Assembly: GCA_029067355.1 (NCBI GenBank)
Contig: JAIEEQ010000078.1
Coordinates: 1 to 46,634, forward strand
Direction of reading: 5' to 3'
From: Anaeroplasmataceae bacterium
GTDB taxonomy: Bacteria > Bacillota_I > Bacilli_A > Acholeplasmatales > Anaeroplasmataceae
Length of the DNA: 46,634 nt
The translations under genes and the position numbers were made by a program. A model generated the notes under the pieces. It made no database searches and was not told where the DNA came from. It was given only the letters and a program-made list of their open reading frames with translations. Positions 1 to 46,634 of the stretch are shown here, piece by piece; the stretch's first letter is position 1; each line of letters begins with the position of its first letter.

Positions 1-3
1 CAT

Positions 4-31
4 TTGACAACTCTAAATTAATGTATATAAT
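4..31 (+). promoter_or_regulatory. Sigma-A-type promoter for the plus-strand small-peptide transcript
   Basis: TTGACA at 4-9 and TATAAT at 26-31 are separated by 16 nt. Both hexamers are perfect consensus. It is the only strong plus-strand promoter I found and it points at the tiny ORFs at 67-193. A short inverted repeat, AGAGCT-atg-AGCTCT, follows at about 39-53 and would form a 5' hairpin in the RNA. Confidence 0.7.
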
Positions 32-66
32 AGATTTAAGAGCTATGAGCTCTACATGGAGGAAAA

Positions 67-108
67 ATGAACAAAGCACACGATTCAAAGGAAACAATGA
101 GCGTGTAA
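67..108 (+). CDS. Possible 13-codon leader peptide
   Basis: An ATG at 67 follows GGAGG at about 59-63 with a suitable spacing. It opens 13 codons (MNKAHDSKETMSV) and stops with TAA at 106-108. The ribosome site is convincing, but the peptide matches nothing I recognise. The stop lies a few bases before the ribosome site of the next tiny ORF, so it may serve for translational coupling. It is too short for codon statistics to help. Confidence 0.3.
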   Translation: MNKAHDSKETMSV

Positions 109-124
109 ATTGGAGGAAACATCA

Positions 125-193
125 GTGGAATATCTGATTCTATTTGTAATAGCTTTAGTTGTTATTGCATATATTTTAAATCATCATAAATAA
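125..193 (+). CDS. 22-aa hydrophobic single-TM peptide, possible type I toxin-like or regulatory peptide
   Basis: A GTG at 125 follows GGAGG at 113-117. The 22-codon product starts MEYLILFVIALVVIAY and ends ILNHHK. Apart from the first three residues and the basic tail it is one continuous transmembrane stretch. The small size, strong promoter, strong ribosome site and CCTCC at 211-215 downstream that could pair with GGAGG resemble the build of type I toxin messages such as those of Fst or TxpA. There is no sequence match to those families that I can name. I see no convincing antisense promoter. A small regulatory membrane peptide is equally possible. Confidence 0.4.
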   Translation: MEYLILFVIALVVIAYILNHHK

Positions 194-207
194 ATCAATG
201 ATGATTT
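178..207 (+). repeat. 10-bp inverted repeat over the 3' end of the small ORF
   Basis: AAATCATCAT at 178-187 is perfectly complementary to ATGATGATTT at 198-207, with a 10-nt loop that contains the stop codon of the 22-aa ORF. It lies directly before CCTCC, which could pair with the ribosome site at 113-117. It probably shapes the small-peptide mRNA. Confidence 0.55.
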
Positions 208-215
208 ACGCCTCC

Positions 216-257
216 TAGAATAAGGTAATGTATACTTTAGCTTTATTCTATTTTTTT
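216..257 (+). terminator. Rho-independent terminator of the small-peptide transcript
   Basis: TAGAATAAGG at 216-225 pairs with CTTTATTCTA at 241-250 (one G-U pair) around a 15-nt loop. Seven T residues follow at 251-257. It lies just after the 22-aa ORF and would end a transcript of roughly 220 nt. Confidence 0.6.
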
Positions 258-347
258 AGGATGGACATCCTAAATGAAGACGTTCATAAGTTTCCAACAT
301 GTGAAAAGGGAAGGCGCCCACCTTCCCTTTTCTTTTTAGACGTTCAT
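256..347 (+). terminator. Hairpin cluster ending in a strong plus-strand terminator
   Basis: A perfect 8-bp inverted repeat (256-263 with 266-273) is followed by ATGAA-GACG-TTCAT at 274-287. Then AAAAGGGAAGG at 304-314 pairs with CCTTCCCTTTT at 321-331, followed by CTTTTT. The 10-mer AGACGTTCAT occurs at 278-287 and again at 338-347, flanking the terminator. The strong stem could also stop minus-strand transcription leaving aroQ. The rest of 348-429 shows nothing I can name. Confidence 0.55.
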
Positions 348-429
348 TGTCTTCCTAAGACAATTCTATTATATGTGATTCTTTTTATGATTTCAAGTGA
401 AATTCACAAATATGTAATAAAGAAGTCAG

Positions 430-855
430 TTATAAAACTGTCTTTAGATATTGGATAGCCTCCAAATAGCTTTCAACCTGCTTACCTGCAAAGGTTCTAT
501 CAACTACATCACGTATCAAATTAACCCTTCTAAAAGGCTCTCTCTCATCAACCTTGGACAAGTGTATCTCTATCTTAATTCCTGAACACATTTCTAAAGC
601 ATCTCGTAATCCAATACTTGTGTGCGTATAGGATGCAGGGTTAATCAAAATAGCTGCATACTCTAATGCTCCCTGAAGTCGTGTAATCAGTTCTCCTTCA
701 CAGTTGCTTTGAAAAAACTCTAAGGAAAAATAACCATTATTTTCTTTTTCAATCGCATAATTTATCTCCTCTAGGGTTAGGCTTCCATAATGCTCCTTTG
801 GTCTTTTACCAAGCATATTTAAGTTTGGTCCATTAATTACTAAAACCCTTTTCAT
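430..855 (-). CDS. aroQ: Type II 3-dehydroquinate dehydratase
   Basis: Converts 3-dehydroquinate to 3-dehydroshikimate in the shikimate pathway, in the cytoplasm. The start of the product (INGPNLNMLGKR) is the type II signature, with the catalytic Tyr in the following EHYGS segment. NPASYTHTSIGLRDAL and EIHLS are the later conserved blocks that hold the catalytic His and the substrate contacts. I start it at the ATG at 855, giving 141 residues, a normal family length. The frame is open further upstream, but that part lies inside aroK. The ATG overlaps the aroK stop by four bases (ATGA), so translation is coupled. It is the last gene of the unit that begins at 8665. A weak hairpin (CAGTT/AACTG) surrounds its stop codon. 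Confidence 0.95.
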   Translation of the reverse strand: MKRVLVINGPNLNMLGKRPKEHYGSLTLEEINYAIEKENNGYFSLEFFQSNCEGELITRLQGALEYAAILINPASYTHTSIGLRDALEMCSGIKIEIHLSKVDEREPFRRVNLIRDVVDRTFAGKQVESYLEAIQYLKTVL

Positions 856-1337
856 CTCAAATTCAACTCCCTTAAGATATCTCCTACACACTGATTTATG
901 GAATGATTTTCAATTTCTATGGTTTGAAATTCCTTATATTGGTCCTTTCTTTCCTCAAATAATTCTGTAATCCCTTTCCTAGCAAGAATAGGTCGTTCAA
1001 TAGGAGAGTCTAAAAGACGTTCTTCAATTTCCTTTAAATTTGCCTTAAGGTAAATACAAGGTCCATTGATGATATCCTTATTCTTTCTGGTTTTGACAAT
1101 ACCTCCGCCACAAGCAATGACTACATTTTGAATTTTAGATACCTCTTGTAAAGAATTTGTTTCTAAGACTCTGAAATATTCTTCTCCATATAGATGAAAA
1201 ATCTCATCTACAAACAGCATAGCCTGTTCTTCTATATAAGTATCTAAATCAATAAAGCTATAACCAAGTTGCTTGGCAAGCTCATTACCAATTGTAGATT
1301 TTCCAACTCCTGGAAGTCCAATTAAATATATTCTCAT
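852..1337 (-). CDS. aroK: Shikimate kinase
   Basis: Phosphorylates shikimate with ATP, the step two after AroQ. The N-terminal IYLIGLPGVGKSTIG is the P-loop. DLDTYIEE carries the Asp that binds substrate and Mg, and VIACGGGIVKT is the glycine-rich shikimate-binding block. RPIL in the lid region supplies the usual Arg. I prefer the ATG at 1337 over the GTG at 1349: AGGTGG lies 8 nt upstream of it and it overlaps the miaA stop as ATGA. This gives 161 residues, typical for the family. Pairing aroK with aroQ behind mutS-mutL-miaA suggests a housekeeping unit with no pathway-specific control visible here. Confidence 0.94.
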   Translation of the reverse strand: MRIYLIGLPGVGKSTIGNELAKQLGYSFIDLDTYIEEQAMLFVDEIFHLYGEEYFRVLETNSLQEVSKIQNVVIACGGGIVKTRKNKDIINGPCIYLKANLKEIEERLLDSPIERPILARKGITELFEERKDQYKEFQTIEIENHSINQCVGDILRELNLR

Positions 1338-2224
1338 TTTTTTAACCACCTATCTATATCTTGCTCAATTTGGCAATAGGCTTCTTCTAGATGACTTGGA
1401 TCAATTAGATAAAAATGACTATTCATCTGATTTTTAAACCATGTAGCCTGTCTTTTTGCAAGATGGCGTGTATTTTTCTTTATTTTTTCTATTACCATTT
1501 CATAGCTCTCCTTACCCTCTAGATAAGGAATCCACTCCCTATACCCAATTCCTTTTGGGTATATATTGTCCTTTGCAAGCTCCTTAACCTCATCAAGTAA
1601 TCCTTCTTGTAGCATTTCATCAACCCTCTTATGAATTCTTTGATATAAGAGATCTCTATCCATATCTAAATATACAATATAATACTCATATAAGGCCTCT
1701 TCCTTATGATTAAAGCTATGAATGGATTTTCCTAGTTCTTCATAAACCTCAATAGCTCTCAAAACCCGCTTTCGATTGTTTGGATGGATTTTTTTCTGAT
1801 CAATATTACAATCAAGCTCTACAAGATGCTGATACAATTCCTCATTAGAAAGTTTAGCATATTTTTCTTCCATGGAGATATTTCGCTTTGGAGATTTAAA
1901 CTCATAATTAAATAGTGCCGCCTGAATATATAGACCTGTTCCTCCACAAATAATGGATAGAGGCTTTTGGTCTAAGACGCTTCTAGCAGCCTGCTGAAAG
2001 TCAGCAACACTATATTCCTCTTCTGGATTTCTTTCATTAATTAAGTGATGTACCACTCCATCCATTTCTTCTTCAGTTGGTTTGGCAGAGCCAATATCTA
2101 ATCTTTTATATATGGCAATGCTATCTCCACTAATGATGTCTACTCCATAGCGCTTGGCCAAACGAATAGAAAGCTTTGTCTTTCCTATGGCTGTTGGACC
2201 AACAATAACAATTACCTTATTCAT
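1334..2224 (-). CDS. miaA: tRNA dimethylallyltransferase
   Basis: Transfers a dimethylallyl group to A37 of tRNAs that read codons starting with U. The first residues IVIVGPTAIGKTKLSIRLA contain the P-loop. The next block, SGDSIAIYKRLDIGSAKPT, is the MiaA version of the DSMQVY..DIGTAKP motif and contains the catalytic Asp and the Thr/Asp contacts. ICGGTGLYIQA and NNRKRVLRAIEVYE are further family blocks. The length of 296 residues is usual. The ATG shares one base with the mutL stop (TGATG), so the two are translationally coupled. The mutS-mutL-miaA order is a common Firmicutes arrangement. Confidence 0.96.
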   Translation of the reverse strand: MNKVIVIVGPTAIGKTKLSIRLAKRYGVDIISGDSIAIYKRLDIGSAKPTEEEMDGVVHHLINERNPEEEYSVADFQQAARSVLDQKPLSIICGGTGLYIQAALFNYEFKSPKRNISMEEKYAKLSNEELYQHLVELDCNIDQKKIHPNNRKRVLRAIEVYEELGKSIHSFNHKEEALYEYYIVYLDMDRDLLYQRIHKRVDEMLQEGLLDEVKELAKDNIYPKGIGYREWIPYLEGKESYEMVIEKIKKNTRHLAKRQATWFKNQMNSHFYLIDPSHLEEAYCQIEQDIDRWLKK

Positions 2225-3972
2225 CAGGACTGAATCCTTTCAAACATCTTTTCTAGATCTGTTGAACTAAGCTTAATCATTGTTGGTCGTCCGTGAGGAC
2301 AGGTATATGGATTTTTACATTCATTGAGCTGACGAACTAAAGCATCAATTTCTATACGACTAAGAGCATGATTTGCTTTGATAGAGCCCTTACAGCTAAT
2401 TTGCTTGGCAATAGAATCTCTAAAGGTTATAATCTCCACTCTTTTATTTTCAATTAATAGAGCAAAAATCTTATGTATTGTTTCTTTTGCATTTTCAAGC
2501 TTTGCCCATAAGGGAATTTCTCTTACAATGTAATCCTGTTCACTAATAGGCTCAATTGTAAAGCCAATGTCTTTAAATTCATTGATATGCGCCTCTATAA
2601 ATAAAGCTTCACTCTTTGTAAAGGTTAAAAGCAAAGGAACTAATAGCTCGTGTGTTGGCTGATTCTTATTTCCTAAAAGGATATAATTCTTTTCATAATT
2701 GATTCGTTCCGCAGCAGCATGCTGATCCATTAAATAAATGCCTTCTTCATTTTGAAAAATTAAATAGGTACCAAAGGCTTGACCAACATATTCAAAGTAT
2801 GGAAGCTTTTGTTCTACTTCCTTTATGCCTTTAGACTGATAAATATAGGTTTCCTCATTCAATTCTAAAGGTGTGCATTTCTTTTGAGGTTCTTCTCTAA
2901 TTTCAGTTCTTGGAAGCTCAAATATATTTCCTTTTTCATAGCCTAGATTCTCATTTTTTGAATAGATTTGTCGAGTGGGTATCAATTGTGCAGATTCTAA
3001 TATTCTTGGAATAAGCATCAAAATTTCATTGAGAATTTGGTCTTTATTTGAAATTTTAATTTCAATCTTGCTTGGATGAACATTGACATCAATCAAGGTA
3101 GGATCGATTTGTAAATATAAGACAGCAATTGGATATTTCCCAATAGGAAGATATGTTCTATATCCCTCTAAAATTGCATTTGTTAGTGCATGATTTTTTA
3201 CATATCTTCCATTGACAATTAAGGTGATTTCCAGTTTGTTTGCTCGATAGATTTCAGGCTTAACCAAAATGATGTTTCCTTCTACTCCATCAATAAAGAA
3301 CTTCTTCTCTATGACATTTTTTGCAATCTCCAGTCCATAAATTTCTCCCATCAAGGAAGAAGCTCGTAGGGAAGCACTTGTATTTAAATAAGTTTTTCCA
3401 TCATTTAGCAAAGAAAAACGAATTTCTGGATGAGCTAAAGCCATTCTATCCATTAAATACGAAATGCTTGCCAATTCATTTTTTGCAGGCTTCAAATATT
3501 TTAGTCTTGCTGGCGTATTAAAGAATAGATTCTGTACAGTCACTGTTGTGCCCTTATTACAGGAATGAGCTCCTGAAGAGTAGAGACTACCTGCCTGATA
3601 GGTTACCTGATATCCACCCTTTCCATTAGGACTAGAAAGAATCTGCATTTTACTTACTGCTGCAATTGAGGCAATTGCCTCTCCTCTAAAGCCTAGGGAT
3701 AAAATTCGAGATAAATCATACTCTGTCTTTATTTTAGATGTAGCATGGGGTAAAAAAGCAAGACGAACATCCTCTTCATCCATACCCTCGCCATCGTCTA
3801 CTACCTTAATCTCCTTAAGTCCTCCCTCAATTAAGTACACCTTAATTGTTGTAGCCTTGGCATCAATTGCGTTTTCTACAAGCTCCTTAACCACACTGCT
3901 TGGCCGTTCTACAACCTCTCCAGCAGCTATCATATTGGCTAGATGAGGAGACATCTTTGCTATTTTTCCCAT
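2224..3972 (-). CDS. mutL: DNA mismatch repair protein MutL with endonuclease motif
   Basis: Couples mismatch recognition by MutS to strand incision. The N-terminal GHKL ATPase shows GEVVERPSSVVKELVENAIDA, DDGEGM and HATSKI..LGFRGEA. The C-terminal domain carries DQHAAAERINYE, the DQHA(X)2E(X)4E metal-binding motif of nicking MutL proteins, plus SCKGSIKANHAL and CPHGRPT. So this MutL probably cuts DNA itself, as in bacteria that lack MutH. The length of 582 residues is on the short side of normal because the linker is short. The start follows GAGGAG, the last codons of mutS, with three bases between the mutS stop and this ATG. Confidence 0.97.
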   Translation of the reverse strand: MGKIAKMSPHLANMIAAGEVVERPSSVVKELVENAIDAKATTIKVYLIEGGLKEIKVVDDGEGMDEEDVRLAFLPHATSKIKTEYDLSRILSLGFRGEAIASIAAVSKMQILSSPNGKGGYQVTYQAGSLYSSGAHSCNKGTTVTVQNLFFNTPARLKYLKPAKNELASISYLMDRMALAHPEIRFSLLNDGKTYLNTSASLRASSLMGEIYGLEIAKNVIEKKFFIDGVEGNIILVKPEIYRANKLEITLIVNGRYVKNHALTNAILEGYRTYLPIGKYPIAVLYLQIDPTLIDVNVHPSKIEIKISNKDQILNEILMLIPRILESAQLIPTRQIYSKNENLGYEKGNIFELPRTEIREEPQKKCTPLELNEETYIYQSKGIKEVEQKLPYFEYVGQAFGTYLIFQNEEGIYLMDQHAAAERINYEKNYILLGNKNQPTHELLVPLLLTFTKSEALFIEAHINEFKDIGFTIEPISEQDYIVREIPLWAKLENAKETIHKIFALLIENKRVEIITFRDSIAKQISCKGSIKANHALSRIEIDALVRQLNECKNPYTCPHGRPTMIKLSSTDLEKMFERIQS

Positions 3973-3975
3973 AAT

Positions 3976-6525
3976 TTACTCCTCCTTTAGCTCATAAAGA
4001 AGCTTGAGTGCTTCTAAAGGCGTTAAATGATTCAAATCAATTTCTTCTAAGCGCTTTAGTGTTTGTTCAGCTCTAGTTTCCTTTATAACCTCTTCTTTTG
4101 CGTCATATTCCTCAAAATTAAATAAGTCTAAGGCGATTCCCTTTTCTTTTCCAGATTCCTCTTCCAACTGCTGTAAGATAATCTTGCTTCTAGCAATTAA
4201 GGATTTTGGAAGACCAGCCAGACTTGCCACATTGATTCCATAGCTTTTATCTGTTGGTCCATCAAGTACCTTATGAAGAAAGGCAACACCCTGCTCTGTT
4301 TCCTTAGCTTCAACATGCACATTCTTTAAACGCTTAAGCTTTTTATCCAAGATGGTCAATTCATGATAATGCGTAGAAAAAAGAGTTACGCAGCCAATTT
4401 TTTCATGAACATATTCTAAAATCGCTTGTGCGAGTGCCATTCCATCATAGGTTGCAGTTCCTCGTCCAATTTCATCAAATAAAATTAAGCTATTCTTTGT
4501 TGCATTTGAAATAGCATAGTTTGCTTCCATCATTTCAACCATAAAGGTAGACTGTCCTGAAACTAGGTCGTCTGATGCTCCAATACGAGTATATATCGCA
4601 TCAAATAGCATTAAATTAGCAGTTTTTGCAGGAACAAAGGAGCCAATTTGAGCCAAAATGACAATTGAAGCAAGCATACGCATATAGGTGGATTTACCAC
4701 TCATATTTGGTCCTGTAATCAACATCATATTGAATGCATTAATATCCACATCATTGACAATATATCCTGATTTCATAATGGTTTCTAATACAGGATGTCT
4801 TCCATCCACAATGGTAACCTGACGTTCTAAATTAAAGGTAGGACGTACATAATTATTAGAAACTGCAACATCACTTAAGGAGATATAACAATCAATAGTA
4901 GCAAGACGGTTTGCAAGATCCTGTAATGAGGAAATATAGAAAGAAGCCTTGGTTCTTAACTGAGAAAAAATTTCATATTCAATGGATACAATTTGGTCAT
5001 TAGAATGCAGAACAATATCCTCATATTCCTTGAGTTCCTTTGAAATATATCGTTCTGCATTCGTTAAGGTAGCTCTCCTTTCATAGCCAATATCCTCTGG
5101 TAGGCTAGCAATTGCTCCCTTAGAAATTTCAATATAATACCCAGTAACACGATTATAGCCAACCTTTAGAGTCTTAATTCCAGTAAGCTCCTTTTGTGAA
5201 CGTTCATAATTTAAAATCCATTCCTTCCCATTGCTTAGAATTGATTTTATTTCATCTAATTTAGCATCAAAGCCCTCCTGAATCATTCCTCCTTCTTTGA
5301 TAGAAAGTGGTGGATTATCTACTAAGGCCTGCTTTAATAGAGTATAAAGCTCCTGATGTGTTTCTATTTGATTAGCATAAGACGTTGCAGTATCTAGGTC
5401 AAGATGATATAAAAGCTCTTTAATTTCAGGAATAAACTGTAAGGATTTTCTTAACCATACTAAATCCTTTGCATTTGCATTGCCTGAAGCAATTCTTCCT
5501 ATAATTCTTTCCAAATCATAAACACTTTTAAAATATTCCTTAATTTGACTTTTCTCTAAATAATGGGTGTTAAAGCATTCAATAAAATTCAATCGTTCCT
5601 CTATACGATTTAAATCTAACAAAGGCTTATCAAGCCACTTATGCAGCATTCTAGATCCCATTGCTGTTTCACAATGATCTAAATGCCATAGCAAAGAGCC
5701 TGATTTATTATTAAACCGAAGTGTCTCACAAAGCTCTAAATTCTTTTTTGTAAAAGCATCTAAATGTAAATACTTTTCATGGATGTAGCTTTGAATCTTC
5801 TTCAAATGGGTTGGCATTTGCTTTTTGGTTTCAATAAAATAATGAAGAATGACTCCAATTGCAGGATAATAGTCCTCCTCTATTCCAGCAACAATAGGTA
5901 ATAGCTCAGATGGAATAGAGCTTTCTTTAACATAGGATAATACAATTTGATTCTGCCTTACAAATTGAAGAAGCTTCGCATTCATATATCCATCCTCTAC
6001 TACAATTTCCTTGATATGTAAAGAAAGTAGCTCATTGGCTAGAATCTCAAAGCTCTCTAGCTTTGTAATACTTCCTTCCCCTGTGGAAAGATCACAATAG
6101 CATAAAAGATATTCTCTTTTCATCTGAAGAATACCTGCAATATAATTATTTTCCTTATCATTTAATCCTGAATCCAGCGTTCCAGGTGTTATAATCTTTA
6201 CAACACCTCGCTTGACAATGCCTTTAGAGGCCTTAGGATCTTCTACCTGTTCAACAATGGCAACCTTATATCCCTTGGCAATCAGTCTTTCTGCATAGGG
6301 TTCATAAGCATGAAAAGGGACTCCACACATGGGAACCCGTTCCTTTACTCCAGCATCCTTTCCTGTTAAGGCAAGCTCAAGCTCTTTAGCTCCTGTATGA
6401 GCATCCTCAAAAAACATTTCATAGAAATCTCCAACTCTATAAAACAAAATGGTATCTGGATAATCTTTTTTAATTTCAATATATTGCTCCATCATAGGAG
6501 TATATTTCTCAATTTTTTCTTTCAT
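3976..6525 (-). CDS. mutS: DNA mismatch repair protein MutS
   Basis: Recognises base mismatches and small loops, then signals to MutL. The mismatch-reading Phe-x-Glu is in FYRVGDFYEMF near the N-terminus. The ATPase domain has GPNMSGKSTYMR (Walker A), ILFDEIGRGT (Walker B) and STHYHELT (switch His). I start it at the ATG at 6525, which has GAGGGAG just upstream and gives 849 residues, the normal size. Upstream in-frame codons to 6576 have no ribosome site and overlap the preceding ORF. The gene follows that acidic membrane ORF by 11 nt, so the two are co-transcribed. Confidence 0.97.
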   Translation of the reverse strand: MKEKIEKYTPMMEQYIEIKKDYPDTILFYRVGDFYEMFFEDAHTGAKELELALTGKDAGVKERVPMCGVPFHAYEPYAERLIAKGYKVAIVEQVEDPKASKGIVKRGVVKIITPGTLDSGLNDKENNYIAGILQMKREYLLCYCDLSTGEGSITKLESFEILANELLSLHIKEIVVEDGYMNAKLLQFVRQNQIVLSYVKESSIPSELLPIVAGIEEDYYPAIGVILHYFIETKKQMPTHLKKIQSYIHEKYLHLDAFTKKNLELCETLRFNNKSGSLLWHLDHCETAMGSRMLHKWLDKPLLDLNRIEERLNFIECFNTHYLEKSQIKEYFKSVYDLERIIGRIASGNANAKDLVWLRKSLQFIPEIKELLYHLDLDTATSYANQIETHQELYTLLKQALVDNPPLSIKEGGMIQEGFDAKLDEIKSILSNGKEWILNYERSQKELTGIKTLKVGYNRVTGYYIEISKGAIASLPEDIGYERRATLTNAERYISKELKEYEDIVLHSNDQIVSIEYEIFSQLRTKASFYISSLQDLANRLATIDCYISLSDVAVSNNYVRPTFNLERQVTIVDGRHPVLETIMKSGYIVNDVDINAFNMMLITGPNMSGKSTYMRMLASIVILAQIGSFVPAKTANLMLFDAIYTRIGASDDLVSGQSTFMVEMMEANYAISNATKNSLILFDEIGRGTATYDGMALAQAILEYVHEKIGCVTLFSTHYHELTILDKKLKRLKNVHVEAKETEQGVAFLHKVLDGPTDKSYGINVASLAGLPKSLIARSKIILQQLEEESGKEKGIALDLFNFEEYDAKEEVIKETRAEQTLKRLEEIDLNHLTPLEALKLLYELKEE

Positions 6526-6536
6526 TGCTCTCCCTC

Positions 6537-7487
6537 TTACCTTAATGCCTTTAGAATAGCAAATATAGAAATACAAGCTCCTATAAAAAGAACTATGGAA
6601 AGAATAGAGATAAAAATTTGCTTACGTTTAGAAAGAATTTTTTTATTCTTGAAGTATGGATTATGCTCTAAAAGAAGCTCATCTTCCTTTTTATAATTTT
6701 CTGGATTTGGTTCAGTTAAAAGCAGTAAGGGCTCCTTATCATTTATTTCTAAGTGCTCTTCCTTTACTTCCTCTAAAGCCGTTTCCTCAGATAAAGCTAT
6801 TCCTTGCTCTTCTTGTGCCTGTAATGTAGGCTCCTCTTCAGGGGCAAATTCAGGGTCGTAGCTTTCATTTTTTAGTTCTATTTCTTCTTTAGGCTCATGT
6901 GAAATCTGTTGTGGTTCATTATAAACGAATTCTTCTTTTGAATCTAGACTTCTAGATTCAGTATCTAAAGGCGTTTCGTCAATTTCAGAATTCTTAACCT
7001 CAAGTGCAGGTTCTGCTGAATCCAGAGGGGAATCCACTGGATTATCCATTTTTAAATTGATTGTTGAGGTTTCATCCTTGCTTGCTTCTTCCTCTAAAAT
7101 ATGTGTTTCAGAAGGCATCTCCTCAGGCGAAGAAAGCTCATAGCTTTCCTGTTCAATTACAGGAACTATCTTTACTTCCTCATCATCATCCACAGGCTCA
7201 AAGTCTAAATTATCAAATTCTTCTAATTCGTCATCCTCTATTTCTTCTAGAATTATTTTTTCCTTTGAAGTTTTCTTTAGACTTTCTATTAGGATAGCCA
7301 CACGTCTTTGCTTCTCCTCTTCTTCTAAAGAGGTTGTCTTTGAAGCAGAGGTTTTCTTGCTTTCTAAAACAGAATCAGACCATTTTTTTTCTAATGCCTT
7401 TTCTGATTCTTTTAACTTATTTATTTTTGCTAAAATTTCTTCTAATAATTGCTCATTTCCTGTTTCTTTTTTCTCTTTCGCAGGCAA
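6537..7487 (-). CDS. Acidic ORF with C-terminal TM anchor, probably expressed by frameshift fusion to the upstream gene
   Basis: No family recognised. The frame is rich in Glu and Asp, low in complexity and probably disordered over most of its length. It ends in a basic patch (KNKKILSKRK) and one transmembrane helix (about residues 290-313: IFISILSIVLFIGACISIF), so it looks tail-anchored with the acidic part in the cytoplasm. The first 120 residues contain no Met. The only initiation codon is a TTG at 7487 without a ribosome site. The frame is also open upstream through the A10 run at 7518-7527, where a -1 slip from the preceding gene would enter it. I therefore think its normal start is inside the fusion. 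The alternative is a single gene broken by a homopolymer indel. It is transcribed into mutS, 11 nt away. Confidence 0.6.
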   Translation of the reverse strand: MPAKEKKETGNEQLLEEILAKINKLKESEKALEKKWSDSVLESKKTSASKTTSLEEEEKQRRVAILIESLKKTSKEKIILEEIEDDELEEFDNLDFEPVDDDEEVKIVPVIEQESYELSSPEEMPSETHILEEEASKDETSTINLKMDNPVDSPLDSAEPALEVKNSEIDETPLDTESRSLDSKEEFVYNEPQQISHEPKEEIELKNESYDPEFAPEEEPTLQAQEEQGIALSEETALEEVKEEHLEINDKEPLLLLTEPNPENYKKEDELLLEHNPYFKNKKILSKRKQIFISILSIVLFIGACISIFAILKALR

Positions 7488-7501
7488 AGGAGCTGGCTTT
7501 T

Positions 7502-8665
7502 TTACTGTTTCAAAGTCTTTTTTTTTTGGGAAACAGAAGAATCCTTTTTTGGGGATGCAGGCTTAGCTTGTGGAATTTTTATTCCATAAGCAATCGCCAT
7601 TTTCGCTGTTTCCTCATCAATATTTAAGTAAGGCAGAAGCTTTCGGATAATATCAGTAGCTAAATCCTCCTGCTTATTTTTTTTCTTTGGAGCTTCAACC
7701 ATTGGCTCAACAAGCTCATCTAGCGCTTCTAATCCAGCCGTATCATCCTCATCAAAAAAGATTACCTTTTTTGGTCTACCCCTTTTAAAATTATCAATTG
7801 CATCTAAATCTACTCTAAACTTTAATGGCTCTGTAAAGCTCATTCCTAAAATTGTATTTGCTTCAATCGCAGGAAAATTTGCCTGCTTGATAAGGAATAG
7901 AAAAAGATTGATCAATTCCTCTTTTTTCATTCCAGAGGAAATTCCTAAATTCTGCAAATAGCAAAAATCATTTAGCTGGGTAATGGTCATATTATTAAGC
8001 TCTCTTTGTAAAACTAAAGTAAGCTTTCTTTTGGCCTTCATCATATCCTTGACATACTGCAATAAATCTTCCTTTTTTAAGCGAAGAGGGATATTAAATC
8101 CATATTTGCTTCCCAAAGAACGAATTTCATCCTGAGAAAAGGAGGTCTTGAGTAAATTCTCAAAATTAGCTTTTGGATAAGCATCAAATTCCTTTGGCAA
8201 ATCTAAGGTCACACTAAAAATAGCCTTAGAGTAATCCATAAAGTTTTCAATAGAAGCGTATTTCTTCATATTAAGTAGGCGCGTTACTTCTCCATCTAAA
8301 AGATTGATTCCGCCATGATTCTTAATCAATAGCTTCCATAAATTTTTACGATATGTGTAGAAATCCTCATCTGTTCCTACTTTTTCAAAAAGGTTTTGAA
8401 GCTGAAATTCAGTAAACGATGCATAGGATTCAAGCTTAACAAACGCGTCCTTTGTTAAGGAATGAGAATTTAAGGTCTTAATTCTCTCATTTAAAGCCCC
8501 TCTTAATGCCATTGCATTTATTTTTCTTGGAATCATAGTTGAACGCTCAGTAAAAAACTTTTTTGTCTGCTCCCCAGTCAACAAGGCAAGCTTTGATACA
8601 ATAGTTTCTAAACCCATTCTTCTATCAAAAATCACTACGATTTCTTTTCCATCGATATATTCCAT
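7502..8665 (-). CDS. Putative nucleic-acid-binding protein with two SAP/Rho-N-like motifs and an AT-hook-like patch
   Basis: Not assigned to a named family. About residues 176-212 (SQDEIRSLGSKYGF...KKEDLLQYVKD) and 226-262 (TITQLNDFCYLQNLGI...KKEELINLF) both have the helix-loop-helix pattern of SAP, HeH or Rho-N DNA/RNA-binding motifs. RGRPKK at 295-300 has the core of an AT-hook. The rest is helical, with a basic, Lys-rich end. The 387-residue product ends shortly after an A10 run that contains an in-frame A AAA AAG. A -1 slip there would extend it to about 709 residues with a membrane anchor. It is the first gene of the unit leading to mutS and mutL and has its own promoter at 8702-8730. 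DNA binding is inferred from weak motifs only. Confidence 0.75.
   Translation of the reverse strand: MEYIDGKEIVVIFDRRMGLETIVSKLALLTGEQTKKFFTERSTMIPRKINAMALRGALNERIKTLNSHSLTKDAFVKLESYASFTEFQLQNLFEKVGTDEDFYTYRKNLWKLLIKNHGGINLLDGEVTRLLNMKKYASIENFMDYSKAIFSVTLDLPKEFDAYPKANFENLLKTSFSQDEIRSLGSKYGFNIPLRLKKEDLLQYVKDMMKAKRKLTLVLQRELNNMTITQLNDFCYLQNLGISSGMKKEELINLFLFLIKQANFPAIEANTILGMSFTEPLKFRVDLDAIDNFKRGRPKKVIFFDEDDTAGLEALDELVEPMVEAPKKKNKQEDLATDIIRKLLPYLNIDEETAKMAIAYGIKIPQAKPASPKKDSSVSQKKKTLKQ
7517..7523 (-). other. A AAA AAG slippery heptamer within an A10 run, possible programmed -1 frameshift site
   Basis: In the frame of the upstream gene the codons read CAA AAA AAA AAG ACT, then reach TAA at 7502-7504. 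A -1 slip on AAA AAG continues as GAC TTT GAA ACA straight into the downstream acidic ORF, with no stop between. A AAA AAG is the heptamer used by E. coli dnaX. A weak hairpin (CTC-TTT with AAAGAG) lies about 28 nt downstream and AAGGA about 18 nt upstream, both farther away than in dnaX. The evidence is therefore the heptamer and frame geometry, not a full signal. Confidence 0.5.
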
Positions 8666-8701
8666 ATCATCACGACCTTTTTTAAAAACTTCCTATATAT
8701 A

Positions 8702-8730
8702 ATAATATAATAAAAACTGCAAAATTTCAA
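8702..8730 (-). promoter_or_regulatory. Promoter of the SAP-like gene/mutSL/miaA/aroKQ unit
   Basis: On the minus strand TTGAAA (8730-8725) and TATTAT (8707-8702) are 17 nt apart, about 37 nt before the ATG at 8665. No other comparably good promoter was seen inside the unit down to aroQ. Confidence 0.65.
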
Positions 8731-8782
8731 TAAAGAATCATCTTTCTTTTTAAATATTCTGCTGTTTTTTCGTCTTTTTTTA

Positions 8783-8812
8783 CAAAAAAAATAGCCAAGT
8801 AATTACTTGGCT
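8783..8812 (-). terminator. Terminator of the pfl operon
   Basis: A perfect 20-bp palindrome, AGCCAAGTAATTACTTGGCT at 8793-8812, is followed on the minus strand by ATTTTTTTTG. It starts at the base next to the stop codon of the glycyl-radical-domain gene and separates the pfl operon from the mutSL unit. Confidence 0.9.
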
Positions 8813-9043
8813 CTACAAAGATTCATGAATTGTTCTAGCAATAACATCATCCTGCTGTTCCTTTGTCAGTTTTATAAAATGAACTGCATATCCAGAAACT
8901 CGAATCGTAAGCTGGGGATATTTTTCTGGATGCTTTTGGGCATCAAGCAGAGTTTCACGGTTAAACACATTTACATTCAAGTGATATCCTCCATTTCCCA
9001 TATAGGCATCAAGCATTTGAACTAAATTATCAACTCTAGACAT
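8813..9043 (-). CDS. Stand-alone glycyl radical domain of a split pyruvate formate-lyase
   Basis: The 76-residue product corresponds to the last part of a normal PFL. It contains [37 protein letters not shown] and [19 protein letters not shown]. Gly51 in RVSGYAV is the residue that the activase converts to the glycyl radical. It has its own ATG 2 nt after the stop of the core gene. AGGAAG lies about 10 nt before that ATG, inside the end of the core gene, so it is translated as a separate protein and probably coupled. Known autonomous domains such as GrcA/YfiD are larger and accompany an intact PFL. Here the neighbouring core lacks this domain, so the piece must be an obligate subunit for formate-lyase activity unless a full enzyme exists elsewhere in the genome. 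Confidence 0.93.
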
Positions 9044-9045
9044 AT

Positions 9046-11076
9046 TTAAGCATCTTCCTTTCCTAAAGATTCTGGTGTTATAGAAAATGTATTTGAAATC
9101 CCATCTTTTGAATACTCAAAAGGAAGCTTTGCCACAGATTCTAAGGACGCTAATGCTCCCTTGACATCTCTTCCATGCATTGGGTTAGCTCCAGGTGCTA
9201 AAGGCTCTCCTGCTCGTCTGCCATCGGGAGTATTTCCTGTATTTTTCCCATAAACAACATTTGAGGTGATTGTTAAAATGGATGTAGTTGGAACAGAATC
9301 ACGATAGGTTGTGTGCTTTTTGATTTTACTCATAAAGGTTTTAATAAGCCAAACTGCAATTTGGTCAACGCGGTCATCATTATTACCATATTTAGGAAAA
9401 TCCCCTTCTCTTTTAAAATCAATGATGACACCAGCCTCATTACGGATTGGGTAAACCTTAGCATACTTGATTGCAGATAAGGAATCAGCAGCACAGGATA
9501 ATCCTGCAATTCCAGTAGCAAAAAATCTTCTAACCTTTGTGTCGTGCAAAGCCATTTCTAAGGCTTCATAGGAATACTTGTCATGCATATAATGGATTAA
9601 ATTCAGGGCATTTACATATATACCAGCAAGCCAGTCCATCATCTGCTCATATTTCTTTATAACCTCCTCATAGCAAAGAGGTCCATCTCCTTGAATTCCT
9701 TCAAATAATGGGGAAACCTGAAAAGGCTTTTTGGTTTTAGAATCAACTAAAAGCTCATCCTTACCCCCATTTAAAGCATATAATAGGCATTTTGCAAGAT
9801 TAGCTCTTGCTCCAAAGAATTGCATATCCTTTCCAATCCGCATTGGAGATACACAGCAGGCTATGCAATAATCATCTCCCATTTCAGGTAACATTAAATC
9901 ATCTGATTCGTACTGAATAGAGGAAGTCTTAATTGAAATTTCTGCACAGAATCGTTTAAAGGAGATAGGTAGATTTTTACTCCACAAAACCGTCAAATTC
10001 GGCTCTGGGGCAGGTCCTAAATTAATTAGTGTGTGTAATATACGAAAGGCTGTCTTTGTGACAAGCGGTCTTCCATCCATTCCCATTCCCCCTATTGATT
10101 CTGTGACCCAGGTTGGATCTCCTGAGAATAGCTCATTATAGGATTGTACTCTCATGAATTTGATAATTCTAAGTTTCATTATGAACTGATCAATTAGCTC
10201 CTGAGCCTCAAGCTCTGTAAGAACCTTTCTTTTAATATCCCTCTCAATATAAATATCTAAAAATACAGAATTTCTCCCAATAGACATCGCAGCCCCATTC
10301 TGTTCCTTTGTGGCAGCTAAATAGGCAAAGTATAGAGCCTGAATGGCTTCTCTTGCTGTACTAGCAGGCTTTGAGATATCACATTTATAGATTCTTGCAA
10401 GCTCCTTTAGATTCTCTAGAGCACGAATTTGCTCAGATAATTCCTCTCGCTTTTGTATTTTTTCTGCTGTCATCTCTCCATCAAGTAAAGCTTTATCTGC
10501 TTCCTTATGGCGGATTAGCTCATCTACACCATATAGGGCTACTCTTCTATAATCTCCTACAATTCTTCCTCTTCCATAAGAATCTGGAAGCCCCGTCAGG
10601 ATATGTGCCTTTCGACAGGCACGCATTGCAGGAGTATAGGCATCATATACCCCATCATTATGTGTTTTACGATACTTTGTAAAAATCTCTTTTATTTTAT
10701 CGCTTACCTCATAGCCATACATTTGACACGCCTGAACAGACATTTTAATGCCTCCATACGGCTGTAAGCTACGTTTAAAAGGCTCATCAGTTTGCAGCCC
10801 TACAATTTTTTCTAAGCGCTCATCAATATAACCTGCTTTATGACTTGTTATTCCTGACACAATATCAGTATCTGCCTTTAATACTCCTCCAGCCTTTCGT
10901 TCTTCAATAGACAGCTCTAATATTTTGTTCCATAAGGCAATCGTATCCTTTGTTGGCTCCTGCAAAAAGCTTGAATCTCCAAAATAAGGAATATAATTTT
11001 TTTGTATAAAATCTCTTACATCAATTTCATTACTGCTCCATTTTCCAGGCACAAAGCCTTCCCATGCATCCATCAT
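9046..11076 (-). CDS. pflB: Pyruvate formate-lyase core subunit lacking the glycyl radical domain
   Basis: Cleaves pyruvate with CoA to acetyl-CoA and formate in anaerobic metabolism. The active-site pair is Cys407-Cys408 in [12 protein letters not shown], matching Cys418-Cys419 of E. coli PFL. Other family blocks are [40 protein letters not shown]-like [15 protein letters not shown] and [24 protein letters not shown]. The protein is 676 residues and ends in [12 protein letters not shown], exactly at the hinge before the glycyl-radical domain, which other PFLs carry on the same chain (about 750-760 residues in total). Core plus the 76-residue downstream product add up to 752. The start overlaps the pflA stop by four bases (ATGATGG) behind AGAGG. 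Confidence 0.95.
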
Positions 11077-11822
11077 ATTTTTCCTCTTTTCTTTTTTTCT
11101 ATTCCTAATATCCTTTTTGCTTGTTCTATTTCCTTCTTTGTTGGTGGTAAAACATTTTCTAAGGGATAAGGAATACCTAAATTCTGATATTTTATTATGC
11201 CCATAGTATGGTAGGGCAATACCTCTATTTTTTCAACAGTATCAAGTGTTGAAATAAATTCCTTTAGCTTTTCTAAATCTTCTACCTTTGAGGTGATTTC
11301 TGGAATCAGGACATGCCTTATCCAAATTTTTTTGTTATGCTCTGATAAATATCTTGCAAAAGCCAAAATGTTTGAATTATCTTTCCCTGTCAGCTTCTTA
11401 TGCTTCTTTGGATCAGCTTGCTTTAAATCTAGCAAAAATAAATCCGTAACCTCCATAAGGCGCTGATGAGCCAAAACATTTTCAGTTTGATTAGGATTGA
11501 ATGTGATTCCAGAGGTATCACAGGCGGTATGAATCCCTCTGTCTTTTAGCTGCTTAAAGAGTTCTGTTACAAACTCTATCTGCAAAAGAGGCTCTCCTCC
11601 TGATGCTGTAACGCCACCCGTTTTTCCAAAGTAGCTTCTATATTTTAAAATTTCTGATAAAAGCTCCTCAATTGAGTAAATTGTCCCATTATCCTTTGTC
11701 CAGGTGTCTGGGTTATGACAGTACTGACATCGCAAGGAGCACCCTTTAAAAAATATAACAAACCGAATCCCTGGCCCGTCTACTGTTCCAAAGGATTCAA
11801 TGGAATGAATTCTTGCTTGCAT
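11073..11822 (-). CDS. pflA: Pyruvate formate-lyase activating enzyme (radical SAM)
   Basis: Uses S-adenosylmethionine and a [4Fe-4S] cluster to place the radical on the PFL glycine. The cluster motif is [14 protein letters not shown] (Cx3Cx2C) near residue 30, after [25 protein letters not shown] is the SAM-binding GGE block, and HTACDTSG and DLFLLDLKQ are typical later segments. The length of 249 residues is normal for a PFL activase. The gene comes first in the operon, ahead of pflB, the reverse of the familiar pflB-pflA order. In this split system it has to act on a free domain or on the two-part complex. GGAG precedes the ATG. No clear promoter is visible in the 50 nt after the upstream terminator, only a poor T-rich -35 with TACTAT. 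Confidence 0.95.
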
Positions 11823-11870
11823 AGTCCATCTCCTTTATTCATAGTATGAGCTAAAATAAGAAGAAAAAAA

Positions 11871-11896
11871 CAAAAAACGTTGAGTTTTTCTCAACG
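11871..11896 (-). terminator. Terminator after the 4-TM protein gene
   Basis: CGTTGAG and CTCAACG (11878-11884 and 11890-11896) form a perfect 7-bp stem with a 5-nt loop, followed on the minus strand by TTTTTTG. It isolates the pfl operon from upstream transcription. Confidence 0.88.
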
Positions 11897-11898
11897 CT

Positions 11899-12363
11899 TT
11901 ACTTATTTTGGTTATTTTTTCTTTTAAGAAAATAAATATAAAAAATAAAAAGGAGGACATTTATTATGCCTAAAAAAAGGACAAATGCATTTAATGTATA
12001 GGTTATAGACACATTCCAGGCCTCCTGTAAGCTCTTCTGCTTATACCAATTCCAATATAAAAGATATTCTATAAGAACAAATAAAGAGGAGGATATTGTA
12101 CTGATTGCTGTTACTAAAGCCAAAGGATAAGGATAGGTTCTTTTTTGTTTTATTTGCAGAATGAGATAAACAATAATACTAATGCTCTCACAAATTCCTA
12201 CAATAGAAAGCCAAAGGATTAAAGAGAACTCATATTTACGTAAATTCCATTTTTCTGTTGCTACTAAAATGAGACTTAGAATAGAAGGAAAGCATAATAG
12301 AACTAAAGAAAATATGAGAAATACAGAAGGCTTTTTCTGATTTTCTACTTCATTTGCTTCCAT
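11899..12363 (-). CDS. Hypothetical four-helix integral membrane protein
   Basis: No family recognised. The 154-residue product has a short polar N-terminus, then four hydrophobic segments at about residues 14-35, 46-69, 80-103 and 120-145. It ends in a Lys/Asn-rich tail (FLKRKNNQNK). GCGAGGA precedes the ATG and the gene starts 4 nt after the nrnA stop, so it is co-transcribed with nrnA. The even number of helices puts both ends on the same side, probably the cytoplasm, since the tail is strongly basic. Nothing in the sequence suggests transport or catalysis. Confidence 0.75.
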   Translation of the reverse strand: MEANEVENQKKPSVFLIFSLVLLCFPSILSLILVATEKWNLRKYEFSLILWLSIVGICESISIIVYLILQIKQKRTYPYPLALVTAISTISSSLFVLIEYLLYWNWYKQKSLQEAWNVSITYTLNAFVLFLGIINVLLFIFYIYFLKRKNNQNK

Positions 12364-12367
12364 AGTT

Positions 12368-13303
12368 TTATCCTCGCAATAGGCGATTCATTTCTTCAAT
12401 GACTAGGTCAACTTCTTCCCAGCTGTGAAGAGTTGCTCCACAGGCTAAGTCATGACCTCCACCACCAAATTTTTTGGCAATCTCAACAATTGGCAATTCT
12501 CTAGAACGAAACTCACCAATGATAACATTATTCTCCATATCCAAGGTGAAGTTGCACCATATTGAAATTTCATCTATTCCAGCCATCACATTAACTAAGC
12601 CTCGAGAAACATGGAAAAAATCCACATCATATTTTTCAAATATTTCTTTGTCATTCTTTAAATATGCAACCCCCTCCTTAGTTACCTTAAATTGTGTTCC
12701 AATCCAGTTTTTCATCTGACGTTCTGCTAAGGATTCTGTATAAAGATTTTTATAAATAAATTCCTTATCTGCCCCATGATCTAATAGATAACCAGCTGTT
12801 CTTAGAGTATTTCCAGTAGTTTCACCATATTGAAATCTACCACTATCTGTAACAATACCACCAAACAAGGAGGTAGCTGCATAAGGAGGGATAAAGTAGC
12901 CTCTTTCTAGCAGAATTTCTGTGATGAGCTCGCAAACTGCTATTTTTGTTGAATCTGAAATTAAATTTCCTGTGATATCACAGGAATTTTTATGGTGATC
13001 AATGACAAACACTTCCTTAGCGAGCTTATAGCGGTCATCACTCACTAATGCAGAAACAGCAACATCAGTTATAATAACTAATGCATCTTCATACACACAA
13101 TCCTCAATGTCATCCATAGCTCCTAAAAAAGCAAATCTAGCACTCATATCGCCTACCATATAGATTTTCTTTTCTGGATAAGCCTCCTTAAGGGTTAATG
13201 CTAATCCACGCTGACTACCTAAAGCATCTAAATCAGGTCTTAGATGTCTATGCAAAATTATCGTATCATATTCTTTAATTTTATTAAATAATTTTTCTAT
13301 CAT
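12368..13303 (-). CDS. nrnA: DHH-DHHA1 phosphoesterase, NrnA-type nanoRNase/pAp phosphatase
   Basis: Degrades very short RNAs and, in characterised NrnA proteins, 3'-phosphoadenosine 5'-phosphate. The DHH domain shows HRHLRPDLDALGS (metal-binding Asp residues), ITDVAV and VIDHHKNS (the DHH motif). GGIVTDSGRFQYGET is a further conserved block. The C-terminal DHHA1 domain ends with GGGGHDLACGAT, the substrate-binding glycine motif. The length of 311 residues fits. It starts with an ATG at 13303 behind AAGGA, just after the phoH terminator, so it probably has its own promoter; TATAAT is present near 13350 but with a poor -35. Confidence 0.9.
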   Translation of the reverse strand: MIEKLFNKIKEYDTIILHRHLRPDLDALGSQRGLALTLKEAYPEKKIYMVGDMSARFAFLGAMDDIEDCVYEDALVIITDVAVSALVSDDRYKLAKEVFVIDHHKNSCDITGNLISDSTKIAVCELITEILLERGYFIPPYAATSLFGGIVTDSGRFQYGETTGNTLRTAGYLLDHGADKEFIYKNLYTESLAERQMKNWIGTQFKVTKEGVAYLKNDKEIFEKYDVDFFHVSRGLVNVMAGIDEISIWCNFTLDMENNVIIGEFRSRELPIVEIAKKFGGGGHDLACGATLHSWEEVDLVIEEMNRLLRG

Positions 13304-13371
13304 ATTTCCACGTCCTTTTATCTAATTAGAAATGATTCTTACTGATAGTTATTATAAAATAAATTTACAAA

Positions 13372-13394
13372 AAAGAAAAGGGCTATACGCCCTT
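13372..13394 (-). terminator. Terminator of the yqfC-yqfD-phoH unit
   Basis: AAGGGC and GCCCTT (13378-13383 and 13389-13394) form a 6-bp stem with a 5-nt loop. On the minus strand it is followed by TTCTTTTTT. The stem begins at the phoH stop codon. Confidence 0.85.
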
Positions 13395-14346
13395 AATTTG
13401 TGATATTTGCAAACTTTTCTATAATTTTTCCAACCAATGGATGGCGAACAACATCAAAGGTTTCAAACTCTATTACAGCCACTTCCTTTAAATCCTTGAG
13501 TAATTCGGAAGCAATCTTTAAGCCAGAACGCTTAGAGCTTGGCAAATCCACCTGTGAACAATCTCCTGTAACTATCATCTTAGAATGGAAGCCTAATCGT
13601 GTTAAAAACATCTTAAGCTGATCTACGGTTGCATTTTGTGCCTCATCCAGAATAATAATTGCATTTTCTAAAGTTCTTCCTCGCATATAAGCTAAGGGTG
13701 CTATTTCTAAAATTTGCTTTTCAATTAATGCATTTGTTCCCTCTACACCAAGCATATCATATAAAGCGTCATAAAGAGGTCTTAAATATGGATCAACCTT
13801 TTCCTTTAAATCTCCAGGGAGAAATCCTAAAGATTCTCCAGCCTCTACTGCTGGTCTTGTTAGGATAATCTTTTGAATTGCGCCCTTTTTTAATTGCATA
13901 ACAGCATAAACTACTGCAAGATATGTTTTTCCTGAGCCAGCAGAGCCAATAGAAAAGGTTAAATCCTTTTGGTCTAAGTACTTTAAATACTCAGACTGCC
14001 TCAACGTTTTTGCAAAAACAGGCTTATTAGATTGGGTATATCCGATGGCCTTTCTGTGCTTTAAAAAATAAAAATACTCTTCTTTTCTGTGCATTTCTAT
14101 AATTCTTTTTAGATAAATAATATCTCGTGATGTAATATGAATTCCCATCTCTGACATTTCAATCAGTGCCTGCATAAATTCCTCTAATTTGTCCGTTTCT
14201 TCTAAAGCACCATTACATAGTACGGAATCTCCATGAATATCAATTAAGCATCCAAAAAGCTCCTCAATTGTTTTTAAATTATCGTTTTGAATCCCACAAA
14301 TGTTTTTAGCATCCATAGCATTCTCAATGGTACAGCGTAACTTCAA
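13393..14346 (-). CDS. phoH: PhoH-like ATPase (PhoL/YbeZ family)
   Basis: A P-loop ATPase of the PhoH family that is functionally linked with YbeY in many bacteria. The N-terminal KH-like part spans about residues 1-90. The ATPase has SIGSAGSGKTYLAVVYAV (Walker A), LTRPAVEAGESLGFLPGDLKEKVDPYLRPLYD (family signature, read here as shorter adjoining blocks), MRGRTLENAIIILDEAQN (Walker B) and VTGDCSQVDLP. The start codon is TTG at 14346, with GGAG about 10 nt upstream. The next Met would cut into the N-terminal domain. Length is 317 residues, normal. It follows yqfD by 7 nt. Confidence 0.93.
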   Translation of the reverse strand: MKLRCTIENAMDAKNICGIQNDNLKTIEELFGCLIDIHGDSVLCNGALEETDKLEEFMQALIEMSEMGIHITSRDIIYLKRIIEMHRKEEYFYFLKHRKAIGYTQSNKPVFAKTLRQSEYLKYLDQKDLTFSIGSAGSGKTYLAVVYAVMQLKKGAIQKIILTRPAVEAGESLGFLPGDLKEKVDPYLRPLYDALYDMLGVEGTNALIEKQILEIAPLAYMRGRTLENAIIILDEAQNATVDQLKMFLTRLGFHSKMIVTGDCSQVDLPSSKRSGLKIASELLKDLKEVAVIEFETFDVVRHPLVGKIIEKFANITN

Positions 14347-14353
14347 GTTTCTC

Positions 14354-15427
14354 TCACTCCTTTAAGGAAAAGCTACCAATTGATTCATATTTTTTTACAA
14401 TAAAGGTAAATTTATAGGAATCCTCTGTTTCTTCCTTCTTTGTATTTGTTATAGCTATAATTTTTTCTAAAGCATTGCTTTGATGGGCAGTAAAATCATC
14501 TTTTATTCTTTTTTCAGCAAGCTCTAAAGCCGTATTTTCACTATATGTCTTTATTATAGCATTTTTTTTCGTTTCTGCAATTTTTTTCATAGAAAAGAAA
14601 TCAAATAAATTAAAAACAGGGGTTTCGTTTTTATATGATAGCTCAAAGCTTTGCTTTTTTCCTATGGAAAAATTCCAGCCAAATAAGGTAATATCGTGAT
14701 AATTTGAAATCTCATCTGTGAGCTGTTCTATGGTCTCCTTTTTGGGAATTTCTAGCTCTACTTTATCGTAGGTCGTTGCTAAGACCATCCCACGAACGGT
14801 CTGTGTCCCCTCAATTAAGATATCTCCTTCTTTGACATATTTATTTTTAGACACCTGACTCTTTCCACTATACACATAGAAAATGTCAACAACTCCATCC
14901 TTTTTTGCCACAATATTTCCTTCTAAGGCTACATCAACCTGATATTGAACCTCATCAACATTGGCAATATAAACAGAGATTACATTATTTTTACAAGTAA
15001 CATTAATAAATGGATATTCAAAATAGGTTTTTTGCATTTCCTTGGAAAATTCTTTATAGTTTAAGCTACAAAAATCAAAGCATAAAAGTCTTTTGTAGCT
15101 TGATTTGATTCGATATTCTATTGAGGCATTGATTGGAGTTTGGCGGTTAAATTCTACTCTGCTTACACGATAAATGTTCATATAAAGTAAAGATGCTAAA
15201 AACAGGACTCCTGTAAGTAATAATCCATATCTAGAAAAGAATCGAAGTATTTTAGAGCGTAGACTTTCAATAATTTTAAATTCATAGTTTGTCCGTTTTA
15301 AAATATTATAGGATCCTCCTTCAATTTCAAAGGTTACCTCCTCATCATTTATACACAGATTGCTAGAAATAATTTTATTACTAATCTTAAAGTAGTCATC
15401 CTTATTCATCTTAATTTTATATATCAT
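14354..15427 (-). CDS. yqfD: YqfD-family sporulation-associated membrane protein
   Basis: In spore formers YqfD (SpoIV-like) is made under mother-cell control and its gene sits between yqfC and phoH, as here. The 357-residue product has one transmembrane helix at about residues 65-84 (YGLLLTGVLFLASLLYMNIY). A large extracytoplasmic part follows, with the family's repeated beta segments such as NVTCKNNVISVYIANVDE and VKEGDILIEGTQTVRG. It starts 3 nt after the yqfC stop, with GGAGG 11 nt upstream. The exact biochemical role is not known to me. Its presence suggests a sporulating ancestor or a sporulating organism. Confidence 0.85.
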   Translation of the reverse strand: MIYKIKMNKDDYFKISNKIISSNLCINDEEVTFEIEGGSYNILKRTNYEFKIIESLRSKILRFFSRYGLLLTGVLFLASLLYMNIYRVSRVEFNRQTPINASIEYRIKSSYKRLLCFDFCSLNYKEFSKEMQKTYFEYPFINVTCKNNVISVYIANVDEVQYQVDVALEGNIVAKKDGVVDIFYVYSGKSQVSKNKYVKEGDILIEGTQTVRGMVLATTYDKVELEIPKKETIEQLTDEISNYHDITLFGWNFSIGKKQSFELSYKNETPVFNLFDFFSMKKIAETKKNAIIKTYSENTALELAEKRIKDDFTAHQSNALEKIIAITNTKKEETEDSYKFTFIVKKYESIGSFSLKE

Positions 15428-15430
15428 ATT

Positions 15431-15619
15431 TTATGCATCCTCCAGTTCTAATTTGACGATTACTCCCTGAATGATTATGGTATCCTTATCTAGCCTAAGT
15501 ACCTTTAAGTCTTTTCCATAAACCTTTATTTTATCCAGTGCTATTAAATCACTATCCAACTGCTGAATTTGCCGATAATTGGTAATGGATAAAATATTTT
15601 TATAATATTCAAATTGCAT
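15431..15619 (-). CDS. yqfC: YabP/YqfC-family sporulation protein (short form)
   Basis: The product (MQFEYYKNILSITNYRQI..., 62 residues) matches the YabP/YqfC pattern: alternating hydrophobic strands with IVVYGKDLKVLRLD-like and TIIIQGVIVKLEL segments. It is recognised mainly by its place directly before yqfD. I use the ATG at 15619, because AGGTGG is 4 nt upstream of it. Extending to 15664 would read through the terminator of the previous gene. At 62 residues it is shorter than B. subtilis YqfC (about 90), with the C-terminal part missing or reduced. Confidence 0.75.
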   Translation of the reverse strand: MQFEYYKNILSITNYRQIQQLDSDLIALDKIKVYGKDLKVLRLDKDTIIIQGVIVKLELEDA

Positions 15620-15642
15620 ACTACCACCTATATTTATAATAT

Positions 15643-15666
15643 GAAAAAAGGTGGTAAAAACCACCT
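15643..15666 (-). terminator. Terminator after the RluA-type gene
   Basis: AGGTGG (15649-15654) and CCACCT (15661-15666) form a 6-bp stem with a 6-nt loop, followed on the minus strand by TTTTTTC. It overlaps the stop codon of the upstream gene and lies 24 nt before the yqfC start. Confidence 0.85.
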
Positions 15667-16297
15667 ATAAATGTAAAGTTTTGTGCTCAAAGGATAGTCT
15701 TTTGCCAGTAGTTGGATGGAAAAAACTTAAGTGATAGGCCTCTAATGGAAACTCAAATGAGTCTATCTGGTGTGTGCTACCGTATTTTTGATCTCCATAA
15801 AGCGGATGTCCAATGCTTGCAAGCTGAGCCCGAATCTGATGAAATCTTCCTGTTTTCAAAGTGATATCAACTAAAGTAACCTCTTTTTTTTCTTCTAAAG
15901 CAGTGTAGGTGAGAATGGCTTCTTGTCCTAAAGGATCTACAACGCTTTTTTTTAGTGCCTCATCCTTTGTTAAATAGGTACATAGTGTTCTGCTACCTAA
16001 AAGCTTTCCCTCAACAATGGCTAGGTATTTTTTTGTTACCTCATGGTCATATATTTGCTTAGAAAGCCGCTTTGCTGCTTTAGAGGTTTTTGCAAATACC
16101 ATAATTCCACTTGTAAATAAATCTAGACGATGCACAAGTCCTAAATACACATTACCTGGCTTTTTGTATTTTTCCTTTATATAGGCCTTTAATATGCTTA
16201 GCATATCCTTCTTGCTACTTCCATCTGCCTGAGATAAAATTCCCTTGGGCTTAATGGCAACTAGAATGTGATTATCCTCATATAAAATGTCTACCAT
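15665..16297 (-). CDS. RluA-family rRNA/tRNA pseudouridine synthase, short form without S4 domain
   Basis: Isomerises specific uridines in RNA to pseudouridine. VHRLDLFTSGIMVFAKT holds the catalytic Asp of HRLD. The second conserved block is LKTGRFHQIRAQLASIGHPLYGDQKYG. The two residues after HRLD (LF) are unusual for the family, which commonly has a charged pair, but the Asp is kept. It has no S4 domain, in contrast to the RluD-type gene at 43929. The target base cannot be told. The ATG at 16297 shares a base with the lysR stop (TAATG) and has GGAAGGG upstream, so it is coupled to lysR. Product length is 210 residues. Confidence 0.9.
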   Translation of the reverse strand: MVDILYEDNHILVAIKPKGILSQADGSSKKDMLSILKAYIKEKYKKPGNVYLGLVHRLDLFTSGIMVFAKTSKAAKRLSKQIYDHEVTKKYLAIVEGKLLGSRTLCTYLTKDEALKKSVVDPLGQEAILTYTALEEKKEVTLVDITLKTGRFHQIRAQLASIGHPLYGDQKYGSTHQIDSFEFPLEAYHLSFFHPTTGKRLSFEHKTLHL

Positions 16298-17175
16298 TAT
16301 CGACCCTTCCACTTCTTTAAAGCTTTAACTAATGCCTTTAGGGTTAGCTTATCAAAGCTATTTTGGCTATAAATAAGATAGATGCCCTGAGAAGCCTTAA
16401 AATTTAAAAGATCCATTCGTTTTACATCCTTTAAGCTATCTACAATGTCTGCATACATAAAACCGATTCCATCCTTACTTTTGATGAGTTCTCCCATCAG
16501 AAATGGAGAATTGGAATGAAAAACTGATACATGAGAAATATTGATATTACTATTTTTCAAGCTTTGCAATGTCCCATCACACATTCCATCCTTTGCAGAG
16601 CCTAAGATTAGAGGGTTACTCTTAATCATATCTCTTGTAACTCTTTTAATTTCCTTGAACTTTCCTTCTGTATAGCATACAGGTACTATCGTCATAGTTT
16701 CTAATAAGATAGCGTCAAAGGCATCATCATCATAATACCCATCAACAATAGCAAAATCCATCTTCCCTTCCTTAAGAGCTACAAAAATTTCTGAGGAGGT
16801 TTGGGTAACTATATTGGCATCTGAATTATAAATTTCAAAAAAATGAGTCAAAAGATTATTTTTTGAAATTATCCCAATAGCCTCAGGAGTAATTCCTAGG
16901 GTTAGCGTCTTTTTTAGCAATAAAGAATCTGAAATCGCCTCTGTAAGCTCTCTAGACTGATTGACCATTCTTCTTGCATATTCAACAAGAATCTGTCCCT
17001 GCTTTGTTAATTCAAAGCCCTTACGGCTTGAAAAAATTTCAATATCAAATTCCGTTTCTAAAGATTTGATGTGATGTGTAACAGCAGGCTGAGTAATAAA
17101 TAAGCGCTGAGCTGTTTTTGTATAATTTTTCATTTGAACTAAAGTCAAGAGTGTCATTAATCTTGGATCATTCAT
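16297..17175 (-). CDS. LysR-type transcriptional regulator
   Basis: The N-terminal winged helix-turn-helix is MKNYTKTAQRLFITQPAVTHHIKSLE, read here in two halves, followed by EIFSSRKGFELTKQG. The rest is the periplasmic-binding-like effector domain (about residues 85-290). I start at the ATG at 17175 with GGAAG 7 nt upstream. The frame is also open to a TTG at 17196, but that adds residues outside the usual start. The gene has its own consensus promoter and is coupled to the RluA-type gene. LysR proteins often control a divergent neighbour, but there is none here (mraY reads the same way), so the target is unknown. Confidence 0.92.
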   Translation of the reverse strand: MNDPRLMTLLTLVQMKNYTKTAQRLFITQPAVTHHIKSLETEFDIEIFSSRKGFELTKQGQILVEYARRMVNQSRELTEAISDSLLLKKTLTLGITPEAIGIISKNNLLTHFFEIYNSDANIVTQTSSEIFVALKEGKMDFAIVDGYYDDDAFDAILLETMTIVPVCYTEGKFKEIKRVTRDMIKSNPLILGSAKDGMCDGTLQSLKNSNINISHVSVFHSNSPFLMGELIKSKDGIGFMYADIVDSLKDVKRMDLLNFKASQGIYLIYSQNSFDKLTLKALVKALKKWKGR

Positions 17176-17213
17176 ACCTTCACTTCCATAAATCAAATTT
17201 ATAATCTAAGGAA

Positions 17214-17242
17214 ATTATATAAATTTAATTTTTTTTTGTCAA
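17214..17242 (-). promoter_or_regulatory. Consensus promoter of the lysR-rluA-type unit
   Basis: On the minus strand, perfect TTGACA (17242-17237) and perfect TATAAT (17219-17214) are 17 nt apart, with an A8 run behind the -35. It sits in the 71 nt between the mraY stop and the lysR start. It is the best promoter in the window. Confidence 0.85.
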
Positions 17243-17246
17243 GTCC

Positions 17247-18176
17247 TTAAAAAAGATACAGGGCAAGAATAACTAAAATGATTTGAATCATATAAAAAAG
17301 CAAATCAACTTGGATCTCCTTAAATCCACAAGCCTCTAAATGATGATGAAAGGGTGCCATCTTAAATAGACGCTTCCCCTTTGTTTTTTTAAAATATAAA
17401 ACCTGCAAGATGACAGATAATGTTTCAAAAATAAATAAACCAGCCATAACAACAAAGGCTAAAATGGAGTTTAGATAAATACAGGTAATCGCGTAGAAGG
17501 CTCCCAATCCTAAGGACCCCACATCTCCCATAAACAGGAAGGCTTTGGGAAGATTAAAGCACCAGAAAACAAATAAAGTAATATGAAAGGCAAGGAGCAT
17601 ATATAAAATCTCCCACTTCTGCTCCTTGTATGAGATAATCATAAGAGCTATTCCAAAAATTAGACTACAACCCGCACAAAGCCCATCCACTCCATCCATT
17701 AGATTCCAGGCATTGGAGCTAGAAACTAAAAGCCATAGAATGAGAAGGCCAAAAACCCATTTCATTTGAATTTTAAAATGGAAAAGTTCAAGAACAGGGG
17801 AATGATTATTCTTAAGATAAAAGAAAAAGGCAACTCCTGAAATAAGAATTTCAATTATGAGCTTAATTGCAGGAGAAATCCCATCATTTCGCTTTAAAAA
17901 CACAATAAGAAGATCATCAATTACTCCTAAAATCCCAAATCCTAAGGTAACAAATAAAATGATGGAGGTTTCCTTAGAATAGGGAATAAAAAAAAGAGGC
18001 AGTACTAGGAAAATAATACCACCCATTGTTATTGTGCCATTCTTCTTCTTATGAGAATCCAACCCCAAAGCACGCTCAGTTTGTGAAGCCTTTTTAAAAA
18101 CCTTCACATAAATACTATACAAAAATACAGAAGCTAATGATAAAATCAAAAGCTTAATGACTTCTAACCCAATCAT
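17247..18176 (-). CDS. mraY: Phospho-N-acetylmuramoyl-pentapeptide transferase
   Basis: Makes lipid I by moving phospho-MurNAc-pentapeptide to undecaprenyl phosphate. The polytopic protein has TMGGIIFL, FGILGVIDDLLIV (the DD pair), NAWNLMDGVDGL (catalytic NxxNxxDGxDGL), FMGDVGSLGLG and MAPFHHHLEACGF. The HHH block is specific to MraY and separates it from WecA/TagO relatives. NLMDG in place of the usual NLTDG is a substitution. The start lies 23 nt inside the end of murE, so the two are coupled. Length is 309 residues, slightly short. It stands outside a dcw cluster. Confidence 0.94.
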   Translation of the reverse strand: MIGLEVIKLLILSLASVFLYSIYVKVFKKASQTERALGLDSHKKKNGTITMGGIIFLVLPLFFIPYSKETSIILFVTLGFGILGVIDDLLIVFLKRNDGISPAIKLIIEILISGVAFFFYLKNNHSPVLELFHFKIQMKWVFGLLILWLLVSSSNAWNLMDGVDGLCAGCSLIFGIALMIISYKEQKWEILYMLLAFHITLFVFWCFNLPKAFLFMGDVGSLGLGAFYAITCIYLNSILAFVVMAGLFIFETLSVILQVLYFKKTKGKRLFKMAPFHHHLEACGFKEIQVDLLFYMIQIILVILALYLF

Positions 18177-19578
18177 GAATAACCTCCAAATCAGAATATG
18201 GATATTTTACACCTCTTATATCCATATAATTTTCACAGCCCTTCCCTAATACAAGCAAGTAATCATTTTTAGATAATCCCTTTAATGCACCTTCTATTGC
18301 CATTCTTCGATTTGGAATCACCTCTACTTCTTTGGTAATCGTTGACTTTATATCATCTATAATTGCCAAAGGATTTTCAAATCTTGGGTTATCGGTAGTC
18401 AGAATAATTCGAGCAGGCGTTTCATTAAGGAGTTCTCCAATCATAGATCGCTTTTCCTTTTCTCTATTTCCACCGCATCCAAGAACAATAGTAAGCTCTC
18501 CCTTACAAAGTCTTAAGGCCTCCTCAATAACCTTCTTCGTTGCTACAAAGGTATGAGCATAATCAATCAAAATATTTCTTTCCTGAAAAGAAATCATATT
18601 CATTCGTCCCTGAACAGACTGATAGGTGCTTAAAAAGCTTCTAAAACAAACATAGGGAATATGAAATATATCACATAAGGCTAATATAGCTAGGCAATTC
18701 ATTACATTAAATTCTCCAATGAGCTTAGATTTAAATAGAATATCATAAGCATAAAAGGATATTCCATCCTCATTTGCTGTGTTTAATGTACCCAAAATAT
18801 CTGCGTTTTTCTTACAGCCATAGGTCCGGATCTTCGCATCTGTAAATTTGCTTATTTTTTTATTCGCCTCATCATCTATATTCAATATAGCGTATGCAGT
18901 TGGACGCAACTTAATGAAGGGAATCATCTTACAAAATAAATATTGTTCTAGTGTTTTGTGATAATCTAGATGATCTTGACTGAAATTTGTAAAAATTAAA
19001 CAATCAAAATCTAAGCCATAGATTCGATATTGATCTACTGAAATAGAAGAAATTTCCATAAAGATTGTAGAAATTTTTTTCTTTTTGGCTAAGGAAAGAT
19101 ATTGATATAGGGTTAAAATATCTGGTGTTGTATTGGATAGCTTTGCCTCATAGCCTGTAAAATAAACTCCATTTGTACCAATGAGCATACTATTTTTTCC
19201 TACGGAATTAAAAAAAGAATATCCAATGGTTGAGGTTGTCGTTTTTCCATTTGTACCAATAACACCTATTAAGGTTAATCTTCTTGAAACATCCTTGTAA
19301 TACAATTTGGCTAAAAGAGCTAAAATCTTGCGTGGATTATCTACGATGATATAATTTATGTTGGTATGAATTCTCTCACAATTTTGACTAATAATCGTTC
19401 TTGCTCCATGGGAAATAGCATCTTCAATAAAAAGATTTGCATTGACATGATTTCCATCAATCGCAACAAATACAGAATTATCTACACAAAGTCTACTATC
19501 ACAAGCAAGCTTATATACCTCATGATTCATTTTTCCTAAAGGAAGCTTAAGCTTTCTTAATAATGTATTGACCTTCAT
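18154..19578 (-). CDS. murE: UDP-MurNAc-tripeptide synthetase, probably meso-diaminopimelate-adding
   Basis: Adds the third residue of the peptidoglycan stem peptide. VIGVIGTNGKTTTSTIGY is the ATP-binding loop, MEISSISVDQYRIYGL and FTNFSQDHLDYH are Mur-ligase blocks, and ILIDYAHT and LVLGKGCENYM belong to the C-terminal domain. LTTDNPRFENP carries DNPR, the motif of diaminopimelate-specific MurE, where Lys-adding enzymes have DNPA. I use the ATG at 19578. The frame opens six codons earlier but neither start has a strong ribosome site. The start codon lies in a small hairpin (see 19577-19591). It is the first gene before mraY. Confidence 0.93.
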   Translation of the reverse strand: MKVNTLLRKLKLPLGKMNHEVYKLACDSRLCVDNSVFVAIDGNHVNANLFIEDAISHGARTIISQNCERIHTNINYIIVDNPRKILALLAKLYYKDVSRRLTLIGVIGTNGKTTTSTIGYSFFNSVGKNSMLIGTNGVYFTGYEAKLSNTTPDILTLYQYLSLAKKKKISTIFMEISSISVDQYRIYGLDFDCLIFTNFSQDHLDYHKTLEQYLFCKMIPFIKLRPTAYAILNIDDEANKKISKFTDAKIRTYGCKKNADILGTLNTANEDGISFYAYDILFKSKLIGEFNVMNCLAILALCDIFHIPYVCFRSFLSTYQSVQGRMNMISFQERNILIDYAHTFVATKKVIEEALRLCKGELTIVLGCGGNREKEKRSMIGELLNETPARIILTTDNPRFENPLAIIDDIKSTITKEVEVIPNRRMAIEGALKGLSKNDYLLVLGKGCENYMDIRGVKYPYSDLEVIHDWVRSH

Positions 19579-19591
19579 TGGTATCACCAAT
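19577..19591 (-). promoter_or_regulatory. Hairpin covering the murE start region
   Basis: ATTGGT and ACCAAT are perfectly complementary with a 3-nt loop. The second arm contains the first two bases of the ATG at 19578, and the weak ribosome site GGTGAT spans the first arm and the loop. It could lower murE translation. The rest of 19597-19671 holds TTGACA near 19660 without a matching -10 at 17 nt, so the promoter is not settled. Confidence 0.35.
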
Positions 19592-19671
19592 ATCATTTTA
19601 TGTAAAAATTTATAAGAAAATTCTAAATTGCTTTATGTTTTTTATTTTATTATAGAAAATTGTGTCAAAAT

Positions 19672-20745
19672 TTATGGATTCTCCTGTCGAAAGCTTAACA
19701 CTTTGTTTAACAATGCCTCATAGGAATTCTCTACTTTTTTTGCTTTTACAAGGCTTAGAAGCTCCTTCATAATTTTTGCCACCTCCTCTAAGGAATAGCC
19801 AAGCTCTACCAAGGTTTCCTTCTCTAGCATCAAATCGTTTTCTGTCATATCTTCCTTTATTTCAATAAGGTGCTTAATCTCTTTTTCTAAATCATCCAAA
19901 TCATAAATGCTTTGAATCTGATTTTTAACAAGTGCCTTTGCACGATTTATAGAAAACCATAGCTTTATATCCTTTACCTTAAACTTTTTTAAAAAGGATT
20001 TTATATTTCTTTTAGATAAGGGATAGTTATGGAAAGCAAGTAAGTGAAGCACACTGTCCTTAATTTCATTTGAAAATTTTAATTTTTCCATAAAATATAT
20101 TGCCTTATCCTCTCCAGCCTCTAATAAAAGTCCTGTGAGTCTTAAACGAATATCGTTTGTTGTAAAATCCAAAATTGCACCTCCTAAGGAGGAAATTGAA
20201 ATATATTTACTAAAAAGATATGAATATTTAAGAAAAATATGTCCAGGAAAATCAGCAAGCAAAAGAGATTTTATATCCTTTTGCATCTCCTCAGTTAAAG
20301 AGCTTAACGCTGTACCCAGCAAAAGCTTTTCTACCTTGAAATCTAATTGCATAGAATCCTTGATATGATATACCAACCCTCTTAATAAATCCTGTTCTTC
20401 TATCTTTTCTTTTTTTCTTTCGTTGATTCTAAGAATTCGCTTTTCTATATCCCCTAATATATGCTCTGCATCAAGAATTCCATATTTAGGATGATAAAAT
20501 AGCTGATCTGCTTGAAAAGCACAGCTTTCCAGATAAGAAGATTTATCCATAGTAAAAAGAATTTTTAAATGCTTCATATTGGTATATTCTTGTAAAAAAA
20601 ATGGAGGAGCTGATGTTATCATCCTATACTCCTCCACTATCATTCCTAAAATATGCTTCCACACAGCTTCTCCACAAATATAAGCAGAATAGCCAGCTTC
20701 TTCTAGTGTCTTTATTATTTTTATAATTTGATTATCTACTTTCAT
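19672..20745 (-). CDS. Degenerate CCA-adding-enzyme homologue (probable pseudoenzyme)
   Basis: The fold is that of class II tRNA nucleotidyltransferases (PcnB/Cca), but the catalytic residues are gone. AGYSAYICGEAVWKHILG stands where active enzymes have GYxAYxVGGxVRDxLLG. VEEYRMITSAPP replaces the DIDIATSATP block, so the two metal-binding Asp residues are Glu and Arg. The RRDFTINAL segment is replaced by ESCAFQADQLFY, and RxxEDxLRLLRA by KIEEQDLLRGLVYHI. The C-terminal helical part is kept (KAIYFMEKLKFSNEIKDSVLHLLAFH). At 357 residues it is almost full length, so it looks maintained, not decayed. The ATG follows the map stop directly (TAAATG). It may bind tRNA or another RNA without adding nucleotides; that is inference. 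Confidence 0.75.
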   Translation of the reverse strand: MKVDNQIIKIIKTLEEAGYSAYICGEAVWKHILGMIVEEYRMITSAPPFFLQEYTNMKHLKILFTMDKSSYLESCAFQADQLFYHPKYGILDAEHILGDIEKRILRINERKKEKIEEQDLLRGLVYHIKDSMQLDFKVEKLLLGTALSSLTEEMQKDIKSLLLADFPGHIFLKYSYLFSKYISISSLGGAILDFTTNDIRLRLTGLLLEAGEDKAIYFMEKLKFSNEIKDSVLHLLAFHNYPLSKRNIKSFLKKFKVKDIKLWFSINRAKALVKNQIQSIYDLDDLEKEIKHLIEIKEDMTENDLMLEKETLVELGYSLEEVAKIMKELLSLVKAKKVENSYEALLNKVLSFRQENP

Positions 20746-21552
20746 TTAGTGTGCTAGAATTTGAACTCCAGTTTCTGTAATAGCAATGGTATATTCAAAT
20801 TGACTAGACCAGCCTCCATCATCTGTATATATAGTCCAGTTGTTGGATGCATCTAAAAAAATCTCTCTTGATCCTTCATTAATCATAGGCTCAATTGTAA
20901 ATACCATACCTGGAAATAAAACCATACCTGTATTTTTTTTGCCATAGTGATAAATAAATGGATCCTCATGAAAGGCAATTCCAACTCCATGACCGCCTAC
21001 CTCATGTACAACACTAAAGCCATTTTCTTTAGCATGTCGCTCAATTATATATCCAATATCCCTTAAACGGGAGTATGGCTTTATACTTTTTACAGCCAAA
21101 TCCAAGCATTCCTTTGATACTTCTACAAGGCGCTTAGCTATGGGATCAACCTTTCCTATCATAAACGTCCTAGAAGCATCTGCATAGTATCCCTGAAAGA
21201 TTGTTGTGCAATCCACATTAATAATATCTCCATTTTTAAGAATTATATGCGGATCAGGTATTCCATGACATACTTGGTCATTAATGCTTGTACATACGCT
21301 TTTTGGAAATCCCTCATAGTTCAAGGGTGCACAAATTCCACCTAATTCATGTGTTTTTTTGGATACTAGCTCATCAATTTCTTCTGTACTCATTCCAGCA
21401 TGAATTTTTTCTTGAACATAATCTAAAACGAATGTATTAATTTCTCCCGCCTTTCGTATTCCCTCAATTTGCTCAGCAGTTTTAATCATTTCCTTAGTAG
21501 GAGTAGGAATACCTTGATTTGCATACTTCCTTTGTTCTTCTTCAAAATTCAT
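20746..21552 (-). CDS. map: Type I methionine aminopeptidase
   Basis: Removes the initiator Met from nascent proteins. The metal ligands are visible: Asp in INVDCTTIFQGYYADASRTF (two), His in GGHGVGIAFHEDP, Glu in FTIEPMI and Glu in SSQFEYTIAIT. The protein is 268 residues, about 15-20 longer at the N-terminus (EEEQRKYANQGIPTPTKE) than minimal Map proteins. The ATG overlaps the folC stop by four bases. It is followed with no gap by the degenerate CCA-enzyme gene. All lie downstream of the valine T-box. Confidence 0.96.
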   Translation of the reverse strand: MNFEEEQRKYANQGIPTPTKEMIKTAEQIEGIRKAGEINTFVLDYVQEKIHAGMSTEEIDELVSKKTHELGGICAPLNYEGFPKSVCTSINDQVCHGIPDPHIILKNGDIINVDCTTIFQGYYADASRTFMIGKVDPIAKRLVEVSKECLDLAVKSIKPYSRLRDIGYIIERHAKENGFSVVHEVGGHGVGIAFHEDPFIYHYGKKNTGMVLFPGMVFTIEPMINEGSREIFLDASNNWTIYTDDGGWSSQFEYTIAITETGVQILAH

Positions 21553-22805
21553 GATTTTATCTCCTCTAATAGAAGCATTCTGGCTTCACTGATAAAATGT
21601 AGGGATCCAGTAACAACCAAAAGTTCTGACTCCTTTAAATCCCTAATGGATTCTTTGATTGCCGCCTTATATTCTGAATAAAGCTTATATGGCTTTTTTG
21701 TAATTTGGCTAAAATCCTCTACATTACTTGCACGAGCATCTAATATTGTTGTGAAATAATAAAGCTCTGCCACTTCATCTAATTTCTCAAGCATACGTTC
21801 TACGGCTTTATCTCGTAAGGCGGTAAATACAACTTTTATCCTCTTTTTTGGATAAAGAAGTTTAAGACTTTGACAAAGTGCTTCTATTCCTGGTAAGTTA
21901 TGAGCTCCATCCAGAATAATATTCTTTTTTACAAACTCAAATCTTCCTGGCCAATCTACCATTTTTAATGCCTGATCTAAAAGCTTTCTTGAGGTATCAG
22001 GATAAAGATGTAGCATAACTGCAAGGGCTAGTCCTGCATTATAGGCCTGAAATAAGCCACAAAGTCTAGTTTCATAGCTTTCATTTTTCCAGCAAAAGCA
22101 AGTCGAATGTGGCTTAACTTGGATATTGCTTATTTCTGGACCTACAAAATACATAGGAACTCCATTTTCCTTTGCATACGCTTTGAAAAAGGGAATTAGA
22201 GCTTCATCAACCGTAGTAAAGCAAGGAATATTTTTTCTTGTAATTCCCAGCTTATGAAGAGAAATTTCTTCTAAAGTATTCCCTAGCTGTGCCATATGGT
22301 CATATCCAATATTGGTGATGACTGAAACGTCCTTCTTTACAGCATTTGTAGCATCCAAAAGCCCACCTAATCCACATTCTAAGACTAAAACATCAATTTT
22401 ACAATCCTCAAAATATAGAAGTGCCATTAAAAAGGTTAGTTCAAAAAATGGAATTGTATCTTCATTTATCCTCTGATACTCTCCCGCAAACTCCCTTAAT
22501 CTTTCTAAATACTTAAGAATATTGTCTTTTGATATATATTCCTTGTTTACTTCAATTCTTTCCTGAAAGGATATGACATAGGGAGAAACAAACATTCCAA
22601 CTCTTTTCCCCTTAAGCATAAGCATTTGATTCAAAAGACTTGCGGTAGACCCCTTTCCATTTGTTCCTGCAATATGAATTACTTTATAAGGTATTTTTAT
22701 ATCTAAAAGCTTTATACAATGCTCTATCCGAAAAAGATTCTCTCTTCTTTGCTTCTTTTTCTGCTCATAGAGCCAAAGAAGCGCCTCATCATAATCCTTA
22801 AACAT
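21549..22805 (-). CDS. folC: Folylpolyglutamate synthase / dihydrofolate synthase family
   Basis: Adds glutamates to folates, and in many bacteria also makes dihydrofolate. VIHIAGTNGKGSTASLL is the Mur-ligase type ATP loop, followed by SPYVISFQERI, LECGLGGLLDATN and TNIGYDHMAQLGNT. The C-terminal domain has ILDGAHNLPGIEAL. I use the ATG at 22805, one base after the valS stop (TAATATG), because the product then begins MFKDYDEALLWL like other FolC proteins. A longer start at 22853 would overlap valS by 47 nt and has no better ribosome site. The lack of a ribosome site at 22805 suggests translational coupling. Length is 418 residues. Confidence 0.93.
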   Translation of the reverse strand: MFKDYDEALLWLYEQKKKQRRENLFRIEHCIKLLDIKIPYKVIHIAGTNGKGSTASLLNQMLMLKGKRVGMFVSPYVISFQERIEVNKEYISKDNILKYLERLREFAGEYQRINEDTIPFFELTFLMALLYFEDCKIDVLVLECGLGGLLDATNAVKKDVSVITNIGYDHMAQLGNTLEEISLHKLGITRKNIPCFTTVDEALIPFFKAYAKENGVPMYFVGPEISNIQVKPHSTCFCWKNESYETRLCGLFQAYNAGLALAVMLHLYPDTSRKLLDQALKMVDWPGRFEFVKKNIILDGAHNLPGIEALCQSLKLLYPKKRIKVVFTALRDKAVERMLEKLDEVAELYYFTTILDARASNVEDFSQITKKPYKLYSEYKAAIKESIRDLKESELLVVTGSLHFISEARMLLLEEIKS

Positions 22806-22806
22806 A

Positions 22807-25404
22807 TTATAATTGTGCAATAGCTGCACATACCTCTTCATATTGTGCTTCATAGCTTTTCAGTTTTTCCTGCTCTGCCTCAATTTTACTAGCTGGAGCT
22901 TTCGCTAAAAAGCTTGGATTAGAAAGCATTCCTCTAGATCGCTTTAATTCAATTTCTAATTTTTCCTTAGAAGCAAGGAGTTTAGCCCTAGAGGTTTCCA
23001 TATCAACTAAATCTGTTGAAGGAATATAAAGGGTTGCACAGGACAAAACTACAACAACCATTCCCTCTGCCTTAATTTCATCTAGGGTTAAGATAAGCTC
23101 CTTTGGATTTGTAAATCGAGTTAAATAGCTTTGAGTAGCCGTAAGCTTTTCTAATGTATCCTCATCTTTACAGCTGATATAAATTGAAATCGGCTTAGAT
23201 GGAGCTTTATTTGCCTTAGAGCGCTCATTTCGTATAGATGTAATGATTTCTATTAAATCATCCATTGCTTCTTTCTCAGAAGAAAATTCAAAGTCCTTTC
23301 TCTTTTTTGGCCATGATGAAACCATAATAGAGGCTTCCTTATGAGGAAGTGCTTGATATAGCTCTTCTGTTATAAAAGGACAGAAAGGATGAAGTAGCTT
23401 AAGAATTGATTGTAAGACATAAACTAAAACATTCTTTGTCATTTGCTGATTTAGAGGATCAGCACTTCCTAAATCAACCTTGGAGATTTCCACATACCAA
23501 GAAGCAAAATCATCCCAAACAAAGCCATAGAGTTCCTTTGCAGCCTCTCCCAGCTCATATTTATCAAAATTATAATTTACCATATGAATGGTATGGTTTA
23601 GACGAGTTAAAATGGATTTAGAGGCTAAATTTAATTGGTTTATGTTAATTTCAGTTGGAGTAAAATCCTCTCCTAGATTCATAAGAACATACCGCGTAAT
23701 ATTCCATATTTTATTTAAATAATTCCAAGAAGCCTCAATCTTAGTTTCATCAAAACGTAAATCGAGTCCTAATGCTCCACCCGTAGTTAAAAAATAGCGA
23801 AGTGCATCTGTACCATATTTTGCAATAACATCAAAAGGATCTACACCATTCCCTAAGGATTTTGACATTTTTCTTCCATCAGTGGCACGAATCAGCCCAT
23901 GAATTACGATATCCTTAAAAGGAGCCGTATGAGTAAATTCAATTCCTTCAAAAAGCATCCTTGATACCCAGAAAAAGATGATATCATATCCTGTCACTAG
24001 GCAGTTCGTTGGATAGTAACGCTTAAAATCTTCAGTTTCTTCTGGCCATCCTAATGTAGAAAAAGGCCATAGAGCAGAGGAAAACCATGTATCTAATACA
24101 TCCTCATCCTGAACCCATCCTTCGCCAGGACATTCTACTTGAACTAAAACCTCATCATTCTTATACCAGGCAGGTATTCTATGACCCCACCATAGCTGAC
24201 GAGAAATACACCAATCCTGAATATTTGTCAGCCAGTGATTTAAGGTTTGTGTAAATCGTTCTGGGACAAAGCGGTACTCTTTATTATCTAAAACCTGTTT
24301 CGCCAAAATATCCATTTTAACGAACCACTGCTTAGAAAGTCTTGGTTCTACAACAACACCAGTTCGTTCACTATGTCCTACGGAATGAACAATAGCTTCC
24401 TTCTTGATGAATAATCCATCTTTTTCTAAATCCTTTAGTAATACCTCTCTACAAGCAAAACGATCCATTCCCTCATATTTTCCAGCCATATGATTCATCG
24501 TTCCATCATCATTCATACATAAAGGCATCTCTAAATGATGTCTAATACCTACCTCATAATCATTTGGATCGTGAGCTGGAGTAACCTTTACACATCCTGT
24601 TCCAAACTCCATATCTACATAGGCGTCTGCAATTACAGGAATTTTAATTTCCGTACCTGGAATATAAACCTCCTTACCTATGAGGTCTTTGTATCTTTCA
24701 TCCTCTGGATGAACCATAATTGCCTGATCCGCAAACATCGTTTCAGGACGAGTCGTTGCGATAGTAACATAGCCACTACCATCTACCAAAGGATAATTAA
24801 AATGATAAAAGGCTCCCTCAACATCCTTATGCTCAACTTCTATATTGGATAAAGCCGTTCTTGCCTCAGGATCCCAGTTTATGATACGTTTCCCTTGGTA
24901 GATGTAGCCCTTTTTATATAACGTGATGAATACATGATTTACAGCTTTATTAAGCTGTTCATCTAGTGTAAATCGTTCTCTTGTATAATCTAGACTCAAT
25001 CCAAGAGCTGCCCACTGCTTTCTTATTGTTTGAGCATAGTCCTTTTTCCATTGCCATGCAACCTTAAGGAATTCTTCTCTTCCAATATCATAGCGTGAAA
25101 TTCCTTGCTGCTTCAATTTTTCATCCACTTTAGCCTGTGTTGCAATTCCTGCATGATCCATACCTGGAAGCCATAATGCGTCATATCCCTGCATTCGCTT
25201 TCTTCTTATAATTACATCCTGTATAGAGGTATCACAGGCATGTCCTAAATGGAGCTTTCCTGTTACATTTGGTGGTGGAATAACAATGGTAAAGGGCTCC
25301 TTTTCCTTATCTCCAGCAGTAAAAAATCCACCCTTTAGCCAAAAATCATATTTTCCCTCTTCAACTGCTTTAAAATCATATTTAGGTTCTAATATCTTAT
25401 TCAT
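22807..25404 (-). CDS. valS: Valyl-tRNA synthetase
   Basis: Charges tRNA-Val. The class I signature HLGHA lies in PPNVTGKLHLGHACDTSIQD, and GRKMSKSLGNGVDP carries KMSKS. The editing domain (YVTIATTRPETMFADQAI, VTPAHDPNDYEVG) and the C-terminal coiled-coil arm (about residues 800-865, rich in Lys and Glu) are present. I place the start at the ATG at 25404, with GGAAG 7 nt upstream. The upstream ATG at 25422 has its ribosome site too close. It overlaps the GNAT gene by 8 nt. Expression is under the T-box at 25963-26203, whose likely specifier codon is GUA, a valine codon. Confidence 0.97.
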   Translation of the reverse strand: MNKILEPKYDFKAVEEGKYDFWLKGGFFTAGDKEKEPFTIVIPPPNVTGKLHLGHACDTSIQDVIIRRKRMQGYDALWLPGMDHAGIATQAKVDEKLKQQGISRYDIGREEFLKVAWQWKKDYAQTIRKQWAALGLSLDYTRERFTLDEQLNKAVNHVFITLYKKGYIYQGKRIINWDPEARTALSNIEVEHKDVEGAFYHFNYPLVDGSGYVTIATTRPETMFADQAIMVHPEDERYKDLIGKEVYIPGTEIKIPVIADAYVDMEFGTGCVKVTPAHDPNDYEVGIRHHLEMPLCMNDDGTMNHMAGKYEGMDRFACREVLLKDLEKDGLFIKKEAIVHSVGHSERTGVVVEPRLSKQWFVKMDILAKQVLDNKEYRFVPERFTQTLNHWLTNIQDWCISRQLWWGHRIPAWYKNDEVLVQVECPGEGWVQDEDVLDTWFSSALWPFSTLGWPEETEDFKRYYPTNCLVTGYDIIFFWVSRMLFEGIEFTHTAPFKDIVIHGLIRATDGRKMSKSLGNGVDPFDVIAKYGTDALRYFLTTGGALGLDLRFDETKIEASWNYLNKIWNITRYVLMNLGEDFTPTEININQLNLASKSILTRLNHTIHMVNYNFDKYELGEAAKELYGFVWDDFASWYVEISKVDLGSADPLNQQMTKNVLVYVLQSILKLLHPFCPFITEELYQALPHKEASIMVSSWPKKRKDFEFSSEKEAMDDLIEIITSIRNERSKANKAPSKPISIYISCKDEDTLEKLTATQSYLTRFTNPKELILTLDEIKAEGMVVVVLSCATLYIPSTDLVDMETSRAKLLASKEKLEIELKRSRGMLSNPSFLAKAPASKIEAEQEKLKSYEAQYEEVCAAIAQL

Positions 25405-25939
25405 TTCTCTTCTTCCTTTCATATTCTTCCTTTGTCATTGAATAAAAACAAGCATCAATTAATCTGCCATCATATAAACGCTTATAGGAGCATAAAGTTC
25501 CATCGTAAGTAAATCCACACTTCTCTGCGACTCGTTTACAGCGATAATTATCTGTATGATGACCAAGCTCTAAAATTTCACAATCTGTTCTCTCAAAGGT
25601 ATAGGAAATCATCATCAAAACTGCTTCTGTCATAATACCTTGATTCCAATAGCTACTATTTAAAGAAAAGCCTAATGATTTAGCTTTATTATATTTCCGT
25701 AATGCATTATTATATAAGGAAATTGTTCCAATCAAAATTCCCTGCTCCTTATGAACGATAGCATAAGTCTCCTTACTGATAATTTGACCATTTAGCATTC
25801 TGCTTGCAACCTCTTTTGAAGGAAATGGCTTCCACCCAGCAAAAGGACCAACCTCCAGATCTTTTCCATATTCATAATACGCATTTAAATCGCTAAATTT
25901 TAAATCTCGAATAAGAATTTTAGTTCCAATTAGCTTCAT
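25397..25939 (-). CDS. GNAT acetyltransferase, RimJ/RimL-like
   Basis: Transfers an acetyl group from acetyl-CoA to an amine; the substrate is unknown. The 180-residue product starts LIGTKILIRDLKFSD like RimJ/RimL proteins. It has ILIGTISLYN (beta 4) and the acetyl-CoA loop region SSYWNQGIMTEAVLMMISYTF (read in parts), where WNQGIMTEA is the Q/RxxGxG/A-type motif. DNYRCKRVAEKCGFTYDGTL is the last conserved helix-strand. AGGAGG precedes the ATG closely. It is the first gene behind the valine T-box and overlaps valS by 8 nt, so it is made in step with ValRS. Confidence 0.85.
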   Translation of the reverse strand: MKLIGTKILIRDLKFSDLNAYYEYGKDLEVGPFAGWKPFPSKEVASRMLNGQIISKETYAIVHKEQGILIGTISLYNNALRKYNKAKSLGFSLNSSYWNQGIMTEAVLMMISYTFERTDCEILELGHHTDNYRCKRVAEKCGFTYDGTLCSYKRLYDGRLIDACFYSMTKEEYERKKRNE

Positions 25940-25962
25940 CCTGATTTCCTCCTAACCCAAAA

Positions 25963-26203
25963 TAAAAAATCCTTAAAAGATTTCTCTTCTAAGGACGAAA
26001 AATTTCCGTGGTACCACCCTAGTTCTATAAATAATTATAGCACTCATTATCCTTTAACGCAGGAGATACGAAATAAACTACTCATTTTTCATCTATCTAG
26101 CTCCCTAGCTACCTTCAATCAAGCCACTTCAGGATTCTTCCACCTAATGAATCCTTCTCTAGGCAAGGGTCTTAATCTACTCCTCTAGTTCGTCGCCTAT
26201 GAT
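25963..26203 (-). promoter_or_regulatory. T-box leader (valine) with terminator
   Basis: This fills most of the 324-nt gap before the GNAT gene. The T-box sequence AGGGTGGTACCACGG is at 26020-26006 on the minus strand. The terminator hairpin is at 25994-25971 (CCTTA...TAAGG), followed by ATTTTTTATTTT. Upstream, the Stem I region has AGTA on its left side and GAAGGTAGC on its right. The likely specifier after GAA-G is GTA (26112-26110), a valine codon, consistent with valS downstream. A hairpin with AGGATTC/GAATCCT caps the stem. Uncharged tRNA-Val would favour read-through into GNAT-valS-folC-map. Promoter at 26207-26235. Confidence 0.92.
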
Positions 26204-26206
26204 AAA

Positions 26207-26235
26207 ATTTTACAGCAGGTAAAAAATAATGTCAA
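26207..26235 (-). promoter_or_regulatory. Promoter of the T-box operon
   Basis: TTGACA (26235-26230) and TAAAAT (26212-26207) are 17 nt apart on the minus strand. The -35 lies inside the 3' arm of the hairpin that ends the recO transcript. Transcription would start near 26200, directly before the T-box Stem I. Confidence 0.82.
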
Positions 26236-26248
26236 GATAAACTTGACA
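26222..26248 (-). terminator. Terminator of the era-recO unit, overlapping the next promoter
   Basis: TGTCAAG and CTTGACA (26230-26236 and 26242-26248) form a 7-bp stem with a 5-nt loop, followed on the minus strand by TTATTTTTT. The 3' arm supplies the TTGACA of the T-box operon promoter. Confidence 0.65.
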
Positions 26249-26263
26249 ACTTTTTTTAGATTT

Positions 26264-26929
26264 CTAAAGCTTATAGCCTTTTAATTTGAAATGTGCATGG
26301 ATAGAGTAATAACTATAAATTGCCTCTACTACCTCCTTAGAGGATAAAGGAAGCACTCCTATATTAAAGTCCTGTGTATAATATAGCTCATAAAATGCTT
26401 TATAGATAGCATAATTTTTTTCATTCACTGCAGAGCAATTTGCACATAATGCTCCCCCCTCCTTAAAAGAAAAATTCACAATTCTTGTGTTAGAACAATG
26501 AATACACTTCTTCAATTCAGGTTTGATTCCAAAAACAGATAGCATTTTAATTAAAAAAATGCTTAGGATAGAATAAGGAGAATTTGTTTGCTCCAGGGCT
26601 TCTAATGTACGAAGAAAGAATGGATATATTCGGGTATGATTGGCATCCTCCTCTAAATGCAATATGACATCAAGAATAGGGGAAAGAACACCTACTTTAT
26701 CTAAATTTTGATAGAATGAATAGAAGCTTTTTAGCAACGTATATTCAGTGACAGTAGAAAGCTTACCAGTCGTTGCTTCAAACTCAACCTGATTTAAGGT
26801 AGTTATGAATCCAAGCTTACTTTTAGAGACATCTAATGCCTTAACACTTCTGATCCCCAAGGGAGTATAAAGATAAACTAGCTTTGATTTTTCCTTATAA
26901 TCTATGGATTTAATCACGATGCCTTCCAT
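26264..26929 (-). CDS. recO: DNA repair protein RecO
   Basis: Helps load RecA onto SSB-coated DNA. The N-terminal OB fold starts EGIVIKSIDYKEKSKLVYLYT. The helical C-terminal domain contains a Cys4 zinc site, CIHC and CANC at about residues 151-154 and 176-179. Length is 221 residues, slightly short. It follows era by 12 nt with GGAGG before its ATG. The era-recO pair is standard in Firmicutes. Confidence 0.93.
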   Translation of the reverse strand: MEGIVIKSIDYKEKSKLVYLYTPLGIRSVKALDVSKSKLGFITTLNQVEFEATTGKLSTVTEYTLLKSFYSFYQNLDKVGVLSPILDVILHLEEDANHTRIYPFFLRTLEALEQTNSPYSILSIFLIKMLSVFGIKPELKKCIHCSNTRIVNFSFKEGGALCANCSAVNEKNYAIYKAFYELYYTQDFNIGVLPLSSKEVVEAIYSYYSIHAHFKLKGYKL

Positions 26930-26941
26930 CGTTTTCCTCCT

Positions 26942-27856
26942 TTAAAAGCTATCCGTTGTATATCCTAAGGCACTTAAATCATTTGGACGATCCTTCCAAT
27001 CCTTCTTAACCTTTACCCAAAGCTCTAAATGAACTTTGCTACCTAAAATGTTTCGGATATCAGATAAACTTTTTTCTTTAATACTTTTAACCATTTCACC
27101 ATTTTTACCAATAATAATTCTTTTCTGACTCTCTCGTTCAACATAGATAGTCGCATATACATCTTGATAGGCATCATTCGTAGGACACTGATCAATATGA
27201 TCAACAACACAGGCAATACTATGTGGAACTTCCTCCTTCGTCAAATTCAATATCTTTTCACGAATGGCCTCAGAGATTAAAAAACGATTGGAATGATCAG
27301 AGGACATATCCTCAGGATAATACTTAGGCCCAAAGGGAATTACCTTTATAATGTCCTCTAGCAGGTGATTCAAATTCTTGTTTTCAAGAACTGAAATTGG
27401 ATATACTCCAGCAAAAGGAAATAAATCCTTATATATAGCGATTGTTAAATCGATATCATTAAATCGTTTCAACTGATCTACCTTATTGATAACTAAAAAA
27501 ACAGGAAGTTTGGTTTTTTTTAGATTCTCTAAAATGATTTCATCTCCATGAAGAACCTGTTTTACTGGTGTTGTCATAAACAAGATACAATCTACACCAT
27601 TTGCAGCCTCATAGGAAGCATGAACCATTCTTCTTCCAAGCTCTGTCTGTGCCTTATGGATTCCAGGAGTATCCGTAAATGCAATTTGATAGTTTTCCTT
27701 AGTAAGAATCCCTAAAATACGATTTCTTGTGGTTTGTGGCTTGTTAGAGATGATGGCTACCTTTTTTCCAACCATTTGATTGACAAAGGTGGATTTTCCA
27801 ACATTTGGTCGCCCAAGAATCGCAACAAAGCCAGATTTATGTGTATCAATCTGCAT
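26942..27856 (-). CDS. era: GTPase Era
   Basis: Binds 16S rRNA near its 3' end and assists 30S assembly. GTP motifs: GRPNVGKST (G1), TTRNRILG (G2), DTPGIHK (G3), NKVD (G4) and a G5 region near PISVLENKN. The KH domain at the C-terminus has IIIGKNGEMVKSIKEKS. I use the ATG at 27856, which has GAGGAA 7 nt upstream inside the end of cdd and begins MQIDTHKSGFVAILG. The longer frame to 27892 would add 12 residues not usual for Era. It overlaps cdd by 11 nt. Length is 304 residues. Confidence 0.97.
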   Translation of the reverse strand: MQIDTHKSGFVAILGRPNVGKSTFVNQMVGKKVAIISNKPQTTRNRILGILTKENYQIAFTDTPGIHKAQTELGRRMVHASYEAANGVDCILFMTTPVKQVLHGDEIILENLKKTKLPVFLVINKVDQLKRFNDIDLTIAIYKDLFPFAGVYPISVLENKNLNHLLEDIIKVIPFGPKYYPEDMSSDHSNRFLISEAIREKILNLTKEEVPHSIACVVDHIDQCPTNDAYQDVYATIYVERESQKRIIIGKNGEMVKSIKEKSLSDIRNILGSKVHLELWVKVKKDWKDRPNDLSALGYTTDSF

Positions 27857-28250
27857 TTTCAATTTCCTCAAAGCTATAAGGCAAGAGCTCATTTACTGTG
27901 GTTCTTTTATATTTTCCTTCTACATTTGCAAGGAAAACTGGAGTATCCTTATTTAATAGCTCTGCCATAACCTGTCTACAAGCCCCACAAGGACTTACAG
28001 GATTTTCAGTATTCGCAACAATAGCAAACGCTTCTACATCATTTTTGGTGTATCCCTCACTAATCATTTTAAAAAGTGTAGTGCGCTCAGCACAGTTTGA
28101 TAAACCATAGCTGACGTTTTCAACGTTACATCCTATAATATAACTTCCATCTTTTAATAGTATGGCAGCTCCTACCTTAAATTTTGAATAGGGAGTGTAA
28201 GCAAGGCTCCTTCCCTCAATTGCCTTTTCAATTAACTTATTTACATCCAT
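27846..28250 (-). CDS. cdd: Cytidine deaminase
   Basis: Deaminates cytidine and deoxycytidine to uridines in pyrimidine salvage. The zinc site is CAERTTLF (Cys with catalytic Glu) and PCGACRQVM (PCxxC). TPYSKFKVGAAILLKDG and GCNVENVSYGLSNC are the typical N-terminal blocks. The ATG at 28250 lies one base after the ybeY stop (TAATATG) with GAGGGAA upstream. Length is 134 residues, as in homotetrameric CDA. Its place between ybeY and era is the common Firmicutes order. Confidence 0.96.
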   Translation of the reverse strand: MDVNKLIEKAIEGRSLAYTPYSKFKVGAAILLKDGSYIIGCNVENVSYGLSNCAERTTLFKMISEGYTKNDVEAFAIVANTENPVSPCGACRQVMAELLNKDTPVFLANVEGKYKRTTVNELLPYSFEEIENAD

Positions 28251-28251
28251 A

Positions 28252-28692
28252 TTATATTCCCTCACTTCGATTTAATCCAGCAGCAAGTAAAATCTCTTCC
28301 TGCTTCTTACACATAACTTCTTCATCTTCCTTGGTCATATGATCATATCCACATAAATGCAAATATCCATGTACTGCTAAAAAGGCTACCTCACGCTCTG
28401 GAGTATGTCCATACAAGGAGGCTTGTCGTAAAGCTTGTTCTAAATCTATAAATATATCTCCAAGCTCCTCGTTGTCTTTAGACCAGCTAGAATCATCACA
28501 TAATGCAAAGGATATTACATCAGTAACTCGATCAACCTTACGATACGTTTGGTTGATTTCCTGAATTTGAGGATCGTCTACAAAAATAATACTAAAAACC
28601 TTCTCTTCTATCATAGAATCAAAGACCTTGGTGATTAATGTTTCATATTTTTCAGTATATAAGTTGGATTGATTATAAAAATTAATTGTCAT
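28252..28692 (-). CDS. ybeY: Endoribonuclease YbeY (16S rRNA maturation)
   Basis: A metal-dependent endoribonuclease involved in 16S rRNA 3'-end processing and ribosome quality control. The metal site is HGYLHLCGYDH (H3xH5xGxDH) and the core also has RVTDVISFAL and LGDIFIDLE. I use the ATG at 28692, preceded by AGGTGAGAAGA. It overlaps the HAD gene by 11 nt. Length is 146 residues, normal. Its usual neighbour phoH is elsewhere in this window (13393), separated from this half of the cluster. Confidence 0.95.
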   Translation of the reverse strand: MTINFYNQSNLYTEKYETLITKVFDSMIEEKVFSIIFVDDPQIQEINQTYRKVDRVTDVISFALCDDSSWSKDNEELGDIFIDLEQALRQASLYGHTPEREVAFLAVHGYLHLCGYDHMTKEDEEVMCKKQEEILLAAGLNRSEGI

Positions 28693-29554
28693 TCTTCTCA
28701 CCTAAAAGCTTTGTAAATGTTTGAAGCTGACGCTCCTCTTTATTTTTCAAGGTTTCAATCATTGCCATATTTTCAATCATAAGCTTAACGATTTTTTCCA
28801 AATTGGAATTTGTTGAATAATCTGCAGCACATACATAGTTTACACGTCCATCATCTACTAAAGGAAGTACCTTATCTATGTATTGTGGCTGATATAAAGC
28901 AATGGATTTTCCTCCCTTATCCTTTAAAAGCTGCATACAAGGAATATCTGTAAGACCATCTCCAATATAAATCATATTGCGATACTGAATTGCTCTTCTC
29001 TCATCCTTAATTTCCATATTTAGCTTTTCTTCATCAATCTCATCTAAGGCACCCTTACTAATTCTAAAAATATATTGTGTCTTCTGTGTATAATTAATTG
29101 CCATCCCTGGCCAAACAGCTTCCTTTGTTATAGGGTCATAAATAAATTTACATCCATAAATTTTTTTGAAATATTTTGCGATAGCACTTCCTTCAATAAT
29201 TTCCTTTGTTCCAGATGAAATGATATAATGCTCTACATTTACTCCAAGCTCTGCTGCAAATTGATTAATTCGATCAAACCAAGTTTGTACTCCCCGATAA
29301 TAGGTTATTTCACTACCTAAAGAATGTAAGTACTCCTCAGTTAAAGAAATTCCCTTCTTTTTGCACTCTTCTATCATTACAAACATATAGGATAAAATTT
29401 TATCCATAGAATTCTTTTTCGTATTTATAGAAGCCTTACTCCAAAACTCATCAGGCTCCATATCTAAATTCTTTATAAAGGCATAATTTTGCATATCTGT
29501 TGTGCATAGTGTCTTATCAAAATCATACATTATTCCTATTGTTGTTTTTGCCAT
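28682..29554 (-). CDS. HAD-superfamily phosphatase, substrate unknown
   Basis: MYDFDKTLCTTDMQNY is HAD motif I (DxDKT) at the N-terminus, HYIISSGTKEII is motif II, and MIYIGDGLTDIPCMQ is motif IV (GDGxxD). The helical cap is inserted after motif I. The layout is closest to subclass I phosphatases of the SerB type, but the substrate cannot be read. I use the ATG at 29554 behind GAGGTGG. The upstream GTG at 29563 is less likely. It is the first gene of a unit with ybeY, cdd, era and recO. Length is 290 residues. Confidence 0.85.
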   Translation of the reverse strand: MAKTTIGIMYDFDKTLCTTDMQNYAFIKNLDMEPDEFWSKASINTKKNSMDKILSYMFVMIEECKKKGISLTEEYLHSLGSEITYYRGVQTWFDRINQFAAELGVNVEHYIISSGTKEIIEGSAIAKYFKKIYGCKFIYDPITKEAVWPGMAINYTQKTQYIFRISKGALDEIDEEKLNMEIKDERRAIQYRNMIYIGDGLTDIPCMQLLKDKGGKSIALYQPQYIDKVLPLVDDGRVNYVCAADYSTNSNLEKIVKLMIENMAMIETLKNKEERQLQTFTKLLGEKNDN

Positions 29555-29575
29555 ATGTCCCACCTCATTTACTAT

Positions 29576-29604
29576 ATTATAACATATTTTTTTATAAATT
29601 ACAA
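29576..29604 (-). promoter_or_regulatory. Extended -10 promoter of the HAD-ybeY-cdd-era-recO unit
   Basis: TTGTAA (29604-29599) and TATAAT (29581-29576) are 17 nt apart on the minus strand, with TG one base before the -10. It lies 21 nt before the ATG at 29554, so the leader is very short. Confidence 0.72.
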
Positions 29605-29631
29605 ACCCACCAACTTATCAGTCAAATTTAT

Positions 29632-29663
29632 AAAAAGGATTCTTCAAAATAAAGAATCCTTTT
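29632..29663 (-). terminator. Terminator after the lipoprotein-like gene
   Basis: AAGGATTCTT (29635-29644) and AAGAATCCTT (29652-29661) form a 10-bp stem extended by A/T pairs. T residues follow on both strands, so it could work in either direction. Confidence 0.8.
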
Positions 29664-29680
29664 CTTTCTTAAAAAATATC

Positions 29681-30742
29681 TTATTGAATAATAATGCATT
29701 TTTGAACTGCTCCAGCGGAAAAATACACTTGATTAGAGAAATGAATAAGGGTTGATGTATCTATTGCTTCATTATACCATTCTGAAAATTTAAATTTTTG
29801 AGCCTCATGCTCATAAAATGCAAGGGCGTAACCATGATTACTATATAAAAGAAATAGGCAATTTTTCTCATATGGAAACTGTTTTACATAAATGTGCTCA
29901 TTTAAATCCTTAACTTTTACTTCATTCATTGGATTAGATACCCATAGCCAAAAACCTAATCCCTCATTTACATCATAATATATTTCAGGTAAAAGTTCTG
30001 CTGAATCATAGAAGAAATACCGTTCATTGGGATCTTCAAACATAATCACATCATAATTTGTTCTAATCTCATTTTGATAATAGCAATTATCATAAGCATC
30101 TATAAGATATAGATATTTATAGTTACTATAATAAATGGATAAAAATGTAATGCCTCCCATAATTGTAAAAAGAATTTCGGGAAGAGAATCAACAGTTCTT
30201 AGCTCTTCTCCAAACTCAAGTCGATATACCTTTGTTTTATCCTCATAGCTATTGCAAACAAACACTTCTTTACCAATATAAAAATAGACCTCTCCTTCTG
30301 TATAAGGATTTATATATTTCTTTTCTAAAGTACCCTCTGTATTATATAGATAAATCACATTATCAATCATAAAAATAAAATGATTCTCATACAAAAACAT
30401 ATGCTTTACATAGGGATTATGCTCTTGTAGAGATGGAAATGAACCTGAAACTAACGTAGAATTTAAGAGCTCTTCATTTTTATAAAAATGGATTTCTACA
30501 TCGTCTTTTTCATTTATATAAGAATAGTAAAAATCCTCTCCTATATGAATTTTACCATCATATGTTTCATCACAAAAGGTTGGGATATATTTTTCATATT
30601 CAGCAACTGCTTCCTCATAGCTTATTAAATTTTCTTTTTGGCTACAACCAAATAGAAAATGAGGAAAAATAAATATAAAGCTTAAAATCATTAAACAAAA
30701 TAAAATTATAGATATTGGTAATATTAATCCTTTAGTTTTCAT
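29681..30742 (-). CDS. Hypothetical membrane-anchored or lipoprotein-like extracytoplasmic protein
   Basis: No family recognised. The N-terminus (MKTKGLILPISIILFC..., then FPHFLFGCSQKE) is a long hydrophobic export signal. LFGC at its end resembles a lipobox, though Phe at -2 is unusual, so it could be a plain signal anchor. The remaining 300 residues are rich in Tyr, Phe, Glu and Asp. They form repeated short beta-like segments (IYLYNTEGTLEKKY, YLYLIDAYDNCYY), which suggests a beta-propeller-like or WD-type surface protein. I use the ATG at 30742, because the upstream ATG (30751) touches the AGGGAG ribosome site. Confidence 0.7.
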   Translation of the reverse strand: MKTKGLILPISIILFCLMILSFIFIFPHFLFGCSQKENLISYEEAVAEYEKYIPTFCDETYDGKIHIGEDFYYSYINEKDDVEIHFYKNEELLNSTLVSGSFPSLQEHNPYVKHMFLYENHFIFMIDNVIYLYNTEGTLEKKYINPYTEGEVYFYIGKEVFVCNSYEDKTKVYRLEFGEELRTVDSLPEILFTIMGGITFLSIYYSNYKYLYLIDAYDNCYYQNEIRTNYDVIMFEDPNERYFFYDSAELLPEIYYDVNEGLGFWLWVSNPMNEVKVKDLNEHIYVKQFPYEKNCLFLLYSNHGYALAFYEHEAQKFKFSEWYNEAIDTSTLIHFSNQVYFSAGAVQKCIIIQ

Positions 30743-30769
30743 CAAATTCATCTCCCTTTTTATTTAAAA

Positions 30770-30798
30770 ATTATATTGAAATTATAAAAACAAGTCAA
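30770..30798 (-). promoter_or_regulatory. Promoter of the lipoprotein-like gene
   Basis: TTGACT (30798-30793) and TATAAT (30775-30770) are 17 nt apart on the minus strand. It stands directly after the SGNH-gene terminator. Confidence 0.8.
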
Positions 30799-30802
30799 GA
30801 AA

Positions 30803-30837
30803 AAGTAAAAAAAAGAAAGAAATTTTCCTTTCTTTTT
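30803..30837 (-). terminator. Terminator after the SGNH hydrolase gene
   Basis: AAAAAGAAAG (30810-30819) and CTTTCTTTTT (30828-30837) form a 10-bp A/T-rich stem, running on the minus strand into a T-rich stretch. Confidence 0.7.
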
Positions 30838-30853
30838 AAATGATTAGAGTATA

Positions 30854-32011
30854 TTACTTCTTGCATTTAGAATTTTTTTGAAGAATATAGTCAGCAGCGA
30901 GTCTTCCCATTTTTTCATAGGCAAACTTTGAAGGATGCAGATGATCTCCTGAATCACAGCCTTCTATGAAGTGATAGCTTCCGTCAATACAAATTCCTAT
31001 TTTCTTTTCAAAATCAATACAATTCTCTTTTCTAATCCAGTCATTTAATCCATTTTTCAGTTCCTCACGAAACATTTCATAGGTTCGCCAGCCATATATA
31101 GGCAATAAAGTTCCAAAGATAGGATCTAATCCAAGGCGTTTTGCCTCTTCTTTATAGTAAGTTAATCCTCTGATTAATTCTTCAAGTGTTGGTAAATCAC
31201 TCATTGGACGAAAGGGATTAACCTCAGCTCCAACTGGATGAATAATATCATTAATTCCATGCTGAAGAATGATATTCTTTGCTCCCTGAACAGAGGAAAT
31301 CTCATGTAAAAATCGATGGTATCCACTTTTCCCATAGGACTGATACGTAATACAAGAATATTCCCTTAAAATACGAGTTCCAGAAACTGCCTTACGAACA
31401 ACTGCATAGTTCTTATACCCTTTTTCTCTTAAGGCTAAAAGAAAATAATCTGGCCAATCTTGGCTTGTAATTGAATCTCCATAACAAATGATTGCTTCAT
31501 TATCATCATCTGTATAAATGTCTATATTTGATAGGAAATATACCCATGTCGTTGATTTTGATGTATTTATATCCAATTTATTCTTTAAAGCCTGATTCCC
31601 ATAGGCAAAGTAGCCCTTAGACAATGGTCCAGTAATATCAACACCTGATGTCAAATTTGTATATCCCTTTAGGTAGATGGAAACCACCAAATATTCCTCA
31701 GGAACTAACTCAACAAGAAGCTCATCCGTAATAATACTTCCATGAGCAGGTATAACAAAGCTTTCCTTATGCTTATAGGTCAAGACTAAAGGAGAAATCA
31801 GCAATTCATCAGAAAATTTATTCCCTATTCCAACAGAAATTTGTTCAATTGCCACCTCCTCAGAACAACAAAAATTATCTAGTGTAATTCTAATCTTCTT
31901 TCCCGTAAAAGGAATGAAGATTGGATATCGTAAGGTTACATTCTTTGCATAATATGCTGGATGTGGCAAAACCAAGGATTGAGCATTTCCCCACATAGTT
32001 ACCCATTTCAT
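30854..32011 (-). CDS. SGNH/GDSL-family hydrolase
   Basis: A two-domain esterase-like protein. Residues 1 to about 165 form a beta-rich domain (FTGKKIRITLDNFC, EYLVVSIYLKG). The catalytic SGNH domain then starts with IICYGDSIT (block I, nucleophile Ser). It continues with a Gly in block II (SGTRIL), HGINDI (block III, Asn) and SGDHLHPS (block V, Asp and His). No export signal is visible, so it is probably cytoplasmic. Block V places Asp-x-x-His in the usual spacing. The substrate is unknown; acetylated carbohydrates are common for such two-domain forms. I use the ATG at 32011, with AAGGAG upstream. Confidence 0.88.
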   Translation of the reverse strand: MKWVTMWGNAQSLVLPHPAYYAKNVTLRYPIFIPFTGKKIRITLDNFCCSEEVAIEQISVGIGNKFSDELLISPLVLTYKHKESFVIPAHGSIITDELLVELVPEEYLVVSIYLKGYTNLTSGVDITGPLSKGYFAYGNQALKNKLDINTSKSTTWVYFLSNIDIYTDDDNEAIICYGDSITSQDWPDYFLLALREKGYKNYAVVRKAVSGTRILREYSCITYQSYGKSGYHRFLHEISSVQGAKNIILQHGINDIIHPVGAEVNPFRPMSDLPTLEELIRGLTYYKEEAKRLGLDPIFGTLLPIYGWRTYEMFREELKNGLNDWIRKENCIDFEKKIGICIDGSYHFIEGCDSGDHLHPSKFAYEKMGRLAADYILQKNSKCKK

Positions 32012-32070
32012 ACTCATCAACTCCTTATAAAGTATTTTTTCATAGAAAAAACAAAGAAAAGATCTAAATT

Positions 32071-32164
32071 AAAGCGCTCTTCCCATAGGAAATTAAAAAC
32101 TGAATTCCTAGAATTGCACTTTCAAGTAACAGAACATTCTCAAACAACTTGTTCAAGAGCGTTT
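32071..32164 (-). other. 94-nt element closed by a long-range stem, possible structured leader
   Basis: On the minus strand AAACGCTCTT opens and AAGAGCGCTTT closes the element (10 bp with one bulged C). Inside lie shorter complementary pairs: GAACA with TGTTC, AATTC with GAATT, and AGGAA with TTCCT. It lies in the gap between the VOC gene and the SGNH gene, about 60 nt before the latter's start. It could be a structured 5' leader or a small RNA. It matches no riboswitch class I can name, and no promoter was seen inside. Confidence 0.4.
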
Positions 32165-32180
32165 GACTAAATTTATTTAT

Positions 32181-32204
32181 AAAGATAATTTAAAATTTAT
32201 CTTT
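32181..32204 (-). terminator. Weak terminator after the VOC gene
   Basis: AAAGATAA (32181-32188) and TTATCTTT (32197-32204) form an 8-bp A/T stem that includes the VOC stop codon. The following T run is poor on the minus strand, so termination may be partial. Confidence 0.4.
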
Positions 32205-32598
32205 GAAAAGGTTTATTAAAAGATCCGATTTCAATTAGGTTACCTTCAGGATCAGCAACATAGCAGGTTCTTTGTCCCCATGGCTCTGTTGTAGGTTGTA
32301 ACACAGGAGCTGCACCTTTACTAACAATCTCAGCAAAACACCTGTCAACCTCTTCAAAAGTATCTACATATAAAGCTATTTCAAAATGTCCATTTAATCC
32401 AGTAATATACTCATATTTTTTACTTGTCATGCTTTCAAAATTTTTTCTTTCATAAAGCATAAATAGTGTGCCATCCTTGATTAGGTAAACATTACCAGTG
32501 TCTTCTGCCTCCCTAATTTCAAAGCCTAAAACATCACGATAAAAGCGAATCATTGTACCCATATCTTTTACAAATAATCCAAATCCATCAAGTTTCAT
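32197..32598 (-). CDS. VOC-superfamily (glyoxalase/bleomycin-resistance-like) protein
   Basis: A 133-residue protein with two beta-alpha-beta-beta-beta modules. The first runs from FGLFVKDMGTMIRFYRDVLGFEIRE and the second from GHFEIALYVDTFEEVDRCFAEIVSKGA, read in parts. It ends with YVADPEGNLIEIGSF, the family's last strand with the metal-type Glu. Possible metal ligands are Glu and His in GHFEI and Glu in NLIEI. It could be a lyase, dioxygenase or antibiotic-binding protein; the sequence does not decide. It has its own extended -10 promoter. Confidence 0.88.
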   Translation of the reverse strand: MKLDGFGLFVKDMGTMIRFYRDVLGFEIREAEDTGNVYLIKDGTLFMLYERKNFESMTSKKYEYITGLNGHFEIALYVDTFEEVDRCFAEIVSKGAAPVLQPTTEPWGQRTCYVADPEGNLIEIGSFNKPFQR

Positions 32599-32634
32599 AA
32601 GAATTCTCCTTTAAATTATGTTTATCACAATTTC

Positions 32635-32663
32635 ATTATAGCATAAGGATGAAAGAAACACAA
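32635..32663 (-). promoter_or_regulatory. Extended -10 promoter of the VOC gene
   Basis: TTGTGT (32663-32658) and TATAAT (32640-32635) are 17 nt apart on the minus strand, and TGC precedes the -10. The gene starts 37 nt downstream. Confidence 0.68.
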
Positions 32664-32734
32664 ACGATTAAATTTAATGGATATGTTCATATCTCACTAG
32701 AATACAAATAGCCAGGTTAGTCCACAAAGAAAAC

Positions 32735-32766
32735 AACTAAAAAGGTGTAGCATTGTACTACACCTT
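32735..32766 (-). terminator. Terminator of the marR-ABC operon
   Basis: AAGGTGTAG (32742-32750) and CTACACCTT (32758-32766) form a perfect 9-bp stem with a 7-nt loop, followed on the minus strand by TTTAGTTG. The 32767-32866 gap before it holds no gene I can support. Confidence 0.8.
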
Positions 32767-32866
32767 AATGTATACCTTTAATTGCTTCCTAAAATTCTCT
32801 ATGAAAAGGATAGTAAAAGAAAAGCTTTGTTATTTAAAATCATTACATATTCTTCTTTTCCATATA

Positions 32867-34657
32867 TCAAGCATCAAAGGAGGAGGAAAATTGACTATTA
32901 TATAATTCAGCATAAAAGCCATTTTTCTCAAGAAGAGCCTCATGATTGCCCTGTTCAATAATATTTCCATCCTTCAAAACTAAAATGACATCTGCATTTT
33001 TAATGGTAGATAAGCGGTGAGCAATGACAAAGGAGGTTCTTCCTTCCATTAGATGATCCATTGCTTTTTGAATCAATTCCTCTGTTCGAGTATCCACACT
33101 TGAGGTAGCCTCATCTAAAATCAGCATAGGTGAATCCTCTACCATAGCTCTAGCAATAGTAAGAAGTTGCTTTTGACCTGCAGATATATTTGCTGTTTCA
33201 TCTAGAACATAATCAAGACCACCTGGTAAAGATTTCACAAAATGATCCATATGACAAGCTTCTAAGCAACGCATAATTTGTTCATCTGAAGCATCAAAGT
33301 TTCCAAAACGTAAATTATCACGTAAGGTTCCCTCAAATAGCCATGTATCCTGAAGAACCATTCCAAACAACGCAGAAATATTATTTCTAGATAAATCCTT
33401 TGTAGGAATAGAATCAATTGAAATTGTTCCTGAATTCACTTCATAGAAACGCATTAATAGATTGACAAGTGTCGTTTTACCCGCACCTGTTGGACCAACA
33501 ATAGCTACCTTCATACCTGTTTTTACATCACAATTAAAATTAAATATGATTTGTTTATCTTCATAATATCCAAAATTAACCTCTGAAAAACAAACATTTC
33601 CTTTGACTTCACTCTTATCTAAAATAGCAGTTACTTCATCCTTAGAAAGCTCTTCTTCCTCTAAAAATTCAAACACACGCTCACTAGCCGCAGCACAGGA
33701 TTGTAAAACATTAGCAATTTGGCCTATTGTTTGAAGAGGCTGATTCGCCATACGAGAATACTGAATGAACATTTGTATGAATTCAACTCCTGCAAGACCG
33801 CTAACTACAAGCATTCCTCCTAAAAAGCAGATTGTGATATAAGAAGCATTTCCAATGAATCCCATAATAGGCATCATTAATCCAGAAGCAAACTGACTTT
33901 TCCATGCACTATTTTTAAGACTTTGATTGCATTCCTCAAACTGCTGATAGGTAGCCTCCTCCTGATGATAGGCAACAATAACCTGATGTCCTGAATAGGC
34001 TTCCTCTATATGAGCATTTAAATCTCCCAAGGATTGTTGCTGAGCTCTGAAGAACTTTTGGGAATTCTTCACAATCAGAATTAAGGCAATTAGGGAAAGA
34101 GGAATAGATACAACACAAATAAATGCCATTTGCCAAGAAATCGTAAACATCATTACAAATACACCAATTAGAAGAATAACGGAAGAGAATGTATTAACTA
34201 AACTTTGATTGAGATTCTGACTGATGCTATCCACATCATTTGTAACACGAGATAATAAATCTCCATAAGAGGTTGAATCAAAATATCGTAAAGGAATTCG
34301 ATTAATCTTTTCTGAAATATCTCTTCTCAGTTTATAGGATATACGCTGAGTTACACCAGTTAAAATAAAGGACGCTATATAGTTTCCAAAGGCTGAACAG
34401 GTATAAATACAGATTAATGCAATTCCTAAATTTTTGATATACGTAAAATCAATAGCCAAGTTAGCAACTCTCTTTTGACATTCCTTTGTAATTTCGCCTA
34501 AAAGCCTTGGTCCAAAAAGAGAGCCTAAAGCTCCAACAATAGATAAAACAATTGCAAACAATATCCAAATAAAATAGGGCTTAACATAAGGAATCAGTTT
34601 TCCAAGTCCCTTCTTTAAGCTTTTTGGCTTTCTAAAGCTTTGATTTGGTCTAGGCAT
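32867..34657 (-). CDS. ABC exporter subunit with canonical catalytic Glu (heterodimer partner B)
   Basis: Six transmembrane helices (about residues 30-320) followed by an ATPase domain: GPTGAGKTTL (Walker A), FGMVLQDTWLFEGT (Q-loop), NISAGQKQLLT (signature, altered from LSGGQ), MLILDEATSSVDTRTE (Walker B with Glu) and AHRLSTI (switch His). The normal Glu with a poor signature is the mirror of the partner encoded just upstream (34650-36437). The two thus form one good and one degenerate ATP site, as in TM287/288-like exporters. I use the ATG at 34657, 8 nt after GGAGGA. It overlaps the partner gene by 8 nt. The substrate is unknown; multidrug type is likely from the MarR context. Confidence 0.93.
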   Translation of the reverse strand: MPRPNQSFRKPKSLKKGLGKLIPYVKPYFIWILFAIVLSIVGALGSLFGPRLLGEITKECQKRVANLAIDFTYIKNLGIALICIYTCSAFGNYIASFILTGVTQRISYKLRRDISEKINRIPLRYFDSTSYGDLLSRVTNDVDSISQNLNQSLVNTFSSVILLIGVFVMMFTISWQMAFICVVSIPLSLIALILIVKNSQKFFRAQQQSLGDLNAHIEEAYSGHQVIVAYHQEEATYQQFEECNQSLKNSAWKSQFASGLMMPIMGFIGNASYITICFLGGMLVVSGLAGVEFIQMFIQYSRMANQPLQTIGQIANVLQSCAAASERVFEFLEEEELSKDEVTAILDKSEVKGNVCFSEVNFGYYEDKQIIFNFNCDVKTGMKVAIVGPTGAGKTTLVNLLMRFYEVNSGTISIDSIPTKDLSRNNISALFGMVLQDTWLFEGTLRDNLRFGNFDASDEQIMRCLEACHMDHFVKSLPGGLDYVLDETANISAGQKQLLTIARAMVEDSPMLILDEATSSVDTRTEELIQKAMDHLMEGRTSFVIAHRLSTIKNADVILVLKDGNIIEQGNHEALLEKNGFYAELYNSQFSSSFDA

Positions 34658-36437
34658 GGTCAATCTCCTCCTTTGCTACCTGAGAATAGGCAATCTCTTG
34701 ATATACCTTACAGGATTGAATAAGCTCCTTATGTGTTCCTGCTCCTACAATTTTTCCTTTTTCTAAGACTAAGATTAAATCCGCATCCATAATTGTTCCT
34801 ATTCTTTGAGCAACAATGATCTTTGTTGGATTATAATCCAGCTCCTTTAAATGATCTCTAAGAATTTTATCCGTTTTAAAATCAAGCGCTGAAAAGGAAT
34901 CATCAAATACTAGTATCTCTGGTTTTTTAATTAAGGCACGAGCAATTGAAAGTCTTTGTTTCTGTCCACCAGAGAAATTCGTTCCTCCCTGTGCGACACC
35001 CTGATCAAGACCTTCTGGATGCTTTAAAACAAAATCATCTGCCATCGCAAGACGTAAAGCCTCTAGCATATCCTCTTCTGTTGCATCCTCCTTACCATAG
35101 CATAAATTAGAACGTACTGTTCCCTTAAACAAAAGTGCTTTTTGGGCAATAAATCCTATTTTTTCTCGTAATTCTTCTAAATTATATTCTTTTACATCAA
35201 CACCATCCACTAAAACACGTCCTGCTGTTGTATCAAAAAATCTTGGAAGGAGATGAATTAAGGACGTCTTTCCAGAACCAGTTGAGCCAATGATTGCTAT
35301 GGTATCTCCCTCCTTAGCAGTAAAGCTGATATGATCCAAAACATTTTCCTTAGAATTTGGATAACTGAAGCATACATCCTCATAAACAATTTCACCTCGT
35401 ACATTGGAGGTTTGCTTTGCTACAACAGGATCAGAGATACTTGGAACAACATCTAAAATTTCACGAACACGCTTTGCAGAAACCAAGCCTCTAGGAACCA
35501 TAATAAAAATCATAATGAGCTGCATAAAGGCCATAACAATCATCATCGTAATTTGTTGAAATCCAAAAACACTTCCTAAAAATAAAGGATTTTCATCAAT
35601 AAGATACGCTCCAACCCATAATATTGCAAGGCTTGTTCCATTCATAATGATGGTCATACCTGGCATCATTAGGTTAAGAACACGATTGACAAAGATATTG
35701 GTTTTTGACACACTAATATTTACATCATTAAACTTCTTTTCCTGATATTCTTGAGCTCCATTTGCTCGAACAACTCGAATCCCTGTTAAATTCTCTCGAG
35801 TAACTAAATTTAAGCGATCTGTAAGCTCCTGAATCTTCTTAAACTTTGGTAAAACAATCAAAAATAAACTAATAACGAGTACAGCCAAGGCTACAACAGC
35901 TATTATGACAATGGTGGTAAGCTGTGCACTAGCCTCTATTCTTCCTGCCTTAATAATTCCTAAAATAGCCATCGTTGGGGCAGAAATAGCCATTCTAAGC
36001 GTCATAATAACAACCATTTGAACCTGAGTAATATCATTTGTTGTACGTGTAATTAAGGAAGCCGTTGAAAATTTATCAATTTCACTAATTGAAAACTTTT
36101 GTATATGCTGATATACCTGTTTCCTAATATTATAAGAAAATTTAGAAGCAATTCTACTTGCTAAGAAGCACACTAAAATAGATGATACTAGCGACACTAA
36201 AGCGAATCCAAACATTTCAAGACCATTTTTTAAAATGGCATCTGTATATGTCTTTTTTAGCTCGTCTGTTAATAAATGATTTGCTGATGCTGCCTCTGCA
36301 AGACTGGCATTTGTTAAAATATTTGTTAGTCGGGTAGGTAGTTCTAAATCACTATATACCTGCAATATGACGAGTCCTAAGACGAAAAAAATGAGTATGT
36401 AGGCCCATTTATCCATATATTTTAAAAGTTTAGTCAT
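34650..36437 (-). CDS. ABC exporter subunit with degenerate catalytic site (heterodimer partner A)
   Basis: A six-helix membrane domain and an ATPase domain: GSTGSGKTSL (Walker A), IGFIAQKALLFKGTVR, FSGGQKQRLSIARAL (intact signature), and EILVFDDSFSALDFKTD, where Asp replaces the catalytic Glu. VAQRIGTI has Gln in place of the switch His. Both changes mark the non-hydrolysing site of heterodimeric exporters, and the intact signature completes the good site of the partner. The ATG overlaps the marR stop by 8 nt with GGAGG upstream. It is followed by the partner gene with a small overlap. Confidence 0.94.
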   Translation of the reverse strand: MTKLLKYMDKWAYILIFFVLGLVILQVYSDLELPTRLTNILTNASLAEAASANHLLTDELKKTYTDAILKNGLEMFGFALVSLVSSILVCFLASRIASKFSYNIRKQVYQHIQKFSISEIDKFSTASLITRTTNDITQVQMVVIMTLRMAISAPTMAILGIIKAGRIEASAQLTTIVIIAVVALAVLVISLFLIVLPKFKKIQELTDRLNLVTRENLTGIRVVRANGAQEYQEKKFNDVNISVSKTNIFVNRVLNLMMPGMTIIMNGTSLAILWVGAYLIDENPLFLGSVFGFQQITMMIVMAFMQLIMIFIMVPRGLVSAKRVREILDVVPSISDPVVAKQTSNVRGEIVYEDVCFSYPNSKENVLDHISFTAKEGDTIAIIGSTGSGKTSLIHLLPRFFDTTAGRVLVDGVDVKEYNLEELREKIGFIAQKALLFKGTVRSNLCYGKEDATEEDMLEALRLAMADDFVLKHPEGLDQGVAQGGTNFSGGQKQRLSIARALIKKPEILVFDDSFSALDFKTDKILRDHLKELDYNPTKIIVAQRIGTIMDADLILVLEKGKIVGAGTHKELIQSCKVYQEIAYSQVAKEEIDHA

Positions 36438-36864
36438 ACAATTCCTCCAAAAATTTTATTGTTAAATCTAATATGCGATTTAGGTGCTCTTTTTCTTCAC
36501 CTAATGTCTCAAAATACAACTCCACTTTTTTCTTTTGTTTTGCAAATAACTCTTCATAACTGCTCTTTGTTTTTTCTGTTAGTGTATAATACTTTATCCT
36601 CTTATCTAGGGTATCCCTCTTCTTTACAATCATACTCTTTTTTTCTAAGGATTCCAGCTTATGCATAATTGCTGGAACAGAAACCTCAAAGCATTTTGCT
36701 AAATCTGAAGCCTTTAGCTTCTCCTGCTTCAATTCTGTTACATACATATAATTTAAGATTTCAAACTCTATTCGGGTTATCCCATACTCCTGAACAACAA
36801 GGTTTGCTTTATTCCTAAATTTATTTGCAATAGAACGTAGCTTAATCTGAATCTCTTCTGCCAT
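36430..36864 (-). CDS. MarR-family transcriptional regulator
   Basis: A winged helix-turn-helix repressor of 144 residues. ASDLAKCFEVSVPAIMHKLESLEKK is the recognition region (read in parts), and RDTLDKRIKYYTLTEKTK is the beta-wing with the family's D-x-R. N- and C-terminal helices form the dimer interface. It is the first gene of an operon with the heterodimeric exporter. Palindromic ACTTTAC half-sites lie between its promoter and start (see 36880-36939), so autorepression is likely. The inducer is unknown. Confidence 0.92.
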   Translation of the reverse strand: MAEEIQIKLRSIANKFRNKANLVVQEYGITRIEFEILNYMYVTELKQEKLKASDLAKCFEVSVPAIMHKLESLEKKSMIVKKRDTLDKRIKYYTLTEKTKSSYEELFAKQKKKVELYFETLGEEKEHLNRILDLTIKFLEELYD

Positions 36865-36879
36865 AAACCCTCCTTAATT

Positions 36880-36939
36880 ACTTTACTTGGTAAAGTTTAT
36901 TACGTAAAGTATTATAGTCCATCTGAATGAAGATTTCAA
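36880..36939 (-). promoter_or_regulatory. marR promoter with palindromic operator
   Basis: TTGAAA (36939-36934) and TATAAT (36916-36911) are 17 nt apart on the minus strand. Downstream, ACTTTAC-caa-GTAAAGT at 36896-36880 is a perfect 17-bp palindrome. A third half-site, ACTTTAC, sits at 36910-36904 next to the -10. A repressor bound there would block initiation. Confidence 0.8.
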
Positions 36940-36946
36940 GAGTTAG

Positions 36947-38035
36947 TTAAAAATTCTCTTCTTGAGACTCAGAAATACAAGATATTTTATTTTTTTTATG
37001 ACGATGCCCAACACTCACCTCAAAAATCAAATAAATAATGAAACTAATCAGCATTAAAAAATAATAGGTTATAAATCTCCACAGCAATAGCCCTGAAGTA
37101 GCAATGGAGCCAGCAATGGAAGGAATTAAAGTGACAAAGAGTTCGCGAAACGCAAATTCAATCCCACCTGTTGCACCTGGAGTTGGAATATAACAAGTCA
37201 TTGCAACAGCAAAGGTTGTCATTGCTGTTATAACTGCTAGTTGCCTCATTCCAACCTCTACTCCTAATGCCATAAGGATAAAGAAAGGAATAATATAGTA
37301 GCATAAAAGACCAATCAGTTTTAAAATAACACAACCTAAAAATTTGAATTTTTGATGAAATAAAGCCTTGAAGGTTGCTTGTGCTCCTGTGCAGTATTCA
37401 TCAAATGATGAACTAAAGCGGGCAATCTTTCCTTTAAATATTTTCCAGTTTAAAAACCAATTCACAACCTTAGATAAAAGCCTTCGCACTGTCTTAGAGA
37501 TACCAACAGAACAAAATAAAGTAAAAATCAAAATATTAATAGCAAGTCCTACACCAATCATAACTTGCAGATAAACAACTCCATTTGTCAGTTCATTGAA
37601 AAAAAATAAAGATGCAATGCATAGGATTACAATAGACATTTGACAAATTACAAAATTCATTAGGATAATTCCAGAAGAGCGATGGACACTCACTCCAATC
37701 TTACTATAAGAATAAATTTGAAAAGGCTGCCCACCAGAGGAAAATGGAGTAATTCCATTAAAAAAATACTCAATAGAGCCTATCATTGCAGTATCCAGTA
37801 ATCCAATATTTCCTTCTTCCTTTGAACGTCCCAAAAAATATAGGGGCATTGGATAAAGTATCATATATAGAATTAAAAACAAAAAAGCTACTGCTAGCCA
37901 CTTCACCTGTACATTTTTTAATACCTTAGCAATTTCCGCAATATCTCCTAAGGAAAATATAATGATAAGCACAACAATTGTCAAAACTAAAAATAAGATG
38001 ATTTTAGGGAAAACCTTCTTTATATTATTTTTCAT
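36947..38035 (-). CDS. YbhN/UPF0104-type flippase-like membrane protein
   Basis: A polytopic protein with about eight helices, related to the membrane domain of lysylphosphatidylglycerol synthases (MprF) and to AglD/YbhN proteins. NGITPFSSGGQPFQIY and YIPTPGATGGIEFAF are the two signature blocks of the family. No synthase domain follows, so it may move or protect lipid-linked sugars or phospholipids. I use the ATG at 38035, with AGGAGG upstream, giving 362 residues. The first frame codons up to 38062 lie in the degV terminator hairpin. It follows degV by 33 nt. Confidence 0.87.
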   Translation of the reverse strand: MKNNIKKVFPKIILFLVLTIVVLIIIFSLGDIAEIAKVLKNVQVKWLAVAFLFLILYMILYPMPLYFLGRSKEEGNIGLLDTAMIGSIEYFFNGITPFSSGGQPFQIYSYSKIGVSVHRSSGIILMNFVICQMSIVILCIASLFFFNELTNGVVYLQVMIGVGLAINILIFTLFCSVGISKTVRRLLSKVVNWFLNWKIFKGKIARFSSSFDEYCTGAQATFKALFHQKFKFLGCVILKLIGLLCYYIIPFFILMALGVEVGMRQLAVITAMTTFAVAMTCYIPTPGATGGIEFAFRELFVTLIPSIAGSIATSGLLLWRFITYYFLMLISFIIYLIFEVSVGHRHKKNKISCISESQEENF

Positions 38036-38043
38036 ATTACCTC

Positions 38044-38073
38044 CTAAAAAATAGGCTTCCAAAGAAGCCTATT
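38044..38073 (-). terminator. Terminator at the degV stop, close to the next ribosome site
   Basis: AATAGGCTTC (38050-38059) and GAAGCCTATT (38064-38073) form a 10-bp stem around CAAA, followed by TTTTTT. On the minus strand the T run leads directly into AGGAGG of the downstream YbhN-like gene. It may reduce, not abolish, read-through from degV. Confidence 0.75.
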
Positions 38074-38956
38074 TTGCATCGTATTTTCTAATAAAAGCAA
38101 TACCAATGGGATAAGGTCCTGTATGAACAGAAATGGTTGCTCCAATTTGATCAAATAATTCAATCTTTTTATGAAAAATTTCTTCAAATTTGTTAGCTAA
38201 CTCCTGTCCCTCTTCAAAGGAATAGCCATAGCCAACCTCAATAAGATAATTATCTAAATTTAATTTATATTTTTGAATAATAGCCATAAATTTATCAAAA
38301 ATTTTCATAATGGCTCTTTTTCTAGATAAAGCTATACCTCCAGATTGAATTTCTCCTTCTTTAGCAATAATTAAAGGAGCAACCTTAAAAATATTCCCTA
38401 CAATAGAAGTAAGCTTTCCAATTCTTCCACCATGCTGAAGGTAAGATAAGCCATTAATTGTAAAATAGCATCTTCCAGTTTCCTTGATTTCGTTTGCATA
38501 ATGCAAAACTTCATCTAAGGATAAGCCATTTTCTTTCATACGTACAATCTCACGCACCAATAGTCCTTGAGAACAGGAAAGCATTGTAGAATCTAATACT
38601 TCTACTCTTGCATCACTATGCTCATCTAAAAACATATCTCTTGCCATTAGTGCTGAATTTAAAGAACCACTGAATTTTTTTGATATTGTAATGCAAAGGA
38701 TATCATGTCCTGCTTCATATGCCCTTTGAAATTCCTGTAAATAGTCCTCTGCCGTAGGCATAGAGGTTTTAGGAAAAACTCCTGGATTATCTACTAATTT
38801 TTGATAAAATTCTTGTACACCAAAATCTACTTTTTCTCTTAAGTAATTTTGCTCATCGTAAGCAACATAAAACGGAATAACTCTAATCCCTAGTTTTGAT
38901 ATAGTCTCATCTGCTAAATCACAAGCACCATCTGAAATAATTTCAAAATCCTTCAT
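38069..38956 (-). CDS. DegV-family fatty-acid-binding protein
   Basis: DegV proteins bind long-chain fatty acids, and several act as FakB partners of the FakA kinase. DFEIISDGACDL at the N-terminus, FPKTSMPTAEDYLQEF, ITISKKFSGSLNSA, LDSTMLSCSQGLLV and LQHGGRIGKLTS (read in parts) are the typical blocks. Ser and Thr of TSMPT and Arg of GGRIGK line the binding site. Length is 295 residues, normal. It starts at the ATG at 38956 behind AGGAGG. No FakA gene is in the window. Whether it serves FakA cannot be told. Confidence 0.93.
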   Translation of the reverse strand: MKDFEIISDGACDLADETISKLGIRVIPFYVAYDEQNYLREKVDFGVQEFYQKLVDNPGVFPKTSMPTAEDYLQEFQRAYEAGHDILCITISKKFSGSLNSALMARDMFLDEHSDARVEVLDSTMLSCSQGLLVREIVRMKENGLSLDEVLHYANEIKETGRCYFTINGLSYLQHGGRIGKLTSIVGNIFKVAPLIIAKEGEIQSGGIALSRKRAIMKIFDKFMAIIQKYKLNLDNYLIEVGYGYSFEEGQELANKFEEIFHKKIELFDQIGATISVHTGPYPIGIAFIRKYDAK

Positions 38957-38980
38957 TCTATCTTCCTCCTAGGTTTCTTT

Positions 38981-38986
38981 ATTATA
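38981..38986 (-). promoter_or_regulatory. Extended -10 element of the degV promoter
   Basis: TATAAT (38986-38981) is preceded by TGT, an extended -10. The -35 at 17 nt is poor (TTTTAA). The start of degV is 25 nt downstream. Confidence 0.5.
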
Positions 38987-39018
38987 ACATATTCTGCACT
39001 CATTTAAAAGATAATCTT

Positions 39019-39663
39019 TTAGTTAAAATCAAATGTAACAATATTTAGAGATTTCAAATAGGAATTCTGTTCTAAATAATGAGATTTTACTATGACTTTT
39101 TTTAAAGAATTGCAGGAATCAAACACATCATTTCCAACAAGAGAGCAAGTATCAGGAATTGTAATGACTTCAATTCCTGTACCTGCAAAAGCGTAGCTTC
39201 CTAATGTAATGGTATGATTAAGGGTTACCTGACTTAAGCTACTACACCCCATAAAGGTTCCTCCCATAATGTCTTCTATATTCAAATGAACAGAGGTTAG
39301 CTTACAGCAATTTTCAAAGGCATTCCTACCAATGATCTTCACAGTAGAAAGATCAATTTCCTCTAATTTCTTACAATCCAAAAAAGCAAGTCGCTCAATT
39401 TCTATCAAATTGACACCAAATTCTATTCTCTTGATATCTTTCCCCATAAAGGCTCTAGAGCAAATTTTAGTAACAGGACGATGATGTATTTCATTTTCTA
39501 TTTTATAAACATCTGCATTGCCATATACTTTATTTACAAAATAGGAGTCTGTTTCAGAATCATACTTATATTGAATTCTGGGAATAGTAAACCAGCACAA
39601 AAGCACAATACCTATGATAAGAACAAGGCTAGCAGAAAATACAAGGATAAATTTCCTCTTCAC
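39019..39663 (-). CDS. Membrane-anchored BspA-type leucine-rich repeat protein
   Basis: One N-terminal helix (about residues 4-26, FILVFSASLVLIIGIVLLC) anchors or exports the protein. The rest is LRR_5 (BspA/TpLRR) repeats. Each has a pattern such as ICSRAFMGKDIKRIEF, RLAFLDCKKLEEIDL, RNAFENCCKLTSVHL, GGTFMGCSSLSQVTL and GNDVFDSCNSLKKVIV, with the typical A/TF..C..L..V/I spacing. It has no LPXTG sorting signal. I use the GTG at 39663, since AGGAAG is 8 nt upstream. A GTG at 39672 lies too close to it. It follows the ABC genes closely, so it belongs to that operon. Confidence 0.85.
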   Translation of the reverse strand: MKRKFILVFSASLVLIIGIVLLCWFTIPRIQYKYDSETDSYFVNKVYGNADVYKIENEIHHRPVTKICSRAFMGKDIKRIEFGVNLIEIERLAFLDCKKLEEIDLSTVKIIGRNAFENCCKLTSVHLNIEDIMGGTFMGCSSLSQVTLNHTITLGSYAFAGTGIEVITIPDTCSLVGNDVFDSCNSLKKVIVKSHYLEQNSYLKSLNIVTFDFN

Positions 39664-39675
39664 TCCATTCACTTC

Positions 39676-41463
39676 CTAATCCATATGTTTATATTGTAAC
39701 TCATAAAGATTATAATATAAACCTTTTTTTGCTAAAAGCTCCTGATGATTCCCCATTTCCATAATTTTTCCCTTATGAAGAACAATTATATTATCCGCAT
39801 GTTGCACAGTAGATAGACGATGAGCAACAATCAGCATAGTTCCAACATTCATCATTTTTTCTAATGAATCCTGAATTAAGACTTCTGTTTCTGTATCAAT
39901 ATTTGCAGTTGCCTCATCTAAAATCATAATATTAGGCTTATGAAGAATTGTTCTAGCAAAGGATAAAAGTTGGCGTTCTCCTGAGGAAAAATTATTTCCC
40001 CGTTCTAAGACTTCATATTCATAGCCGCAGTCTAGCTTTTCAATGAAATGAGAGGCATTTACATATTGACAAGCTTCAATAACCTCTTCCTTTGTGAAAC
40101 GATCATCTCGCATTGTAATATTTGAGTAGATGGTACCACTAAATAAGAAAACATCCTGAAGCATTTGTCCAATATGGCTCCGAAGACTTTCTAAAGCAAT
40201 ATCTCTTACATCAATTCCATCAATACGAATAGATCCCTTTTGTATTTCATAATTTCTTACAATCAAGGCTAAAATTGTTGTCTTTCCAGCTCCTGTTGCT
40301 CCAACGAAGGCCACAGTTTGATTTGGCTCTATGGTAAAGGTTACATCTCTTAATATCCACTTTCCCTCATTATAGGCAAACCATACATGGTCAAATTCAA
40401 TTTTTCCTTCAATATGATCCAATACAATAGCATTTTCCTTATCCAAAATCTGTGTTTTCATATCTAAAATTTCAAAAATACGCTCAGAGGATGCAAAAGC
40501 AGATTGAAGCTGATTAAACTGATCAGCTAACTGCTGAATTGGATTAAAGAATTGTCCATTATATTGATAGAATTTCACTAAATCCTTAGAAGGCATAATG
40601 CCTTTAATTACCATATAAAAGCCATTATAAAGAATGATAATATGACAAAGAACATATAGAACATAAATTGCTGGACGGAAGACTCCAAAAATTAAAACTT
40701 CTCTTATACTATTTCTTTTTAAATCCTGATTTTTTTCTAAAAATTCGTGTTCCTTCTTCTCCTCCTGATTAAATATCTGAGTAATCTTCATTCCACTAAG
40801 ATTTTCAGAAAGAAAGGCATTCATATTAGATACACAGCCACGAACTCTTCGATATTGTCGCCTAGAAATTTTATTAAATAATATCGTCATTGCCACTAAA
40901 AATGGCATAACACATAAAATATAGGCCGTTAAAAGAGGGGAAATAATTAGCATCATCACTAGGACAAAAATGATGGTTAAAATATAACGAATCAAATTAA
41001 CAATGACATTGGTGTATAGCTCATTAACCATATTTACATCTGAGGTAACTCTCGTCACAAGCTTTCCAACTGGTGTTGCGTTAATCTGGGCAATTGCCAG
41101 TCCTTCTATTTTAACAAAAACCTCTCTTCTTATATCACGTACAATTCTTTGTCCTGCCTTTTGTAGCATCATAGAATTAAAATAGTTTAAGAAGGCACTT
41201 CCAACAATGACTGCACCATATCCACATAAAAGGAGTATAATCATAGTCATTTTATCATTTAATGTTTTTTCTGCATTTTCTAAAATGCCTATCAGCTCTC
41301 CTTCTAAATATGCAGGCATTAAATCAACAACAACTAAAATAGCTGTAAACAAAAAGGATAAAATAAAGCTCCACTTTACACGAGCAGCATACTTCAATAA
41401 TCGCTTTAAAATTGCCTTGTCCTTATAGGTGCGAATATTTTTGTTATCGTCAAACCGTTGCAT
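39676..41463 (-). CDS. ABC exporter subunit with canonical catalytic Glu (second heterodimer)
   Basis: Six helices, then GATGAGKTTILAL (Walker A), IGQMLQDVFLFSGT (Q-loop), NFSSGERQLLSFAR (altered signature, SSGE for SGGQ), IMILDEATANIDTETE (Walker B with Glu) and VAHRLSTVQ (switch His). It is the partner that contributes the degenerate signature and the intact Glu. The ATG shares a base with the stop of the upstream ABC gene (41463). The product is 595 residues. Substrate unknown. This pair has no MarR gene at hand; the operon begins at queH and its neighbours do not point to a drug. Confidence 0.93.
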   Translation of the reverse strand: MQRFDDNKNIRTYKDKAILKRLLKYAARVKWSFILSFLFTAILVVVDLMPAYLEGELIGILENAEKTLNDKMTMIILLLCGYGAVIVGSAFLNYFNSMMLQKAGQRIVRDIRREVFVKIEGLAIAQINATPVGKLVTRVTSDVNMVNELYTNVIVNLIRYILTIIFVLVMMLIISPLLTAYILCVMPFLVAMTILFNKISRRQYRRVRGCVSNMNAFLSENLSGMKITQIFNQEEKKEHEFLEKNQDLKRNSIREVLIFGVFRPAIYVLYVLCHIIILYNGFYMVIKGIMPSKDLVKFYQYNGQFFNPIQQLADQFNQLQSAFASSERIFEILDMKTQILDKENAIVLDHIEGKIEFDHVWFAYNEGKWILRDVTFTIEPNQTVAFVGATGAGKTTILALIVRNYEIQKGSIRIDGIDVRDIALESLRSHIGQMLQDVFLFSGTIYSNITMRDDRFTKEEVIEACQYVNASHFIEKLDCGYEYEVLERGNNFSSGERQLLSFARTILHKPNIMILDEATANIDTETEVLIQDSLEKMMNVGTMLIVAHRLSTVQHADNIIVLHKGKIMEMGNHQELLAKKGLYYNLYELQYKHMD

Positions 41464-43247
41464 TATTCTTCACCCCCATTAATTTCAGCCTCCAATGACT
41501 GAAGATGTACCATTTCCTGATACAAAGAACAGCTCTTAATTAGCTCATCATGTGTTCCAACCCCAACAACAGCTCCCTCATCCATAACAACAATTAAATC
41601 TAAGGACTTAACCGTAGAAATACGATGTGCAATCATCAAGGTTGTTTTGCCTTCTCTTAAGGCTCTTAAATTAGATAAAATGGTTTCCTCAGTTTTAGTA
41701 TCTACTGCTGAAACAGAATCATCAAAAATTAAAATTGGAGGATTTTTAACTATGGCTCGTGCAATAGAAACTCTTTGCTTCTGCCCGCCTGAAAGGGTTA
41801 CACCACGCTCTCCAAGAATCGTATCATATTTATCCTGAAACTCTAAAATGTTATTGTGTACATCTGCAAGCTTAGCGGCTGAAACGATGGTTTCCTCATC
41901 AAGCTTTTCATAGGCAAAGGCAATATTATTAGATATGGTATCACTGAACAAAAAGTTATCCTGAGGTACATAGCCAATTGCTTCTCTTACCTTACGATAA
42001 GGAATATGCATAATATCCTTATCATCAATAAAAATTTGTCCATCCTCAAGATTATACGTCCGAAGCAATAAATCCACAATTGTAGTTTTTCCACAGCCAG
42101 TTTTTCCTATAATTCCAACCATTGTTCCTTGGGGAATATGTAAGGATATATTAGATAACACAGCATTAGAGCCATCTGGATACTTAAAATTCAAATTTCT
42201 AAATTCAATTTTTCCACGGATCTGATCTACATTTTCAACATTATCATCAACAATTTCAATTTTTTCATCTAAGAAGGCATTTACTCGAGTTAGGGAAGCC
42301 TTAGCCTGAGCACGCATATTTATCAGCTGAGCTACTGCCATAAATGGCCAAACAACCGCATCAAAGTAGCCTATAAATTCCCACATATTTCCCACAGTAA
42401 ATTCTTCACCCATAAAACCATTTAATACAAAATAAGCTCCTCCTGCAAAGAGTAAAACAAAAATAGAGGATATAATAGCGGTTAGTAAGATATTTAAAAG
42501 TGTTGCATATTTAACATAGTTGATATTTTTTGCGCGATTCTCTTCATTAATTTTATCAAAATGACGAATTTCATGGACTTCCTTAACAAATGCCTTAACC
42601 ACAGCAATACCACTGAAATTCTCCTGCGTAAAATCAGATAACGCCTCATAGGCCTCCTGACGAACCTTAAATTTTTCCTTTAAAATTCTACCCACAATCG
42701 CTGATACAATAGCAATTAATACCATAGGAATAATACTGAAGCAGGATAAAATCCAATTTGTTGAAAACATCCTATATAAGGCAAAGCTTCCTAAAAAAAT
42801 AGCATCAATAGCCATTACAGTTCCTTGTCCAAAGGCCTGACGAATGACTTGTAAATCATTTGTGAACAAAGCCATTAAGGCACCTGTTTTATGATGCTTA
42901 TAAAAGGCATTAGATAGCTTTAAGGAGTGTGTAAACATTTCGTTACGAACATCAGCTTCTATTCGAGCACCAACTCCAAAGATACAATATCTCCATAAAA
43001 ATCTACCAACAAACATAATTAAAGCAATGATCCCAAGCTCTATCATCAACCGACGAATTCCTTCTGGATTATTAAATAAGGAAGTTGGATCATTTTGTGC
43101 TTTTTCTCCAATTCCATCTAATATTTCTCCACAGATTCTAGGAATCTCTAACTGAAACCAATTGACCGCAAGCAATGCTAACAGACCAAATAAAAAGAAT
43201 AAAAAGTATTTTCCATAGTATTTGTTAACATATTTTCCAAAAATCAT
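41463..43247 (-). CDS. ABC exporter subunit with degenerate catalytic site (second heterodimer)
   Basis: Six-helix membrane domain plus GKTGCGKTTIVDL (Walker A), IGYVPQDNFLFSDT (Q-loop), TLSGGQKQRVSIAR (intact LSGGQ) and ILIFDDSVSAVDTKTE, in which Asp replaces the catalytic Glu. The switch His in IAHRISTV is kept, unlike in the other pair. So the pair again has one active and one impaired ATP site. The ATG overlaps the thioesterase stop by four bases (ATGA). Length is 594 residues, matching its partner (595). Confidence 0.94.
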   Translation of the reverse strand: MIFGKYVNKYYGKYFLFFLFGLLALLAVNWFQLEIPRICGEILDGIGEKAQNDPTSLFNNPEGIRRLMIELGIIALIMFVGRFLWRYCIFGVGARIEADVRNEMFTHSLKLSNAFYKHHKTGALMALFTNDLQVIRQAFGQGTVMAIDAIFLGSFALYRMFSTNWILSCFSIIPMVLIAIVSAIVGRILKEKFKVRQEAYEALSDFTQENFSGIAVVKAFVKEVHEIRHFDKINEENRAKNINYVKYATLLNILLTAIISSIFVLLFAGGAYFVLNGFMGEEFTVGNMWEFIGYFDAVVWPFMAVAQLINMRAQAKASLTRVNAFLDEKIEIVDDNVENVDQIRGKIEFRNLNFKYPDGSNAVLSNISLHIPQGTMVGIIGKTGCGKTTIVDLLLRTYNLEDGQIFIDDKDIMHIPYRKVREAIGYVPQDNFLFSDTISNNIAFAYEKLDEETIVSAAKLADVHNNILEFQDKYDTILGERGVTLSGGQKQRVSIARAIVKNPPILIFDDSVSAVDTKTEETILSNLRALREGKTTLMIAHRISTVKSLDLIVVMDEGAVVGVGTHDELIKSCSLYQEMVHLQSLEAEINGGEE

Positions 43248-43957
43248 ATCCTATTTTCCTCCATTCTAACCTCTAAAATGGGTAATTCTCTTTTGATTGT
43301 GAAATATCTACAATCATTTATTTTTTTATACTGAATTTCTAAAACATCTTCTTCTTTTGCTTCCTTCAAATAATGGATCTCAAAGCCCTTACAAGAAATT
43401 TTTTCTAATTCCTCTATCGTAAAGCAATCCAATAATAGCCTTAGGTATTCAGCATTATTAACATGCCTAGAATAATCAATATAGCTAGAGCTTATTGTTA
43501 TAGAGCGTAGATAAGAAAGCTCCTCATTCCATTTTTGAAACGAAACTGGACATGGTCCTTGTATAGGAATCTGAAAATCTATGGCTGTAAGCCGCAAAAG
43601 CTTTCTCGTTTCAATGGAGGCTGTACAGCACTCAACCCACGCATATATACCTTCTGTTTCATGGACAGAATGTATATAAACCTCTACTATAACAGAAAGC
43701 TTTGAATCAAGAAAAACCCTTCTTGCACTGATTTGCACAACCTCATCCCACAAGGGAAGACGATTGATTACTACCTTCGTTTTAGTAAATAGCCAAAGAG
43801 CAGAATACTCCTTTTTTATTGTTGGATTATCCTTGTGATAAATTCCAAAGAAGCTGGCAATACCAGCCTCTACCATTTTAAGAATCTCAGGAAGCTTCAG
43901 CTGGGCATTTGTATCACACATTCCATATTCAATTTTTTTTTGATAAATTGGAATCAT
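43244..43957 (-). CDS. Acyl-ACP thioesterase (FatA/FatB-like family)
   Basis: Hydrolyses acyl-acyl-carrier-protein to free fatty acid. It has two hotdog modules. The first is YGMCDTNAQLKLPEILKMVEAGIASFFG with ALWLFTKTKVVINRLPLW (read in parts), and the second starts near SYIDYSRHVNNAEYLRLLLD. The second block has the Asn and His that, with an Asp or Glu, make up the active site in this family. Length is 237 residues, normal for the bacterial type. It overlaps the RluD-type gene by 29 nt and the ABC gene by 4, so it belongs to this operon. The link to an exporter is not understood. Confidence 0.86.
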   Translation of the reverse strand: MIPIYQKKIEYGMCDTNAQLKLPEILKMVEAGIASFFGIYHKDNPTIKKEYSALWLFTKTKVVINRLPLWDEVVQISARRVFLDSKLSVIVEVYIHSVHETEGIYAWVECCTASIETRKLLRLTAIDFQIPIQGPCPVSFQKWNEELSYLRSITISSSYIDYSRHVNNAEYLRLLLDCFTIEELEKISCKGFEIHYLKEAKEEDVLEIQYKKINDCRYFTIKRELPILEVRMEENRI

Positions 43958-44831
43958 TTGCTTCTCCTCCTATGATTTTCTTCATATCGTAAGGAATAGG
44001 CTTTTCAAGGCATATAATCTGTTTTGTTACTGGATGCTCAAAAGAAACCCTGTAAGAGTGAAGCATCACTCTTTTAGCCTTCCCCTCTAAATTTCCATAA
44101 AGCTCATCTCCTAAAATAGGATGTCCTATGGAAGCAAGATGAACTCGAATTTGATGAGTTCTACCCGTCAAAAGATTTACCTGAACTAAGCTAAAGCCCT
44201 TATACTCCTTTAAAACCTCATAATCTGTTATTGCTCGTTTTCCAGTTTTGGATATTCTCTTTCTTTGCTGATGATGACGATCCTCTCCAATTGGTGCATC
44301 AATTCTTCCTGCTTTTTCTTTAAATCTCCCCTTAGCAAGACATAAGTAGGTACGCTTAAGCTCATGTGTAGAAATTAGATAATCTAGCTTTGCAAGAGTT
44401 AAGCTATCCTTAGCAAAAATCAGAATTCCCGTAGTATCTATATCTAATCTATGAGCATACCGAACTGGATATGACCATCCCTTATTCTGATAATAGTAGG
44501 CAACAATATTACACATCGTGCCTCTCTTTTTCTTATCATCAGGATGAACTAAAATATGGCAGGGCTTATTTACAATCAGCAAATAGTCATCCTCAAATAA
44601 AATATCTAACTTCTTTGGATCAGGTAAATAGTCTAGCTGTTCCCTATCCTCAAGAGTGAGAATATCATTTTCCTTGAGAATCTCTTGATGAACAGCAGGC
44701 TTTCCATTCAGCCTTACTCTTTTTTCTTGAAATAAAAGATGAAGCTTTGTTTTCCCTAAATGAAAGCCCTCTATATATTCTTTTATGGATTTGTCAGAAT
44801 CCTTATAAGATATTTTATAGTTTGTCGTCAT
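43929..44831 (-). CDS. RluD-type pseudouridine synthase with N-terminal S4 domain
   Basis: Makes pseudouridine in rRNA. The first 75 residues form an S4 RNA-binding domain (KSIKEYIEGFHLGKTKLHLL, VRLNGKPAVHQEILKENDIL). The catalytic domain has YAHRLDIDTTGILIFAKD with the catalytic Asp, and LLTGRTHQIRVHLASIGHPILGDELYG (read in parts). The family cannot be placed more exactly from sequence alone. I start at the ATG at 44831. The frame is open to a TTG at 44849, and neither has a strong ribosome site, so coupling to the upstream phosphoesterase gene (overlap 17 nt) is likely. Length is 300 residues. Confidence 0.92.
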   Translation of the reverse strand: MTTNYKISYKDSDKSIKEYIEGFHLGKTKLHLLFQEKRVRLNGKPAVHQEILKENDILTLEDREQLDYLPDPKKLDILFEDDYLLIVNKPCHILVHPDDKKKRGTMCNIVAYYYQNKGWSYPVRYAHRLDIDTTGILIFAKDSLTLAKLDYLISTHELKRTYLCLAKGRFKEKAGRIDAPIGEDRHHQQRKRISKTGKRAITDYEVLKEYKGFSLVQVNLLTGRTHQIRVHLASIGHPILGDELYGNLEGKAKRVMLHSYRVSFEHPVTKQIICLEKPIPYDMKKIIGGEANDSNLSKKN

Positions 44832-45936
44832 GGATATACTTTGTTTCAATTAAACCAATAATACCCTCATGCTTGATTAAACTATAAGGCAGAGCTTTTT
44901 TGATTATTGAAATTTCGTCTCCTTTTTTCAGATTTAAAAATGTATTTGAACCATCATAGCAATAGGTTTTATTCTCACTTTTAAAAATAAATTCCTCATG
45001 TACCCAAAGCTCATCTAAAGTTCCTTTAGGACGAATCAAATAAAAATCTAGGTCCTTAGTAAGAACATCAACCTCATTTTTACCAAACCGCATAGAAATA
45101 TGATTTTTTGGCTGGTCATACATAATATCCTCTACTACCTTGTATTTAGGATAATGATCTACGGCTATCCAGTGAAATTGCATTGTATCTAGAGAGTCAA
45201 GGTAAACGACATTAAGCTGTCCACCCTTAACCACATTATTTCCTCCATCTAGGCAGATGATATTTTTTCTAAAATCAAAAATAGGATTGACAGAAGCTAC
45301 ATCCACTCGATAATTTCTTGTAGGGTTATGACCCACAATCATTGTGATAGGCTGAATAGGACTTGCTTCTAAAAAATGATCATATTTTAGTAAAGATAAA
45401 GCTTCTTTAGGAATATTATATATATCATTAATTCCCCCATGAACCAAAACAAGTAAATCATTAATGAAAATGACATCTGGAAGCTCTTCAATAAACTTAA
45501 AATATTCAGGATAGCTTTCTTCTATCTTTTTAATATAATCAAGGATATCCATATCCTTAGAAATTGGATAATTCATATCTGCTGCCATATCATTAATTAC
45601 AGATTTCTTTAAATCTGTTGCATAATACAGAAATCTTTTTTGGTCTAGGGGTGGAAGAATGAAACGAAAAACCTCATCACAATTTCCTGCTAAAAAGAAA
45701 ACATTATCCCTTTTTGATAGCTCTAAACAATAATTAAGCATTGACTGATTATCTAAAGGATCCCCCTTCTCAATCATATCGCCAATAACAAAGAGGTAAT
45801 CTTCTGCACAGAATTTAGCCTCCTCTAGGGCCCGTTTAAAAAGCGTAATATCTCCATGAATATCACTCATAAATAAAATTCGGCGATGAAGCTCAAGCTC
45901 AAGCCTTATTACTTTAGTTTTCTTGATCTTGTCCAC
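44815..45936 (-). CDS. Calcineurin-like metallophosphoesterase
   Basis: The N-terminal half is a phosphoesterase: FMSDIHGDITLF (metal ligands Asp and His), VIGDMIEKGD (second Asp), LAGNCDEVFR (Asn-Cys-Asp, the GNHD/GNxD block), LVHGGINDI (His) and IVGHNPTRN (His). The last 100 residues are outside the core and beta-like. The substrate may be a phosphoprotein or a dinucleotide; unknown. The start is GTG at 45936 with GGGTGAT upstream. It overlaps the queH gene by 23 nt. Length is 373 residues, long for this family. Confidence 0.86.
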   Translation of the reverse strand: MDKIKKTKVIRLELELHRRILFMSDIHGDITLFKRALEEAKFCAEDYLFVIGDMIEKGDPLDNQSMLNYCLELSKRDNVFFLAGNCDEVFRFILPPLDQKRFLYYATDLKKSVINDMAADMNYPISKDMDILDYIKKIEESYPEYFKFIEELPDVIFINDLLVLVHGGINDIYNIPKEALSLLKYDHFLEASPIQPITMIVGHNPTRNYRVDVASVNPIFDFRKNIICLDGGNNVVKGGQLNVVYLDSLDTMQFHWIAVDHYPKYKVVEDIMYDQPKNHISMRFGKNEVDVLTKDLDFYLIRPKGTLDELWVHEEFIFKSENKTYCYDGSNTFLNLKKGDEISIIKKALPYSLIKHEGIIGLIETKYIHDDKL

Positions 45937-46537
45937 TACACATCACCCTTTCCTGTTTGGAATATTTGCAGCCACAATAGTCCTGACGATAAAGCTGATA
46001 TTCTTTTGATAATTGTATTGAATGCTTATAGCCTTCTTCTTTTTTAAAATCAGAATAGAGGTATTGAACTCCATATACTTTTTCTAATTCTTCACCAATC
46101 TCATTAATCCAAGAGGTAACCTTGTAGGGTGAAATCGATAGTGTCGTAGTAAAATAATCGAAGCCAAGTTCTTTTGCTTTTTTAGCTGTTTTTTCTAAGC
46201 GAAGCTTATAGCAAGCATAGCAACGTTTGCTTTTTTCTCCAAGAGCTTCTAGCCCTGAAACTGCTTCAGCATAATCCATAGGCTGATAGGAATCATGAAG
46301 AACCTGAAGGGTAGAATCAACTTCCTTACAAAAGCGAATTTCCTCCTCTAAGCGATGTATATATTCTTCCTTAGGCTCTATGTTATCATTAGAATAAAAA
46401 ATCGTAATTTGAAAATATTTCTTCAAAAAAAATAAAGTATGAGAGGAGCAAGGTGCACAGCAGGAATGAAGTAATAGTGTTGGACGATGCTTTAGGGTAG
46501 ATAAAAATGTCTTCACTTCCTTATAGTTTTTTAGCAT
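45914..46537 (-). CDS. queH: Epoxyqueuosine reductase QueH
   Basis: Reduces epoxyqueuosine to queuosine in tRNA, replacing QueG in many bacteria. The metal and cysteine motifs are present: HSCCAPCSS near residue 25, KRCYACYKLRLE in the middle and YCGCKYS at the end. FDYFTTTLSISPYK is another family block. Length is 207 residues. The ATG follows GGAGG and is the first gene of the operon that includes the phosphoesterase, RluD-type and ABC genes. The operon promoter is at 46570-46598. Confidence 0.92.
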   Translation of the reverse strand: MLKNYKEVKTFLSTLKHRPTLLLHSCCAPCSSHTLFFLKKYFQITIFYSNDNIEPKEEYIHRLEEEIRFCKEVDSTLQVLHDSYQPMDYAEAVSGLEALGEKSKRCYACYKLRLEKTAKKAKELGFDYFTTTLSISPYKVTSWINEIGEELEKVYGVQYLYSDFKKEEGYKHSIQLSKEYQLYRQDYCGCKYSKQERVMCSGQDQEN

Positions 46538-46569
46538 AAAGCACCCCTCCTTTTTAAATAATCTTTATT

Positions 46570-46598
46570 ATTATATAATACTTTTCAAAATTTTGCAA
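46570..46598 (-). promoter_or_regulatory. Promoter of the queH operon
   Basis: TTGCAA (46598-46593) and TATAAT (46575-46570) are 17 nt apart on the minus strand, about 33 nt before the ATG at 46537. AGGAGGGG precedes that ATG. Confidence 0.72.
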
Positions 46599-46634
46599 CA
46601 TCTTACTTATAATTTAGCGCCATATCCAAAGCTT

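Follow-up and report, generated by a model that had tools for sequence, protein, structure and literature searches.

A conserved A10 run in a split gene next to mutS of Anaeroplasmataceae is probably a programmed transcriptional slippage site

To our knowledge, few cellular genes are known in which transcriptional slippage is productive and has evolutionary support. In dnaX of E. coli, a frameshift yields the shorter product and an upstream Shine-Dalgarno (SD) sequence as well as a downstream hairpin are used. An RNA hairpin just before the run is a possible stimulator of slippage (compare the Roseiflexus IS). In tssM1 of Citrobacter rodentium, an A11 run lies 28 nt before the stop codon and 20-25% slippage was found with no ribosomal stimulators (PMC4256274). 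Many genomes select against runs of about nine A or T, a sign that slippage occurs on them (PMC1088944). For Thermus dnaX, a review linked the presence of tRNA-Lys(CTT) to its reliance on polymerase slippage (PMC5009743). Here, a gene interrupted at an A10 run was analyzed in a window of 46,634 nt (contig JAIEEQ010000078.1) from the 1.79-Mb draft assembly of an Anaeroplasmataceae bacterium (labelled G000).

On the minus strand of the window, an ORF with an ATG start extends from 8665 to 7505 (387 codons) and carries the A10 run near its 3' end (Table 1). It ends with GTT TCC CAA AAA AAA AAG ACT TTG AAA CAG TAA, the stop codon (7502-7504) being located five codons past the run, and the -1 frame has no stop between 7562 and 6540. 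An earlier note on this DNA had described the same layout, with A10 at 7518-7527, a stop at 7502 and a joined product of about 709 aa, and this proved correct when the sequence was read again. The heptamer A_AAA_AAG indeed lies in the phase claimed there, and a change of frame at A10 does join both ORFs, an arrangement that is kept in five more species. Past the run, the first possible start in the -1 frame is a TTG at codon 10 that is not preceded by an SD sequence and the first ATG is codon 133, matching the claim that the downstream ORF has no early Met and only a TTG without ribosome site.

Table 1. Positions of the split gene, its parts and the adjacent mutS in the window
Feature	Position	Strand	Evidence and remarks
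mutS	3976..6525	-	Pfam MutS I-V; start codon lies 11 nt beyond the long product's stop
-1 frame continuation, 326 codons + TAA (acidic linker and predicted tail anchor)	6537..7517	-	Long product 709 aa in total; dN/dS 0.22-0.25 and third-position-biased substitutions between closest species
Single predicted C-terminal transmembrane helix IFISILSIVLFIGACISIF, followed by the short tail AILKALR	6561..6617	-	Kyte-Doolittle 2.8 over 19 residues; like the tail in homologues
Linker peptide of the long product, DFETVKKPAPLPAK			
Frame-0 ORF, short (putatively soluble) product ending in ...SQKKKTLKQ, 387 codons + TAA	7502..8665	-	Homologues in 45/55 family genomes
A10 run, putatively slippery, C AAA AAA AAA AAG context with in-phase A_AAA_AAG inside	7518..7527	-	Sequence; A10/A11 at the same codon position in seven species
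Two tandem SAP/Rho_N-like helix-loop-helix motifs (residues 163-266)	7868..8179	-	Pfam Rho_N, model, SAP structure

To compare the locus within the genus, 11 genomes were used, one per species; the records of the relatives are named Anaeroplasmataceae, Mollicutes or Anaeroplasma and come from several sequencing projects. A homologous protein was found in 10/10 other species. The same split layout is present in five of them (G006, G004, G002, G007 and G003; 66-72% protein identity), that is in 6/11 species when the window is included. G006, G004, G002 and G007 have C-A10-G in the phase of the window, and in G003, where the gene lies on two contigs overlapping by 25 residues, the run is A11 followed by T, since the last AAG codon is AAA, with the frame relation unchanged. 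The run context of the split species reads CAA AAA AAA AAR (A10 or A11). Frames 0 and +1 are closed within 2-7 codons after the run in all six, and the -1 frame is open for 326-372 codons (348-372 in the five relatives) and ends in the same kind of transmembrane (TM) tail (NPYF...FAILHAFK). G001 carries A10 at the corresponding site but shifted by one base: frame 0 goes on for 307 codons there and the two remaining frames stop after 6 and 1 codons. With G001 included, A10 is found in six species and A11 in one, all at this position of the gene. In the other four species (G005, G010, G008 and G009), the ORF is continuous and the A10 run is missing. Continuous relatives lacking an A-run had been named in the earlier note as grounds for rejecting the split; they exist (G005 and G010) beside relatives that keep it, and so do not refute it. 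Trees of MutS and of the part of the protein encoded before the run (N-part) gave weakly supported and partly conflicting branching, which does not settle the number of split origins, and a single origin is therefore not claimed.

The chief concern raised before, a sequencing error at A10, is removed by the same split in five further species. Draft metagenome assemblies and a homopolymer are what a decayed gene or an error of sequencing or assembly would be expected to come with. However, the frame relation is identical in six species from several projects and the -1 ORF is under purifying selection. In the -1 frame, most differences affect the third codon position (43, 35 and 90 in the closest pair). 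The three closest pairs give dN/dS values of 0.22-0.25, the linker of distant pairs being too diverged for dN/dS to be informative. By these substitution patterns, the extended -1 ORF evolves as a protein under purifying selection. As judged from the genomes compared, the A10 split did not arise by an error of assembly or by recent mutation, and error or decay retains almost no probability.

Runs of ten or more A are rare in the genus: 33 sites were found in the 11 genomes, and 7/33 are at this codon position, more than chance would explain. Only two others occur in the 1.79-Mb assembly of the window, both at contig ends. No similarity of the flanks at the run was detected among the other A10+ sites tested. 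At one contig end each in the window assembly (G000:C16) and in G007 (C101), A10-11 is followed by a long G-run, which resembles poly-G read artefacts of assembly. A second A10 in G006 (C39:900-3400, run at about 1222) lies between a 415-codon leucine-rich-repeat-like ORF and an overlapping 258-codon ORF in another frame, and marks this gene as a candidate for slippage or phase variation. Within the N-part, synonymous sites are near saturation between distant species (pS about 0.7), and the three synonymous positions able to shorten the run, in CAA, AAA and AAA, are unchanged in 6/6 split species. Given the codon use of the gene itself, CAA AAA AAA has a chance of about 0.22 per row, and no joint probability is given since the rows are related to each other. 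Against the slippage reading, the early closure of both other frames is no more than mildly unusual in each species (0.12-0.32).

It was also considered that the downstream ORF is a separate gene that uses its own start or reinitiation, for which the frame-0 stop falling within the -1 ORF would be suitable. This is very improbable, as the first ATG after the run is found at codon 42, 133, 134 or 151, the start codon is not conserved and none of these ATGs is preceded by an SD sequence. In relatives, moreover, the C-part is continuous with the N-part in one protein.

The A10 run is probably a programmed slippage site of transcriptional nature that yields a short soluble and a long membrane-tethered form. 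RNA polymerase would stutter on A10, giving a share of mRNA with one extra A (or 1+3n). From the unslipped mRNA, likely the majority, a soluble protein of 387 aa with two SAP/Rho_N-like motifs would be made, and from the slipped mRNA the same N-part plus about 326 residues (acidic linker and tail-anchor helix), a membrane-tethered form of 709 aa. Transcripts one A shorter would give the short form too, because stops close both other frames after 2-7 codons. With A10 or A11 in every case, the run is longer than a ribosomal heptamer requires and has the length expected of programmed transcriptional slippage genes, an uninterrupted run of about nine or more A or T within coding sequence.

Alternatively, the long form could be made from unedited mRNA by ribosomal -1 frameshifting at A_AAA_AAG, with tandem slippage of tRNA-Lys as in E. 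coli dnaX. The heptamer is in phase in 5/6 split species and is A_AAA_AAA in the sixth (G003), an in-phase slippery A_AAA_AAA is also present in G001, and the window species has an SD-like AAGGA whose first base lies 19 nt upstream of the run. This SD-like site is restricted to G000, however, and none was found upstream of the run in the other five split species. A conserved downstream hairpin is absent (z -1.2 to +1.8 at 60 nt), and in 7/7 species folding of the next 60 and 90 nt gave no clear gain in stability over shuffles (z -1.6 to +1.8). The remark in the earlier note that the expected stimulatory signals are not at dnaX-like distances agrees with this. Furthermore, the genome encodes the cognate tRNA-Lys(CTT), and by the argument made for Thermus a single tRNA-Lys slipping over AAG becomes less likely (PMC5009743). 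Ribosomal slippage would also leave the conserved run length of 10-11 unexplained. Polymerase slippage is thus favored over the dnaX-type ribosomal reading of the earlier note, which has lost ground: transcriptional slippage explains the overlong run, the variant heptamer of G003, the changed phase of G001, the lack of stimulators and the presence of tRNA-Lys(CTT). We consider ribosomal frameshifting as the source of the long form unlikely; as A_AAA_AAG is kept in 5/6 split species, it could contribute in addition to polymerase slippage.

Upstream of the run, a hairpin of the ACTACT...AGTAGT type at about 30-36 nt, ending a few nt before A10, was predicted in G006, G002 and G001 (z about -3) and was absent in G000, G004, G007 and G003, the other species among the seven with A10/A11 that were folded. 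As a general feature of the site it was rejected, being found in only 3/7 species; where present, it is possibly a stimulator of polymerase slippage, or due to chance.

A change at the level of DNA was considered as well, in which slippage at A10 toggles the long form OFF and ON, the more frequent state being the one seen in the assemblies. Homopolymer runs are well-known contingency loci, a poly-A run in p78 of Mycoplasma fermentans among them (PMC3711429), and G001 sits in the in-frame state. Against phase variation, all six split species share one frame state with none in the +1 state, and the relation of run and frame is unchanged where the run is A11 through the AAG to AAA difference (G003). 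Phase variation is therefore rated as improbable, and transcriptional slippage remains the preferred reading.

Concerning the function of the encoded protein, Pfam Rho_N matched 25/30 relatives (best E 1.2e-9), and profiles of Rho_N, SAP and HeH matched up to 25/30. The window protein scored E 5.4e-4 and 20.3 bits, below the Pfam cut-off of 24.9. A 104-aa model of residues 163-266 (pLDDT 91) aligned to the SAP domain 1h1j with Z 4.2 and rmsd 2.2 over 43/44 residues, and to 4l8r_E (entry of the 3'hExo/SLBP complex) with Z 5.8 over 50 residues, both modest values for small helical domains. A Foldseek search with this motif model gave no significant match. The SAP-like assignment of the earlier note thus gains weak support from the profiles in relatives and from the SAP structure, while the window protein itself stays under the Pfam cut-off. 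The rest of the N-part has a confident predicted model, but no convincing fold was identified with Foldseek and VIA-align on the 387-aa model. NCBIfam and phage records contained no match for the window protein, and weak hits to hemagglutinin and ASF1 (E > 0.04) in a PDB sequence search with the full profile were taken as chance. The likeness to SAP, Rho_N and HeH-LEM proteins lies in two tandem motifs, matched weakly but repeatedly by the profiles, and in a structural match of SAP size; the remainder of the N-part, lacking a convincing known fold, and the sub-threshold score of the window protein set it apart from them. The linker of the long product contains 30% D/E. A basic stretch before the predicted C-terminal helix and a very short tail suggest a tail-anchored protein with a cytoplasmic N-part. 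The N-part is probably a nucleic-acid-binding-like protein that would be made in a soluble and a membrane-tethered version.

Homologues were found in 111/150 genomes across the order, and a TM segment lies close to the C-terminus in most of those inspected. In the other genus that was inspected in most detail (loci L014-L032), the ORF is continuous with a hydrophobic tail at its end. The idea of soluble and membrane-tethered products put forward before fits this picture, because continuous homologues of the family mostly end in a TM tail. Against the proposal, G005 and G010 make do with a continuous long-only form, so that the short one is not required across the whole genus. G056, from the same order, encodes a soluble paralogue of 384 aa and, as a separate gene, a TM-anchored one of 446 aa, a pair that corresponds to the outcome slippage would reach from one gene. 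In G020 (C25:43500-48500), an 854-codon ORF with a TM tail contains two tandem copies of the N-domain (44623-45525 and 45652-46512).

Downstream of the split gene, mutS is followed by mutL and miaA. Directly upstream of the split gene, genes for pyruvate formate-lyase and a radical-SAM protein, probably the pyruvate formate-lyase activating enzyme, are located on the minus strand (9046-11822 of the window). It is conceivable, although we hold it for rather doubtful, that slippage at the A-run sets the ratio of free to membrane-tethered nucleic-acid-binding protein, as a tunable tether of chromosome or RNA to the membrane in wall-less bacteria. On the same tentative footing, since 11 nt separate the end of the long form from mutS, the slippage event might also pass ribosomes on to mutS through translational coupling. 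Such a coupling would tie a homopolymer run to a mismatch-repair gene.

Taken together, the comparison of genomes indicates that this gene is a real, conserved slippage-type split, which follows the known principle of two length variants in a gene family and group for which no earlier report of productive transcriptional slippage was found in the literature searched, either for the family or for this group of Mollicutes. As the family, the clade and a continuous form of the gene are available, it can be traced within one genus how a slippage site is gained, kept and changed in phase, here in uncultured gut Mollicutes (Anaeroplasma). If the proposed slippage is true, this protein is cut in two by gene callers in a set of species, and annotations lack its membrane form.

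In comparison with known systems, the gene shares the in-phase A_AAA_AAG heptamer with E. coli dnaX and differs from it in that SD sequence and hairpin are not conserved and a second tRNA-Lys is present. It closely resembles C. rodentium tssM1, where an A-run just precedes a premature stop, an added A restores the C-terminal region and two length variants result (PMC4256274). In tssM3 of Yersinia pseudotuberculosis the phase is reversed and slippage truncates the product (PMC4256274), to be compared with G001. TssM is an unrelated membrane component of the T6SS, and measurements were made on tssM of the slippage itself, of the ratio and of whether both forms are needed (PMC4256274), whereas slippage in the window gene is predicted from sequence. 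With dnaX of Thermus thermophilus (A9; PMC1088944, PMC3711429, PMC5009743), in which polymerase slippage gives long and short products, the gene has in common the shared N-part and nearby stops in the wrong frames; the Thermus protein differs in being a clamp-loader protein with no membrane anchor. Split dnaX genes with 10 A's (PMC1088944, PMC3711429, PMC5009743) have the same two-ORF layout as the window gene.
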